44,475 nt of DNA. Source: a bacterium. GTDB taxonomy: Bacteria > Planctomycetota > Planctomycetia > Pirellulales > UBA1268. The stretch lies in NCBI GenBank assembly GCA_029978085.1, contig JAPOJV010000011.1, forward strand, positions 1 to 44,475. The letters are read 5' to 3'. The notes beneath the pieces were generated by a model that saw only the letters and a list, made by a program, of their open reading frames with translations, had not been told where the DNA came from and did not search any database. Position numbers and translations under genes: made by a program. Below are positions 1 through 44,475 of this stretch, one piece after another (within the stretch, counting starts at the first letter, position 1; each line of letters starts with the position of its first letter).

Positions 1-641
1 ACGTCCCGCCGTCCACCTCCAGCCAGCGACCAGCCCAGCACGCCCAGGAGCGCGACGAGGGCCGCCGCCGCAGAGCCGGCGAGGATCCAGGCCCGCGCAG
101 GCGAGGCCGCCGACGAAGGCGCCTTCGAGGCCGACACGCGGGGCGCCGGACTGACGAACACGGTGTCGCTGAACGCGACATCGCGGCTGCCTGCCGCAGC
201 CTCGAACGCGGGACGATCCACCGGGCGTGCCACCGCGGCTGCCCGTTCGGCCCGCGCGATCGCCCGCAGCCGCTCGGCAAGCGTGGCATCGACCTCTCCG
301 GCAGCCACCCGACCAGCCGTCAGGTCGGCGAGCAGCCGGTGGCAGTCGGCCACCTCCGCCAGCTGCATGTCGGACTCGATACACACCCGCTCGAACTCGG
401 CCAGCCGGTCGGCCGGGAGCACATTGTCGAGGAACTCGGCCGCCGAGTTCGCGTCGGCCGCCAGCCCACGGCCCTCGGGGGGCGGAGCGGCGATCGCCGG
501 CCGCGTTACGACATCCCGGATTCGATTGGCGAGCGTTTGGGCAACGGCGCTGCCCGCCACTTTCTCCGCCAACTGTCCGGCGGCATCCGCCGGCAGCACG
601 CCATCCATCCAGGCCAGCAGGGTACGCAGGGTCAGACGCAT
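1..641 (-). CDS. Membrane-anchored conserved protein, C-terminus cut by window edge
   Basis: Read on the minus strand from ATG at 641, with a strong AGGAGG Shine-Dalgarno about 8 nt upstream; no stop occurs down to base 1, so only about 213 codons are seen. The N-terminus MRLTLRTLLAWMDGVLP leads into a helical, acidic region of about 120 residues (including ESDMQLAEVADCHRLLADL), then an Ala/Ser/Pro linker, and one hydrophobic segment (AWILAGSAAAALVALLGVLGW) near residues 185-208. The part beyond the membrane lies outside the window. The start sequence resembles conserved proteins of unknown function that I recall from planctomycetes; a zinc-finger-less anti-sigma-like role is possible but unproven. 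It is divergent from the TPR gene at 858. Confidence 0.75.
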   Translation of the reverse strand, partial: MRLTLRTLLAWMDGVLPADAAGQLAEKVAGSAVAQTLANRIRDVVTRPAIAAPPPEGRGLAADANSAAEFLDNVLPADRLAEFERVCIESDMQLAEVADCHRLLADLTAGRVAAGEVDATLAERLRAIARAERAAAVARPVDRPAFEAAAGSRDVAFSDTVFVSPAPRVSASKAPSSAASPARAWILAGSAAAALVALLGVLGWSLAGGGRRD

Positions 642-795
642 GCAATGGACCTCCTGCCTGAAGAGTGGCCCGGCGGGCCGAATTTCGTGCCCGGAATTTT
701 TTCCCGGGCATCACGGCCGGATTCCGGCGATCCACAGGGCCGGACGCCGCGTAGTGAACGTGGCATTCGGAGCCCGCGAGCCAGTTGCCCGAGGA

Positions 796-824
796 TTGGG
801 CTGGGGGCCGAGTCTGGCTACAGT
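796..824 (+). promoter_or_regulatory. Putative sigma70-type promoter of the TPR gene
   Basis: TTGGGC (796-801) and TACAGT (819-824) are separated by 17 bp and lie 33 nt before the ATG at 858. The -10 has the GCTAC context seen before several other genes in the window. This is inferred from sequence only. Confidence 0.4.
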
Positions 825-857
825 AGCGATGGATCATGCGTTTTGGGCGTGCCGACC

Positions 858-1463
858 ATGAATCACACTCCTGAGCTTCACATCCCGCAGGTCGATGAAC
901 ACCGCCAGCGGCTCGTGCCGGAGCCGCGGGTGATTCTGCGTCGCGCCAGCGGCTATCTCGAACTCGGCGAACTGCTGCTCGAAGGCGAGGCCCCTCCTCC
1001 GCCGACCGCCTGCCGGCTCTTCCGCCGGGCGCTCGCGGAACTGAGCCAACTCGACGAGGCCGACCGCAGGGACGCGGCGGCCGCCTTGCTCGAGGGAGAG
1101 TCGCTGCGGGCGCTGGGCGAGTGGGAGGCGGCGCTGCCGCCGCTCATGCGGGCCGCGCATGCGACGCCCGGCCATATCGAGGCCTGGCTCGGAATCGGCT
1201 GGTGCCTGAAGCGGCTCGACCGCCTCGACGAGGCGATCGGCGCCCTCGCCGACGGCCTGACGGCGTTCCCCGGCCAGCCGGTGCTGCACTACAACCTCGC
1301 CTGCTACCATTCGCTCGCGGGCAACGTGCCTGCGGCGATCGAGCATCTCACGCAGGCCATCGCGATTGATGACCGGTTTCGCGACCTCACGGGCCATGAG
1401 CGCGACTTCGACGCGATCCGGGGCGACCCGCGGTTCGTGGCCGCCACCAGCGTCACCGTCTAG
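858..1463 (+). CDS. Tetratricopeptide-repeat protein
   Basis: A 201-residue protein starting at ATG 858 (MNHTPELHIPQ). The frame is open further upstream, but that part overlaps the divergent gene and its composition is that of a shadow. After about 55 residues of non-repeat sequence, residues 60-175 form TPR-like helix pairs: a repeat around EALGEWEAALPPLMRAA-type sequence, then IEAWLGIGWCLKRLDRLDEAI, then LHYNLACYHSLAGNVPAAIEHL. The last 20 residues (FRDLTGHERDFDAIRGDPRF) match the tail often seen after TPR arrays. No signal peptide is visible, so it is probably a cytoplasmic scaffold. Its partner is unknown. The next gene starts 30 nt later on the same strand. Confidence 0.8.
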   Translation: MNHTPELHIPQVDEHRQRLVPEPRVILRRASGYLELGELLLEGEAPPPPTACRLFRRALAELSQLDEADRRDAAAALLEGESLRALGEWEAALPPLMRAAHATPGHIEAWLGIGWCLKRLDRLDEAIGALADGLTAFPGQPVLHYNLACYHSLAGNVPAAIEHLTQAIAIDDRFRDLTGHERDFDAIRGDPRFVAATSVTV

Positions 1464-1493
1464 GCCATTCCCCGGCAGCCGAGTTCGCCAGTC

Positions 1494-2339
1494 ATGACGA
1501 GCGCGGCGCTGCAGGACATCATCGCACTCTTGGGCTGCCCCGCGGCGGGCAATCCCGCCCAGTATTTGTTCGAGCGGGCGATCGAGGCGGCCGGGCTCGA
1601 CGTGCGGTTTCTGACCGTGGAGGTCGCGCCGGACCAACTGGCCGACGCGCTCGCCGGCGTCGCCGCGATGGGGTTCCGCGGCTGCCTGCTATCGGGGCCC
1701 CTCCGTGAGGCGGCCGTGCCGCTCATTGCCTCGACGAGCCCCGCCGCCGCGTTCGCCGGCGCGGTGACGCTCGTGGAGCGGCAGGCCGGTCCGCTCACCG
1801 GCCACATGACCGACGGCCGGGGCGTCGTCGAGGCACTCCGCAGTCACATCGACCCGGCTGGCTGCCGCGTGCTCGTGCTGGGAGCCGGCTCACGCGGCCG
1901 GGCCACGGCGCTGGAACTGGCGCTGGCCGGTGCCGCCAGCATCGTGGTGGCCGACCCCGACGCACCGCGGGCGGCGGCCCTGGCGGAGGCGCTCGGTGGC
2001 CTCTCAGCGGCGCCGGCGGCGGTGCTGGAATGGACCGACTCGCTCGATGTCCCGCCCGATGTCGACATCATCGTCGCAGCGGGCCCCGCTCCGGGCGGCA
2101 GCCCGCCTCCGGCCAAAGGTCCGACGCTCACAGGCCTCCGCGGTGACCTGGTGGTCGCCGATCTCACCCTCACCACGTCGCCATCACCCGTCGCCAGTCA
2201 GGCGCAGGCCGCAGCCGCATGCGTCGTCGATGGCCTAGAGATTCATGCCGCCCGCACCGCGATCGACATCCACACGCTGCTTGGCGTGGATGCCGATCCC
2301 GACATGCTCCGCGACGCCCTCGACGAGTTCCTTTCGTAG
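1494..2339 (+). CDS. Shikimate dehydrogenase-like protein with degenerate active site
   Basis: At 281 residues it has the AroE length and two-domain order. The N-terminal substrate domain contains GNPAQYLFERAIEAAGLD, and a Rossmann domain begins at VLVLGAGSRGRATALELALAG (about residues 124-144). Several residues that define true AroE are changed. The SxS motif after GNP is absent. The NVTxPxK loop reads GCLLSGPLREAAV, so the catalytic lysine is Arg or missing. NTD becomes MTDG, with the Asp kept. The C-terminal G-x-x-M-L-x-x-Q region reads GLEIHAARTAIDIH. From family knowledge these changes argue against normal shikimate reduction. It may be a paralogue with another substrate or a regulatory protein. 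The fold assignment is fairly safe; the function is not. Confidence 0.7.
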   Translation: MTSAALQDIIALLGCPAAGNPAQYLFERAIEAAGLDVRFLTVEVAPDQLADALAGVAAMGFRGCLLSGPLREAAVPLIASTSPAAAFAGAVTLVERQAGPLTGHMTDGRGVVEALRSHIDPAGCRVLVLGAGSRGRATALELALAGAASIVVADPDAPRAAALAEALGGLSAAPAAVLEWTDSLDVPPDVDIIVAAGPAPGGSPPPAKGPTLTGLRGDLVVADLTLTTSPSPVASQAQAAAACVVDGLEIHAARTAIDIHTLLGVDADPDMLRDALDEFLS

Positions 2340-2353
2340 CGTTACGGCAGGTC

Positions 2354-2486
2354 GGGGCTGCCCACGCCCCGTCGCCGGACGCTCGCTGCGAACATCCTGT
2401 TCTTCGCTCGCTCGGATGCCGCCTTCGCTTCGGCATCCAGCCTGCGCTCGGCGACATACGCCGGCTCCCGGGGCATGGGCAGCCCC
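2354..2486 (+). repeat. 133-bp dispersed element, copy A (forward)
   Basis: The element begins GGGGCTGCCCACGCCCC and ends GGGGCATGGGCAGCCCC, 17-bp inverted ends with one mismatch. The interior (CGCCGGACGCTCGCTGCG onward) is shared with three further copies at 29279, 36167 and 38300. It fills the gap between two convergent genes. No flanking target duplication is visible. Confidence 0.85.
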
Positions 2487-2494
2487 TCCCCCTC

Positions 2495-2947
2495 CTACTT
2501 GCTGTATTCCTTGAGGAAGCCCTTGAACTGCACGAGGTGCTCTTCCTCGTCGGCCAGCAGGCGGATGCAGAGATCCTGCGTGACGTAGTCCTCGCCTTCC
2601 ACCGCCTTGATGATCTTCTTGTACTGGGCGCAGGCGGTCTCTTCGGCAGCGATCACGCTCTTGATCACGCCGACGACGTCGGTCGTGTCGGTCACGGGCT
2701 GGATCTGGTTGCCGATCGTCAGGGCCTTCGAGCCCGGGACGTGGCCGCCGAGCTGCTTGATGCGGTTGGCGAGCTGCTGGGCGTGGGCGATCTCTCCCGG
2801 AACGTCGGCGCCGAGCGACTTCTTGATCTCCTCGGCCCGCACGCCGTCGAGGTTCACGCTGTTGGCCAGATAGTTCATCACCGTCTCGAGCTCCATGCTG
2901 TAGCTCTCGAGCAACAGGTTGATCGTCTCTTGTACGGTGGCGGCCAT
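2495..2947 (-). CDS. Ferritin-like diiron protein (bacterioferritin/Dps type)
   Basis: This is a 150-residue helical protein starting at ATG 2947 (MAATVQETINLLL) after a GGAG ribosome site; an open frame further upstream is ignored because it has no such site. The four-helix ferritin pattern carries the expected metal ligands: Glu in SMELETVMNYLANS, the E-x-x-H of PGEIAHAQQLANRI, Glu in AAEETACAQYKK, and the E-x-x-H of ADEEEHLVQFKGFL. It should store or detoxify iron as a cytoplasmic oligomer. The haem-binding Met of classical bacterioferritin cannot be assigned with certainty. It is convergent with the AroE-like gene, with repeat copy A between them. Confidence 0.85.
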   Translation of the reverse strand: MAATVQETINLLLESYSMELETVMNYLANSVNLDGVRAEEIKKSLGADVPGEIAHAQQLANRIKQLGGHVPGSKALTIGNQIQPVTDTTDVVGVIKSVIAAEETACAQYKKIIKAVEGEDYVTQDLCIRLLADEEEHLVQFKGFLKEYSK

Positions 2948-3005
2948 CACACACTCCTCTGAACTGTGGGGAAACGAACGAAAGGCTGGAAACGTGATCG
3001 GAAGT

Positions 3006-4025
3006 CTATCGCGACTGGTCCGCGGCGGCCGACACGCGCTCGATCTTTTTCGCGAGGGCCGAGGCCGCGGCACGCACGTCGCCCACGGGATCGTCGTCGA
3101 GCCTGGCGAGCGGCTGGGCGACGCTCTCCGGCGGCATCACGCCCGCATCCACGAGCAGCCCCACCGCCTTCAGGGCATTGACGACGATCAGGGCCCGGCG
3201 ATACCGCTGCGATTGCGCTGCCTCATCCCCCGGCTCCGCGGCGGCATCGGGCAACGCGAGCATCTCGGCGAGCATGGGATAGGCGGCCTCTCTCCCCTGT
3301 CGGGCCAGGCCGATCGCGGCGTTGTAGCGGACATCGTCGGCGGCGTCGCCCACGAGCTGCTCGAGTCGCTCGTCGGCACCCGCCCCCCCCACCACGCCGA
3401 GCGTGAAGGCGGCGGCCGACCGCAGGCCGGCGTCGTCACTGCGCGAGGCAGTGAGCAGGGCATCGGTCACGGCAGCCGCATCGGGAAACGCCCTGCCCGA
3501 GGAGGTGAGGTTCGTGTCCAAGACAGCGAGCGCCTCGACGGCCGCCCGGGCCGTTTCCGGATCACCGGTATCACGGACCCGTGCGACGAGCGGAGCCGCC
3601 GCCTCGGGCACCGCGAACTCTCCGAGCGCGCGGCACAGGTAGCCGCACAGCGTGCGTGACTGCTCACCGGCATGCCCGCCGAGCTTCGGCCGCCCGCTCG
3701 CAACCTCGTCGGCCAGGATGCCGGCCAGATCACCGGCGAGCGTGGTGTCGGCCTTGAGCGTGGCGCCGCCCGGACCGCGGAGATCGTTGGCCAGGTTGAG
3801 CGCCGCCTGCCACCGCCCCTCGTTGGCCCGCCGCAGCGTGCGGACGTAGCCTTCGGGGTCATTCCCCAGCTGGGCCAGCCAGTGGAAAGCCAGCCACACC
3901 GCTACGATGATGGCGACGATGATCGCCGGCACCAGGAACAGCTGCACGAGGAACGCCGCACTGGGTGGCTCGACGGGCGGCAGGGAGTCGTCCTGCGAGA
4001 CGGTGCGACGGGTGGATTCGGCCAT
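3006..4025 (-). CDS. Membrane-anchored HEAT-repeat protein
   Basis: At 339 residues from ATG 4025 (MAESTRRTVSQDDSLPP), it has a short cytoplasmic tail, one strong membrane segment (FLVQLFLVPAIIVAIIVAVWL) near residues 28-50, then helical repeats of about 30-40 residues. These include FAVPEAAAPLVARVRDTGDPETARAAVEAL, DAGLRSAAAFTLGVVGGAG and DDVRYNAAIGLARQG, typical of HEAT/PBS-lyase repeats. They make a protein-interaction surface, probably outside the membrane if the short N-terminus is inside. The repeats suggest scaffolding only; no enzyme motif is seen. The gene is divergent from the lipoate-ligase-family gene at 4134. Confidence 0.78.
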   Translation of the reverse strand: MAESTRRTVSQDDSLPPVEPPSAAFLVQLFLVPAIIVAIIVAVWLAFHWLAQLGNDPEGYVRTLRRANEGRWQAALNLANDLRGPGGATLKADTTLAGDLAGILADEVASGRPKLGGHAGEQSRTLCGYLCRALGEFAVPEAAAPLVARVRDTGDPETARAAVEALAVLDTNLTSSGRAFPDAAAVTDALLTASRSDDAGLRSAAAFTLGVVGGAGADERLEQLVGDAADDVRYNAAIGLARQGREAAYPMLAEMLALPDAAAEPGDEAAQSQRYRRALIVVNALKAVGLLVDAGVMPPESVAQPLARLDDDPVGDVRAAASALAKKIERVSAAADQSR

Positions 4026-4133
4026 CGGGTATAGAGGAAGCGTGAACGGTCGCGACACCAGTGAAAAGTCTAGGTGCAGGCGGCCAAATGACCAGCCGCC
4101 GCGGTTTTCCGGCAGGCTGACCAACGCCACACG

Positions 4134-4892
4134 ATGACCGCCACTCACGCTCCTCCCCCGATCTGGCTCGACACGGAACTCGACACCGTCGAGGAAAACC
4201 TCGCCCTCGACGAGGCGTTGCTCGAGGCGGCCCACGAGGGAAGGCTCGCCACGGCGGTCGTCCGCACCTGGATGGCGACGACGCCGACGGTGGTGCTCGG
4301 GTCGTCGAGCCGAATCGCCGCCGAGGTCGATCCCGACGCCTGCGCAGCAGCGGGCGTGCGACTCATCCGCCGCCCGAGTGGTGGGCTCACGGTGGTGCTC
4401 GGCCCGGGCTGCCTGATGTGGTCGGTGATCGTGCCGCATCCCCTGGGGAGCCCAGGGCTCGAGGCGATCCACGCCGCGATGCTCGAGCCGCTCGCTCGCG
4501 CGCTGTGCGGTGCGGGCCGCGACGTGCACCGGCGGGGCACGAGTGATCTCGCGGTCCTCGATGGCTCGATCGAGCGGAAGGTGTCGGGCAATGCCCTGCG
4601 GGTGAAGCGTCACGGCGTGCTCTATCACGGCACGCTGCTCGACAGCTTCGATCTCGACCTCATCAGCCACGTCCTCCGGCACCCGCCGCAGGAGCCGGCG
4701 TATCGTGCAGGGCGTTCGCATGCAGGGTTCGTTGCCAACCTGGGCCTCGGCCGACCGCGGCTCGAGGCGGCGGTCCGGGAGGCATTCCAGGCAACGGGGT
4801 CGGCCGAGGACCTCGGCGACTGGCCGCACGACCGCGTGCGGCAGCTGGTGGCGGAGCGGTATGCCAGCAGCGACTGGACCCAGCGGCTCTGA
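4134..4892 (+). CDS. Lipoate-protein ligase A / biotin-lipoyl ligase family protein
   Basis: A 252-residue single catalytic domain. The family signature RRPSGGLTVVLGPG (about residues 80-93; canonical RRxSGGGxV) binds the acyl-adenylate. The lysine that contacts the adenylate is in KVSGNALRVKRHGVLYHGTLL, and GTSDLAVLDG precedes it as in LplA. It lacks the C-terminal accessory domain of E. coli LplA, so it could be an octanoyl or lipoyl transferase (LipM/LipL type) instead of a scavenging ligase. The substrates would be lipoyl domains of 2-oxoacid dehydrogenases or GcvH in the cytoplasm. No neighbour is a lipoylated protein, so context does not decide the reaction. Confidence 0.85.
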   Translation: MTATHAPPPIWLDTELDTVEENLALDEALLEAAHEGRLATAVVRTWMATTPTVVLGSSSRIAAEVDPDACAAAGVRLIRRPSGGLTVVLGPGCLMWSVIVPHPLGSPGLEAIHAAMLEPLARALCGAGRDVHRRGTSDLAVLDGSIERKVSGNALRVKRHGVLYHGTLLDSFDLDLISHVLRHPPQEPAYRAGRSHAGFVANLGLGRPRLEAAVREAFQATGSAEDLGDWPHDRVRQLVAERYASSDWTQRL

Positions 4893-5154
4893 CTCGACGG
4901 CGACGCCGCCCCGGCAAGCTGGGTCGACTCTGCCGGCTCGGTGGACCAGTCTGGCCGTGGATGACGAGGTGATTTCCGTCGGGGCCGTGGGCCGATGCCT
5001 CTTCTAGCAGCGATAGGCACGGGGCAGCAGACGGGCCTTGTGGCATGCACGGGACACGCGGCGAACTTCGCCTTTCGTCGTCGGCGTGTCCTGGCTACCG
5101 TCCGCGGCCCGCTCGACAGGATGTCGGTCAGCCCGCAACAGGAGGTTGCCTTCC

Positions 5155-5424
5155 ATGCGCTTGCACATGAATGCCGGTGACGTTCGCGATCTCGTGAGCC
5201 GCCACTTCCTCAATCTGGGAGTGGACTCGGTAGAAGTGGATGATCTCCAGGAGAACATCCGCATCGACCGCGGACGGTGCGTGGCCCGGTGTTATCGCGT
5301 GGCCGACATGTTCGCCATGTGGCTGATCGACGTCGGCGTGCTGCAGTTTTATGACGCGGACGGTGAGATGCTGCACACCGTGAACCTGTTCACGGAACTG
5401 CTGCCGCAGCGAGCCGCAGCCTGA
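5155..5424 (+). CDS. Small conserved protein of unknown function
   Basis: An 89-residue protein. The start MRLHMNAGDVRD is chosen because ACAGGAGG ends 8 nt before ATG 5155; the open frame reaches further up but without such a site. The sequence shows one compact alpha/beta domain (GVDSVEVDDLQENIRID, then CVARCYRVADMFAMWLIDVGVLQFYDADGEML) with no signal peptide and no catalytic motif. I recall similar small proteins in planctomycete genomes but know no function for them. The GT2-like gene follows 46 nt downstream on the same strand, so co-transcription is likely. Confidence 0.75.
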   Translation: MRLHMNAGDVRDLVSRHFLNLGVDSVEVDDLQENIRIDRGRCVARCYRVADMFAMWLIDVGVLQFYDADGEMLHTVNLFTELLPQRAAA

Positions 5425-5470
5425 GTCGACGCCGCCGCGTGGCGGCGCAGCAGTGAGGGGGGGATCCAGC

Positions 5471-6466
5471 ATGCCCGGGCAGTCGGCGCACGCGCCTGCG
5501 CTTTCCATCGTGATTCCGACGGTCGCCGACACGGCGGGCCTCGAAGAGACGCTCGTGAGCGTGCTGGAGAACCGGCCGCCCGATTGCGAGATCGTCGTGC
5601 CGCTGGCCTGTGGCTACGACGACCCGTGGAACATCCGCGACGAGGTGACGTTCGTGCAGGCGCCGCGCGGCTCGCGACTGGTGGCCTGCACCAACCTGGG
5701 GATCGCGTCGAGTCGCGGCAGCGTGGTGCACGTGCTGGCGGCCGGTTGGAAAGCGACGCCGGGCTGGACCGACCGGCCGTTGGAATGGTTCGCCACCGAC
5801 GACATCGCGGCCGTGGTGCCGGCGGTCGTCTCGGCCGACGATGCCGCGCGGGTCGTGTCGACGGGCGTGCGGCTGTCCCGCGGCGGGCGGCGGATCGCGG
5901 CCGCGGCGCCGCGGCAGACGGATGCGGTGCTCGCCAAGGGCGCGGCGCCGATCCTCGAGGCGGGATTCTGGCGGGCCGACGTGCTCCAGATGGCCGGCCC
6001 TGGCTTCGCGACCGCCTGTGGCGAGGCCAATGCCGACGCCGACATGGCCGCGGCGGTCGACTGCCTGCCGCTGCCCGTTGTGTACGAGGCGGGCTCGCGC
6101 GTCGTGCGTGGCCCCACGCGACAGGCGCCGCGGGCGTTCGCGGCCGGCCTGCATGCCGAGCGGCTCTTCTGGCGGTCACTGGGGCGCGGATCGCGGACCG
6201 TGGCGGTCATCGCCCACGTCGCCGAGATCGTGCGGGATGCGGTCATGCGGCTTCCACTCAGCACGCTGCCGATGCTGGCGGGCCGTGGCGTAGCGCTCGT
6301 CGAAATTGGCAGCACCATCCGCCGGCAGCGGCAACTGCGGCAGCTCCGTGACTTCGTGTCGGACGTCGAAGCCGGCCAGACGCTGCGGATCGACTCGCCG
6401 CACACCGGCCTCACCCGCCCGCACGGCCGGCCGTCGGCGACGCCACCGCTCAAGCGTTCGGCGTGA
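5471..6466 (+). CDS. GT2-like glycosyltransferase, atypical DxD region
   Basis: A protein of 331 residues. ATG 5471 is preferred over ATG 5453 because GAGGGGGG lies 7 nt before it. The N-terminus LSIVIPTVADTAGLEETL and the pattern GSRLVACTNLGIASSRGSVVHVL follow the GT-A fold of family 2 (nucleotide-sugar binding, then the acceptor-side helix). Where the metal-binding DxD is expected the sequence reads LAAGWKATPGW, so the usual Asp pair is missing. The last ~100 residues are helical and basic, with a possible membrane-associated stretch. Either this is a degenerate or non-catalytic GT2 or the metal site is elsewhere. It is followed by tRNA-Arg. Confidence 0.7.
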   Translation: MPGQSAHAPALSIVIPTVADTAGLEETLVSVLENRPPDCEIVVPLACGYDDPWNIRDEVTFVQAPRGSRLVACTNLGIASSRGSVVHVLAAGWKATPGWTDRPLEWFATDDIAAVVPAVVSADDAARVVSTGVRLSRGGRRIAAAAPRQTDAVLAKGAAPILEAGFWRADVLQMAGPGFATACGEANADADMAAAVDCLPLPVVYEAGSRVVRGPTRQAPRAFAAGLHAERLFWRSLGRGSRTVAVIAHVAEIVRDAVMRLPLSTLPMLAGRGVALVEIGSTIRRQRQLRQLRDFVSDVEAGQTLRIDSPHTGLTRPHGRPSATPPLKRSA

Positions 6467-6533
6467 AGCGGCCGGCGGAATCCGCCGGGTAGTGGCCGGA
6501 AGGGTGCCGCCGCAGCCTGGCGATCGCTGCCTG

Positions 6534-6560
6534 TTGCCGCGGGCGAACGGCGTGTAGAAT
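6534..6560 (+). promoter_or_regulatory. Putative promoter of tRNA-Arg
   Basis: TTGCCG (6534-6539) and TAGAAT (6555-6560) have a 15-bp spacer, a little short. A TG precedes the -10, and the tRNA begins 16 nt after it. Inference from sequence. Confidence 0.45.
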
Positions 6561-6575
6561 CGGCTGCGACGATTC

Positions 6576-6649
<74 letters not shown>

Positions 6650-6924
6650 TTGGGTTTCTTCTTCTCTCTCGGTGATTCCGCGTTTCTCGCGGGTTTCGTG
6701 AAGCTCGGCCGGCGTCGGATGGCCGCTGACGGCTCGTGAGTGTGCCGCTGAATGCGGCGATTTCGGGAAACGCACCTGATTCCGATTGCGTACGCCCACG
6801 GAAAACCAACTCATTTGTACCTTTGCCGCCGGCTCAAATGCTTGGCGGCGATTGTTTCCGCTGCCGGGCGGAACGAAGATGATGCCGGTGGCTGTGATGA
6901 ACCTGCCGATGATCCGGAAAGGGA

Positions 6925-7410
6925 ATGCCGACTCTTTACGTTGAAACATCGATCGTCAGTTACCTTCGGGGCCGACCAAGCGGGCAGGTCGTTGCTGCGG
7001 CTCGGCAACTGTTGACGCACAAGTGGTGGACCGCAGAAAGGTCAAACTACGAACTTGTCACCTCGCAGTACGTGCTCGACGAAGCGGCTGATGGTGATTC
7101 TGCCCTCGCTCAGCGCCGCCTCGAGGCGCTGACGGGCATTCCTATCCTCCCTGTCGAGGAGGCAATCTTGGACATCGCCGAAGCAATCCTGCGAAAAGCA
7201 ATTCTGCCACGATCGGCGAGCGTCGATGCCCTCCATATCGCGATGGCTGCCCACCATCACGTAGACTACCTTCTGACTTGGAATTGCACGCATATCGCGA
7301 ATGCACGAATCCTCCCCAAGGTTTTTGACGTACTGGATCATGCGGGGCTCGCCAGGCCGATCATCTGCACGCCCGAGGAGTTGTTGAGCGATGACACAGA
7401 AATCTCCTGA
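6925..7410 (+). CDS. PIN-domain ribonuclease (VapC-like toxin candidate)
   Basis: A 161-residue PIN domain. The N-terminal strand carries MPTLYVETSIVSYLRGRPS, with Glu in place of the usual Asp, as in the ETS subgroup of PIN proteins. The second acid is in SQYVLDEAADGD, and the later acids are in SASVDALHIAMAAHH and the TWNCTHIANA region. These would coordinate Mg2+ for single-strand RNA cleavage. The gene overlaps the start of the small gene at 7391 by 20 nt, which suggests translational coupling and a toxin-first type II toxin-antitoxin order. Its base composition is lower in GC than surrounding genes. The cellular target is unknown. Confidence 0.82.
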   Translation: MPTLYVETSIVSYLRGRPSGQVVAAARQLLTHKWWTAERSNYELVTSQYVLDEAADGDSALAQRRLEALTGIPILPVEEAILDIAEAILRKAILPRSASVDALHIAMAAHHHVDYLLTWNCTHIANARILPKVFDVLDHAGLARPIICTPEELLSDDTEIS

Positions 7411-7579
7411 TCGCGACACGACGATTGAAGAGATTCACGCGACTCGGCGACGGATCGCAGAAAAGTTTGGCCATGATCTCGCGGCCATTGTCGAGGATGC
7501 CAAAAAGCGGCAAGCCACCTCCGGCCATGAAATCTGGCGACCGAAGCCCAAGACTTCGGCGGCGGCACCGAATTCCTGA
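7391..7579 (+). CDS. Small partner protein of the PIN gene (antitoxin candidate)
   Basis: A 62-residue charged, helical protein: TTIEEIHATRRRIAEKFGHDLAAIVEDAKKRQ forms one or two amphipathic helices, followed by a proline-rich tail. The start at 7391 lies inside the PIN gene, so the pair is translated together. The E-I-x-x-x-R-x-x-I-x-x-x-x-x-x-D pattern resembles small proteins I recall next to PIN genes in planctomycetes and cyanobacteria, but no DNA-binding motif is clear. The antitoxin role is inferred from position, size and overlap only. Confidence 0.7.
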   Translation: MTQKSPDRDTTIEEIHATRRRIAEKFGHDLAAIVEDAKKRQATSGHEIWRPKPKTSAAAPNS

Positions 7580-7703
7580 CGTCATGACGCCCGACGGTTG
7601 CGGCCGCCGCCCTTCCGTTCGCTTGCCTTCGTGGCGACGAATTGTGTGCCGGGCAATTTTTCATTTTGCGGTTTTCCCGGGGAAACACTCGACCTGTTTG
7701 CTT

Positions 7704-7720
7704 CCTGTCGAGGGTATTGG
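7704..7720 (+). repeat. attR-like direct repeat
   Basis: CCTGTCGAGGGTATTGG, an exact copy of 6637-6653. The next base on each side differs between the copies. High-GC sequence resumes immediately downstream. Confidence 0.75.
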
Positions 7721-7868
7721 TGGGGCGGCGCGAGCAGGTGCGGGGCAAGCTGCGGGATCCTCGTAGGCAGGGGGGCTGGTTTGGCAACGCAGCATCGGGG
7801 CAGCGTTGACCCCGCCTGCTGTCCGTTGTTACTTCCTCGCGGCCCGATCCGGCCCCGAGGATGTGTCC

Positions 7869-9533
7869 ATGCCCAGCCCTGTCGCGAGCCGCGGCTCACT
7901 CGTCGTCGCCGCGTTGTGTCTCCTCATCGCAGTGGCCGGATCACGCGCCGCGCACGGCACCGATCAGCCGCTCGCTCCCGCCGATACCTCGAGCCCGCGG
8001 GCCACGCTCGAGAGCTTCGTCGAGACGGTCGATGCGATGTACGACGACCTGCTGCACAGCCCGCCATCGGCCGACCAGCGAGGCCGATTCAGGCGGCGAC
8101 TCGCTGCCGTGGCCAACTGCCTCGATCTTTCCGAGGTGGCGCCTTCGCTCATCGACTCCACGCGGCGCCAGGCGGCAGTGAGCCTCAAGGAAGTGCTGGA
8201 CCGCATCGCACTCCCGGCTGCTGCCGAGATTCCCGACGCTGCCGCCGCGGCGGCGGAGAGCCTCTCCCGCTGGCGAGTCCCACACTCCGAAATCACGCTC
8301 GTTCGGCTGACCGAGGGGCCACGTGCTGGGGAATGGGTGTTCTCCGCCGACACCGTGGCCCGCGCCGAGGACTTTTTTCGTGTCGTCGAGCATCTGCCCT
8401 ATCGGGCTGACGCCGGCAGTCCGGGCCTGCACGACATGTATGTCGAAGCGCCAGGGTGGATGATTCCCAAGGCCTGGATTCGCAGACTCCCGGCGTGGGC
8501 CCGCCGCCGAGCCTGGGACGTGACGATCTGGCAGTGGTCGGCAGCGGCGGCGCTGCTGGCCGCCGGGAGCGGCCTCGTCGTCGGGGCGTTCGTCGCGGCT
8601 CGCCGCGTGGCTGGCAGGCCGGGAGCCCAGCCGCTCGTGCTCACGCTCGTCGCGCCGCTCGTGCTGGTGGGCACATGCCTCGCGGGCGACGAAGCGATCA
8701 GCAACCAGATTCGGATCACCGGCCCCGCGCTCGTGGGCATCAAGACGGCGCTGCGAGTCGGCATGTTCGTCGGCTGCATCATCCTGGTGCAGGCCGTGCT
8801 CACGCGACTCGGGGAGACGGTGATTCGCTCCCGCCGGTTGCGACCGGGAACGATCGACACGCAGGTCGTGCGGCTCGGCTTCCGCACCCTGACGGTGCTG
8901 GCCATGGCCTGGATGGTGATCCTCGGGGCCGACTCGATGGGCGTCTCGGTGGCACCCCTGATCGCCGGCCTCGGTGTGGGTGGCCTGGCCGTCGCCCTCG
9001 CCGCCCAGCACACGGTGGAAAACTTCATCGCGGGGCTCGTGCTCTTCGCCGACAAACCGGTGCGGATCGGCGAGAGCTGCCAATTCGGCGACCACAAGGG
9101 CACCGTCGAGCAGATCGGCCTCCGGTCGACGCGCATCCGCAGCGTCGACCGGTCGCTCGTGTCGATCCCCAACTCCGAGTTCGCAAAGCTCCGGCTCGTC
9201 AACTTCACGCGGCGAGACAAGATTCCTCTGAAGGCGGTCCTCGGGCTGCGGTACGACACGACGCCCGACCAGATGCGGCACGTGCTGGCGGGCCTGCGGC
9301 GGCTGTTTGCCAACCATCCGCGGATCGACACGGAAAGCGTCCGCGTGCGGTTCATCGGCTACGGAGCCTGTTCGCTCGACATCGAGGTGTTCGCGCTCGC
9401 CGAGACCAACGACTGGTCGACGTTTCTGGCGATCCAGGAGGATGCCCTGCTCAAGGTCATGGACGTGGTCCGCGGCTCCGGCTGCAGCTTCGCCGTCCAG
9501 CCACCACCTCAGCCCCTGGCAGCCGCCGCGTGA
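7869..9533 (+). CDS. MscS-family mechanosensitive ion channel with extended N-terminal domain
   Basis: At 554 residues it is about twice the size of E. coli MscS. ATG 7869 is chosen (GAGG upstream, followed at once by the signal peptide ASRGSLVVAALCLLIAVAG); an ATG at 7806 would bury the signal peptide. A periplasmic helical domain of about 190 residues follows, then membrane segments near residues 220-245, 255-275, 295-315 and 340-360. The pore helix and beta domain are in PLIAGLGVGGLAVALAAQ and ENFIAGLVLFADKPVRIGE (about 363-402). The VSIPNSEFAKLRLVNFTR stretch and the C-terminal alpha/beta region complete the MscS cytoplasmic cage. It should release osmolytes on hypo-osmotic shock. Confidence 0.92.
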   Translation: MPSPVASRGSLVVAALCLLIAVAGSRAAHGTDQPLAPADTSSPRATLESFVETVDAMYDDLLHSPPSADQRGRFRRRLAAVANCLDLSEVAPSLIDSTRRQAAVSLKEVLDRIALPAAAEIPDAAAAAAESLSRWRVPHSEITLVRLTEGPRAGEWVFSADTVARAEDFFRVVEHLPYRADAGSPGLHDMYVEAPGWMIPKAWIRRLPAWARRRAWDVTIWQWSAAAALLAAGSGLVVGAFVAARRVAGRPGAQPLVLTLVAPLVLVGTCLAGDEAISNQIRITGPALVGIKTALRVGMFVGCIILVQAVLTRLGETVIRSRRLRPGTIDTQVVRLGFRTLTVLAMAWMVILGADSMGVSVAPLIAGLGVGGLAVALAAQHTVENFIAGLVLFADKPVRIGESCQFGDHKGTVEQIGLRSTRIRSVDRSLVSIPNSEFAKLRLVNFTRRDKIPLKAVLGLRYDTTPDQMRHVLAGLRRLFANHPRIDTESVRVRFIGYGACSLDIEVFALAETNDWSTFLAIQEDALLKVMDVVRGSGCSFAVQPPPQPLAAAA

Positions 9534-9568
9534 CTCGCGGCTGTGACTACCCGCATGCCCGGTCGGTC

Positions 9569-9598
9569 TTGACCCACTGCCACCGCCGTCCCTACCGT
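9569..9598 (+). promoter_or_regulatory. Putative promoter for the glycosyltransferase cluster
   Basis: TTGACC (9569-9574) and TACCGT (9593-9598) are separated by 18 bp, 50 nt before the start at 9649. Inference from sequence. Confidence 0.45.
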
Positions 9599-9648
9599 CT
9601 GCCACCCCCCCTCCGGATGGATCGCGCGGACAGGATCGAGAGCGGCTC

Positions 9649-10605
9649 ATGATCGAGATCGTCGTTCCTCTGTTCAACGAGGAAGAGAACGTGGCGGAGC
9701 TGCAGAGGCGGCTCCTCGCGGCATGCTCCAGCCTCGACACCGCCTGGCGGGTGACATTCATCGACGACGGCAGCATCGACCGCACGGCCGCAGCCCTCGA
9801 GGAGTGCCGCCGCGGCGACGATCGTTTCCGCATCCTGCAGCTGTCGCGGAACTTCGGGCACCAGGCGGCGATCACGGCGGGACTCGCGCAGGCCGAGGGA
9901 GATGCCGTCGTGCTGCTCGACGGAGATCTTCAAGACCCTCCCGAACTGATCCCGGCCCTCGCGGCTGCGTGGCGTGACGGCGCCGAGGTCGTCATCGCCC
10001 GCCGCCGCTCACGGCAGGAGACGGGGCTGCGCCGGCTCGCCTTCGATCTGTTCCACGCCGGCTTCCGCTACCTCATCGATGCCGACATCCCCGCCCACAC
10101 GGGCACCTTCTGCCTGCTCGCGCGGCCCGCGCTCGATGCGCTCAACGCGTTGCCCGAAGCCCACCGGTTTTTCCCCGGCCTCAGGGAGTGGGTGGGCTTC
10201 CGACGCGTGCTCATCGACTACGACCGCCAGGCTCGGCACCGCGGCAGCCCCAAGCAGACGTTTCCCCGGCTCGTCCGCTACGCCGCCGACGGCGTGCTGA
10301 GCTTCTCCTTTCGCCCGCTCCGTCTCCTGACGCTGACGGGCCTCGTCGTCTGCGGGCTGGCATTCCTGGTGGCGGCCTGGTTCGTCGCGAAGCGGCTCGT
10401 CGGCCTCGAGACCGCGCCGCTCGGATTCACGACGCTGTGCTGCGCCGTCTTCGGCCTCGGCGGCCTGCAGCTCATCGGCATGGGCGTGCTCGGCGAGTAC
10501 GTGGGCCGCATCTTCGAGGAGGCGAAACGCCGCCCGCTGTACGTGGTGCGCCGCGATGCCGCAGCCGCCCCGGCCCTCGCCCACCCCGTCCGCCGCGCCG
10601 CCTAA
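9649..10605 (+). CDS. Polyprenyl-phosphate glycosyltransferase (GT2, DPM1/GtrB/ArnC-like)
   Basis: A 318-residue protein with the full GT2 dolichyl-phosphate sugar transferase plan. IEIVVPLFNEEENVAEL opens the GT-A fold, IDDGSIDRT follows, and LSRNFGHQAAITAGLAQA precedes the metal-binding LLDGDLQDPPELIP. Two membrane helices lie at about residues 225-250 and 265-290, then a short cytoplasmic tail. It should move a sugar from a nucleotide donor to undecaprenyl phosphate at the inner membrane. The next gene, starting 3 nt later, is a multi-span protein that could use the lipid-linked sugar. Confidence 0.92.
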   Translation: MIEIVVPLFNEEENVAELQRRLLAACSSLDTAWRVTFIDDGSIDRTAAALEECRRGDDRFRILQLSRNFGHQAAITAGLAQAEGDAVVLLDGDLQDPPELIPALAAAWRDGAEVVIARRRSRQETGLRRLAFDLFHAGFRYLIDADIPAHTGTFCLLARPALDALNALPEAHRFFPGLREWVGFRRVLIDYDRQARHRGSPKQTFPRLVRYAADGVLSFSFRPLRLLTLTGLVVCGLAFLVAAWFVAKRLVGLETAPLGFTTLCCAVFGLGGLQLIGMGVLGEYVGRIFEEAKRRPLYVVRRDAAAAPALAHPVRRAA

Positions 10606-10608
10606 GCG

Positions 10609-12321
10609 ATGATGGATGCCACACCCCCACTGCCGCACCGCACGCCGCTTCCCGCGGTGCTCGTGCTCCTGGCGTGCCTCGCCGCCGGCGGCTTCGCCGT
10701 GCTGCTCAACGGCCGGTTCTACAGCCGCAACCAGCCGTTCTACGACTCGATGAGCTATCACGAGCAGGTGCACCGCGTGATGCAGCTGGCCCGGTCCGAG
10801 GGACTCGGCGCGGCGCTCTCCACGGCCTGCCGCTCATCCACGGTCTGTCTGCCGCTCGTGATGGCCGCGATCGCCGGCCCCTTCTGTGCCCCCAGCCGCG
10901 CGGTCGGCATCGCGATTCAGGTGGCCGAACTCCTCTTCTTTGCCGGCACGCTCCTCTTCTATCTGCGGCAGGTGCGCAGGTTCGATGCATGGACGGCCGT
11001 ATTGGGCATCCTGCCGTTCCTGGCCTGGCACTGCCTCTATGACTTCAACGGCGGCCTGTCCGATTTCCGCATGGATCTCAGCCTGGCGCTGCTCACCTCG
11101 ACGACGGTGCTCTGGTATCTGATCGCCATGGCGACGGGCCGCACGCTCCACTTCCTGACGCTGGGCCTGACGGCAGCCGCTACCTGCCTCTTCCGAGCGA
11201 CGGCCCCGGTCTACCTCGTGCTCATGCTTACGCCGCTCGCGATCGCCGACCTGATCCCCGCGGCCACGCGGCGGCAGCGGTTCGTCGGCCTGCTGATCGC
11301 CGCAGCCGCGGCAACGCTCGGAGCGGCCTGGTTCTTCGTGTTCAATTACCAGAAGCTCTACTTTTACTACGTCGTCTGGAACACCGACGCCAACGCCCAT
11401 CTTCCGTTGCGCGAGTCGCTCGCCCATGCGCGATTCGCGTTCCAGCACGTCGGCGTGGCCGCTGCCCTGCTTGCCCTTTCATTCCCCATCGTCCTGGGCA
11501 TCGAATCGCTGCTCCACCGGACGCGACACGCTCCCGCGACCACTTCCGCTGCCCTCACTCCGCCCCGCCCCGACTGGCGGATCGCCTGGGTCGGCATCGC
11601 CCCGATCCTGCTGCTCGTCGGCCGTGGCGCCGGCCTGAATCCGTTCGTGAGCATGCCGGCCACCTTCGGGCTCACGCTGTTCGCAATGCTGCCGCTCGCC
11701 GGCCCGCTCCGCCACGCCCCCTCGCAGTCGGCGCGGCTCGCCATCGCCGCCGTGGCCGTGCCGTGTCTCCTGATGGCAGGCATCCAGGGATGGCGGGCCC
11801 ATCACGGTGGGAACGTCGACTCCATGGCCGCCCACCGCGCGGCGCTCGACGCCATCGCCGCCGATGCCCGGCGACAGGGCCGGGACACCGCGGCCTATGC
11901 CACCACGCACTGCTATTCCCTGAACCGCGGGAGCCTGCATAGCGTTGCCGTCTTCGACCATCCCGACGTCGTGCTGGCCGGGTCGGAGCCACGGCTCCAC
12001 GGTGTCGCCCTGCAGCCCAATGCCTGCATCGACATCGCGGCCCAGGCCGACTGGGATCGCGTGCCCGGCGCGACGGACGACGAGAAGCTCGCCCAGCTGC
12101 TGGCGGCCGCCGACCGTGACCTCGACTATCTCGCGATTCCCGACGAAGCCACGACCGCATTCGTGTCGGAACATCTGCCGTTCAACGTGATCAACCGCCA
12201 TGCCGTGACGCTCCGCCAGCGGCTCCTCGACGGTGGCCGCTGGACACCCGTCTCGGATCCGATTCGCAACGGCGACCACGAAGTCGTGACGATCTATCGC
12301 AACACCCACGGCCTCCCATGA
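10609..12321 (+). CDS. Multi-span membrane protein, GT-C-like glycosyltransferase candidate
   Basis: A 570-residue protein with about 9-10 hydrophobic segments between residues 15 and 400, and a soluble C-terminal domain of about 165 residues (from GGNVDSMAAHRAALDA) that contains strand-like pieces such as LDYLAIPDEATTAF. An acidic pair sits in the early loop (QPFYDSMSYHEQVH), in the position where GT-C enzymes that use polyprenyl-phosphate sugars keep their catalytic acid. I do not recognise a named family. It is packed between a polyprenyl-phosphate GT (3-nt gap) and a double GT2 (4-nt ATGA overlap), which supports a glycan-assembly role. Confidence 0.8.
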   Translation: MMDATPPLPHRTPLPAVLVLLACLAAGGFAVLLNGRFYSRNQPFYDSMSYHEQVHRVMQLARSEGLGAALSTACRSSTVCLPLVMAAIAGPFCAPSRAVGIAIQVAELLFFAGTLLFYLRQVRRFDAWTAVLGILPFLAWHCLYDFNGGLSDFRMDLSLALLTSTTVLWYLIAMATGRTLHFLTLGLTAAATCLFRATAPVYLVLMLTPLAIADLIPAATRRQRFVGLLIAAAAATLGAAWFFVFNYQKLYFYYVVWNTDANAHLPLRESLAHARFAFQHVGVAAALLALSFPIVLGIESLLHRTRHAPATTSAALTPPRPDWRIAWVGIAPILLLVGRGAGLNPFVSMPATFGLTLFAMLPLAGPLRHAPSQSARLAIAAVAVPCLLMAGIQGWRAHHGGNVDSMAAHRAALDAIAADARRQGRDTAAYATTHCYSLNRGSLHSVAVFDHPDVVLAGSEPRLHGVALQPNACIDIAAQADWDRVPGATDDEKLAQLLAAADRDLDYLAIPDEATTAFVSEHLPFNVINRHAVTLRQRLLDGGRWTPVSDPIRNGDHEVVTIYRNTHGLP

Positions 12322-14129
12322 TCTCCATCGTCATCGCAACCCACGGCGACCCGCGGCTCCTCGACCTCACGCTCGAGGCGGCGGCCCAGGCCACCGCCAC
12401 CGACGTGGAATACGTCCTCGTCGGCGACGTGGAGACGGCACTCGCCCGACGGGCCGGACAGCCGCAGGGGAGCCGGCTGGTCACCGTGCACCGGCCCGAC
12501 CTCGGCCGTGTGGCCGCGCTCAACGAGGGTCTCGCGCGGACGACCGGCGAACTCGTGTCGGTCCTCGCGGCCGGCGACCAGCACTTCGAGGAGACGCTGC
12601 GGGTGATCCGCGAGGCGGCCGATCATCATCCCGGCGTCGACTGTTTCTATGGCGACACGATGATCGTCGATCCGTCCGGCCGCCTGGCCAGCGAATTCAA
12701 CACGCCGGACCGCAACCAGCGCCGCAGCCGGAAGCACTGCCGGTTCTGCGCGGCATCCACGTTCATCCGCCGCGCCGCGGGCGAGCGGCTGGGCTGGCTC
12801 GACCCTCGGTATCCGTTCTGGGCCGAGTATGACTTCTGGGTCCGGCTTGATCAGGCGGGTGGACGGTTCCGTCAAGTGCCGCGGCTCCTGGCATGTCGAC
12901 GGCAAGCAGCGGAGCAGTCCGCGCCCAGCGACTTCTCGACGGTTCCCAGCCGAGCATCGCTCGACGAGCTCCTGCGGGTGCGGCTGCAGAGCCGACGCCT
13001 CTCTCCGTCGCTGCTGGCCTGGTATGGCGGCGCGCGGGCCGCACTTACGGCTCGGGAGACCGGGCGAACGGCGGGCATCGATCGCGCCTGGGCATTCGCC
13101 GCCGAGGCCCGGCGGCGCTGGGGCGACGGCCGCCCGCTGGGGCCGCGAAAGCAGTTCGTGCTGGCGGCGAAACTCCTGAAGCACACCGTCCTCGGGAAAG
13201 CTCTCAAGGAGTTCACGGTGCCGCCCCCCGAGCCGCTCGCGACGCGGAAGTTCCAGCTGCTTCGCCGCAAGGTGTTCCGGCTCATGCACCATGACCCCCG
13301 GCCGTTGCGGGTGCCGGCCTGGTATGCCCGCGCCGTGCCGCCTGCCGAGCCGCCGGTGATCTCGATCGTCACGCCGAGCTTCAACCAGGGGCACGTGCTC
13401 GAAGCGACGCTGCGAAGCGTGCTCGACCAGGGCTATCCGGCACTCCAATACGTCGTGCAGGACGGCGGCTCCACCGATGCGAGCGTCGCGATCCTCGAGC
13501 GGTATTCAGCGCGACTCTTTGCCTGGGAGTCGGCCCGCGACGGCGGCCAGTCGGCGGCGATCAACCGCGGCCTGCGGCGGACGACCGGCGACATCATGGC
13601 CTACCTCAACTCCGACGACATCCTCCTGCCCGGCTCGCTCGCCTACGTGGCCGACTTCTTCGCGCGTCATCCCGACGTGGACGTCGTCTACGGCCATCGC
13701 GTGCTCATCGACGACACCGGCGCCGAGGTCGGACGCTGGGTGCTGCCGCCGCACGACGACCGCGTGATCGCGTTCGCCGACTTCATCCCGCAGGAGACGA
13801 TGTTCTGGCGGCGGCGGGCCTGGGAGGCCGTCGGTGGCATCGACGAGTCGTTCCGCTTCGCCATGGACTGGGATCTCATCCTCCGGTTCCGCGACGCCGG
13901 AATGTCATTCCGCCGGCTGCCGCGATTCCTCGGCGCATTTCGTGTCTGGCCCGACCAGAAGAGCGTGTCATGGTGGCTACCGGTGGGCCGCCGCGAGACG
14001 GAGCGGCTCACCGCCCGCACCCTCGGGGCCGCACCGACCCGCGAACGGATCCGCCGCGAGACCACCCGCTACGTGCGGCGGCACTGGGTGCTCGACAAGC
14101 TCTACCTCGCCGGACTGGTTCGCTACTGA
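12318..14129 (+). CDS. Tandem two-domain GT2 glycosyltransferase
   Basis: A 603-residue protein with two GT2 modules. Module 1 (about 1-230) starts MISIVIATHGDPRLLDLTLE; its DxD region is unclear (VSVLAAGDQHFEETL). Module 2 (about 346-600) is canonical: VISIVTPSFNQGHVLEATLRS, VVQDGGSTDASV, SARDGGQSAAINRGLRRTTG, the metal site AYLNSDDILLPGS and the acceptor motif AMDWDLILRFRDAG. The linker is helical and basic. It is cytoplasmic or peripheral, probably adding two sugars to an envelope glycan. The start ATG overlaps the stop of the previous gene (ATGA), so the three genes from 9649 form an operon. Confidence 0.9.
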   Translation: MISIVIATHGDPRLLDLTLEAAAQATATDVEYVLVGDVETALARRAGQPQGSRLVTVHRPDLGRVAALNEGLARTTGELVSVLAAGDQHFEETLRVIREAADHHPGVDCFYGDTMIVDPSGRLASEFNTPDRNQRRSRKHCRFCAASTFIRRAAGERLGWLDPRYPFWAEYDFWVRLDQAGGRFRQVPRLLACRRQAAEQSAPSDFSTVPSRASLDELLRVRLQSRRLSPSLLAWYGGARAALTARETGRTAGIDRAWAFAAEARRRWGDGRPLGPRKQFVLAAKLLKHTVLGKALKEFTVPPPEPLATRKFQLLRRKVFRLMHHDPRPLRVPAWYARAVPPAEPPVISIVTPSFNQGHVLEATLRSVLDQGYPALQYVVQDGGSTDASVAILERYSARLFAWESARDGGQSAAINRGLRRTTGDIMAYLNSDDILLPGSLAYVADFFARHPDVDVVYGHRVLIDDTGAEVGRWVLPPHDDRVIAFADFIPQETMFWRRRAWEAVGGIDESFRFAMDWDLILRFRDAGMSFRRLPRFLGAFRVWPDQKSVSWWLPVGRRETERLTARTLGAAPTRERIRRETTRYVRRHWVLDKLYLAGLVRY

Positions 14130-14202
14130 CCGCGGCCGACGGCATCCGCACGGCGCCGCTACGATATGCGGCGCCGGCGCGAGCCGACCACGGAAGCCAC
14201 GG

Positions 14203-16026
14203 ATGCCGCTCGTCACCATTCGCAACCTGTCGCTGCGGTTTCGCGGGCCGCCGCTCCTCGACGACGTGACCTGCCACGTCGAGGCCGGGCAGCGGATCGG
14301 CTTGCTCGGCCGCAACGGGGCGGGCAAGACGTCGCTCATGCGCGTGCTCGCCGGAGCCGTCCGGCCCGACGCCGGGGAGGTGGCCGTCGCCCCCGGCGCG
14401 ACGGTCGCCCTGCTCCAGCAGGACGTGCCGCAGGACGTCACCGGCGGCGTGCACGAGATCGTCGCCGCAGGACTGCCGGCGACGGCCACCGAGGCGGACT
14501 GGCAGCGCGACCAGGCCGTCGCGCAGATTCTCTCACGGATGGAACTCGACGGCGGCGCAGCCTTCGAGTCGCTCTCGGCGGGCATGAAGCGCCGCGTGCT
14601 GCTCGCGCGGGCGGTGAGCGGGCAGCCCGACCTGCTCCTGCTCGACGAGCCCACCAATCACCTCGACATCGAGGCGGTCGAGTGGCTCGAGGCGTTCCTC
14701 AGCCGCTGGCGAGGCACGCTCATGTTCGTCACCCACGACCGCACGTTCCTCCGGCGCATCGCCGATCGCATCCTGGAGATCGATCGCGGCCGGATCTTCG
14801 ACTGGTCGTGCGACTACGACACGTTCCTCGTCCGCAAGGAAGAGGCGCTGGCCGCGGAGGAGAAACAGAACGCGCTCTTCGACAAGAAGCTCGCGCAGGA
14901 GGAGGTCTGGATCCGCACCGGCATCAAGGCCCGCCGCACCCGCAACGAAGGCCGCGTGCGGGCCCTGGAGGCGATGCGGCGTGAACGCGGCCAACGCCGC
15001 GAGACGGTGGGCAGGGTGAAGCTCGACATCCAGGAGGCCGACCGCAGCGGGGCCCTCGTGGCGGCGCTGGAGGGCGTGTCATTCCTGCGGGGTGAGCGGC
15101 CGATCATCCGCGATCTGTCCACCACGGTGATGCGCGGCGACCGCATCGGCATCATCGGCCCCAACGGCTCGGGCAAGACGACGCTGCTCCGGCTCATGCT
15201 CGGTGAGCTCGCGCCATCGGCCGGCTCCGTGCGGCTCGGCACCAACCTGCGGATCGCCTTCTTCGACCAGCTCCGCGACCAGCTCGACGACGAGAAGACC
15301 GTGGCCGACAACGTGGCAGACGGCTACGAGACGGTACAGATCGGCGGCCAGCCGCGACACGTGATCGGCTACCTGCAGGACTTCCTGTTCACGCCGGACC
15401 GCACCCGCACGCAGGTCAAGTTTCTTTCGGGTGGCGAACGGAACCGCGTGCTCCTGGCCCGGCTCTTCGCCAAGCCGGCCAACCTGATCGTGCTCGACGA
15501 GCCCACCAACGACCTCGACGCGGAGACGCTCGAGATGCTGGAGGAACGGCTCGTGGACTTCGCCGGCACGGTGCTGGTGGTGAGCCACGACCGCGCGTTC
15601 CTCGACAACGTGGTGACGAGCACGCTCGTCTTCGAGCCGGCGGGCGACACCACATGCCGCGTCAAGGAATATGTCGGCGGCTACACCGACTGGCTGCGGC
15701 AGCGTTCTCAGGCGGACTCGCCCGCGTCCACGTCGCCAGCGAGCCGCCCACGGCCTGCCGCGGTCCCGCAGACCGAGCGGCCCACGGAAGCGACGGCTTC
15801 CAAGAAGAAGCGATCGTTCAAGGAGCAGCGAGAACTCGACGGCCTGCCGGCGGTGATTGACGCGCTCGAGACGGACATCGCCGCCCTGCACGCGGCGATG
15901 GCGGAGCCCGACTACTTCCGCCAGTCCGGCGACCTACTGGCCCGCGACCAGGCCCGTCTCCGCGACCTCGAAGCCCGCCTCGCCGCCGCCTTCACCCGCT
16001 GGGAGGAGCTGGAGGCGGGCGGCTAG
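14203..16026 (+). CDS. uup: ABC-F family ATPase (Uup-like)
   Basis: A 607-residue soluble protein starting MPLVTIRNLSLRFRG at ATG 14203; the longer open frame runs into the glycosyltransferase. There are two ATP-binding cassettes. The first has GRNGAGKTS (about 38-46), LSAGMKRR and LLLDEPTNHLD. The second has GPNGSGKTT, LSGGERNR and IVLDEPTNDLD. A charged linker lies between them (AEEKQNALFDKKLAQEEV), and a C-terminal coiled-coil domain of about 85 residues follows a Ser/Pro/Thr-rich spacer. The order and C-terminal coiled coil fit Uup, a ribosome- and DNA-junction-associated ABC-F protein. EttA-like or resistance ABC-F proteins are less likely because of the tail. Confidence 0.9.
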   Translation: MPLVTIRNLSLRFRGPPLLDDVTCHVEAGQRIGLLGRNGAGKTSLMRVLAGAVRPDAGEVAVAPGATVALLQQDVPQDVTGGVHEIVAAGLPATATEADWQRDQAVAQILSRMELDGGAAFESLSAGMKRRVLLARAVSGQPDLLLLDEPTNHLDIEAVEWLEAFLSRWRGTLMFVTHDRTFLRRIADRILEIDRGRIFDWSCDYDTFLVRKEEALAAEEKQNALFDKKLAQEEVWIRTGIKARRTRNEGRVRALEAMRRERGQRRETVGRVKLDIQEADRSGALVAALEGVSFLRGERPIIRDLSTTVMRGDRIGIIGPNGSGKTTLLRLMLGELAPSAGSVRLGTNLRIAFFDQLRDQLDDEKTVADNVADGYETVQIGGQPRHVIGYLQDFLFTPDRTRTQVKFLSGGERNRVLLARLFAKPANLIVLDEPTNDLDAETLEMLEERLVDFAGTVLVVSHDRAFLDNVVTSTLVFEPAGDTTCRVKEYVGGYTDWLRQRSQADSPASTSPASRPRPAAVPQTERPTEATASKKKRSFKEQRELDGLPAVIDALETDIAALHAAMAEPDYFRQSGDLLARDQARLRDLEARLAAAFTRWEELEAGG

Positions 16027-16035
16027 GCCCGCCAC

Positions 16036-16108
16036 GGTAGCCCGGTCACGCCGGCGAAACCTGTCACGGCGTGACAGGGCCACGGTAGCCCGGTCACGCC
16101 GTGACCGG
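16036..16108. repeat. GTCACGSCG palindrome cluster 1
   Basis: Between two convergent genes. It contains two near-perfect 19-nt palindromes, CCTGTCACGGCGTGACAGG (16060-16078) and CCGGTCACGCCGTGACCGG (16090-16108), each led by a GGTAGCCCGG-type or similar spacer. The same motif occurs at 43265 and from 44322. Possibly a bidirectional terminator or REP-like element; there is no U tract. Confidence 0.75.
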
Positions 16109-16120
16109 TACCGAACAGGC

Positions 16121-16786
16121 CTACTTCGTGCCGATGAAGATCGAGTTCCAGCTTCCGCCGGTCGGGTGCGTGCGGGCCTTCACGACCTCCACGTCGAAGC
16201 CCGCCTCCTCCATGCGGGCCGCGAACCGCGGATCGCTGCCCGCCGACCAGACGGCAATCCGCCCGCGCGGCTTGAGTGCCGCCCGCGCCGCCCCCAGGCC
16301 CGTCGCCACGTAGAGCCCGTCGTTCGCCGCCGCCGTCAGGCCGCTGGCCCCGTTGTCGACGTCGAGCATGATGCAGTCGAACCGGCCGCGGCTCTCGGCG
16401 AGCACCTCGGCCACGTCGCCCTCGACGATCTCCACCCGCGGGTCGTCGATCACGTCGGCCGCCAGCCCGTAGGCGGGGTTTCGGTTCCAGGCGACCACCG
16501 CGGGCACGAGTTCGGCGACGACGACCGTCGCGTCGGCTGCGACGTGCCGCAGTGTCTCGCGGAGCGTGAACCCGAGGCCGAGCCCGCCGATGAGCACCGC
16601 CGCGCGTCTGCGGTCGCGCAGGCCGGCGCAGGCCAGCTCCGCGAGCCGCTCCTCGGAGTGGTGCTGCCGCGCCGACATCAATTCAACGCCGCCCACGCGG
16701 ATCGAGAGCGCACCGTCGTGCTCGTGCAGCGTGATCGGGATGCCATCGGGCGTCGTGGATCGATCGAGGAGCCGGGTGGGCTTCAT
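16121..16786 (-). CDS. Spermidine synthase-like / SAM-dependent methyltransferase fold protein
   Basis: A 221-residue class I methyltransferase fold. After an N-terminal beta domain (ITLHEHDGALSIRVGGVELMSARQHHSEERLAEL), the glycine-rich loop VLIGGLGLGFTLRETLRHV binds SAM or decarboxylated SAM; VVVAELVPAVVAWNR carries the acidic ribose ligand, and FDCIMLDVDNGASGL follows. This order, with GGLGLG and a VAEL acid, is like spermidine-synthase-type proteins, but the paired aspartates of true polyamine aminopropyltransferases are not evident. The start overlaps the stop of the peroxiredoxin gene by 4 nt (ATGA), so the two are translated together. Confidence 0.82.
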   Translation of the reverse strand: MKPTRLLDRSTTPDGIPITLHEHDGALSIRVGGVELMSARQHHSEERLAELACAGLRDRRRAAVLIGGLGLGFTLRETLRHVAADATVVVAELVPAVVAWNRNPAYGLAADVIDDPRVEIVEGDVAEVLAESRGRFDCIMLDVDNGASGLTAAANDGLYVATGLGAARAALKPRGRIAVWSAGSDPRFAARMEEAGFDVEVVKARTHPTGGSWNSIFIGTK

Positions 16787-17250
16787 GGCGACCGGGCTGC
16801 CTCCTGCACGGCCGCGAGCGCCTTGCGAACGTGCTCATCGGAGGCGAACAGCGCGCTGAACACCAGCCGGATCACGCCCTGCCGATCGATCACGTAGGTG
16901 ACGCGGCCCGGGATCACACCCAGCGGATTCCGCACGCCGAAGAGCTTCCGGAGCGCCCGGTCGTGGTCGCTGATGATGGGAAACGGCAGCCGGTGCTTCG
17001 TCGCGAACGCCTGATGGCTGGCGGCCGAGTCGCTGCTCACGCCGATCACCTCGGCCCCCGCCGCCGCAAACGCCTCGTAGGAATCGCGGAAGGCACAGGC
17101 CTCCTTCGTGCAGACTGGCGTGTTGTCTTTGGGATAGAAGAAGAGCACGACGGCCTTCTTCCCGATCACGCTGGCGGAGTCGAAATGGCTGCCGTCCTGG
17201 AGCACGGCGGTGAACGACGGCGCACGATCGCCGACGGCAAGGGCAGGCAT
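16783..17250 (-). CDS. bcp: Peroxiredoxin, BCP/PrxQ type
   Basis: A 155-residue thioredoxin-fold peroxidase starting MPALAVGDRAPSFTAVL at ATG 17250; the upstream open frame lacks family sequence. The peroxidatic cysteine is in FYPKDNTPVCTKEACAFRD, and the second cysteine five residues later gives the PrxQ C-x4-C pair. Further conserved pieces are GVSSDSAASHQAF, PFPIISDHD and VTYVIDRQGVIRLVF. It reduces H2O2 and organic peroxides using thioredoxin in the cytoplasm. It leads a two-gene operon with the methyltransferase-like gene. Confidence 0.93.
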   Translation of the reverse strand: MPALAVGDRAPSFTAVLQDGSHFDSASVIGKKAVVLFFYPKDNTPVCTKEACAFRDSYEAFAAAGAEVIGVSSDSAASHQAFATKHRLPFPIISDHDRALRKLFGVRNPLGVIPGRVTYVIDRQGVIRLVFSALFASDEHVRKALAAVQEAARSP

Positions 17251-17390
17251 GGCGGAGTCCTCGGGGGGATGCACGCAGGGCGGGAGGCCGACTCCCCTCA
17301 GTATGCGATCTCGGCCCGCACGATGCAGGAATTTTCGGGCTGTGATAGCTTCTGGCCCCGACACCGAACACCTCCACGGATGGCAGCCCC

Positions 17391-18725
17391 ATGACGAAGG
17401 TTGGACAGCGAACCGTCGGCACGCTGATGGCGCGGCTCACCGGCCGCCGCCGGGCTCCAGCGGGGGGCCGCCCGCAGCCGGCGGGACCTGCCGTGCAGGG
17501 CCTCGACCCGCTCACCGAGCGGCTCTCACGGCACAAGGTCACCCGGATCGCGCTCAACTTTCTCGACTCCAACGCCGGCCTCCACCTCAAAGACCTGCTC
17601 ATCGACGCGACGAGCGACGACCGCCGCATCGAGGTCGATGGGCAGACGGTCTGGAACTTCGGCTCCGACAGCTTCCTCGGCCTCGATCGCCACCCGCGGG
17701 TGTACGAGGCGATCCGCGCGGCGTTGCCCGCATGGGGTGCGCACAACGGCGCCTCGCGGGCCTTCTCGAGCCCCGTGCTCGTCGACGAGGCGGAGCGGAA
17801 ACTCGCCGCCTGGCTGGGCGTGGCCGACACCTTCGTCTTTCCGAGCGTGACGCTCGCCAACATCGGCCTCATCCCGGCCATCGCCGGTCCCGGTGACCTG
17901 CTCGTGGTCGACCGCGAGTCGCACGACAGCGTGCATCAGGGCGCCAGGCTCGCAGCCGCCGGCGGCGCGCGGCTCGAGGTCATACCGACGCCCGATCCCG
18001 ACGTCGTGGCCGAGCGGTTCGCCCGGGCCGGCGGCGGCGTGCTGGCCATCGACGGCGTCTACAGCATGTCGGGCCGCACGCCCCCGCTCGCCGAGCTCGA
18101 TACCGCGGTCCGCCGTCATGGCGGCGTGATGTACGTCGACGACGCGCACGGCACGGGCGTCGTGGGAGACCGTGGCCGGGGCGCCGCCCATGCGGCCCTG
18201 GGCACGCTCGACAACGTGCTCATGGTGGGGTCGCTCTCGAAGGCGTTCTCCTGCCTCGGTGCATTCGTCACCTGCACGCCCGAGCTGAAGACGGTGCTCA
18301 AGATCAAGTCGAGCACGTTCATCTTCGGCGGCCCCGTGCCGCCCCCCTACCTCGCCGCCATCTGCGCCGTCTGCGACATCTTCATGTCGCCGGAATACGA
18401 CGCCCTGCTCGCGGCGCTCCGGGCCCGCACCCGACAGCTCACGGCCGGGCTCGACCGGCTTGGCATCGCCTACCACGACGGCCAGGCCGCGATCGTCTCC
18501 GTGCTGGTCGGCGACATCGAAAAGACGTTCGCCGCCGGCCGCGGCCTCTTCGACCGCGGCTACTACGCGCAGTCGGCCACGTATCCGGCCGTGCCGATCA
18601 ACGCCGGCCTGCTGCGGATTCAGGTCAACGCCAACCACTCCGCAGCGACGGTCGACGGCCTGCTCGACGCCCTCGGCGACCTCGTCCGCTCCGGCCACAT
18701 CCCGAAGCGCCGCTCAGCGTCGTGA
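17391..18725 (+). CDS. PLP-dependent alpha-oxoamine synthase (KBL/AONS/SPT family)
   Basis: A 444-residue fold-type I PLP enzyme with a basic N-terminal extension of about 45 residues. The family pattern is clear: NFGSDSFLGLDRHPRV, HNGASRAFSSPVLVDEAE, the stacking His in DRESHDSVHQGA, the Asp and His of YVDDAHGTGVVGDRGRG, and the Schiff-base lysine in GSLSKAFSCLGAF (about residue 284). Members condense an amino acid with an acyl-CoA: glycine C-acetyltransferase, 8-amino-7-oxononanoate synthase, serine palmitoyltransferase or cysteate acyltransferase. No biotin genes are nearby. A convergent SDR overlaps its end, a pairing that would fit long-chain-base synthesis, but the substrate cannot be read from sequence alone. 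Confidence 0.85.
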   Translation: MTKVGQRTVGTLMARLTGRRRAPAGGRPQPAGPAVQGLDPLTERLSRHKVTRIALNFLDSNAGLHLKDLLIDATSDDRRIEVDGQTVWNFGSDSFLGLDRHPRVYEAIRAALPAWGAHNGASRAFSSPVLVDEAERKLAAWLGVADTFVFPSVTLANIGLIPAIAGPGDLLVVDRESHDSVHQGARLAAAGGARLEVIPTPDPDVVAERFARAGGGVLAIDGVYSMSGRTPPLAELDTAVRRHGGVMYVDDAHGTGVVGDRGRGAAHAALGTLDNVLMVGSLSKAFSCLGAFVTCTPELKTVLKIKSSTFIFGGPVPPPYLAAICAVCDIFMSPEYDALLAALRARTRQLTAGLDRLGIAYHDGQAAIVSVLVGDIEKTFAAGRGLFDRGYYAQSATYPAVPINAGLLRIQVNANHSAATVDGLLDALGDLVRSGHIPKRRSAS

Positions 18726-19511
18726 CGCGTCGCGCATCGGCGGCTGGGCCGCGAGCGCGCGATCCCGCAGCCATGGCGGCAGGAGTCGGGCCGCCCGTGC
18801 CGCCAGCGCCGTGTGCCAGGGAAACCAGGCCTCGGCGCGGCCCCGCTCGATCGCCGCGAGAATCCGGGCGGCCGCCTCGTCGGCCGGCATGAGGCCGCCG
18901 TGGGCCCGCTCCTCGTCGGTCACCAGCGGCGTGTCGACGAAGCCCGGGCAGGCCGTCGTCACCCGCACGCCATGCGGCCGGCAGTCGATCCGCAGGCTCT
19001 CGAGAAACGCGACGATCGCCGCCTTGCTGCCGCAATACGCGGCGTTGCCGGGGAGCCCCACGGCCGCCGCGACACTCGCCACGCCGCACAGATGGCCGCG
19101 GCGCCGCGCGAGCATGCCGGGGAGCACGGCCGAGAGGAAGGCCACCGTGCTCCCCACGTTGACGTCGAACACCTCCCGTGCCGTCGTCGCCTCGAGCGGC
19201 CAGCTCGTGCGGTGAATCCCCGCGCAGGCGATCGCCACGTCGCAGGCACCGAGCCGCGCTTCGAGCGCGGCCACGCTCCGGCCGCTGGCGGCCGCGTCGG
19301 CCGCATCGCAGGCGAACGCCTCGACCGTGCCGCCGGCCGCGCGGATCACGGCCGCCACGCCGTCGAGCCGGTCCGCCCCGCGGGCGATGATGCCCACGCG
19401 GCCGCCAGCCCGCGCGGCGGCGATGGCCAGTTCACGGCCGATGCCGCTCGAGCCTCCGGTGACGAAGACCGCTTTGCCAGACCAGAATGCAGGAGAAACC
19501 ATGGCCGCCAT
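18714..19511 (-). CDS. Short-chain dehydrogenase/reductase
   Basis: A 265-residue classical SDR. ATG 19511 (MAAMVSPAFWSG) is taken as the start; ATG 19502 is a close alternative. The nucleotide-binding motif is VTGGSSGIGREL, CDAADAA marks the adenine site, ACAGIH replaces NNAG, and the catalytic Ser and Y-x-x-x-K are in GVASVAAAVGLPGNAAYCGSKAAI. The 30 C-terminal residues are hydrophobic and basic, compatible with membrane contact, as in 3-ketodihydrosphingosine reductases. The gene is convergent with and overlaps the oxoamine synthase gene by 12 nt. A ketoreductase step on its product is a reasonable but unproven idea. Confidence 0.85.
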   Translation of the reverse strand: MAAMVSPAFWSGKAVFVTGGSSGIGRELAIAAARAGGRVGIIARGADRLDGVAAVIRAAGGTVEAFACDAADAAASGRSVAALEARLGACDVAIACAGIHRTSWPLEATTAREVFDVNVGSTVAFLSAVLPGMLARRRGHLCGVASVAAAVGLPGNAAYCGSKAAIVAFLESLRIDCRPHGVRVTTACPGFVDTPLVTDEERAHGGLMPADEAAARILAAIERGRAEAWFPWHTALAARAARLLPPWLRDRALAAQPPMRDASRR

Positions 19512-19577
19512 CTGACGGCGTTCCCCACCGCGGTGCAACCCGGCGCAGCGATGACGTTGCCGGCCGCGTTACACCCC

Positions 19578-19595
19578 TGTACAGTAAGCTGTACA
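19578..19595 (+). promoter_or_regulatory. YefM-YoeB operator: paired TGTACA sites
   Basis: TGTACA occurs at 19578-19583 and again at 19590-19595, a centre-to-centre spacing of 12 bp, 32 nt before the yefM start. From established work on the E. coli yefM-yoeB operator, YefM binds adjacent palindromes with TGTACA cores. The sites overlap a possible promoter (TTGCCG 19557-19562, TACAGT 19580-19585, 17-bp spacer), which fits autorepression. Confidence 0.75.
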
Positions 19596-19626
19596 TATTG
19601 AATCCGCGTCGCTCGGAGACATGCCC

Positions 19627-19878
19627 ATGGACACCGTCACCTACACCGCCGCCCGCGCCAATTTGGCCCACACCATGAACCGGGTCTGCGCGGACCACGA
19701 ACCCTTGATCATCACCCGCAACGGGCAACAGTCCGTGGTGATGATGTCGCTGGAAGACTTCCAGGCCCTCGAGGAAACCGCGTATCTGCTCCGCGCTCCG
19801 AAAAACGCCAAGCGGCTCCTCGAAGCGATTGCCGGTCTGGAAGGCGGCCGCGGCAAGGAGCGGAGACTTGCGGAATGA
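19627..19878 (+). CDS. yefM: Antitoxin YefM/Phd family
   Basis: An 83-residue antitoxin. ATG 19627 (MDTVTYTAARANLAHTMNRV) is preferred because GGAG at 19615-19618 is 8 nt before it but only 2 nt before ATG 19621. The N-terminal Phd/YefM DNA-binding and dimer domain includes HEPLIITRNGQQSVVMMSLEDFQALEET, and the C-terminal tail (LLRAPKNAKRLLEAIAGL) is the segment that wraps the toxin. It neutralises YoeB and represses the operon, most likely through the TGTACA pair upstream. Its stop overlaps the toxin start by 4 nt. Confidence 0.93.
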   Translation: MDTVTYTAARANLAHTMNRVCADHEPLIITRNGQQSVVMMSLEDFQALEETAYLLRAPKNAKRLLEAIAGLEGGRGKERRLAE

Positions 19879-20132
19879 AGCTGGTGTTTGCGGAGCAGGC
19901 GTGGGAGGACTACCTCCACTGGCAGGAGACCGACAAGAAACGACTCAGGCGCATCAACGCGTTGATTAAGGAAACGACGCGGACACCGTTCGCGGGAACA
20001 GGCAAGCCGGAGGCTTTGAAGCACGCGCTGGCCGGATACTGGTCACGCCGCATCGATGCCGAGCACCGGATGGTCTACAAGGTCGATGGCGATGCTCTCC
20101 TGCTCGCACAGCTGCGCTATCATTACGGCTGA
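19875..20132 (+). CDS. yoeB: Toxin YoeB, ribosome-dependent mRNA endonuclease
   Basis: An 85-residue RelE/YoeB-fold toxin. The residues known to be catalytic in E. coli YoeB are at the same numbers here: Glu46 (GKPEAL), Arg65 (AEHRMVY), and His83 and Tyr84 (LRYHYG). It should cleave mRNA in the ribosomal A site. The start overlaps the antitoxin stop (ATGA), so the two are coupled. The alpha/beta hydrolase gene begins 18 nt later, so read-through from the toxin operon is possible. All active-site residues are intact, so the toxin is likely functional. Confidence 0.94.
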   Translation: MKLVFAEQAWEDYLHWQETDKKRLRRINALIKETTRTPFAGTGKPEALKHALAGYWSRRIDAEHRMVYKVDGDALLLAQLRYHYG

Positions 20133-20150
20133 CACACCAGTCACACGACC

Positions 20151-21047
20151 ATGCCCCCCCGCCGCACGCTGCTGGAGATCGACGGCCACGTGGTCGCGGC
20201 AGACGTCCAGCTCCGCGACGACGGCCGGCCGCCCGTGCTCTTCCTGCACGGCATCCTGGCCACGCTCGAACTCGCGCCGGAACTCTTCGTCGATCCCGAG
20301 GCGGAGTCGTGGATCGCCCTCTCGCTCCCCGGCCACGCGCCCGGCAGGCTGCCGCCCGGGCGACTGCCACGCCTCGATGTCGACCTCTTCGGCCAGCTCG
20401 TCGAGACGGCGCTCGACCGCCTGATCGGCAGCCAGACCGTGATCGCCACCGGCTGGTCGACCGGCGGCTTCGCGGCACTCACCCTCGCCATCCGGCACCC
20501 GCGCCGCGTCGCGGCTGTGGCCACCTTCGCCGGCTTCGCGGGGGGCCGGCTCACCGGCTCGATCGGCTGGCTCACCTGGCTGGCCGAGGGCTGGCTCGGC
20601 GCCGCCGGAGTGCGCGCGGGGCTGACCGTGGCGGCCCACCTCCCGCCACTGCAACGGCTGTTCATGCGCACGGTGACTGCAGATAGCGACGCCCTTGCCC
20701 GAGCGCCTGCCCACGTGCTCGCACGGCTGGAGGCCGCCGTCGCAGCCCACGATCCGCGTGCGGTCGCCGCCGTCCTGGCGGCCATCCGCCGACTCGACAT
20801 CACCGCGCGGCTGGGCGAGATTCGCGTGCCGGCCTGGATCGTGGGTGGCGATGGCGATCCGCTGATCCCGGCGGCGACGACCCGTGCGATCGCCGCGGCC
20901 ATCCCGGGCGCCACGCTCCGCCTCTATCCGGATGCGGGGCACCTCTTCTTCTGCGAGTGGCCGGGCTTCCGCGAGGATTTCGCGGCCTGGCGGCGGTCAC
21001 TGCCCGGCCCAGGATCGGCTCCCGCTACGATGCTTCCGATCACCTGA
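20151..21047 (+). CDS. Alpha/beta-hydrolase
   Basis: A 298-residue alpha/beta-hydrolase fold protein. The oxyanion strand is PVLFLHGILA, the nucleophile elbow is GWSTGG (serine near residue 103), the acid is in VGGDGDPLIPAATT and the catalytic His in PDAGHLFFCEWPGF. The lid (about residues 125-190) is Gly/Leu rich. The substrate is unknown: esterase, lipase, haloalkane-dehalogenase-like or OleB-like activities all share this plan. It is followed after 35 nt by the FMO and then by an epimerase, which suggests one operon acting on a lipid or secondary metabolite. There is no signal peptide. Confidence 0.85.
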   Translation: MPPRRTLLEIDGHVVAADVQLRDDGRPPVLFLHGILATLELAPELFVDPEAESWIALSLPGHAPGRLPPGRLPRLDVDLFGQLVETALDRLIGSQTVIATGWSTGGFAALTLAIRHPRRVAAVATFAGFAGGRLTGSIGWLTWLAEGWLGAAGVRAGLTVAAHLPPLQRLFMRTVTADSDALARAPAHVLARLEAAVAAHDPRAVAAVLAAIRRLDITARLGEIRVPAWIVGGDGDPLIPAATTRAIAAAIPGATLRLYPDAGHLFFCEWPGFREDFAAWRRSLPGPGSAPATMLPIT

Positions 21048-21082
21048 CCGTCGCCCACGGCCCTTCACACCCCGTTGCCATC

Positions 21083-22402
21083 ATGGAACGTCTCGATGCC
21101 TGCGTGATCGGAGCCGGAGGCTCGGGGCTCGCCGCCGCGAAGGCCCTCGCCGACCGTGGCTGCTCGTTCCTGTGCGTCGAGCGCGGCTCGGCCGTCGGCG
21201 GCTTGTGGCGGTATGACAACGACAACGGGCTCTCCGGCATCTATCAGTCACTGCGGATCAACACGTCGCGGGACATGACGGCCTTCGCCGACTTCCCGAT
21301 GCCCCGGGACTATCCCGACTTTCCGCATCACACGCAGATCCGCGACTACCTCGAGTCCTACGTCGATGCCTTCGGCCTTCGCGAGCGGATCGCGTTTCGG
21401 TCCACCGTCGAGCGTGTCTCGCCCGATGCCGACGGCACGTTCACGGTCGTCGTCGTGGATGCCGACGGCCAACGCCGGACGCTTCGCACCACTGCCGTCC
21501 TCGTGGCCAGCGGCCATCACTGGCTGCCGCGACGACCCGATCTCCCCGGCGCGTTCACCGGCCACACGCTCCACGCCCACGACTACCGCACGCCCGATGG
21601 CTACGCGGGGCAACGAGTGCTCGTCGTGGGCATGGGCAACTCCGGCTGCGACATCGCCTGCGATCTTGCCCGCGTGGCCGGCCGCACGCTGCTCTCCACC
21701 CGCCGCGGCGCCCACGTGATCCCGAAGTATCTCTTCGGCGAGCCACTCGACACGATCTGCCCTGAGGTCATCTGGCGGTTCGCCCCGATGTGGCTGTTCC
21801 GGCCGGCCTTCGCCGCCGTCGTGCGACTCAACCGGGGCAGCCTCCGCAGCCACGGCCTGCCGGAGCCGGCCCACGCGGTGCTCGCCGAGCATCCGACGAT
21901 CTCGACCGACCTGCCGATCCTCGTCCGCGAACGCCGGGTGGAGATGAAGCCCGACATCGCGCGGCTCGACGGCGACGGCGTGCGGTTCATCGACGGCTCG
22001 CGGGAGCCGATCGACACGATCATCTTCGCCACCGGCTACGAGATCGCGTTTCCTTTTCTCGACCGGGCGGTCATCGCGCCGGAGGAGAATGCGGTACGGC
22101 TCTACCGCCACGTGGTGCACCCCGACGTGCCAGGGCTGTTCTTCATCGGCCTGGTGCAGCCATGGGGCGCGATCTTTCCCCTGGCCGAGGAGCAGGCTCG
22201 CTGGGTCGGCGACCTGATCGCGGGCCGCTGCAGCCTACCCGACCCCGCGGCGATGCACGCGGCCATCGACGCCGACCTCACGGCGATGCGGCGGCGCTAC
22301 GTGCGGTCGGCGCGGCACACGATCCAGGTCGATTTTCACGCCTACCGCGCGGCCGTCCGGCGCGAACGGCGGCGCCGCGGGCCGGCGGCCGCGCCGGCCT
22401 GA
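21083..22402 (+). CDS. Flavin-containing monooxygenase (FMO/Baeyer-Villiger class B)
   Basis: A 439-residue class B flavoprotein monooxygenase. The start MERLDACVIGAGGSGLAAAKAL at ATG 21083 opens with the FAD motif; the longer frame overlaps the hydrolase. The FMO fingerprint F-x-G-x-x-x-H-x-x-x-Y is present as FTGHTLHAHDYR (about 158-169), and the NADPH motif is VLVVGMGNSGCDIACDL. IIFATGYEI is the conserved ATG motif near the end. It oxygenates heteroatoms or ketones using NADPH and O2. The basic C-terminus (RRERRRRGPAAAPA) may bind membranes or polyanions. The epimerase begins 7 nt later. Confidence 0.92.
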   Translation: MERLDACVIGAGGSGLAAAKALADRGCSFLCVERGSAVGGLWRYDNDNGLSGIYQSLRINTSRDMTAFADFPMPRDYPDFPHHTQIRDYLESYVDAFGLRERIAFRSTVERVSPDADGTFTVVVVDADGQRRTLRTTAVLVASGHHWLPRRPDLPGAFTGHTLHAHDYRTPDGYAGQRVLVVGMGNSGCDIACDLARVAGRTLLSTRRGAHVIPKYLFGEPLDTICPEVIWRFAPMWLFRPAFAAVVRLNRGSLRSHGLPEPAHAVLAEHPTISTDLPILVRERRVEMKPDIARLDGDGVRFIDGSREPIDTIIFATGYEIAFPFLDRAVIAPEENAVRLYRHVVHPDVPGLFFIGLVQPWGAIFPLAEEQARWVGDLIAGRCSLPDPAAMHAAIDADLTAMRRRYVRSARHTIQVDFHAYRAAVRRERRRRGPAAAPA

Positions 22403-22409
22403 ACCCGCC

Positions 22410-23396
22410 ATGTCCGCATCCTCTCTGCCACTCCAGCGCATCGCAATCACCGGCTCGAGCGGCCTCTATGGCCGCGCGGTGATCCGGAGCCTGCGGACTG
22501 CCCTGCCGCATGCCGTCGTGCTCGGCATCGACGCAGTGTCGCCGCGCAGCCATCCGCCCGATGTCTTCGTGCCCGTCGACATCCGCGGATCGGGCTGCGA
22601 TGCCCCCCTCGCCGCGTTTCATCCCGACACGATCCTGCACCTCGCCTTCGCCGTGCGGCCGAGCCGCGACGCCGCGGCCGAGCGGGCCGTCAACGTGGAG
22701 GGCTCCGCCCGCGTGCTGGCGACGGCCGCCGCCTGCGGCGCAGCCCGACTCCTGGTCGCGTCGAGCGCCACCGTCTACGGCGCCTGGCCCGATGCCCATG
22801 CACCACATTCGGAAACGGCGCCGCTCCGCCCGCGGACCGACTACTCCTATGCGGCCCACAAGGGCGAGGTCGAGACACTGCTCGCGGCCTTCGCCGCCGC
22901 GCACCCGGCGATCGCCGTGAGCTGGACCCGGCCGGCGATCGTCTGCGGGCCGGGCGTGCGGAATTTTCTCAGCGACATCTTTCTCACACTGCCCTGCATG
23001 CTGCTCCCCGATGGAGCCGACACGCCGCTGCAGTTCGTGCACGAAGACGACCTCGCCCGGGCCACGCTCGCGATCCTGACCGCGAACGCCCGTGGCCCGT
23101 TCAACGTGGCGCCGGCCGATGCCCTCACCCAGCGGCAGCTCGCGCGGCTGATGGGCATCCCCGCGCTGCCCGTGCCGTTCGCGGTGATCAATGCCGTGAG
23201 CCGCGCCTGGTGGGCCCTGCGGCTGCCGTGGGTCCGCACGCCGCCGGGCCTCGCCCACTACCTCCGCCATCCCTGGCTCGTCGACTCGAGCCGGCTCACG
23301 CGGGAGCTGGGCTTCGCCTTCGCCCACTCGAGTCGAGAGGCATTTCAGACTGTGCTGGCGCCGCAGCAGCCCGGGGTGGATAGCCCTGCCGCGTGA
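22410..23396 (+). CDS. NAD(P)-dependent epimerase/dehydratase (extended SDR)
   Basis: A 328-residue extended SDR. IAITGSSGLYGRAVIRSL is the nucleotide-binding motif, DTILHLAFAV follows, the active-site Ser-Thr lies in LLVASSATVYG, and YSYAAHKGEVE gives the Y-x-x-x-K pair near residue 148. The C-terminal half (GPFNVAPADALTQRQLARLMG, then a hydrophobic stretch AVINAVSRAWWALRLPW) resembles sugar epimerases and 3-beta-hydroxysteroid-dehydrogenase-like enzymes such as OleD. The substrate is undecided. It shares an operon with the hydrolase and FMO. Its last 101 nt overlap the convergent sulfotransferase gene. Confidence 0.87.
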   Translation: MSASSLPLQRIAITGSSGLYGRAVIRSLRTALPHAVVLGIDAVSPRSHPPDVFVPVDIRGSGCDAPLAAFHPDTILHLAFAVRPSRDAAAERAVNVEGSARVLATAAACGAARLLVASSATVYGAWPDAHAPHSETAPLRPRTDYSYAAHKGEVETLLAAFAAAHPAIAVSWTRPAIVCGPGVRNFLSDIFLTLPCMLLPDGADTPLQFVHEDDLARATLAILTANARGPFNVAPADALTQRQLARLMGIPALPVPFAVINAVSRAWWALRLPWVRTPPGLAHYLRHPWLVDSSRLTRELGFAFAHSSREAFQTVLAPQQPGVDSPAA

Positions 23397-24468
23397 GCAC
23401 CGCCGCAAGGTCCGTGGCGATTCGCCGCGCGAGCCGCTCGTCGGGGGCATGCTCGTTGGGCCGATAGTCGCGGCGCTCGGCGACCGCGGCCCGCCACCGC
23501 GACTCGACCGCCGCCACCGGCCAGCCGAAGTGGCCGTAGATGGCATGCAGCACGCCGAGCGGATCGGCCACGAGATCCTCGTACCGCGTGTGAAACCGCC
23601 GCTGCTCCGGGATGCCATCCCAGGTCGCCGCCAGCCGCCGGTCCATGCGCAGGATCGAGTCGAATACCTGGTCCTCCAGTCCCGCAGCCGTGGCCCGCTG
23701 CAGGCCGTGGCTCTCGAACATCCGCCGCCAGAAGTGCAGGCACGATGGCACGAGCTCGTGGGGGTCGCGACTGATGTGGATGAAGTCGCTCTGCGGATAG
23801 ACGCTGCGGATGAGCGGCACGCGATACGTGTGGAGCGGATTCTTGAGGAGCAGCCGGCCCGGATGCTCGAACTGCACGTGCCGCAGGAAGTCGGTCCACG
23901 TCGCGAGCCACCGCGCCCGCTCGCGATCGCTCAGCGATTCGAGATCGGTGTAGGCGTCGTCCGGGAGCGGCTCGTTGGGAAACGCCACGCCCCACCACGG
24001 ACTCGGGAGCCCGAGGTTGCACAGCGCGATCTCGTCCTCCTGTGGCCGATCGAAGCCCATCGGCATCCCGTCCATCGGCCGCTGCTCGGGCAGCAGGAAC
24101 GAGAGGTGATCACGGGCGAACTGCTCCGAGAGCACGAAGTGGCTCGGGGCGCCGCACTGGAGCGTGGTGGGGGCATGGAACCGCTCGTCGCAGGCGAGCA
24201 GCTCGTGAAGGAGCGTGGTGCCGCTCCGCCAGTGGCCGAGGATCACGACCGGGTCGGCCTCCAGCCGAGCGGCCCGCATGCCGCGACCCCAGATCGCGAG
24301 CGTCACGCCCCGCAAGAGCTCGTTGGCCAGGCTCGCCGCGGTGATCGCCGCCGCCCGTGGCAGCCGCGCCGGCGCTACCCGAAACCGGTTCCGGGCGAGC
24401 ACCCGCATCCAGGGCAGGAACCGCACGCCGATCCACATCGGGCACTCGAAGAACCGTCGGCCGCCCAT
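23296..24468 (-). CDS. PAPS-dependent sulfotransferase
   Basis: A 390-residue sulfotransferase starting MGGRRFFECPMWIG at ATG 24468, with a GAGGAG ribosome site. The 5'-phosphosulfate loop is VILGHWRSGTTLLHELL (about residues 73-89) and the 3'-phosphate site is DFIHISRDPHELVPS. The N-terminal 60 residues contain amphipathic and hydrophobic helices, so membrane association is likely. It transfers sulfate from PAPS to a hydroxyl or amine of a glycan, lipid or small molecule. The conserved domain ends near RRIATDLAAVLTRQGYPP; the last ~35 residues are encoded antisense to the epimerase 3' end and look like a low-complexity tail. Confidence 0.88.
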   Translation of the reverse strand: MGGRRFFECPMWIGVRFLPWMRVLARNRFRVAPARLPRAAAITAASLANELLRGVTLAIWGRGMRAARLEADPVVILGHWRSGTTLLHELLACDERFHAPTTLQCGAPSHFVLSEQFARDHLSFLLPEQRPMDGMPMGFDRPQEDEIALCNLGLPSPWWGVAFPNEPLPDDAYTDLESLSDRERARWLATWTDFLRHVQFEHPGRLLLKNPLHTYRVPLIRSVYPQSDFIHISRDPHELVPSCLHFWRRMFESHGLQRATAAGLEDQVFDSILRMDRRLAATWDGIPEQRRFHTRYEDLVADPLGVLHAIYGHFGWPVAAVESRWRAAVAERRDYRPNEHAPDERLARRIATDLAAVLTRQGYPPRAAAAPAQSEMPLDSSGRRRSPAPA

Positions 24469-24645
24469 GCTCTCCTCGCCGCCGTGCCATCGTTGTGAGC
24501 TGATGCCGCCCGATCGTAGCCGGTGGCATGCATCCTCAGCCAGCGGCTGCGCGTGGGTTCCTGGTCTTGGGTTCCTGGTCATGATGCGGTACCGTTTCGT
24601 GCATCTGATCTCAGGCGTGGAGGACATCCGGGAGACGGCGCAGCG

Positions 24646-25566
24646 GTGTCTGTCACGTTCAGCGACGGTGGGCCGATCGAGACCGCGGCTCGGGCGGTCT
24701 GGTGCCGAATCCGCGGCCGGAGCTGGTGGCACAATCGTGTCTTCACGTCACGCCAGTCCATCGACCGCACCGCCGATGGCTTCCTCGTGCGCTGGCGAGG
24801 CCGCGGCGAGGTGCACGCCCGCAGCCTCTCGCAACTCGCCTGCCGCGGACCGCGGGGCGTGATCGTCGCCTCCGGTCCCAGCGTGGCACAGCTCGACCGG
24901 CCCGAGCGGCTCTTCGAGCTGCCGGTCGCCTGCGTGAATGGATCGGCGGCGCTGCCGATCCGGCTGGGATGCCGGTGCGACTCCCTCGTCGTGAGCGATC
25001 CCCGGTTCATCCGCGATCAGCCCGAGCTGTTTCGTGCGGGCGTCGCGGTCGCCGATGCGATCGTGCTCAACCCGACGGCACTGTTCGCGGCGCTGCAATT
25101 CGCCCCCGCCGCTCTCGACACGGCCACGGTCTATCTGGCCGAAGACGTGCTCCGACCCTTCAAGCAGCCACGGCCGTCGCGAGCGGCGGTCGCCGCCGAC
25201 ACTCGGCTGCTCGCACATCCCTCGGGCCGCATCGCTTTCTCACTCGATCCGGCCCACGGCATCTGCTCGTCCGGCACGGTCGTCTACAACACCGTGCAAT
25301 TGCTGTTCGGCATCGGCTACGAGGAGGTGTTCATGTTCGGCGCCGACTTCTCCGCGGAGCCGCGGTTCTATCCGGAACGCATGGCTTCCCAGAATGAGCT
25401 GGCCGACAGCTTCGCCCTGTCGATCGAGCCGGCCTTCCGGCTCGTGGGCGACTACCTGCACCGCACGGGCAAGAGGCTCGTGAACGCGTCTGCGGCGTCG
25501 CGGCTCTCCGCCACCGACATCCCCAAAGCCGATGGCAACGACGTGCTCGCGAGGATCGCGCCGTGA
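24646..25566 (+). CDS. WaaZ-like LPS-core (Kdo) transferase-family protein
   Basis: A 306-residue protein if GTG 24646 (VSVTFSDGGPIETA, GGAG about 12 nt upstream) is the start; ATG 24523 in the same frame would extend it into the sulfotransferase promoter. The middle and C-terminal parts recall E. coli WaaZ/RfaZ, from memory: a GVIVASGPSVAQL loop, VACVNGSAALPIRLGC, DSLVVSDPRFI, then IAFSLDPAHGICSSGTVVYNTV, and FMFGADFSAEPRFYPERMAS with NELADSF. WaaZ is tied to adding Kdo to the LPS core. The DUF115/GT42-like superfamily is the fallback assignment. It overlaps the start of the RND gene by 4 nt (GTGA). Confidence 0.72.
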   Translation: MSVTFSDGGPIETAARAVWCRIRGRSWWHNRVFTSRQSIDRTADGFLVRWRGRGEVHARSLSQLACRGPRGVIVASGPSVAQLDRPERLFELPVACVNGSAALPIRLGCRCDSLVVSDPRFIRDQPELFRAGVAVADAIVLNPTALFAALQFAPAALDTATVYLAEDVLRPFKQPRPSRAAVAADTRLLAHPSGRIAFSLDPAHGICSSGTVVYNTVQLLFGIGYEEVFMFGADFSAEPRFYPERMASQNELADSFALSIEPAFRLVGDYLHRTGKRLVNASAASRLSATDIPKADGNDVLARIAP

Positions 25567-27887
25567 GCCGGCCTGACCACGGCGTGTCAGCCCCGCCGAC
25601 CGACATCTTCTCGCGACACGGCCGCGCGATGCTCGTGGCCTTCGCCTGCCTCGTGCCGCTCGTCGCCTGGGCCGCCGCGCATGCCTACGACCGCCGCGAC
25701 AACAGCGTGCTCGGCTGGCTGCCCGAGCGGTCGCCGGTCACGCTGGCCTACCGCGAGTTCCTCCGGATCTTCGGCCCCGATGAAACCGCCCTCGTGAGCT
25801 GGGAGGGCTGCGTACTCGACGACACGGGGCTCGAACGGCTGGCGACGGCCATCGACGAACAACGGGCCGCAGTAGCAGCCGGCACCGCGGCCGACTGGTT
25901 CGCCGCCGTCACCACCGGCACGCGACTCCGCGGGCAGGTGGCCGAGGCCGCCGACGTGTCCGATGAAGAGGCCGCCCGGCGGCTCCAGGGCACGCTCGTC
26001 GGCCCCGACGGCACGTCGACCTGCGCGGTCGTCACCCTGCGGCCGCTCGACGACCAGCGCCGGCGTGAGGCGGTGGAGTGGCTCGCGGCCACGGCGGCCC
26101 GCGCCGCCGGCATCGACCGCACGGCCGTGCGGCTCACCGGTGACGCGGTGATCAGCGTGGGCATCGACACGGAGAACGAGCGGACGGCGGGCACCTGGTC
26201 GACCGTGGCGATGCTCGTGGCGCTGGCCGCCGCCTGGGCCACGCTCGGCAGCCTCGGCCGCGCGGCGATGGTGCTGGCGGTATCGGGCTTCGCCTCCCTG
26301 GCGATCGAGGCCGTGATCTGGTGCAGCGGCGGCTCGATGAACATGCTCGTGTCGCTCGTGCCCGTCGTCACGTTCGTGCTGGCGATCTCGGCGGCGGTGC
26401 ACCTGATCGGCTACTGGACCGAGGCCCTGGCCACGCACGGTGCCGCGGGGGCCCCGCTGGCGGCGGTCGCCGCCGGCTGGCAGCCGAGCCTCGTGGCGGC
26501 GGTCACGACGGTCCTCGGCATGGTGTCACTCGCCGCAAGCCAGGTGCGGCCCGTCTGGCAATTCGGCGTGTATGCCGCGATCGGCACGGCCATCGCCTTC
26601 GCGTCGGTGTTCCTTGGCCTCCCCGTGCTCCTGCGGACATTCGCCGCGAACGCCGTGGTGGCCCGCCGTCGCGGCGACTGGCCGGCGGTCACCGGCAGTA
26701 TCCGCCGACTCGTTTCGGCACACCGCGTGACGACGCCCCTCTGCCTGCTGGCCATGCTCGTGGGCGCCGCCGGACTGACTCGAATCGAGACGGAGGTACG
26801 GCCCGCCCGTTTCCTGCCCCCAGCCAGTGTCTGGCGACGCGACCTCGACTGGTTCACGCAGCGCATCGGCCCCTTCCAGACGGTCGACGTCGTGCTCACA
26901 TTCGCGGCCAGCCCGCCCGATCTCGGCGACCGGGCTGCGGTCGTCCAGGAGATCGCCGCACGGCTCGGGCGGCTCGACGCCGTGCACGGCAGCCTGTCGG
27001 CGGCCACGCTCTTGCCCGCTGAACTCCTCGGCTCGGCCGATCGCGGCGCGGTGCGGTCGGTCGTCCGTCGCAGCGTGATCGACGGCCGCCTGCGGCGGGC
27101 CCTGCCGACGCTCGTCGCTGCGGGCCTCGTCGCCCCCGATGGCCCGCGGCAGCTGTGGCGCATCTCCCTGCAGGTGGCGAACTTCACAGCCGAGCAGCAG
27201 CCGCGACTGGAGCAGGCCGTCGCCACGATCGTCCGTGAGGCCGCAGCCGATCTCGGCGTCGCCCCGCCGGATGCGACCTCGTGCACCGGTGGCGTCCCGC
27301 TCGTGATCGCCGCGCAGCGGGAACTGCTCGACTCGCTGCTCGAGAGCTTCGCCCTGGCGTTCATCACGATCGCCGGCGTGCTCGCGGTCTTCTTCCGCAG
27401 CCTGCCGCTGGGCCTGCTCTCCATGATCCCCAACCTGTTCCCCATCGTGCTCGTGGGGGGCGGACTCGGCTGGCTCGGTCGGCCTCTCGACGTGGGCGGG
27501 ATGATGACGGCGAGCATCGCGCTGGGGATCGCGGTGGACGACAGCGTGCACCTGCTGACGTGGGTTCGCCGCCTTGCCCGCACGGGCCTCACCCCTGACG
27601 CCTGCATCGACGGCGGCCTCGATCACGCCGCGATGCCGATGATCGGCTCGACGCTGATCCTGGCACCGGCGTTCGCCGTGTTCGGCTTCTGCGGCTTCCA
27701 GCCGATCGCCCAGTTCGGCCTGCTGCTCGCCACGCTCGTCGCCGTGGCGCTCGTCGGCGACCTCGTGCAGTTGCCGGCCCTGATCGCCGGACCGCTCGGT
27801 CGCTGGTGCATGCCCCACCGTGTGATCTCGCCGCCTTTGCCCGCCGGCGACACGCATGGTAGGGTTGTGACTCCCTTCCGTGAGTGA
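25563..27887 (+). CDS. RND/MMPL superfamily transporter
   Basis: A 774-residue protein with GTG start at 25563. The layout is the RND hydrophobe-exporter type: membrane helix (about 22-42), a periplasmic domain to about 205, five or six helices to about 360, another single helix near 395, a second periplasmic domain, then six helices to the end. The second half keeps the proton-relay motif ALGIAVDDSVHLLTWVRR. The first-half equivalent reads LAISAAVHLIGYW and lacks the acids. It is likely a proton-driven exporter of lipids or hydrophobic compounds. It is translationally coupled to the WaaZ-like gene, and the helicase gene begins directly at its stop. Confidence 0.9.
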   Translation: MSRPDHGVSAPPTDIFSRHGRAMLVAFACLVPLVAWAAAHAYDRRDNSVLGWLPERSPVTLAYREFLRIFGPDETALVSWEGCVLDDTGLERLATAIDEQRAAVAAGTAADWFAAVTTGTRLRGQVAEAADVSDEEAARRLQGTLVGPDGTSTCAVVTLRPLDDQRRREAVEWLAATAARAAGIDRTAVRLTGDAVISVGIDTENERTAGTWSTVAMLVALAAAWATLGSLGRAAMVLAVSGFASLAIEAVIWCSGGSMNMLVSLVPVVTFVLAISAAVHLIGYWTEALATHGAAGAPLAAVAAGWQPSLVAAVTTVLGMVSLAASQVRPVWQFGVYAAIGTAIAFASVFLGLPVLLRTFAANAVVARRRGDWPAVTGSIRRLVSAHRVTTPLCLLAMLVGAAGLTRIETEVRPARFLPPASVWRRDLDWFTQRIGPFQTVDVVLTFAASPPDLGDRAAVVQEIAARLGRLDAVHGSLSAATLLPAELLGSADRGAVRSVVRRSVIDGRLRRALPTLVAAGLVAPDGPRQLWRISLQVANFTAEQQPRLEQAVATIVREAAADLGVAPPDATSCTGGVPLVIAAQRELLDSLLESFALAFITIAGVLAVFFRSLPLGLLSMIPNLFPIVLVGGGLGWLGRPLDVGGMMTASIALGIAVDDSVHLLTWVRRLARTGLTPDACIDGGLDHAAMPMIGSTLILAPAFAVFGFCGFQPIAQFGLLLATLVAVALVGDLVQLPALIAGPLGRWCMPHRVISPPLPAGDTHGRVVTPFRE

Positions 27888-29237
27888 ATGACCACATTTG
27901 AATCGCTGGGGCTCTCTGCCCCGCTGCTCCGTGCCCTCGCTGCCGAGGGCTATTCGGTCCCTACGCCGATCCAGGCCAAGGCCATCCCCCACGTCCTCGC
28001 CGGCCGCGACCTGTTCGGCTGCGCCCAGACGGGCACCGGCAAAACCGCCGCCTTCGCCCTCCCGCTCATCGAGCGGATGCTGGCCGACCGCCGCACGCCC
28101 GCGCCACGGCGGTGTCGCACGCTGGTGCTCGCCCCCACCCGCGAACTCGCCAGCCAGATCCACGACAGCTTCCGGGCCTACGGACGCCATGCCGGCCTCA
28201 AGGCGGCGGTGATCTTCGGCGGTGTCAGCCAGCGGCCCCAATCGGCAGCCCTGATGAAGGGCGTCGACGTGGTGATCGCCACGCCGGGCCGGCTGCTCGA
28301 TCTCGTCGGCCAGCGACTCGTCGATCTCCGCGCGGTCGAGTTCCTCGTGCTCGACGAGGCCGATCGGATGCTCGACATGGGCTTCATCCACGACATGAAG
28401 CGGATCGTGGCGATGCTGCCCCGCGATCGCCAGACGCTCTTCTTCTCGGCCACGCTCCCGGCCGAGGTTCGCGAGCTGGCGTCGTCGATGCTCGACGATC
28501 CGCTCGAGGTGAAGACCACGCCGCAGGCGACGCCGGCCGAGACGGTGAGCCAGTCGGTGTTCTTCGTGCCCAAGAGCGAGAAGCGGGCGAAGCTCGTGCA
28601 GCTGCTCCGCGAGGAGGCGACCGGCCGCGTGATCGTGTTCACCCGCACGAAGCACGGCGCCGACAAGCTCCACCGCGACCTCGACAAGGCGGGCATCACC
28701 GCCGCGGCCATCCACGGCAACAAGTCGCAGAACCAGCGGGAGCGGGCCCTCGCCGCCTTCAAGTCCAAGCGTCCCCCGGTCTTGATCGCGACCGACATCG
28801 CCGCCCGCGGCATCGACGTCGATCAGGTGACGCACGTCGTCAACTATGAACTGCCGCACGAGCCGGAGACCTACGTCCATCGCATCGGCCGCACCGGCCG
28901 GGCCGGCCAGACCGGCGTGGCGATCAGCCTCTGCGACAACGAAGAGCGGTCGCGGCTGCTCGCGATCGAGCGGCTTTTGCGTCGCTCGATCCCGCAGCGA
29001 AACGCCCCGCCCGCCGGCCCGATCCCCGAGCCGGCCGAACCCGCCCGCGGCCAGCGGGGACCAGGCGGACCTCGAGGCCCGCGCACTGGCAGGGGCACCG
29101 GCCAGGGCCGCCCCCAACGCCGGCAGCAGGGCAAGCGCCGCCAGGAAGGCTCCCGCCGCCCCGGCCGCGGCGATCAGGCACCCGCCACGGCCACCGTGGC
29201 TCGGAAGCCGAAGAAGAAGCACCGCCGCGCGCTCTAA
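27888..29237 (+). CDS. DEAD-box RNA helicase (RhlE-like)
   Basis: A 449-residue SF2 helicase with all motifs: Q motif TPIQAKAIP, Walker A AQTGTGKTAAF, Ia APTRELASQ, Ib TPGRLLDL, DEAD in LVLDEADRMLDMGF, SAT in FFSATLPAE, IATDIAARGIDVDQV and HRIGRTGRAGQTG. The C-terminal ~70 residues form an Arg/Gly/Pro-rich basic tail ending KPKKKHRRAL, an RNA-binding extension typical of RhlE and cold-adapted helicases. It acts in ribosome assembly or RNA decay in the cytoplasm. The start ATG abuts the RND stop codon, an unusual linkage that may simply be operon read-through. Confidence 0.95.
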   Translation: MTTFESLGLSAPLLRALAAEGYSVPTPIQAKAIPHVLAGRDLFGCAQTGTGKTAAFALPLIERMLADRRTPAPRRCRTLVLAPTRELASQIHDSFRAYGRHAGLKAAVIFGGVSQRPQSAALMKGVDVVIATPGRLLDLVGQRLVDLRAVEFLVLDEADRMLDMGFIHDMKRIVAMLPRDRQTLFFSATLPAEVRELASSMLDDPLEVKTTPQATPAETVSQSVFFVPKSEKRAKLVQLLREEATGRVIVFTRTKHGADKLHRDLDKAGITAAAIHGNKSQNQRERALAAFKSKRPPVLIATDIAARGIDVDQVTHVVNYELPHEPETYVHRIGRTGRAGQTGVAISLCDNEERSRLLAIERLLRRSIPQRNAPPAGPIPEPAEPARGQRGPGGPRGPRTGRGTGQGRPQRRQQGKRRQEGSRRPGRGDQAPATATVARKPKKKHRRAL

Positions 29238-29278
29238 CTTTTGCGCCGTCGCCGCCCGCGCACCACAAACGGAGGCCC

Positions 29279-29411
29279 GGGGCTGCCCAATGCCCTGAGA
29301 GCCGGCGTTTGCTGACAAGCGCAGCCAGGATGGCGAAGCGCAGTCAGCATCGAGCGAGCGAAGAACAGGATGTTCGTAGCGAGCGTCCGGCGACGGGGCA
29401 TGGGCAGCCCC
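29279..29411 (-). repeat. 133-bp dispersed element, copy B (reverse)
   Basis: The reverse-complement copy of 2354-2486. The inverted ends are extended here by GGCCC/GGGCC flanks. One end carries an extra A (CCCAATGCCC) relative to the consensus. It lies between the co-directional helicase and pdxH genes. Confidence 0.85.
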
Positions 29412-29427
29412 GGGCCGGCCCCTACGC

Positions 29428-29433
29428 TATCGT
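29428..29433 (+). promoter_or_regulatory. Possible -10 element before pdxH
   Basis: TATCGT in the context GCTATCGT, 38 nt before the ATG at 29472. No good -35 is visible; the position lies just beyond repeat copy B. Confidence 0.3.
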
Positions 29434-29471
29434 GGTCAGCCCTCTGCTGATCTGTCCAAGGAGCTACCGAC

Positions 29472-30119
29472 ATGGAACCCCGAGCCACACACGCCCGCAA
29501 GGAATATGAGCAGGGAGCGCTCGACGAGGCGACCGTCGCCACCGATCCGATTCGGCAGTTCGCCGTCTGGTACGACGCGGCCGTCGCCGCCGGCGTGCCC
29601 GAGCCTGAGGCGATGACGCTCTCCACCGCGACACCCGATGGCCGCCCGTCGGCGCGGATCGTGCTCTTGCGCGGTTTCGATCCGCAGGGCTTCTGCTTCT
29701 TCACCAATTATGAGAGCCGCAAGGGCCGCGAGCTCACGGCGAATCCCCATGCGGCGCTGACGTTCCACTGGACCGACCTCGAGCGGCAGGTGCGGATCGA
29801 GGGCCGCGTGGAGCGGACGACCGCGGCCGAGAGCGACTCCTACTTTGCCAGCCGGCCGAGCACGTCGCGGATCGGCGCCTGGAGTTCGCCGCAGAGCGCG
29901 GTCATCGCCGGCCGTGCGGCGCTCGAGGATCTGTTCGCCCGGTTTCGCGCGGAGCATCCCGATGATTCCGGGATCCCGCGGCCGGATCACTGGGGCGGCT
30001 TTCGGCTCGTGCCGGAGCGGATCGAGTTCTGGCAGGGCCGGCCCAGCCGGCTCCACGATCGGCTGCAGTTCCGCCGCGATGCGAGCGGCGGCTGGATCCT
30101 CGAACGGCTCGCACCGTAA
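29472..30119 (+). CDS. pdxH: Pyridoxamine 5'-phosphate oxidase
   Basis: A 215-residue FMN enzyme that makes pyridoxal 5'-phosphate from pyridoxamine or pyridoxine phosphate. The PdxH pattern is complete: [20 protein letters not shown] with [21 protein letters not shown] (FMN binding), [32 protein letters not shown], and the C-terminal substrate motif [15 protein letters not shown] ending in ILERLAP. The length is normal. It is an FMN-bound cytoplasmic dimer. It could serve the PLP-dependent oxoamine synthase, but that link is general and not specific. The deacetylase gene is convergent, 9 nt away. Confidence 0.96.
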
Positions 30120-30128
30120 GGCCGATCG

Positions 30129-31034
30129 TCAGCTGATCGGCATCCCGGCCGCCATGAGCATCGTCGCGGCGTGGATATCGACAATTCTATCGAGGTCGGC
30201 GCAGTAGCCGCCGCCGCAGACGATGGCCACGGGCGTGCCGGCGGCCCGCGCGGCGGCGAACACCATTCGGTCGCGTTCGGCGAGCCCCGCCTTCGTCAGT
30301 GCCAGCCGGCCCAGTCGGTCGCCGGCATAGGGATCGGCGCCGGCGATGTAGAGCACGAGGTCGGCCCCCGCCCGGGCGAACGACTCGTCGACCGCGGCGG
30401 CGAGCTTCGTCAGATACTCGTCGTCCCCCACGCCGTCGTCGAGGCCAACGTCGAGCGAACCCGGAAACTTGCGGAGCGGAAAATTCTTGGCGCCGTGGAT
30501 CGACATCGTGAACACGGTGTCGTCGTCCGCGAAGATCTCCGCCGTGCCGTTGCCCTGGTGCACGTCGCAGTCGAGGATCATGACCCGCGCGACGGCGCCG
30601 CGGGCCTGCATCTCGCGGGCTGCGACGGCCGTGTCGTTGAACACGCAGTAGCCCTCGCCCCAGTCGGTGCCGGCGTGGTGCGTGCCGCCGGCCAGGCTCG
30701 CTGCGACGCCGTCCTCCAGCGCGGCCGCCGCCGCGTCGATCGCAGCGCCGGTGCTCCGCAGCGACCGTTCCACGAGCTGCGGGCTCCACGGAAATCCGAT
30801 GCGGCGAATCTCGTCGTGTGACAGCCGCCCGCCGAGCACGCGACCGACATAGCCGCGGTCGTGCACGCGGAGCAGCTCGTCGTCGGTGGCGGCATGCGGC
30901 TCCACGAACTCGAGCGGGGCGCCGGCAGCTGCGTGCCCTTCGAGCCGCTGTCGCAGCAGGCGGTACTTCGCGGCCGGAAACCGATGACCGTCCGGCAATG
31001 GCAGTGGATAGCGATCAGAGGGAAAAAGGCGCAT
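30129..31034 (-). CDS. Histone-deacetylase superfamily protein (acetoin/polyamine deacetylase-like)
   Basis: A 301-residue HDAC-fold amidohydrolase starting MRLFPSDRYPLPLPDGH at ATG 31034. The metal-binding and catalytic elements are GGTHHAGTDWGEGYCVFNDTA (paired His), MILDCDVHQGNGTAEIF (Zn ligands Asp and His) and GADPYAGDRLGRLALT (third Asp). The bacterial counterparts deacetylate acetylated polyamines, acetoin-related compounds or lysines in proteins; the substrate here is unknown. It has no signal peptide. It is convergent with pdxH, and the upstream gene runs away from it. Confidence 0.93.
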   Translation of the reverse strand: MRLFPSDRYPLPLPDGHRFPAAKYRLLRQRLEGHAAAGAPLEFVEPHAATDDELLRVHDRGYVGRVLGGRLSHDEIRRIGFPWSPQLVERSLRSTGAAIDAAAAALEDGVAASLAGGTHHAGTDWGEGYCVFNDTAVAAREMQARGAVARVMILDCDVHQGNGTAEIFADDDTVFTMSIHGAKNFPLRKFPGSLDVGLDDGVGDDEYLTKLAAAVDESFARAGADLVLYIAGADPYAGDRLGRLALTKAGLAERDRMVFAAARAAGTPVAIVCGGGYCADLDRIVDIHAATMLMAAGMPIS

Positions 31035-31256
31035 CGAAACCGACTCGGAAGATGGCGGGAACGCCAACCATGGTAGGCCGCGGCGCTGCCGCCACCACGG
31101 GCATTCCGTGCCGCGCTCGCGGGCACCGCCTCGTGCCAGCTCAGGCATACCACAACGCAAACCTGCGGTATTCGGGGGATGGCGCGGCTTTCGGCCGCCG
31201 CGGCACGGCATGTGCAACGCCTGCTTTCGGTGGTACTCGTCACGGCGAGGCAGCGG

Positions 31257-32126
31257 ATGCAACGCGTGCTTTTTCTCTCCGGTAGAACGGGCGGCGGGCC
31301 GCGAGCGGCGGCGGCCGCAACGGCCCATGCCACGCGGGCGGCGGTCGTGTCGTGGCTGGCCATCCCGTTGGCCTCTGCTGCCGTGGCCGATGGCAACTTC
31401 AGGGTCGTGGGCGTCGCTGCCGACCGGGCTGCGGCCATCGTCACCGCCGCGGAAGAAGCCCGCTCGACGGCGTTCACAACGCTGCTCGATCAGCCGGCGC
31501 CCGCGGCGTGGCGGGTGCGGTGCGAGGTGCACGTGCATCACGACCCCGGGGCATTCGCGGCAGCCGTCGGTGGCCCGCCCGCGGCCGCCCGCGGCGCCAC
31601 GTCGATCGAGTTCGGCGAGACGGACGTGCTCCTGCGGCGGATCGACGTGATGGGCGACGGGAGTGCGGTCGTTCCCGACGCGCTCGCCCATGAGATCGTG
31701 CATGTCGTGCTCGCCGATCACTTCGTGGCTGGACCGCCGCCGCGATGGGCCGACGAGGGGCTGGCGGTGCTGTTCGATGCGGCCGACATCCAGCGGCGGC
31801 ACGATGCCGACTTCCGCACCGGTCAGGACCACGGCCTCGCCTGGTCGCCCCGCGATCTCCTCATGCTCGACCAGCTTCCTTCCGGCACGCCACGACAACG
31901 GGTGTTCTACGGCCAGAGCGCCGCGGTCGTCCGCTGGCTCGTGGCCCGGCGCGATCCTGCCACGTTCATCCGCTTCCTCGACGACTCGGCAGTTCGCGGC
32001 ACGGAGGCCGCGCTGCAGGCCCACTACGATCTCGACTCGATCGCCGCGCTGGAGCAGGCCTGGCGGGAAGTGCCGGCGTTCACGCTGCTTGGCATGACGT
32101 CGCCGAATCGCCAGTCCGGCGAATGA
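31257..32126 (+). CDS. Secreted metalloprotease-like protein (HExxH, peptidase MA-like)
   Basis: A 289-residue protein from ATG 31257 (GAGG upstream); ATG 31179 in frame is possible. A hydrophobic stretch AAVVSWLAIPLASAAVADG near residues 32-50 is consistent with a long signal peptide ending in ASA-AVA. The zinc motif HEIVH lies at about 145-149 in ALAHEIVHVVLADHF, and the third-ligand Glu follows about 20 residues later in RWADEGLAVLFD, as in gluzincin/peptidase MA families. The rest is helical. It probably acts outside the inner membrane. The 3' 47 nt overlap the convergent methyltransferase gene. Confidence 0.78.
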   Translation: MQRVLFLSGRTGGGPRAAAAATAHATRAAVVSWLAIPLASAAVADGNFRVVGVAADRAAAIVTAAEEARSTAFTTLLDQPAPAAWRVRCEVHVHHDPGAFAAAVGGPPAAARGATSIEFGETDVLLRRIDVMGDGSAVVPDALAHEIVHVVLADHFVAGPPPRWADEGLAVLFDAADIQRRHDADFRTGQDHGLAWSPRDLLMLDQLPSGTPRQRVFYGQSAAVVRWLVARRDPATFIRFLDDSAVRGTEAALQAHYDLDSIAALEQAWREVPAFTLLGMTSPNRQSGE

Positions 32127-32733
32127 CGGCAAACCAGGCGTGGGCGCCGCCTGGGCTGAACTCGGCGCCGGCAATGCCCGGCACCACCTCGAACCGATTT
32201 GGTTCGAGCGACTCGATCTCCCAGCCGACGCTGAAGGCCTCACGCACCTCCGGCTCGCTCACGCGGCGCGGCCCATGCGTGCCCGGCTCGGCCGTCGACA
32301 TGCAGAGCAGCAGCACACGGCTGCCCGACTCGAGCAGCCGCGCGAGGCCCCGCACATAGGCCGCCCGGCCCGCGTCGTCGAACGTGTGGAAGAGTCCGCA
32401 GTCGGTCACGGCGTCGAACCGCTCGGGAATCTCGCCGACGGCGAGCGCGTCCATCTGCAGGAAGTTCACCGCCACGCCCCGCTCGGCCGCCTTCCGCCGC
32501 GCCGCGGCGAGCGGCGGTTCGATGAAGTCGATCCCCGTCACGGCGCGACCCCGCTCGGCCAGCCAGATCGCCAGGTCGCCCGTGCCGCAGCCGATGTCGA
32601 GCACCCGCTGACCGATACGGTCGACGGCCATGACGAAGGGCTGCTGCGGCCGGCCGATGTCCCAGGGCGCCGTGGGCTGCGCGTAGTACTCGGTGAATCT
32701 CTCGGACGTCAACGACTGGCGATCGGCTGACAT
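32080..32733 (-). CDS. Class I SAM-dependent methyltransferase
   Basis: A 217-residue protein starting MSADRQSLTSERFTEYY. The SAM motifs are clear: VLDIGCGTGDLAIWLAERG (about 44-62), VTGIDFIEPPLAAARRKA (acidic ribose ligand), NFLQMDALAV and FDAVTDCGLFHTFDD. The N-terminal PTAPWDIGRPQQPF resembles tellurite/thiopurine-methyltransferase (TehB/TPMT) proteins, so a small or thiol-type acceptor is possible. No other evidence identifies the acceptor. It is convergent with and overlaps the metalloprotease-like gene. A transporter follows on the other strand. Confidence 0.87.
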   Translation of the reverse strand: MSADRQSLTSERFTEYYAQPTAPWDIGRPQQPFVMAVDRIGQRVLDIGCGTGDLAIWLAERGRAVTGIDFIEPPLAAARRKAAERGVAVNFLQMDALAVGEIPERFDAVTDCGLFHTFDDAGRAAYVRGLARLLESGSRVLLLCMSTAEPGTHGPRRVSEPEVREAFSVGWEIESLEPNRFEVVPGIAGAEFSPGGAHAWFAVIRRTGDSATSCQAA

Positions 32734-32870
32734 GGGGACTGGCTCCTGCGGCGATGACGGCTCACTGCGTCCCGCAGGCTACCGCGCCGCTGAGTTCCGC
32801 GGCCACGATCAGGGCGAGGGCGGCGGCCGACCCCTTTGCCCTTGCGTGATCGCCGGGGGCGGGGGAAAGT

Positions 32871-34688
32871 GTGATCCTCATGGATCTTTTCGCCGCACTA
32901 CCGCATCCCTGGCCGGCCGACTGGCAGGCCGCGCTCACGGCGCTGGTCGTCGTCGTGTCGCTGGGCATGCTGCTCTTCGTGCAGCGGGCCCCCGACATGG
33001 TGATGATCGGCGGCGTCGTGCTCCTCATGGCGGCCGGCGTGCTCACGCCCGACGAGGCCCTCAGGGGCATGGGCAACGAAGGCATGATCACCGTCGCGGG
33101 CCTGTTCGTGGTGGCCGCCGCGGTGGAACGCACCGGCGCCCTCGCGGCGATCGTCGACCGCGCCCTCGGCCGCCCCACGTCGCTTGCCTCGGCCCAGCTC
33201 CGCACCATGATCGCGCCGGGAATCCTCTCGGGCTTCATGAACAACACGCCGGTCGTGGCCTTGATGGTGCCCGCGATCCGCGACTGGGCGCGGAAGCACC
33301 GGCTCGCCGTCTCCAAGCTGCTCATGCCGATGAACGATGCGGTCGTCCTCGGCGGCCTCTGCACGCTCATCGGCACGAGCACCAACGTGGTCGTGAGCGG
33401 CCTCGTCGAAGACAAGACGGGCCGCGGGCTCGGCATGTTCGACATCACCTGGCTCGGCGTGCCGCTGTTCGCTGCGGGGCTTGTGTACCTCGTGACGGCG
33501 AGCAGGTTCCTCCTCAGGGACCGGCGACCGGCGATGAGCCAGAGCGACGACCCGCGGCAGTACTCACTGGAGATGCTCGTCGAGCCGGGCAGCCCGCTGG
33601 CGGGCCGCACGATCGAGGCGGCCGGACTGCGGCATCTCGACGGTCTGTTCCTCATGGAGATCGATCGCGGCGGCCATGTGATCGCCGCCGTCGCACCGAC
33701 GGAACGACTCGAGGAGGGAGACCGCCTCGTGTTCGTCGGCGTGATCGACTCCGTCGTCGAGCTGCAGAAGATCCGCGGCCTCCGGCCGGCGACCGACCAA
33801 GTGTTCAAGCTCGACGACCCGCGGAGCGAGCGGAAGCTCGTCGAGGCGGTGGTGTCGAACAGCTGCCCGCTCGTCGGCCGCACGATCCGCGAGGGGCAGT
33901 TCCGCTCCACGTATGGCGCGGTCGTCATTGCCGTGGCCCGCAACGGCGAGCGTCTCCAGATGAAGATCGGCGACATCGCCCTCCAACCGGGCGACACGCT
34001 CCTTCTGGAGGCAGGCCCGGCCTTCCGCGAGCGGCAGCGGTCGAGTCGTCACTTCTATCTCGTGAGCGAGGTGAGCGACTCGACGACGCCGCGGCACGAC
34101 CGCGCCTGGATCGCGCTGACCGTGCTGGCGGCCATGGTACTCGCGGCCACGCTCAACCTCGTGCCAATGGTGGCCGCGGCGCTGGTGGCGGCCGGCGTGG
34201 TGGTGGCCACCCGCTGCATCTCGTCGAGCGAGGCCCGGCGGTCGATCGAATGGGAATCACTCCTGCTGATCGCAGCGAGTTTCGGGCTGGCGCGGGCCCT
34301 GGAGAAGACAGGCCTGGCGGCGGCCATCGCCGACTCCACGATCGCAGCCGCAGGCGACGATCCGCGGGTGGTGCTGGCCGCGATCTATTTCGTGGCGATG
34401 CTGTTCACCGAACTGATGAGCAACAACGCCGCGGCGGTGCTCACCTTCCCGATCGCCTGGCAGACCGCGGCCGACCTCGGCGTGAGCCCGATGCCCTTCG
34501 TGATGGCGATCACGGTGGCCGCCAGCTGCGGCTTCGCGACACCGATGGGCTATCAGACCAACCTCATGATCTACGGCCCCGGCGGCTACAAATTCAGCGA
34601 TTACATGCGGTTTGGCGGACCGCTCAACCTGATCGTGATGGCGATCACCGTCGCCCTCGCGCCCCTCATTTGGCCGTTCCGGCCGTAG
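32871..34688 (+). CDS. DASS/SLC13-family anion transporter with two TrkA-C domains
   Basis: A 605-residue protein. GTG 32871 (GGGGG 5 nt upstream) is taken as the start; ATG 32880 is an alternative. About ten membrane segments form two halves around a central soluble part. The first half holds the SNT-type motif NNTPVVALMVPAI and LIGTSTNVVVSG; the second holds TELMSNNAAAVLTFP and FATPMGYQTNLMIYG. Two TrkA-C domains lie between (about 220-300 and 320-400: LEMLVEPGSPLAGRTI, and AVVSNSCPLVGRTI with IALQPGDTLLLEAG). The plan fits sodium-coupled uptake of sulfate, phosphate or dicarboxylates. Sulfate would suit the nearby sulfotransferase but is unproven. Confidence 0.92.
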   Translation: MILMDLFAALPHPWPADWQAALTALVVVVSLGMLLFVQRAPDMVMIGGVVLLMAAGVLTPDEALRGMGNEGMITVAGLFVVAAAVERTGALAAIVDRALGRPTSLASAQLRTMIAPGILSGFMNNTPVVALMVPAIRDWARKHRLAVSKLLMPMNDAVVLGGLCTLIGTSTNVVVSGLVEDKTGRGLGMFDITWLGVPLFAAGLVYLVTASRFLLRDRRPAMSQSDDPRQYSLEMLVEPGSPLAGRTIEAAGLRHLDGLFLMEIDRGGHVIAAVAPTERLEEGDRLVFVGVIDSVVELQKIRGLRPATDQVFKLDDPRSERKLVEAVVSNSCPLVGRTIREGQFRSTYGAVVIAVARNGERLQMKIGDIALQPGDTLLLEAGPAFRERQRSSRHFYLVSEVSDSTTPRHDRAWIALTVLAAMVLAATLNLVPMVAAALVAAGVVVATRCISSSEARRSIEWESLLLIAASFGLARALEKTGLAAAIADSTIAAAGDDPRVVLAAIYFVAMLFTELMSNNAAAVLTFPIAWQTAADLGVSPMPFVMAITVAASCGFATPMGYQTNLMIYGPGGYKFSDYMRFGGPLNLIVMAITVALAPLIWPFRP

Positions 34689-34778
34689 GCAAACTTCCCC
34701 ACGGGGCGTCGCGGTCGTACGCTCGAAGATTCGTCCGGCTCGCCCCATCCTCCGCCAGATCCCCCGCCCGACTCCGGC

Positions 34779-36137
34779 ATGAGCGACATTCTCTTCCAGT
34801 ACTACGCCGTCAATCCCACGACGTGGTTCTATCTGTCGTCGCTCCTGGCGATCGCGCTGTTCTTCAAGTTCAATCGCGTCTGGAGCATCCGCAACCTCGA
34901 CCTGCTCGGGCTGATCCTCCTTGCCCCGGGCCTGCTGGCCTACGAATACGGCAGCTTCAAGGCGAGCGAGCCGACGCTCGAGCTCGGCTTTGTCTGGCTG
35001 TTCGCCGTGTCGGGACTGTTCCTCCTGCGGATGCTCTTCGATTCGACGATGGTGCGGCGGCCGATGCTGGAGCCGAATCTCACGACCGGTGGACTCGTCT
35101 TCCTCGGCATCGCGCTGCTCGTGTTCCTGTTGGCCAACGTGATCACGAAGCGGCCGCAGCGCGAAGACGTGGCGGTCGCGGCCACGGCCGACCGGCTGCG
35201 GGCGGGCGAGGCCAACGTGGACGCCGACCAGCTCGCGAAACTCGGCCCCGGCTATCCCCTGCTCTTCCTCCTGCCGCAGATCTCGACGCAGCGGCTGTTC
35301 GCGGCCGACGCTGCGGCGGCTCCCTCGCCCACGGACGCCACCCGCCGCTCCGCCCATGAGACCACGGCCCGCACGATGGCGATCGTGGCCCAGCTCGCGA
35401 TCGTCTCGGGCATGATCGTGATCGCCTGGCGGCACTTCGAGAACGTGCGGCTGGGCATTGCGGCGGCCGTGCTCTACCTGCTCCTCCCCTACACCGCCAC
35501 CATGACCGGCCGCGTCGATCACGTGCTCCCCGGCGCACTCGTCGTCTGGGCAGTGGCCGCCTATCGCAGCCCGTTCATCGCCGGCAGCCTCATCGGACTG
35601 GCGATCGGCACGATCTACTATCCCGTGTTCCTCCTGCCACTCTGGTGCAGCTTCTACTGGGAGCGGGGCGTGCGGCGATTCGCGCTCGGCGTGGCGACCG
35701 CGCTTGCCGCGCTCGTCGTCGCGCTCTGGTTTACGTCGCCGGACACGACGGTGTTCCTCGGTCAGCTGCGGCAGATGTTCGGCTGGATCATGCCCAACGA
35801 GGTGCTGCTCGAAGGCTTCTGGTCGCTGCCGGCCTATGACCCCGTCTTCCGGCTGCCGGTGCTGGCCGCATTCGTGGCGATGATCGCCACGCTCGCGATC
35901 TGGCCGGCCCCGAAGAACCTCGGCACACTGATGAGCTGCTCGGCCGCGGTGCTCTTGGGCAGCCAGTTCTGGAAGGCCCACAACGGCGGCCTGTTCATGG
36001 CCTGGTATCTGCCGGTGCTCCTGCTCGTGGTGTTTCGGCCCAACCTCGAGAACCGCGTGGCCACGCTCGTGCTCGACGCCGCCTGGTTCCCCAAGCGCCG
36101 CCGCCCCGCCGCCATCACGAGCGACCGCGCCGCATAA
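34779..36137 (+). CDS. Conserved multi-span membrane protein of unknown function
   Basis: A 452-residue protein with about 10 hydrophobic segments, starting MSDILFQYYAVNPTTWFYLSS. The pattern has two clusters: four helices in the first 130 residues, a soluble loop of about 70 residues (QREDVAVAATADRL, then a Pro/Ala-rich stretch), then six or more helices. Charged and aromatic residues at helix edges (IRNLDLLG, GRVDHVLPG) recall GT-C or polytopic glycan enzymes, but no family is recognised. The TTWFYLSSLLAIALFFKFNRVWS opening looks conserved. It follows the transporter by 90 nt and may be in the same operon. Confidence 0.8.
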   Translation: MSDILFQYYAVNPTTWFYLSSLLAIALFFKFNRVWSIRNLDLLGLILLAPGLLAYEYGSFKASEPTLELGFVWLFAVSGLFLLRMLFDSTMVRRPMLEPNLTTGGLVFLGIALLVFLLANVITKRPQREDVAVAATADRLRAGEANVDADQLAKLGPGYPLLFLLPQISTQRLFAADAAAAPSPTDATRRSAHETTARTMAIVAQLAIVSGMIVIAWRHFENVRLGIAAAVLYLLLPYTATMTGRVDHVLPGALVVWAVAAYRSPFIAGSLIGLAIGTIYYPVFLLPLWCSFYWERGVRRFALGVATALAALVVALWFTSPDTTVFLGQLRQMFGWIMPNEVLLEGFWSLPAYDPVFRLPVLAAFVAMIATLAIWPAPKNLGTLMSCSAAVLLGSQFWKAHNGGLFMAWYLPVLLLVVFRPNLENRVATLVLDAAWFPKRRRPAAITSDRAA

Positions 36138-36166
36138 CGGCTCGCGGCCTCCTGTGGCGTGGGTTC

Positions 36167-36300
36167 GGGGCTGCCCATGCCCCGAGAGCCGGACGCTCGC
36201 TACGGGCATCCCTGCCCTCCGCTCGCTCGATGGCGGCTGCGCTCTCGGCATCCTGCCTTCGCTTGCCGCCAACGCCGGCTCTCAGGGCATGGGCAGCCCC
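36167..36300 (+). repeat. 134-bp dispersed element, copy C (forward)
   Basis: Forward copy: GGGGCTGCCCATGCCCC at the left and AGGGCATGGGCAGCCCC at the right. The interior is more diverged than in copies A and D (GCATCCCTGCCCTCCGC). It lies in the gap between two convergent genes. Confidence 0.85.
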
Positions 36301-36325
36301 TCACGGCGGTTTGGTTCGCTGGGCG

Positions 36326-37195
36326 CTACCCGCGCCGCAGGTCGATGTCGGCGGCGGGGCGGGCTTGGGTGGCGAGCCAATCGCGCCAGGCGGCGATGTC
36401 CCACTGGAAGTTCGCGCCTGTGAGCTGCACGAGCGCGGCGAGGACCTGCTCGTTGCGGGCCCTCACCTTCACCGGCTTCGGGCCGCCCCCCATCGAGAGG
36501 CCGCTGCCCGAGGGCGTGAACGTCACCGACATCGAGCCGGACTGGCCACCCGCACCGGGCATCGTGACGTGCTGTGTCTCGAGACTGGCCACGAGCGCGG
36601 GGGCGACCGACGCGACGCCGAGCCGGCCGAGTGCCTCCGCAGCCCGGTTCACCTGCGCGTTATCGGCACTGCCGAGCGCCGCCACCAGCCGCGACGCGGC
36701 CACTTCGGGCGCGATGGCCGCGAGCTGCTCCGTGGCGGCGAGGCGGGTCTCGGGATCGGGGTGATCGAGGGCCACCGCGACGAGCGTGGCGAACGCATCC
36801 TGCGACCGCATCCGGCCGAGTGCTTCGACGAGCAGCTCGCGGACACGCTGCACCTGCTCCTGGGCCAAGAGCGTCGCGACCGCCGGCGCAGCCGCCGGAT
36901 CGGAGAGCCCGCGGAGCTCTTCTTTGGCCCGTTCCATGTCATCGGGCCGCTCGAGCCGGGCCCGGAGCTTCTCGACACGGGCCTTCCACTCTCGGGCGGT
37001 CGCCGCCTCGCGGTCGGCTCGCTCCAGGAGCTCGATCTCCTGCCGCGTCCGCCAGCCGCCCTCGTACCGCGAGAGTCCGAGCTTCGCCATCCGCTCGGCA
37101 TGCGTCGGCGCAGTGGCCGCCTCGTCGGCCCATACCGCGGCCGCACCACCCACACAGACGGCCAGCCACACACACGCTCGGAACACGCGGCTCAT
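36326..37195 (-). CDS. Periplasmic HEAT-repeat protein
   Basis: A 289-residue protein with a clear signal peptide (MSRVFRACVWLAVCVGGAAAVWADEA) and a GAGGAAGTGAC ribosome site. A coiled, charged stretch follows (RTRQEIELLERADREAATAREW), then three to four HEAT-type repeats: DPAAAPAVATLLAQEQVQ, DAFATLVAVALDHPDPETR and NAQVNRAAEALGRLGVAS. The final 90 residues include SGSMSVTFTPSGSGLSMGGG and the tail VLAALVQLTGANFQWDI. It is probably exported and works as a protein-interaction scaffold. It is a second HEAT protein in the window; the one at 3006 is membrane-anchored. No enzyme motif is seen. Confidence 0.82.
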   Translation of the reverse strand: MSRVFRACVWLAVCVGGAAAVWADEAATAPTHAERMAKLGLSRYEGGWRTRQEIELLERADREAATAREWKARVEKLRARLERPDDMERAKEELRGLSDPAAAPAVATLLAQEQVQRVRELLVEALGRMRSQDAFATLVAVALDHPDPETRLAATEQLAAIAPEVAASRLVAALGSADNAQVNRAAEALGRLGVASVAPALVASLETQHVTMPGAGGQSGSMSVTFTPSGSGLSMGGGPKPVKVRARNEQVLAALVQLTGANFQWDIAAWRDWLATQARPAADIDLRRG

Positions 37196-37242
37196 GTCAC
37201 TTCCTCGCCCGCATGACTATCGACACACGCTGTGCACCGATC

Positions 37243-38277
37243 TTACAGCGGCCGGCCGGCCGCCTCGATGAGCCCCGCGTAGAACGAAAAGAACCGCACC
37301 ACGATCAGGGCGATGAGGAGTGCCACCGCTGCCCAGACCGCCCAGCCGGCCAGCGTGACGGCCGCAGCCAGCCCCGCCCGGGCCTCCTCTTCGAGTTGCG
37401 GCGCGAGACGGTCGAGCACCTCTGGCGTGGTGCCGGTCAACTCCCCCACGCCCACCGCCTCGATCACCCGCGGCGGTAGCCGGCGGCATGCAGCGAGCGC
37501 CGCATCGAGCGTGGCGCCGGCGCGGAGCCGTGATTCGATCTCGGCTGCGGACATGCGGAGCCCTGGCGCGGCCCCTGCGGCCAGCTCCACGAGCCTGCCG
37601 GCATCGAGTCCCGCGTGGCCGGCCATCGCCGCTGCCCGACACCAGGCGGCCGCCTCGCCGGCCACGAGCGCCGGCCCGATGACCGGCAGCCTCGCAGCTA
37701 CCTGCCGCACGATGCCTCGGTCACGCCAGCTGCGCAGCACCAGCGGCGCGGCGATCAGCACGCCGCCGAGCCCGACCGCGAGGAGCGCGAGATACCGCAT
37801 CAGCCCCGGCATGCCCTTGAGCCCGAGTCCAAGAATGTCGACGGGACGACCGTCAAGGTCGCCGATCGATCCCGACACGACGATGAGCACGCCCACAGCG
37901 GCGGCAGCCGCGAGCAGCTGCAGCGCCGGCTTCACGAGGGCGGCCCGCAGCTGCCGCGCCGCTCGATCCGATTCCGCCAGCGACGCCGCCAGGTCGCGAA
38001 ACACCTCCGGCTCGCGGCCGGTGCGCTCGCCCACCTCCACCAGGCTGCATACGAGTGGCGGAAACACTCCCGCCGCATCGCGGAGCGACGCCGCGAGTGC
38101 ATCGCTTGCGGCCAGCCGGCGTGCCACACGTTCCATCGCCGGCCGCCACCGCGCCGGCACTCGGGCCGCCTCCGACGCCCACGCCCGCCGCAGGTCCACG
38201 CCCGCCCCGAGCGCGATCGCCAGCCGCCCGAAGAGCTCGGCCAGCAGCCGCGTCGGCATCTGAGGAGTGCGGAACAT
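37243..38277 (-). CDS. GspF/PilC-like inner-membrane protein (orphan type II secretion or pilus)
   Basis: A 344-residue protein. ATG 38277 (MFRTPQMPTRLLAELF) is used, though no clear ribosome site is seen and ATG 38259 is possible; a longer frame reads through repeat copy D and is rejected. Two GspF domains are present (about 10-140 and 215-330), each helical with conserved boundary pieces (LAIALGAGVDLRRAW; VGVGELTGTTPEVLDRLAPQL). Hydrophobic segments sit between them and at the end (GWAVWAAVALLIALIVVRFF). GspF normally binds the GspE ATPase, but no gspE, gspD or pseudopilin gene is nearby, so it is an orphan here. Confidence 0.83.
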   Translation of the reverse strand: MFRTPQMPTRLLAELFGRLAIALGAGVDLRRAWASEAARVPARWRPAMERVARRLAASDALAASLRDAAGVFPPLVCSLVEVGERTGREPEVFRDLAASLAESDRAARQLRAALVKPALQLLAAAAAVGVLIVVSGSIGDLDGRPVDILGLGLKGMPGLMRYLALLAVGLGGVLIAAPLVLRSWRDRGIVRQVAARLPVIGPALVAGEAAAWCRAAAMAGHAGLDAGRLVELAAGAAPGLRMSAAEIESRLRAGATLDAALAACRRLPPRVIEAVGVGELTGTTPEVLDRLAPQLEEEARAGLAAAVTLAGWAVWAAVALLIALIVVRFFSFYAGLIEAAGRPL

Positions 38278-38299
38278 GTGTCTGATTATGTGCACCGGA

Positions 38300-38431
38300 G
38301 GGGTTGCCCATGCCCCAGGAGCCGGCGTTTGCCGCCGAGCGCAGCCAGGATGGCGAAGCGAAGGCGGCATCGAGCGAGCGAAGGACAGGATGTCCGCAGC
38401 GAGCGTCCGGCGACGGGGCATGGGCAACCCC
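38300..38431 (-). repeat. 132-bp dispersed element, copy D (reverse)
   Basis: Reverse copy of the same family. Both ends carry a matching change (GGGGTTGCCC at one, GGGCAACCCC at the other), so the terminal pairing is kept. It lies just upstream of the GspF-like start. Confidence 0.87.
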
Positions 38432-38677
38432 GACCCACGCTACAGGAGGTCGACCCGCCGAGGAATAGCTCGGGCCCGTGGCATTCGGACCGGGTGCCGC
38501 ATGCGGAGCATGCAGACTACGGCGCGAGCGGAGGCTGACGGCGCGAGCGGACTGCGGGGACGGTGTTGCTGCGTTGCCCGACGTTGACCACGGCCTGCTA
38601 ACACGGTGGGCCTGCATCTGGTAAAAAACCTGCTGAAATAATCCGTCAGCCCCCGCACGCCGCCCCTCCTCTGGCCC
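38432..38677. other. Intergenic region upstream of tyrA
   Basis: With repeat copy D this makes a 400-nt stretch without a gene (38278-38677). It holds a 14-nt direct repeat (ACGGCGCGAGCGGA at 38519-38532 and 38538-38551), two GCATGC palindromes near 38500-38512 and an AT-rich patch (GGTAAAAAACCTGCTGAAATAAT) that could be a promoter region for tyrA. Beyond these I see nothing I can name. Confidence 0.5.
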
Positions 38678-39538
38678 ATGAACGCCGACACCGCCCCCTG
38701 GCCCTGCGTCGCGATCGTGGGCGTGGGCATGATCGGGGGCTCGCTGGGCAAGGCGGTGCTCCAGCGGCGGCTGGCCGATCGGGTCATCGGCGTCGGCCGC
38801 TCGGCCGCGAGCCTCGCCGAGGCGGTGCAGCGCGGCGCCGTGAGCGACACGTCGCTCGACCTGGCGACAGCCGTGGCCGATGCCAGTCTCGTCGTGGTGG
38901 CCACCGGCGTCGCCGCGATTCCCACGCTGCTGGACTCGATCGATGCCGCCGTCCGCCCCGGCACGCTGATCACGGATGCGGGCAGCACGAAGAACTCGAT
39001 CGTGGCGGCCTGGGAACGGTCGCGCGACACGCGGCGCGGCCGATTCGTCGCCGCGCATCCGATCGCCGGCAGTCATCGCCGCGGTCCGGCGGCTGCCGAC
39101 GCGGATCTCTTCGTAGGGCGGGTGACGGTGGTCACGCCCGGCCCCCACACGCCACCGACCGACGTCGAGGCGATCAGCCGGTTCTGGGCCGCCATCGGCT
39201 CGACCGTGGTCACGCTCTCGCCTGCGGAGCACGACACGATTCTCGCCCGCACGAGCCACGCGCCGCACGTGGTGGCGGCGGCGATCGCTGCCGCCACGCC
39301 CGCAGCCGACCGCCGGTTCACCGCCGGCGGCTGGCGCGACACGACGCGGATCGCCGCGGGTGATCCCGATCTCTGGGCCGACATTTTGCTCGACAACGGC
39401 CCGGCGGTCGCCGCCGCGATCGAGTCGATCCATGCCGCGTCGGCCGACATGCTCGCCGCGATCACGGCCCGCGACCGTAGCCGCCTCGTCTCACTCCTCG
39501 CCCGTGCCAAGGAAGAACGTGATGCTCTGGGAAGTTGA
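38678..39538 (+). CDS. tyrA: Prephenate dehydrogenase (arogenate/prephenate)
   Basis: A 286-residue TyrA. The dinucleotide motif is AIVGVGMIGGSLGKAVL (about residues 11-27). Conserved pieces TDAGSTKNSIV and FVAAHPIAGSHRRGP carry the catalytic His, followed by LSPAEHDTILARTSHAPHVVAAA. It oxidatively decarboxylates prephenate (or arogenate) to 4-hydroxyphenylpyruvate (or tyrosine). There is no chorismate mutase or ACT domain, so feedback control must come from elsewhere. Its last 17 nt overlap the purL start, linking tyrosine and purine genes in one transcript. Confidence 0.92.
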   Translation: MNADTAPWPCVAIVGVGMIGGSLGKAVLQRRLADRVIGVGRSAASLAEAVQRGAVSDTSLDLATAVADASLVVVATGVAAIPTLLDSIDAAVRPGTLITDAGSTKNSIVAAWERSRDTRRGRFVAAHPIAGSHRRGPAAADADLFVGRVTVVTPGPHTPPTDVEAISRFWAAIGSTVVTLSPAEHDTILARTSHAPHVVAAAIAAATPAADRRFTAGGWRDTTRIAAGDPDLWADILLDNGPAVAAAIESIHAASADMLAAITARDRSRLVSLLARAKEERDALGS

Positions 39539-42470
39539 CGTCATCTCGAAGGAAGCCTCCGGCGACCATGCGGCCCGTGCCGTGGTGGCGGGGGCCGCCG
39601 ATCTCGGCATCGCAGGCTGCACGCAGGCCCGCACGGCCGCCGGCTGGCTGATCGAAGGAGACCTCACGGCCGCCGACGTCGAACGACTCGCCGCGACCGT
39701 GCTCGCCGATCCGGTCACGGAGTCGTTCACCGCCGCTGCGGTAGACGCCGCCTCGCCCCCCTCCGGCCCGGCCGGCCTGCCGACGATCGTGCGGGTGCTG
39801 CCGCGCCCCGGTGTCACCGACCCGGCCGCCGAGACCGCCAAGGATGCCTTCACGCTCGTCGGCCTGAAGCCGGTCGCCGTGCGCAGTGTGCGGAAGTATT
39901 GGCTCCCCGCGCTGCCGGAGGCCGATGCCAAGCGACTGGCCTGGAGCCTCCTCGCGAGCGAGGCGATCCACGACGTCGTCGTGGGGCCGTTGCCCCTGCG
40001 CACGCTCGCCGGCGGCAAGCCCTGGACGTTCACGCAGGAAACGATCCCGCTCGACGGGCTCGACGACGAGGCGCTCGCCCGACTGAGCCGCGAGAAGTGC
40101 CTGGCCCTCACCGTCCGAGAGCTGCATGCCGTCCGCGATCATTTCCGGTCACTCGGCCGGCCGCCGTTCGAGATCGAGCTGGAGACGATCGCCCAGACCT
40201 GGAGCGAACACTGCTGCCACAAGACGCTCGCGAGCGCCGTCGATCACGAGGGGCCCGCGGGCGCGGCTCGGTTCGACAACCTGCTCAAGGAGACGGTGTT
40301 CGCCGCCACGCGCAAGGTGCGGGAGGCGCTCGGACCGCGTGACTGGTGCGTGAGCGTGTTCCGCGACAACTCGGGCGTGGTGCGGTTCGACGGCGACCAC
40401 GACATCTGCGTGAAGGTGGAGACACACAACCATCCGTCGGCGATCGAGCCCTACGGCGGCGCGGCCACCGGCCTCGGCGGCGTGATCCGCGACGTGCTCG
40501 GCACCGGCCTCGGCGCCAAGCCGATCGCCAACCTCGACGTGTTCTGCGTCGCGCCCCCCGATACGCCGGCGGCCGACCTGCCTCCCGGCGTGATCCCGCC
40601 GCGGCGGCTGCTCGCCGGCGTGGTGGCCGGCGTTCGCGACTACGGCAACCGCATGGGCATCCCCACGATCGCCGGTGCCGTCGCCTACGATCCCGGCTAC
40701 CTCGGCAACCCGCTCGTGTTCTGCGGCACGGTCGGGATCATGCCGCGAGATACTGCCGACGCGGCGGTGCAGCCGGGAGATCTTGTGGTCGTGGCGGGCG
40801 GCCGCACGGGCCGCGACGGGATCCACGGCGCCACGTTCTCGAGCATCGAGCTGTCGAGTGCGAGCGAGAGCCAGTCGGGGGGCTCGGTGCAGATCGGGCA
40901 TGCCATTCACGAGAAGACGCTCACCGACTTCGTGCTGGAGGCATCGCGGCAGAAGCTCTTCAGCGCGATCACCGACTGCGGCGCCGGCGGCCTGTCGAGC
41001 GCCGTGGGCGAGATGGGCGCCACACTCGGCGCCGAGGTGAGGCTGGAGACGGTGCCGCTGAAGTATGCGGGGCTCTCCGCGACCGAAGTCTGGATCTCGG
41101 AGGCTCAGGAGCGGATGGTGCTCGCCGTGCCGCCGGCCAAGTGGAAGCAGCTGGCGGCCGTCGCCGCTGCGGAAGGCGTCGAGGCCACGGCGATCGGCAC
41201 GTTCACGGGCACCGGCCGGCTCGTGCTCATGTGGGAGGGCCGCGTCGCCGGCGAGCTGGATTGCCACTTCCTGCACGAGGGCCGGCCGAAGCAGCGGCTC
41301 CCGTCGCGGTTCACGCGGCCGGCCGCGGCCCCCGCCGCCTGGCAGCCCGCCGCAGACCGCGACCTGGCGGCCTGCCTACTCGACGTGCTCGCGCTGCCCG
41401 ACGTGGCGAGCAAGGAGTGGATCGTGCGGCAGTACGACCACGAGGTCCAGGGAAAGAGTGTCGTCAAGCCGCTGCTCGGTCCGGGTGAAGGCCCGGCCGA
41501 CGGCACGGTCGTCCGCGGCGTGCTCGGCCGTCCGCGGGGCATCGTGCTCGGCGTGGGCCTGCGGCACCGGCTCGGCCGGATCGATCCCTATCAGATGGCG
41601 GCGGCAGGCATCGTCGAGGCGATCGCCAACGTCGTGGCCGCGGGTGCCGATCCCGACCGCATCGCCCTGCTCGACAACTTCTGCTGGGGCGACACCCGCC
41701 GCCCGGAATCGCTCGGCACGCTCGTCGAGGCCTGCCTCGCCTGTCACGACATGGCGATCGCCTTCGCGGCGCCATTCGTAAGCGGCAAGGACAGCCTCAA
41801 CAACGTGTTCGCCTGGACCGATGCCGCGGGAGTCCAACGCGAGATCTCGATCCCGCCCACGCTGCTTGCGACGGCGATGGGCCAGGTGGACGACGTCCGC
41901 CGCGTGCTCTCGCCCGACCTCAAGGCCGCGGGCAATCGACTCGCGGTCGTGGGGCTCACCCGCGACGACCTCGCCGGGAGCCAGCTGGAACTGACGGGCC
42001 GGGCGCAGGGGGGCCGCGTGCCCGAGGTCGATGCCGCGTCATGCCGCGCGGTCATCCACGCGATCGCCGCGGCGCAGCGGGCCGGGCTCGTGCAGGCCTG
42101 CCACGACGTGTCGGACGGCGGCCTCGCGGCGGCCGTGGCCGAGATGGCGATCGGCGGTCGTCTCGGGGCCACGCTCGACCTCGCAGCGGCGCCCGTCGAG
42201 TTCTCACCGGCCATCGATCCCGCGCACCGCGATCTCGTGACCGCGTTCGCCGAGACGCCCGGCCGATTTATCTGCGAGGTGCGGGCCGACGATGCAGCCG
42301 CGTTCGAGCAGGCGGTCGCGGGCGTCCCGTGGGCCTGGGTCGGCGCGGTGACAGCCGAGCCCGACGTAGCCATCGGCTCCGCCGGACGGCTTGAACGGAT
42401 CGCAGTTGCACAACTCGACGCCGCCTGGCGGCGGATGTCGCATCAGGAACACTCAGGAGGCCACGGCTGA
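39522..42470 (+). CDS. purL: Phosphoribosylformylglycinamidine synthase, PurS-PurL fusion
   Basis: A 982-residue protein from ATG 39522 (GGAAGAA upstream). The N-terminal ~185 residues look like two PurS-like units: one from WEVDVISKEASGDHAARAVV, the second with IVRVLPRPGVTDPAAETAKD and GLKPVAVRSVRKYWL. The PurL core follows with SEHCCHKT, CVKVETHNHPSAIEPYGGAATGLGG (near residue 300), then the repeated AIRS-like domains with TDCGAGGLSSAVGEMG and VSDGGLAAAVAEM. There is no C-terminal glutaminase domain; PurQ is the next gene. It makes FGAM from FGAR, ATP and glutamine-derived ammonia. A stand-alone purS is not needed. Confidence 0.95.
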   Translation: MLWEVDVISKEASGDHAARAVVAGAADLGIAGCTQARTAAGWLIEGDLTAADVERLAATVLADPVTESFTAAAVDAASPPSGPAGLPTIVRVLPRPGVTDPAAETAKDAFTLVGLKPVAVRSVRKYWLPALPEADAKRLAWSLLASEAIHDVVVGPLPLRTLAGGKPWTFTQETIPLDGLDDEALARLSREKCLALTVRELHAVRDHFRSLGRPPFEIELETIAQTWSEHCCHKTLASAVDHEGPAGAARFDNLLKETVFAATRKVREALGPRDWCVSVFRDNSGVVRFDGDHDICVKVETHNHPSAIEPYGGAATGLGGVIRDVLGTGLGAKPIANLDVFCVAPPDTPAADLPPGVIPPRRLLAGVVAGVRDYGNRMGIPTIAGAVAYDPGYLGNPLVFCGTVGIMPRDTADAAVQPGDLVVVAGGRTGRDGIHGATFSSIELSSASESQSGGSVQIGHAIHEKTLTDFVLEASRQKLFSAITDCGAGGLSSAVGEMGATLGAEVRLETVPLKYAGLSATEVWISEAQERMVLAVPPAKWKQLAAVAAAEGVEATAIGTFTGTGRLVLMWEGRVAGELDCHFLHEGRPKQRLPSRFTRPAAAPAAWQPAADRDLAACLLDVLALPDVASKEWIVRQYDHEVQGKSVVKPLLGPGEGPADGTVVRGVLGRPRGIVLGVGLRHRLGRIDPYQMAAAGIVEAIANVVAAGADPDRIALLDNFCWGDTRRPESLGTLVEACLACHDMAIAFAAPFVSGKDSLNNVFAWTDAAGVQREISIPPTLLATAMGQVDDVRRVLSPDLKAAGNRLAVVGLTRDDLAGSQLELTGRAQGGRVPEVDAASCRAVIHAIAAAQRAGLVQACHDVSDGGLAAAVAEMAIGGRLGATLDLAAAPVEFSPAIDPAHRDLVTAFAETPGRFICEVRADDAAAFEQAVAGVPWAWVGAVTAEPDVAIGSAGRLERIAVAQLDAAWRRMSHQEHSGGHG

Positions 42471-42471
42471 C

Positions 42472-43236
42472 ATGCTGGCACCCCGCGCACTCATTCTTCG
42501 GGCTCCGGGCACCAACTGCGACCACGAGACGGCGCACGCCTTCGAGCGGGCCGGCGGCCTCGCCCGCCGCGTCCACGTGCGGGCACTGGTGGAGAAGCCG
42601 ACGCTGATGGACGACTGCCAGATCCTCTGCGTGCCTGGCGGCTTTTCCTACGGCGACGACATCGCCAGCGGCCGGATCTTCGCGCTCGAGTTACGGCTAC
42701 GGCTCGGCGATGCGCTGCGGGCGTTCCGCGACCGCGGCGGCCTGATCCTCGGCATCTGCAACGGCTTCCAGGTGCTCCTCCAGACGGGGCTCCTGCTCGC
42801 CGACCCCGCGACGGGCGCGGCTCGCGCGGCGCTGGCCCACAACACATCGGGCCGGTTCATCGATCGCTGGGTGCACCTGCGGGCGCCGGCCGGTCCGTGC
42901 GTGTTCCTGAAGGGTATCGACACCCTCGAGCTGCCGGTGGCCCACGGCGAGGGCCGGTTCGTGGCTCGGTCCGCGGCTGATCTCGCCGCGCTCGACGCAG
43001 CAGGCCAGCTCGCGCTGCGTTATGCCCCCGACGCCAGCAACGCATCAACCAACCCCAACGGCGCCCAGGCCGACGTGGCCGGCGCCTGCGACGAGACCGG
43101 TCGCGTGTTCGGCCTCATGCCGCACCCCGAACGGTTCGTCGACGCCACCCAGCATCCAGCCTGGGTCGGCCGCCTCGACCCGGCCGCGTCGGGGGCCGGC
43201 CTCGCGATCTTCGCCAACGCCATCCGCAGCTGCTGA
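42472..43236 (+). CDS. purQ: FGAM synthase glutaminase subunit
   Basis: A 254-residue class I glutamine amidotransferase; AGGAGG lies 11 nt before ATG 42472. The oxyanion region is LCVPGGFSYGDDI, the nucleophile is in LILGICNGFQVLL, and the His-Glu pair is in MPHPERFVD, with HGEGRF before it. It delivers ammonia to PurL. The start is 1 nt after the purL stop, so the two are coupled. Slightly longer than B. subtilis PurQ (about 227), owing to inserts in the middle. Confidence 0.95.
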   Translation: MLAPRALILRAPGTNCDHETAHAFERAGGLARRVHVRALVEKPTLMDDCQILCVPGGFSYGDDIASGRIFALELRLRLGDALRAFRDRGGLILGICNGFQVLLQTGLLLADPATGAARAALAHNTSGRFIDRWVHLRAPAGPCVFLKGIDTLELPVAHGEGRFVARSAADLAALDAAGQLALRYAPDASNASTNPNGAQADVAGACDETGRVFGLMPHPERFVDATQHPAWVGRLDPAASGAGLAIFANAIRSC

Positions 43237-43258
43237 CATCGGCCGGTCGCCCGGTCAC

Positions 43259-43306
43259 CGTAGCCCGGTCACGCCGTGACCGGAATGCTTGTCACAGCGT
43301 GACAAG
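43259..43306. repeat. GTCACGSCG palindrome cluster 2
   Basis: After purQ: CCGGTCACGCCGTGACCGG (43265-43283) and CTTGTCACAGCGTGACAAG (43288-43306). The outer arms differ between the two (CCGG, CTTG) but each pairs with its own partner. Partial units precede (CCGGTCACCG). Confidence 0.75.
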
Positions 43307-43395
43307 CCCACACGGAGTGACGGGCCTACGCTCCCGCAATCGGCGTTGACGCGGGGGGCTGGGCAGTCTATTTCTCCCTACCTCACGAGCCAGCC

Positions 43396-44292
43396 ATGCG
43401 CTCCTCCTCGCAGCCACTCTGCCCGCCGATCATCCTCTGCGTGGCGACTGCCTGCCTGGTCACGGCGGGCTGCCGGGGCCTGATGCTGCCGACGGGTGCG
43501 GCACTCGTCGCCGGAAGCGGTGACGCCGTCACCGCTGAAACGTCCGCCCCACGCGACGTGTCCACCGCCGTTCGCACGCTGCCGATCGAGCTGCTCTTCG
43601 TGCGGCACGATCCGCATGATCCGGTGATCACCACCGATCTTTGGACGCTGGTCGACGAGCAAGCCCTGGGCAGCGAACTGTCGGCACGGCTCGCCGCCAA
43701 TGGCCTCCGCGCCGGCGTCCTCTCCGGGCCACTGCCGCCAGCGGTGGCCGAACGGCTCGCCAGCGCCGCCGCGACCACCGACGCTGCGGCCGCAGACGAG
43801 GCCGTCTCACGGCGGGTGCTCCGACTGCTGCCCGGTAAGCGGGCGGAGATCGTCGCAGCCGCCGGCATTCCTGAGGTGGTCGTGCTCGAGCACGATGCGG
43901 ACGGCGTGCGCGGGGGCACGTATCGCGACTGCACCTCGCAGCTGACGGCACGGGCCTGGCCCGGCCCCGACGGCCGCACGCGGCTCGAGGTCGTGCCGGA
44001 AGTGAAGCATGGACCGCTGCAGCGCACGTGGATCGGGGAGGAGGGCATGTTTCGGCTGGAGACCGGGCAGGCGCGGCTGCGGTTCGAGCAGCTCACCATC
44101 GACGCGCTCGTGCCGCATCGGGGCATGCTCGTGATCGGCGGATCCGAAGCTCCCTCGGCCACCGTGGGGGATGCACTCGTCCGGGATCGCAAGGCCTCCG
44201 CCGGCATGCAGCTGATCCTCCTCCGGCCACTCGGCACGGGCGTGGACCCCGTGTTCACGACGAGCGCCCCGGAAGACACGACCGCTCCGTAG
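43396..44292 (+). CDS. Putative outer-membrane/periplasmic lipoprotein of unknown function
   Basis: A 298-residue protein with a lipoprotein-type signal: a hydrophobic core (IILCVATACLVTAGC) and Cys26 in VTAGCRG. The -3 residue is Thr instead of Leu, so the lipobox is near-consensus only. The mature part has two parts: LFVRHDPHDPVITTDLWTLVDEQ with an Ala-rich helix, and a beta-rich region (TARAWPGPDGRTRLEVVPEVKHGPL, then LRFEQLTIDALVPHRGMLVIGG) that resembles secretin/planctomycete conserved proteins. Its function is unknown. Palindrome clusters 2 and 3 flank it. Confidence 0.78.
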   Translation: MRSSSQPLCPPIILCVATACLVTAGCRGLMLPTGAALVAGSGDAVTAETSAPRDVSTAVRTLPIELLFVRHDPHDPVITTDLWTLVDEQALGSELSARLAANGLRAGVLSGPLPPAVAERLASAAATTDAAAADEAVSRRVLRLLPGKRAEIVAAAGIPEVVVLEHDADGVRGGTYRDCTSQLTARAWPGPDGRTRLEVVPEVKHGPLQRTWIGEEGMFRLETGQARLRFEQLTIDALVPHRGMLVIGGSEAPSATVGDALVRDRKASAGMQLILLRPLGTGVDPVFTTSAPEDTTAP

Positions 44293-44429
44293 CCCGGTCA
44301 CGGTAGCCCGGTCACGGTAGCCCGGTCACGCCGTGACCGGAATGCTTGTCACGGCGTGACAAGACCACACCGGAATGCTTGTCACGGCGTGACAAGACCA
44401 CACCGAAACACAAGTCACGGCGCGACTTG
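44289..44429. repeat. GTCACGSCG palindrome cluster 3
   Basis: Three tandem GTAGCCCGGTCACG units (from 44289) lead into CCGGTCACGCCGTGACCGG (44322-44340). Two CTTGTCACGGCGTGACAAG palindromes follow, inside a 33-nt tandem unit (44345-44363 and 44378-44396), then CAAGTCACGGCGCGACTTG (44411-44429). Outer arms vary with matched partners. The remainder to 44475 has no recognisable gene. Confidence 0.75.
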
Positions 44430-44475
44430 CCCACACTCCGTGGCGGGGCCTACGACGCGACGACGCGGCAACCTC

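Follow-up and report, generated by a model that had tools for sequence, protein, structure and literature searches.

Within the window (the whole 44,475-nt stretch of planctomycete DNA analysed here), ARAGORN identifies a tRNA-Arg(CCG) gene on the forward strand at positions 6576..6649, and locus synteny in relatives marks it as an integration target. Its 3′ end is included in a 17-nt sequence, CCTGTCGAGGGTATTGG (6637..6653, forward strand; the left direct repeat, or attL core), which recurs exactly on the same strand at 7704..7720 (the right direct repeat, or attR core), with 1,067 nt separating the two copies. Thirteen of the repeated nucleotides are the tRNA 3′ end and four lie past it; extended leftwards, the copies are identical at 22 of 25 nt. 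A repeat search of the next 10 kb found no exact match of the tRNA end longer than 17 nt, as compared with a maximum of 12 nt in 500 dinucleotide-preserving shuffles, and the 13-nt core occurs twice in the entire 3.3-Mb assembly. The intervening DNA (6654-7703) has a GC content of 58.1%, against 70.4% for the window, placing it among the lowest 0.2% of 1,050-bp windows, and its codon usage deviates from that of neighbouring genes (GC3 of 0.64 for the PIN-domain gene described below versus 0.76-0.89 in the flanking genes). Both the repeat and the drop in GC had been pointed out in an earlier note made from the sequence alone; the two observations hold, and the GC and codon-bias check which that note proposed bears out an atypical composition. 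The 1.07-kb segment has in common with tRNA-targeted islands its position at a tRNA 3′ end, the direct repeat and the deviating composition, and of recombinases it contains only C-terminal scars, one from a tyrosine integrase and one from a serine recombinase.

The segment encodes an intact 161-aa PIN-domain protein (6925..7410, forward strand; PF01850, E 1e-7) and, overlapping its gene, a 62-aa partner ORF that is a putative antitoxin (7391..7579, forward strand). In comparisons with four homologues each, dN/dS amounted to 0.07-0.14 for the PIN ORF and 0.13-0.18 for the partner, which argues for selection on the pair in the homologue family; this evidence concerns the family across relatives, as distinct from the window copy. 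In the window, the toxin-antitoxin-like pair may still be selected. While the PIN domain fits a VapBC-like module, the 62-aa ORF had no match in Pfam, NCBIfam, PADLOC or PHROGs that would make it a recognised antitoxin, and a search of the PDB returned no meaningful match for the PIN protein. We infer the pair to be a toxin-antitoxin module from the PIN domain and the gene overlap. It resembles a VapC-type PIN toxin with a small partner in the juxtaposition of a PIN domain and an overlapping small ORF and in its purifying selection, and differs from it in that the partner is located downstream and matches no known antitoxin family.

Together with the 3′ end of a recombinase gene, the pair forms a cassette (6826..7630, forward strand) that by blastn is 76-85% identical in DNA to loci at other places in the genomes of relatives. 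A search for tRNAs adjacent to the PIN homologues was mostly negative, in line with the cassette travelling with a serine recombinase: three of the closest homologues directly adjoin such a gene, two of the three with a tRNA-end-like sequence upstream of the recombinase. In G008, G014 and G015 (our designations for genomes), the PIN pair directly adjoins a convergent large serine recombinase gene, which is complete in G008 and G014 and internally deleted in G015.

At the left end, ~40 C-terminal codons of a tyrosine integrase gene, HETREKRGITEREEETQYPRQGSNL, survive on the reverse strand of 6626..6748 and run into the tRNA. The scar was detected as a protein match (6626-6745 against residues 381-420 of the G036 integrase; 53% identity, E 2e-4), was recovered again with a second query and is seen in the alignment to G010, in which the last 46 residues of the G036 integrase also found a match (E 2e-11) and the tail reads HETRENSLDVQKPLENQYPRQGSNL. 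Intact integrases of the same family overlap tRNA-Arg(CCG) in G036 and G102, where the C-terminus extends into the tRNA gene, and tRNA-Arg(CCT) in G007, G028, G029 and G030. From the integrase tail, the window passes into the motif TTCGGGAAACGCACCT (6762..6796, forward strand; the first internal junction, from alignments to G010 and G030:C203), as at the G010 deletion. In the intact left half of an island on contig G030:C203, this motif is found ~2.2 kb deeper inside the island, ahead of an AbiEi-like gene, and the alignment of G010 to that left half falls into two blocks, G010 lacking the 2,156 bp between them. The common junction indicates that the window species and G010 either share a deletion or underwent a nearly identical one. 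A breakpoint near integrase codon 378 was seen in G000, G010 and G098; since the surrounding regions differ in detail, we claim nothing from this recurrence.

The right end preserves a second recombinase gene in a similar manner. On the reverse strand, 7582..7630 comprises the last 15 codons and the stop of a large serine recombinase, KASERKGGGRNRRAS, identified by protein match to G010 (73% identity to residues 655-669 of its recombinase, which contains PF00239, PF07508 and PF13408) and by DNA alignment to G015. At 7630..7631, alignments to relatives place a deletion junction of ~2.0 kb relative to G010, with shared GCCTTC(G). Beyond it, 7631..7703 (reverse strand) corresponds to the right end of the parent element and includes YPRQEANRSSVSPGKPQNEKLPGT, the remnant of a short ORF, hereafter the tail ORF, that precedes the serine recombinase in relatives and is conserved in seven loci; this stretch is 81% identical in DNA to G010 upstream of the recombinase start, through the tRNA-end repeat. 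The earlier note had regarded the PIN gene and its small partner as the sole content of the segment and had found no integrase. Indeed, both ORFs were confirmed and no integrase is intact, but the recombinase scars at both ends, the tail of a tyrosine integrase on the left and that of a serine recombinase on the right, had been overlooked.

Several other genomes encode proteins closely related to the G010 recombinase (79-90% identity). The window's own genome holds decayed pieces only, at G000:C245, where the decayed gene (L214 6827-7477), of the same family, is followed at the 3′ end by a VapBC-like pair. Which toxin-antitoxin-like or other small genes lie immediately beyond the serine recombinase stop differs between genomes (L139 9526-9585, L155 2964-3023, L215, L216 and L217), and in two cases the last 20 recombinase codons are duplicated around them. 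It looks, from sequence, as if cassettes were exchanged at this 3′ end.

Comparison with about 25 relatives revealed a conserved upstream gene order (a HEAT-repeat gene, the lipoate ligase gene LplA, a small ORF, GT2 and tRNA-Arg(CCG)), followed by DNA that varies between genomes directly after the tRNA. Several relatives carry tRNA-end repeats and integrases at the locus, and others an uninterrupted trailer. The islands of G015 (6.6 kb) and G018 (12 kb) encode tyrosine integrases and repeat 46-48 nt of the tRNA end. G010 and L228 have 4-kb islands with a large serine recombinase, HicBA and comparable repeats: that of G010 is ~17 nt, with the serine recombinase intact, and that of L228 is 22 nt and matches its own tRNA allele. 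G036 likewise has an island. In G008 and G028, the tRNA is followed by a hairpin-like trailer and no island, and sequences matching these uninterrupted trailers flank the islands of G010 and G029 on the right; the right flank of the window matched no known empty-site trailer. Variable islands in some genomes as opposed to bare trailers in others argue that this tRNA is a used integration site. The locus comparison suggested in the earlier note thus turned up both sites without an island and longer islands with an integrase, in support of its proposal of a tRNA-targeted insertion; neither observation it had named as speaking against that proposal, a PIN pair kept here without the repeat or a repeat absent around every homologue, was made.

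Several further observations were made at this tRNA. The islands in L095 and L096 encode a second, different tyrosine integrase (590-604-aa ORF) and a helicase-like gene and have 46-48-nt repeats, and the G018 island has an additional large methyltransferase-like gene. L254 (2480-2860) contains the right end of a serine recombinase island, and then the membrane-protein gene that lies downstream of tRNA-Arg(CCG) in G011 and G006, i.e. a further island at the tRNA. Beyond the right repeat of G010 (L094 7068-8516) follow a further PIN gene, part of a serine recombinase and an MscS gene of which only the two ends remain, a sequence arrangement that suggests a second decayed island in tandem. Just past the tRNA, L109, L112 and L120 have clusters of a short palindromic repeat, CACAGGTTnnCAACCTGTG.

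From these data, the parent element can be pieced together as a composite of overlapping contigs; it was never complete on one contig, G030:C203 and G030:C109 were not joined by contig-end overlap, and the close relatives are all draft assemblies, many of them metagenome-derived. The intact left half on G030:C203 consists of the integrase, an Xis-like HTH_17 gene, a small ORF, an AbiEi-like gene and HicBA. Counted from the tRNA, the order in the parent would be tyrosine integrase, Xis-like gene, small ORF, AbiEi-like gene, HicBA, a small gene, an exchangeable toxin-antitoxin-like cassette, the large serine recombinase and the attachment end. The repeat, the scars, the junctions and this architecture in relatives can be read directly in the DNA, and they make it very probable that an integrative island once entered the 3′ end of tRNA-Arg(CCG) through site-specific recombination and has since decayed to the 1.07-kb segment. 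In the proposed course of the deletions, one would have removed the integrase through to the Xis-like gene, leaving ~40 integrase codons and ending almost where the deletion in the related species G010 does; the segment lacks the AbiEi-HicBA block; and a deletion of ~2.0 kb would have taken the serine recombinase except for its last 15 codons. What would remain is attL, the PIN pair, which is under purifying selection across relatives, and attR. A decayed island had been one of two options in the earlier note, and the two recombinase-gene scars and the junctions common to relatives favour it, a point against it being the shortness of the integrase scar and the modest E-value of its match.

The other option, a minimal mobile element carrying just the PIN module, would be a non-autonomous attL-PIN pair-attR unit moved in trans by the tyrosine integrase of another island. 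Both ends are kept, including ~120 bp beside the core that could hold arm-type sites; G010 retains a very similar left end without the integrase, and related integrases are common among relatives. However, searches with the left and the right end gave no second two-ended copy, the segment contains gene scars and not clean ends, and the best match to the cognate integrase family in the window's own genome (a draft of 263 contigs) has 43% identity, so that we consider such a unit highly improbable. That the PIN pair reached its place beside the tRNA in some unrelated way, with the repeat arising by chance, has next to no likelihood: although most PIN homologues lie away from tRNAs, the shuffle statistics, the recombinase scars at both ends and the parent islands at the locus all contradict it.

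A further question is which enzyme made the insertion. Serine integrases usually have their att site adjoining the integrase gene. Consistent with this custom, G008, G015, G030 and L226 carry the element end and a tRNA-like core upstream of the recombinase in places with no recognised tRNA gene, as would be expected if the large serine recombinase had acted on a tRNA-end-like sequence directly upstream of its own gene. We nevertheless regard this as unlikely, given that the upstream end differs at other copies of the serine recombinase and that repeats of 17-22 nt from tRNA 3′ ends are typical for tyrosine integrases. Since every intact left end has a tyrosine integrase directly against the tRNA, with an Xis-like gene beside it where this was read (G030, G007), this integrase is most likely to have inserted the island. 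IMG/VR contained no relative of the enzyme. With no close cognate in its own draft genome, the relic is probably immobile there, or movable only via a related integrase in trans or by accretion.

The parent raises a separate possibility. In relatives, the tail ORF begins at the att core and comprises 40-53 codons, RQGSNKRGLTRGKPKKG...KGGA[R/K], upstream of the serine recombinase. It is open in all seven loci, with length differences in frame only and a pN/pS of 0.42, and in 7/7 loci its stop overlaps the recombinase start (TGATG). At the att core, the tail ORF and the integrase tail (YPRQGSN) are in the same frame, and at one locus, G098:C7 (L246 8009-8349), the predicted fusion is found: integrase tail, core, basic tail ORF and serine recombinase start, i.e. 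an attP-like junction within a chromosome contig. The in-frame core and the TGATG overlap suggest that a circular form would join both recombinases in one operon that integration cuts. Tentatively, then, the parent would be a two-recombinase island with the att core inside the tyrosine integrase frame, whose circle would read integrase, core and basic tail, with a stop overlapping the start of the serine recombinase, and whose integration would swap the tail and halve the operon. We hold this to be possible, if rather doubtful; alternatively, the serine recombinase may be carried along as a passenger, and decay may have produced the fusion by chance. G004:C484, a candidate for a second integrase-tail fusion, was rejected as its downstream gene is chromosomal, and counts only as another right end at the locus.

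Among known systems, the segment is best labelled a CIME-like relic and is thus of a known kind. Cis-mobilizable elements (CIMEs) are described in PMC5704250 (citing Pavlovic et al. 2004) as decayed ICEs or IMEs whose integration genes are lost while attL and attR persist at the target gene's 3′ end. Here, too, the recombination module is deleted, at junctions common to G010 and the G030:C203 parent, and both att sites are retained at the 3′ end of the tRNA gene. In contrast to CIMEs, the parent has a serine recombinase besides the tyrosine integrase; no relaxase or transfer genes were recognised in the parent pieces, the complete parent never having been seen. With tRNA-targeted islands that encode tyrosine integrases, the segment also shares low GC and toxin-antitoxin cargo, the difference being that of the integrase it has a ~40-codon scar only. 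Tycheposons are tRNA-targeted cargo elements associated with tyrosine recombinases. By description, the segment, likewise a tRNA-targeted cargo element, would resemble the tycheposons named in PMC10872708, and differs in that no recombinase is left. Archaeal suicidal integrases have their att site within the integrase gene, and it is the integrase itself that is split (PMC8371274). The parent would resemble them in having the att core inside the integrase frame, and would differ in that only the C-terminal tail is exchanged and not the catalytic domain, and in that the serine recombinase start overlaps the end of that tail.

With both scars legible, the segment illustrates how a tRNA island shrinks to a toxin-antitoxin-like pair between att sites. 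The parent is of greater interest than the relic, since by our hypothesis its integrase frame continues past the core and takes in a conserved tail whose stop overlaps the beginning of the serine recombinase gene. No description of a planctomycete two-recombinase island family was found in the literature searched. In this family, the genes of the tyrosine integrase and the serine recombinase seem to adjoin one another across the att site, and an exchangeable toxin-antitoxin cassette lies at the 3′ end of the serine recombinase gene. The family makes it testable whether integration can silence a second recombinase by splitting its operon.
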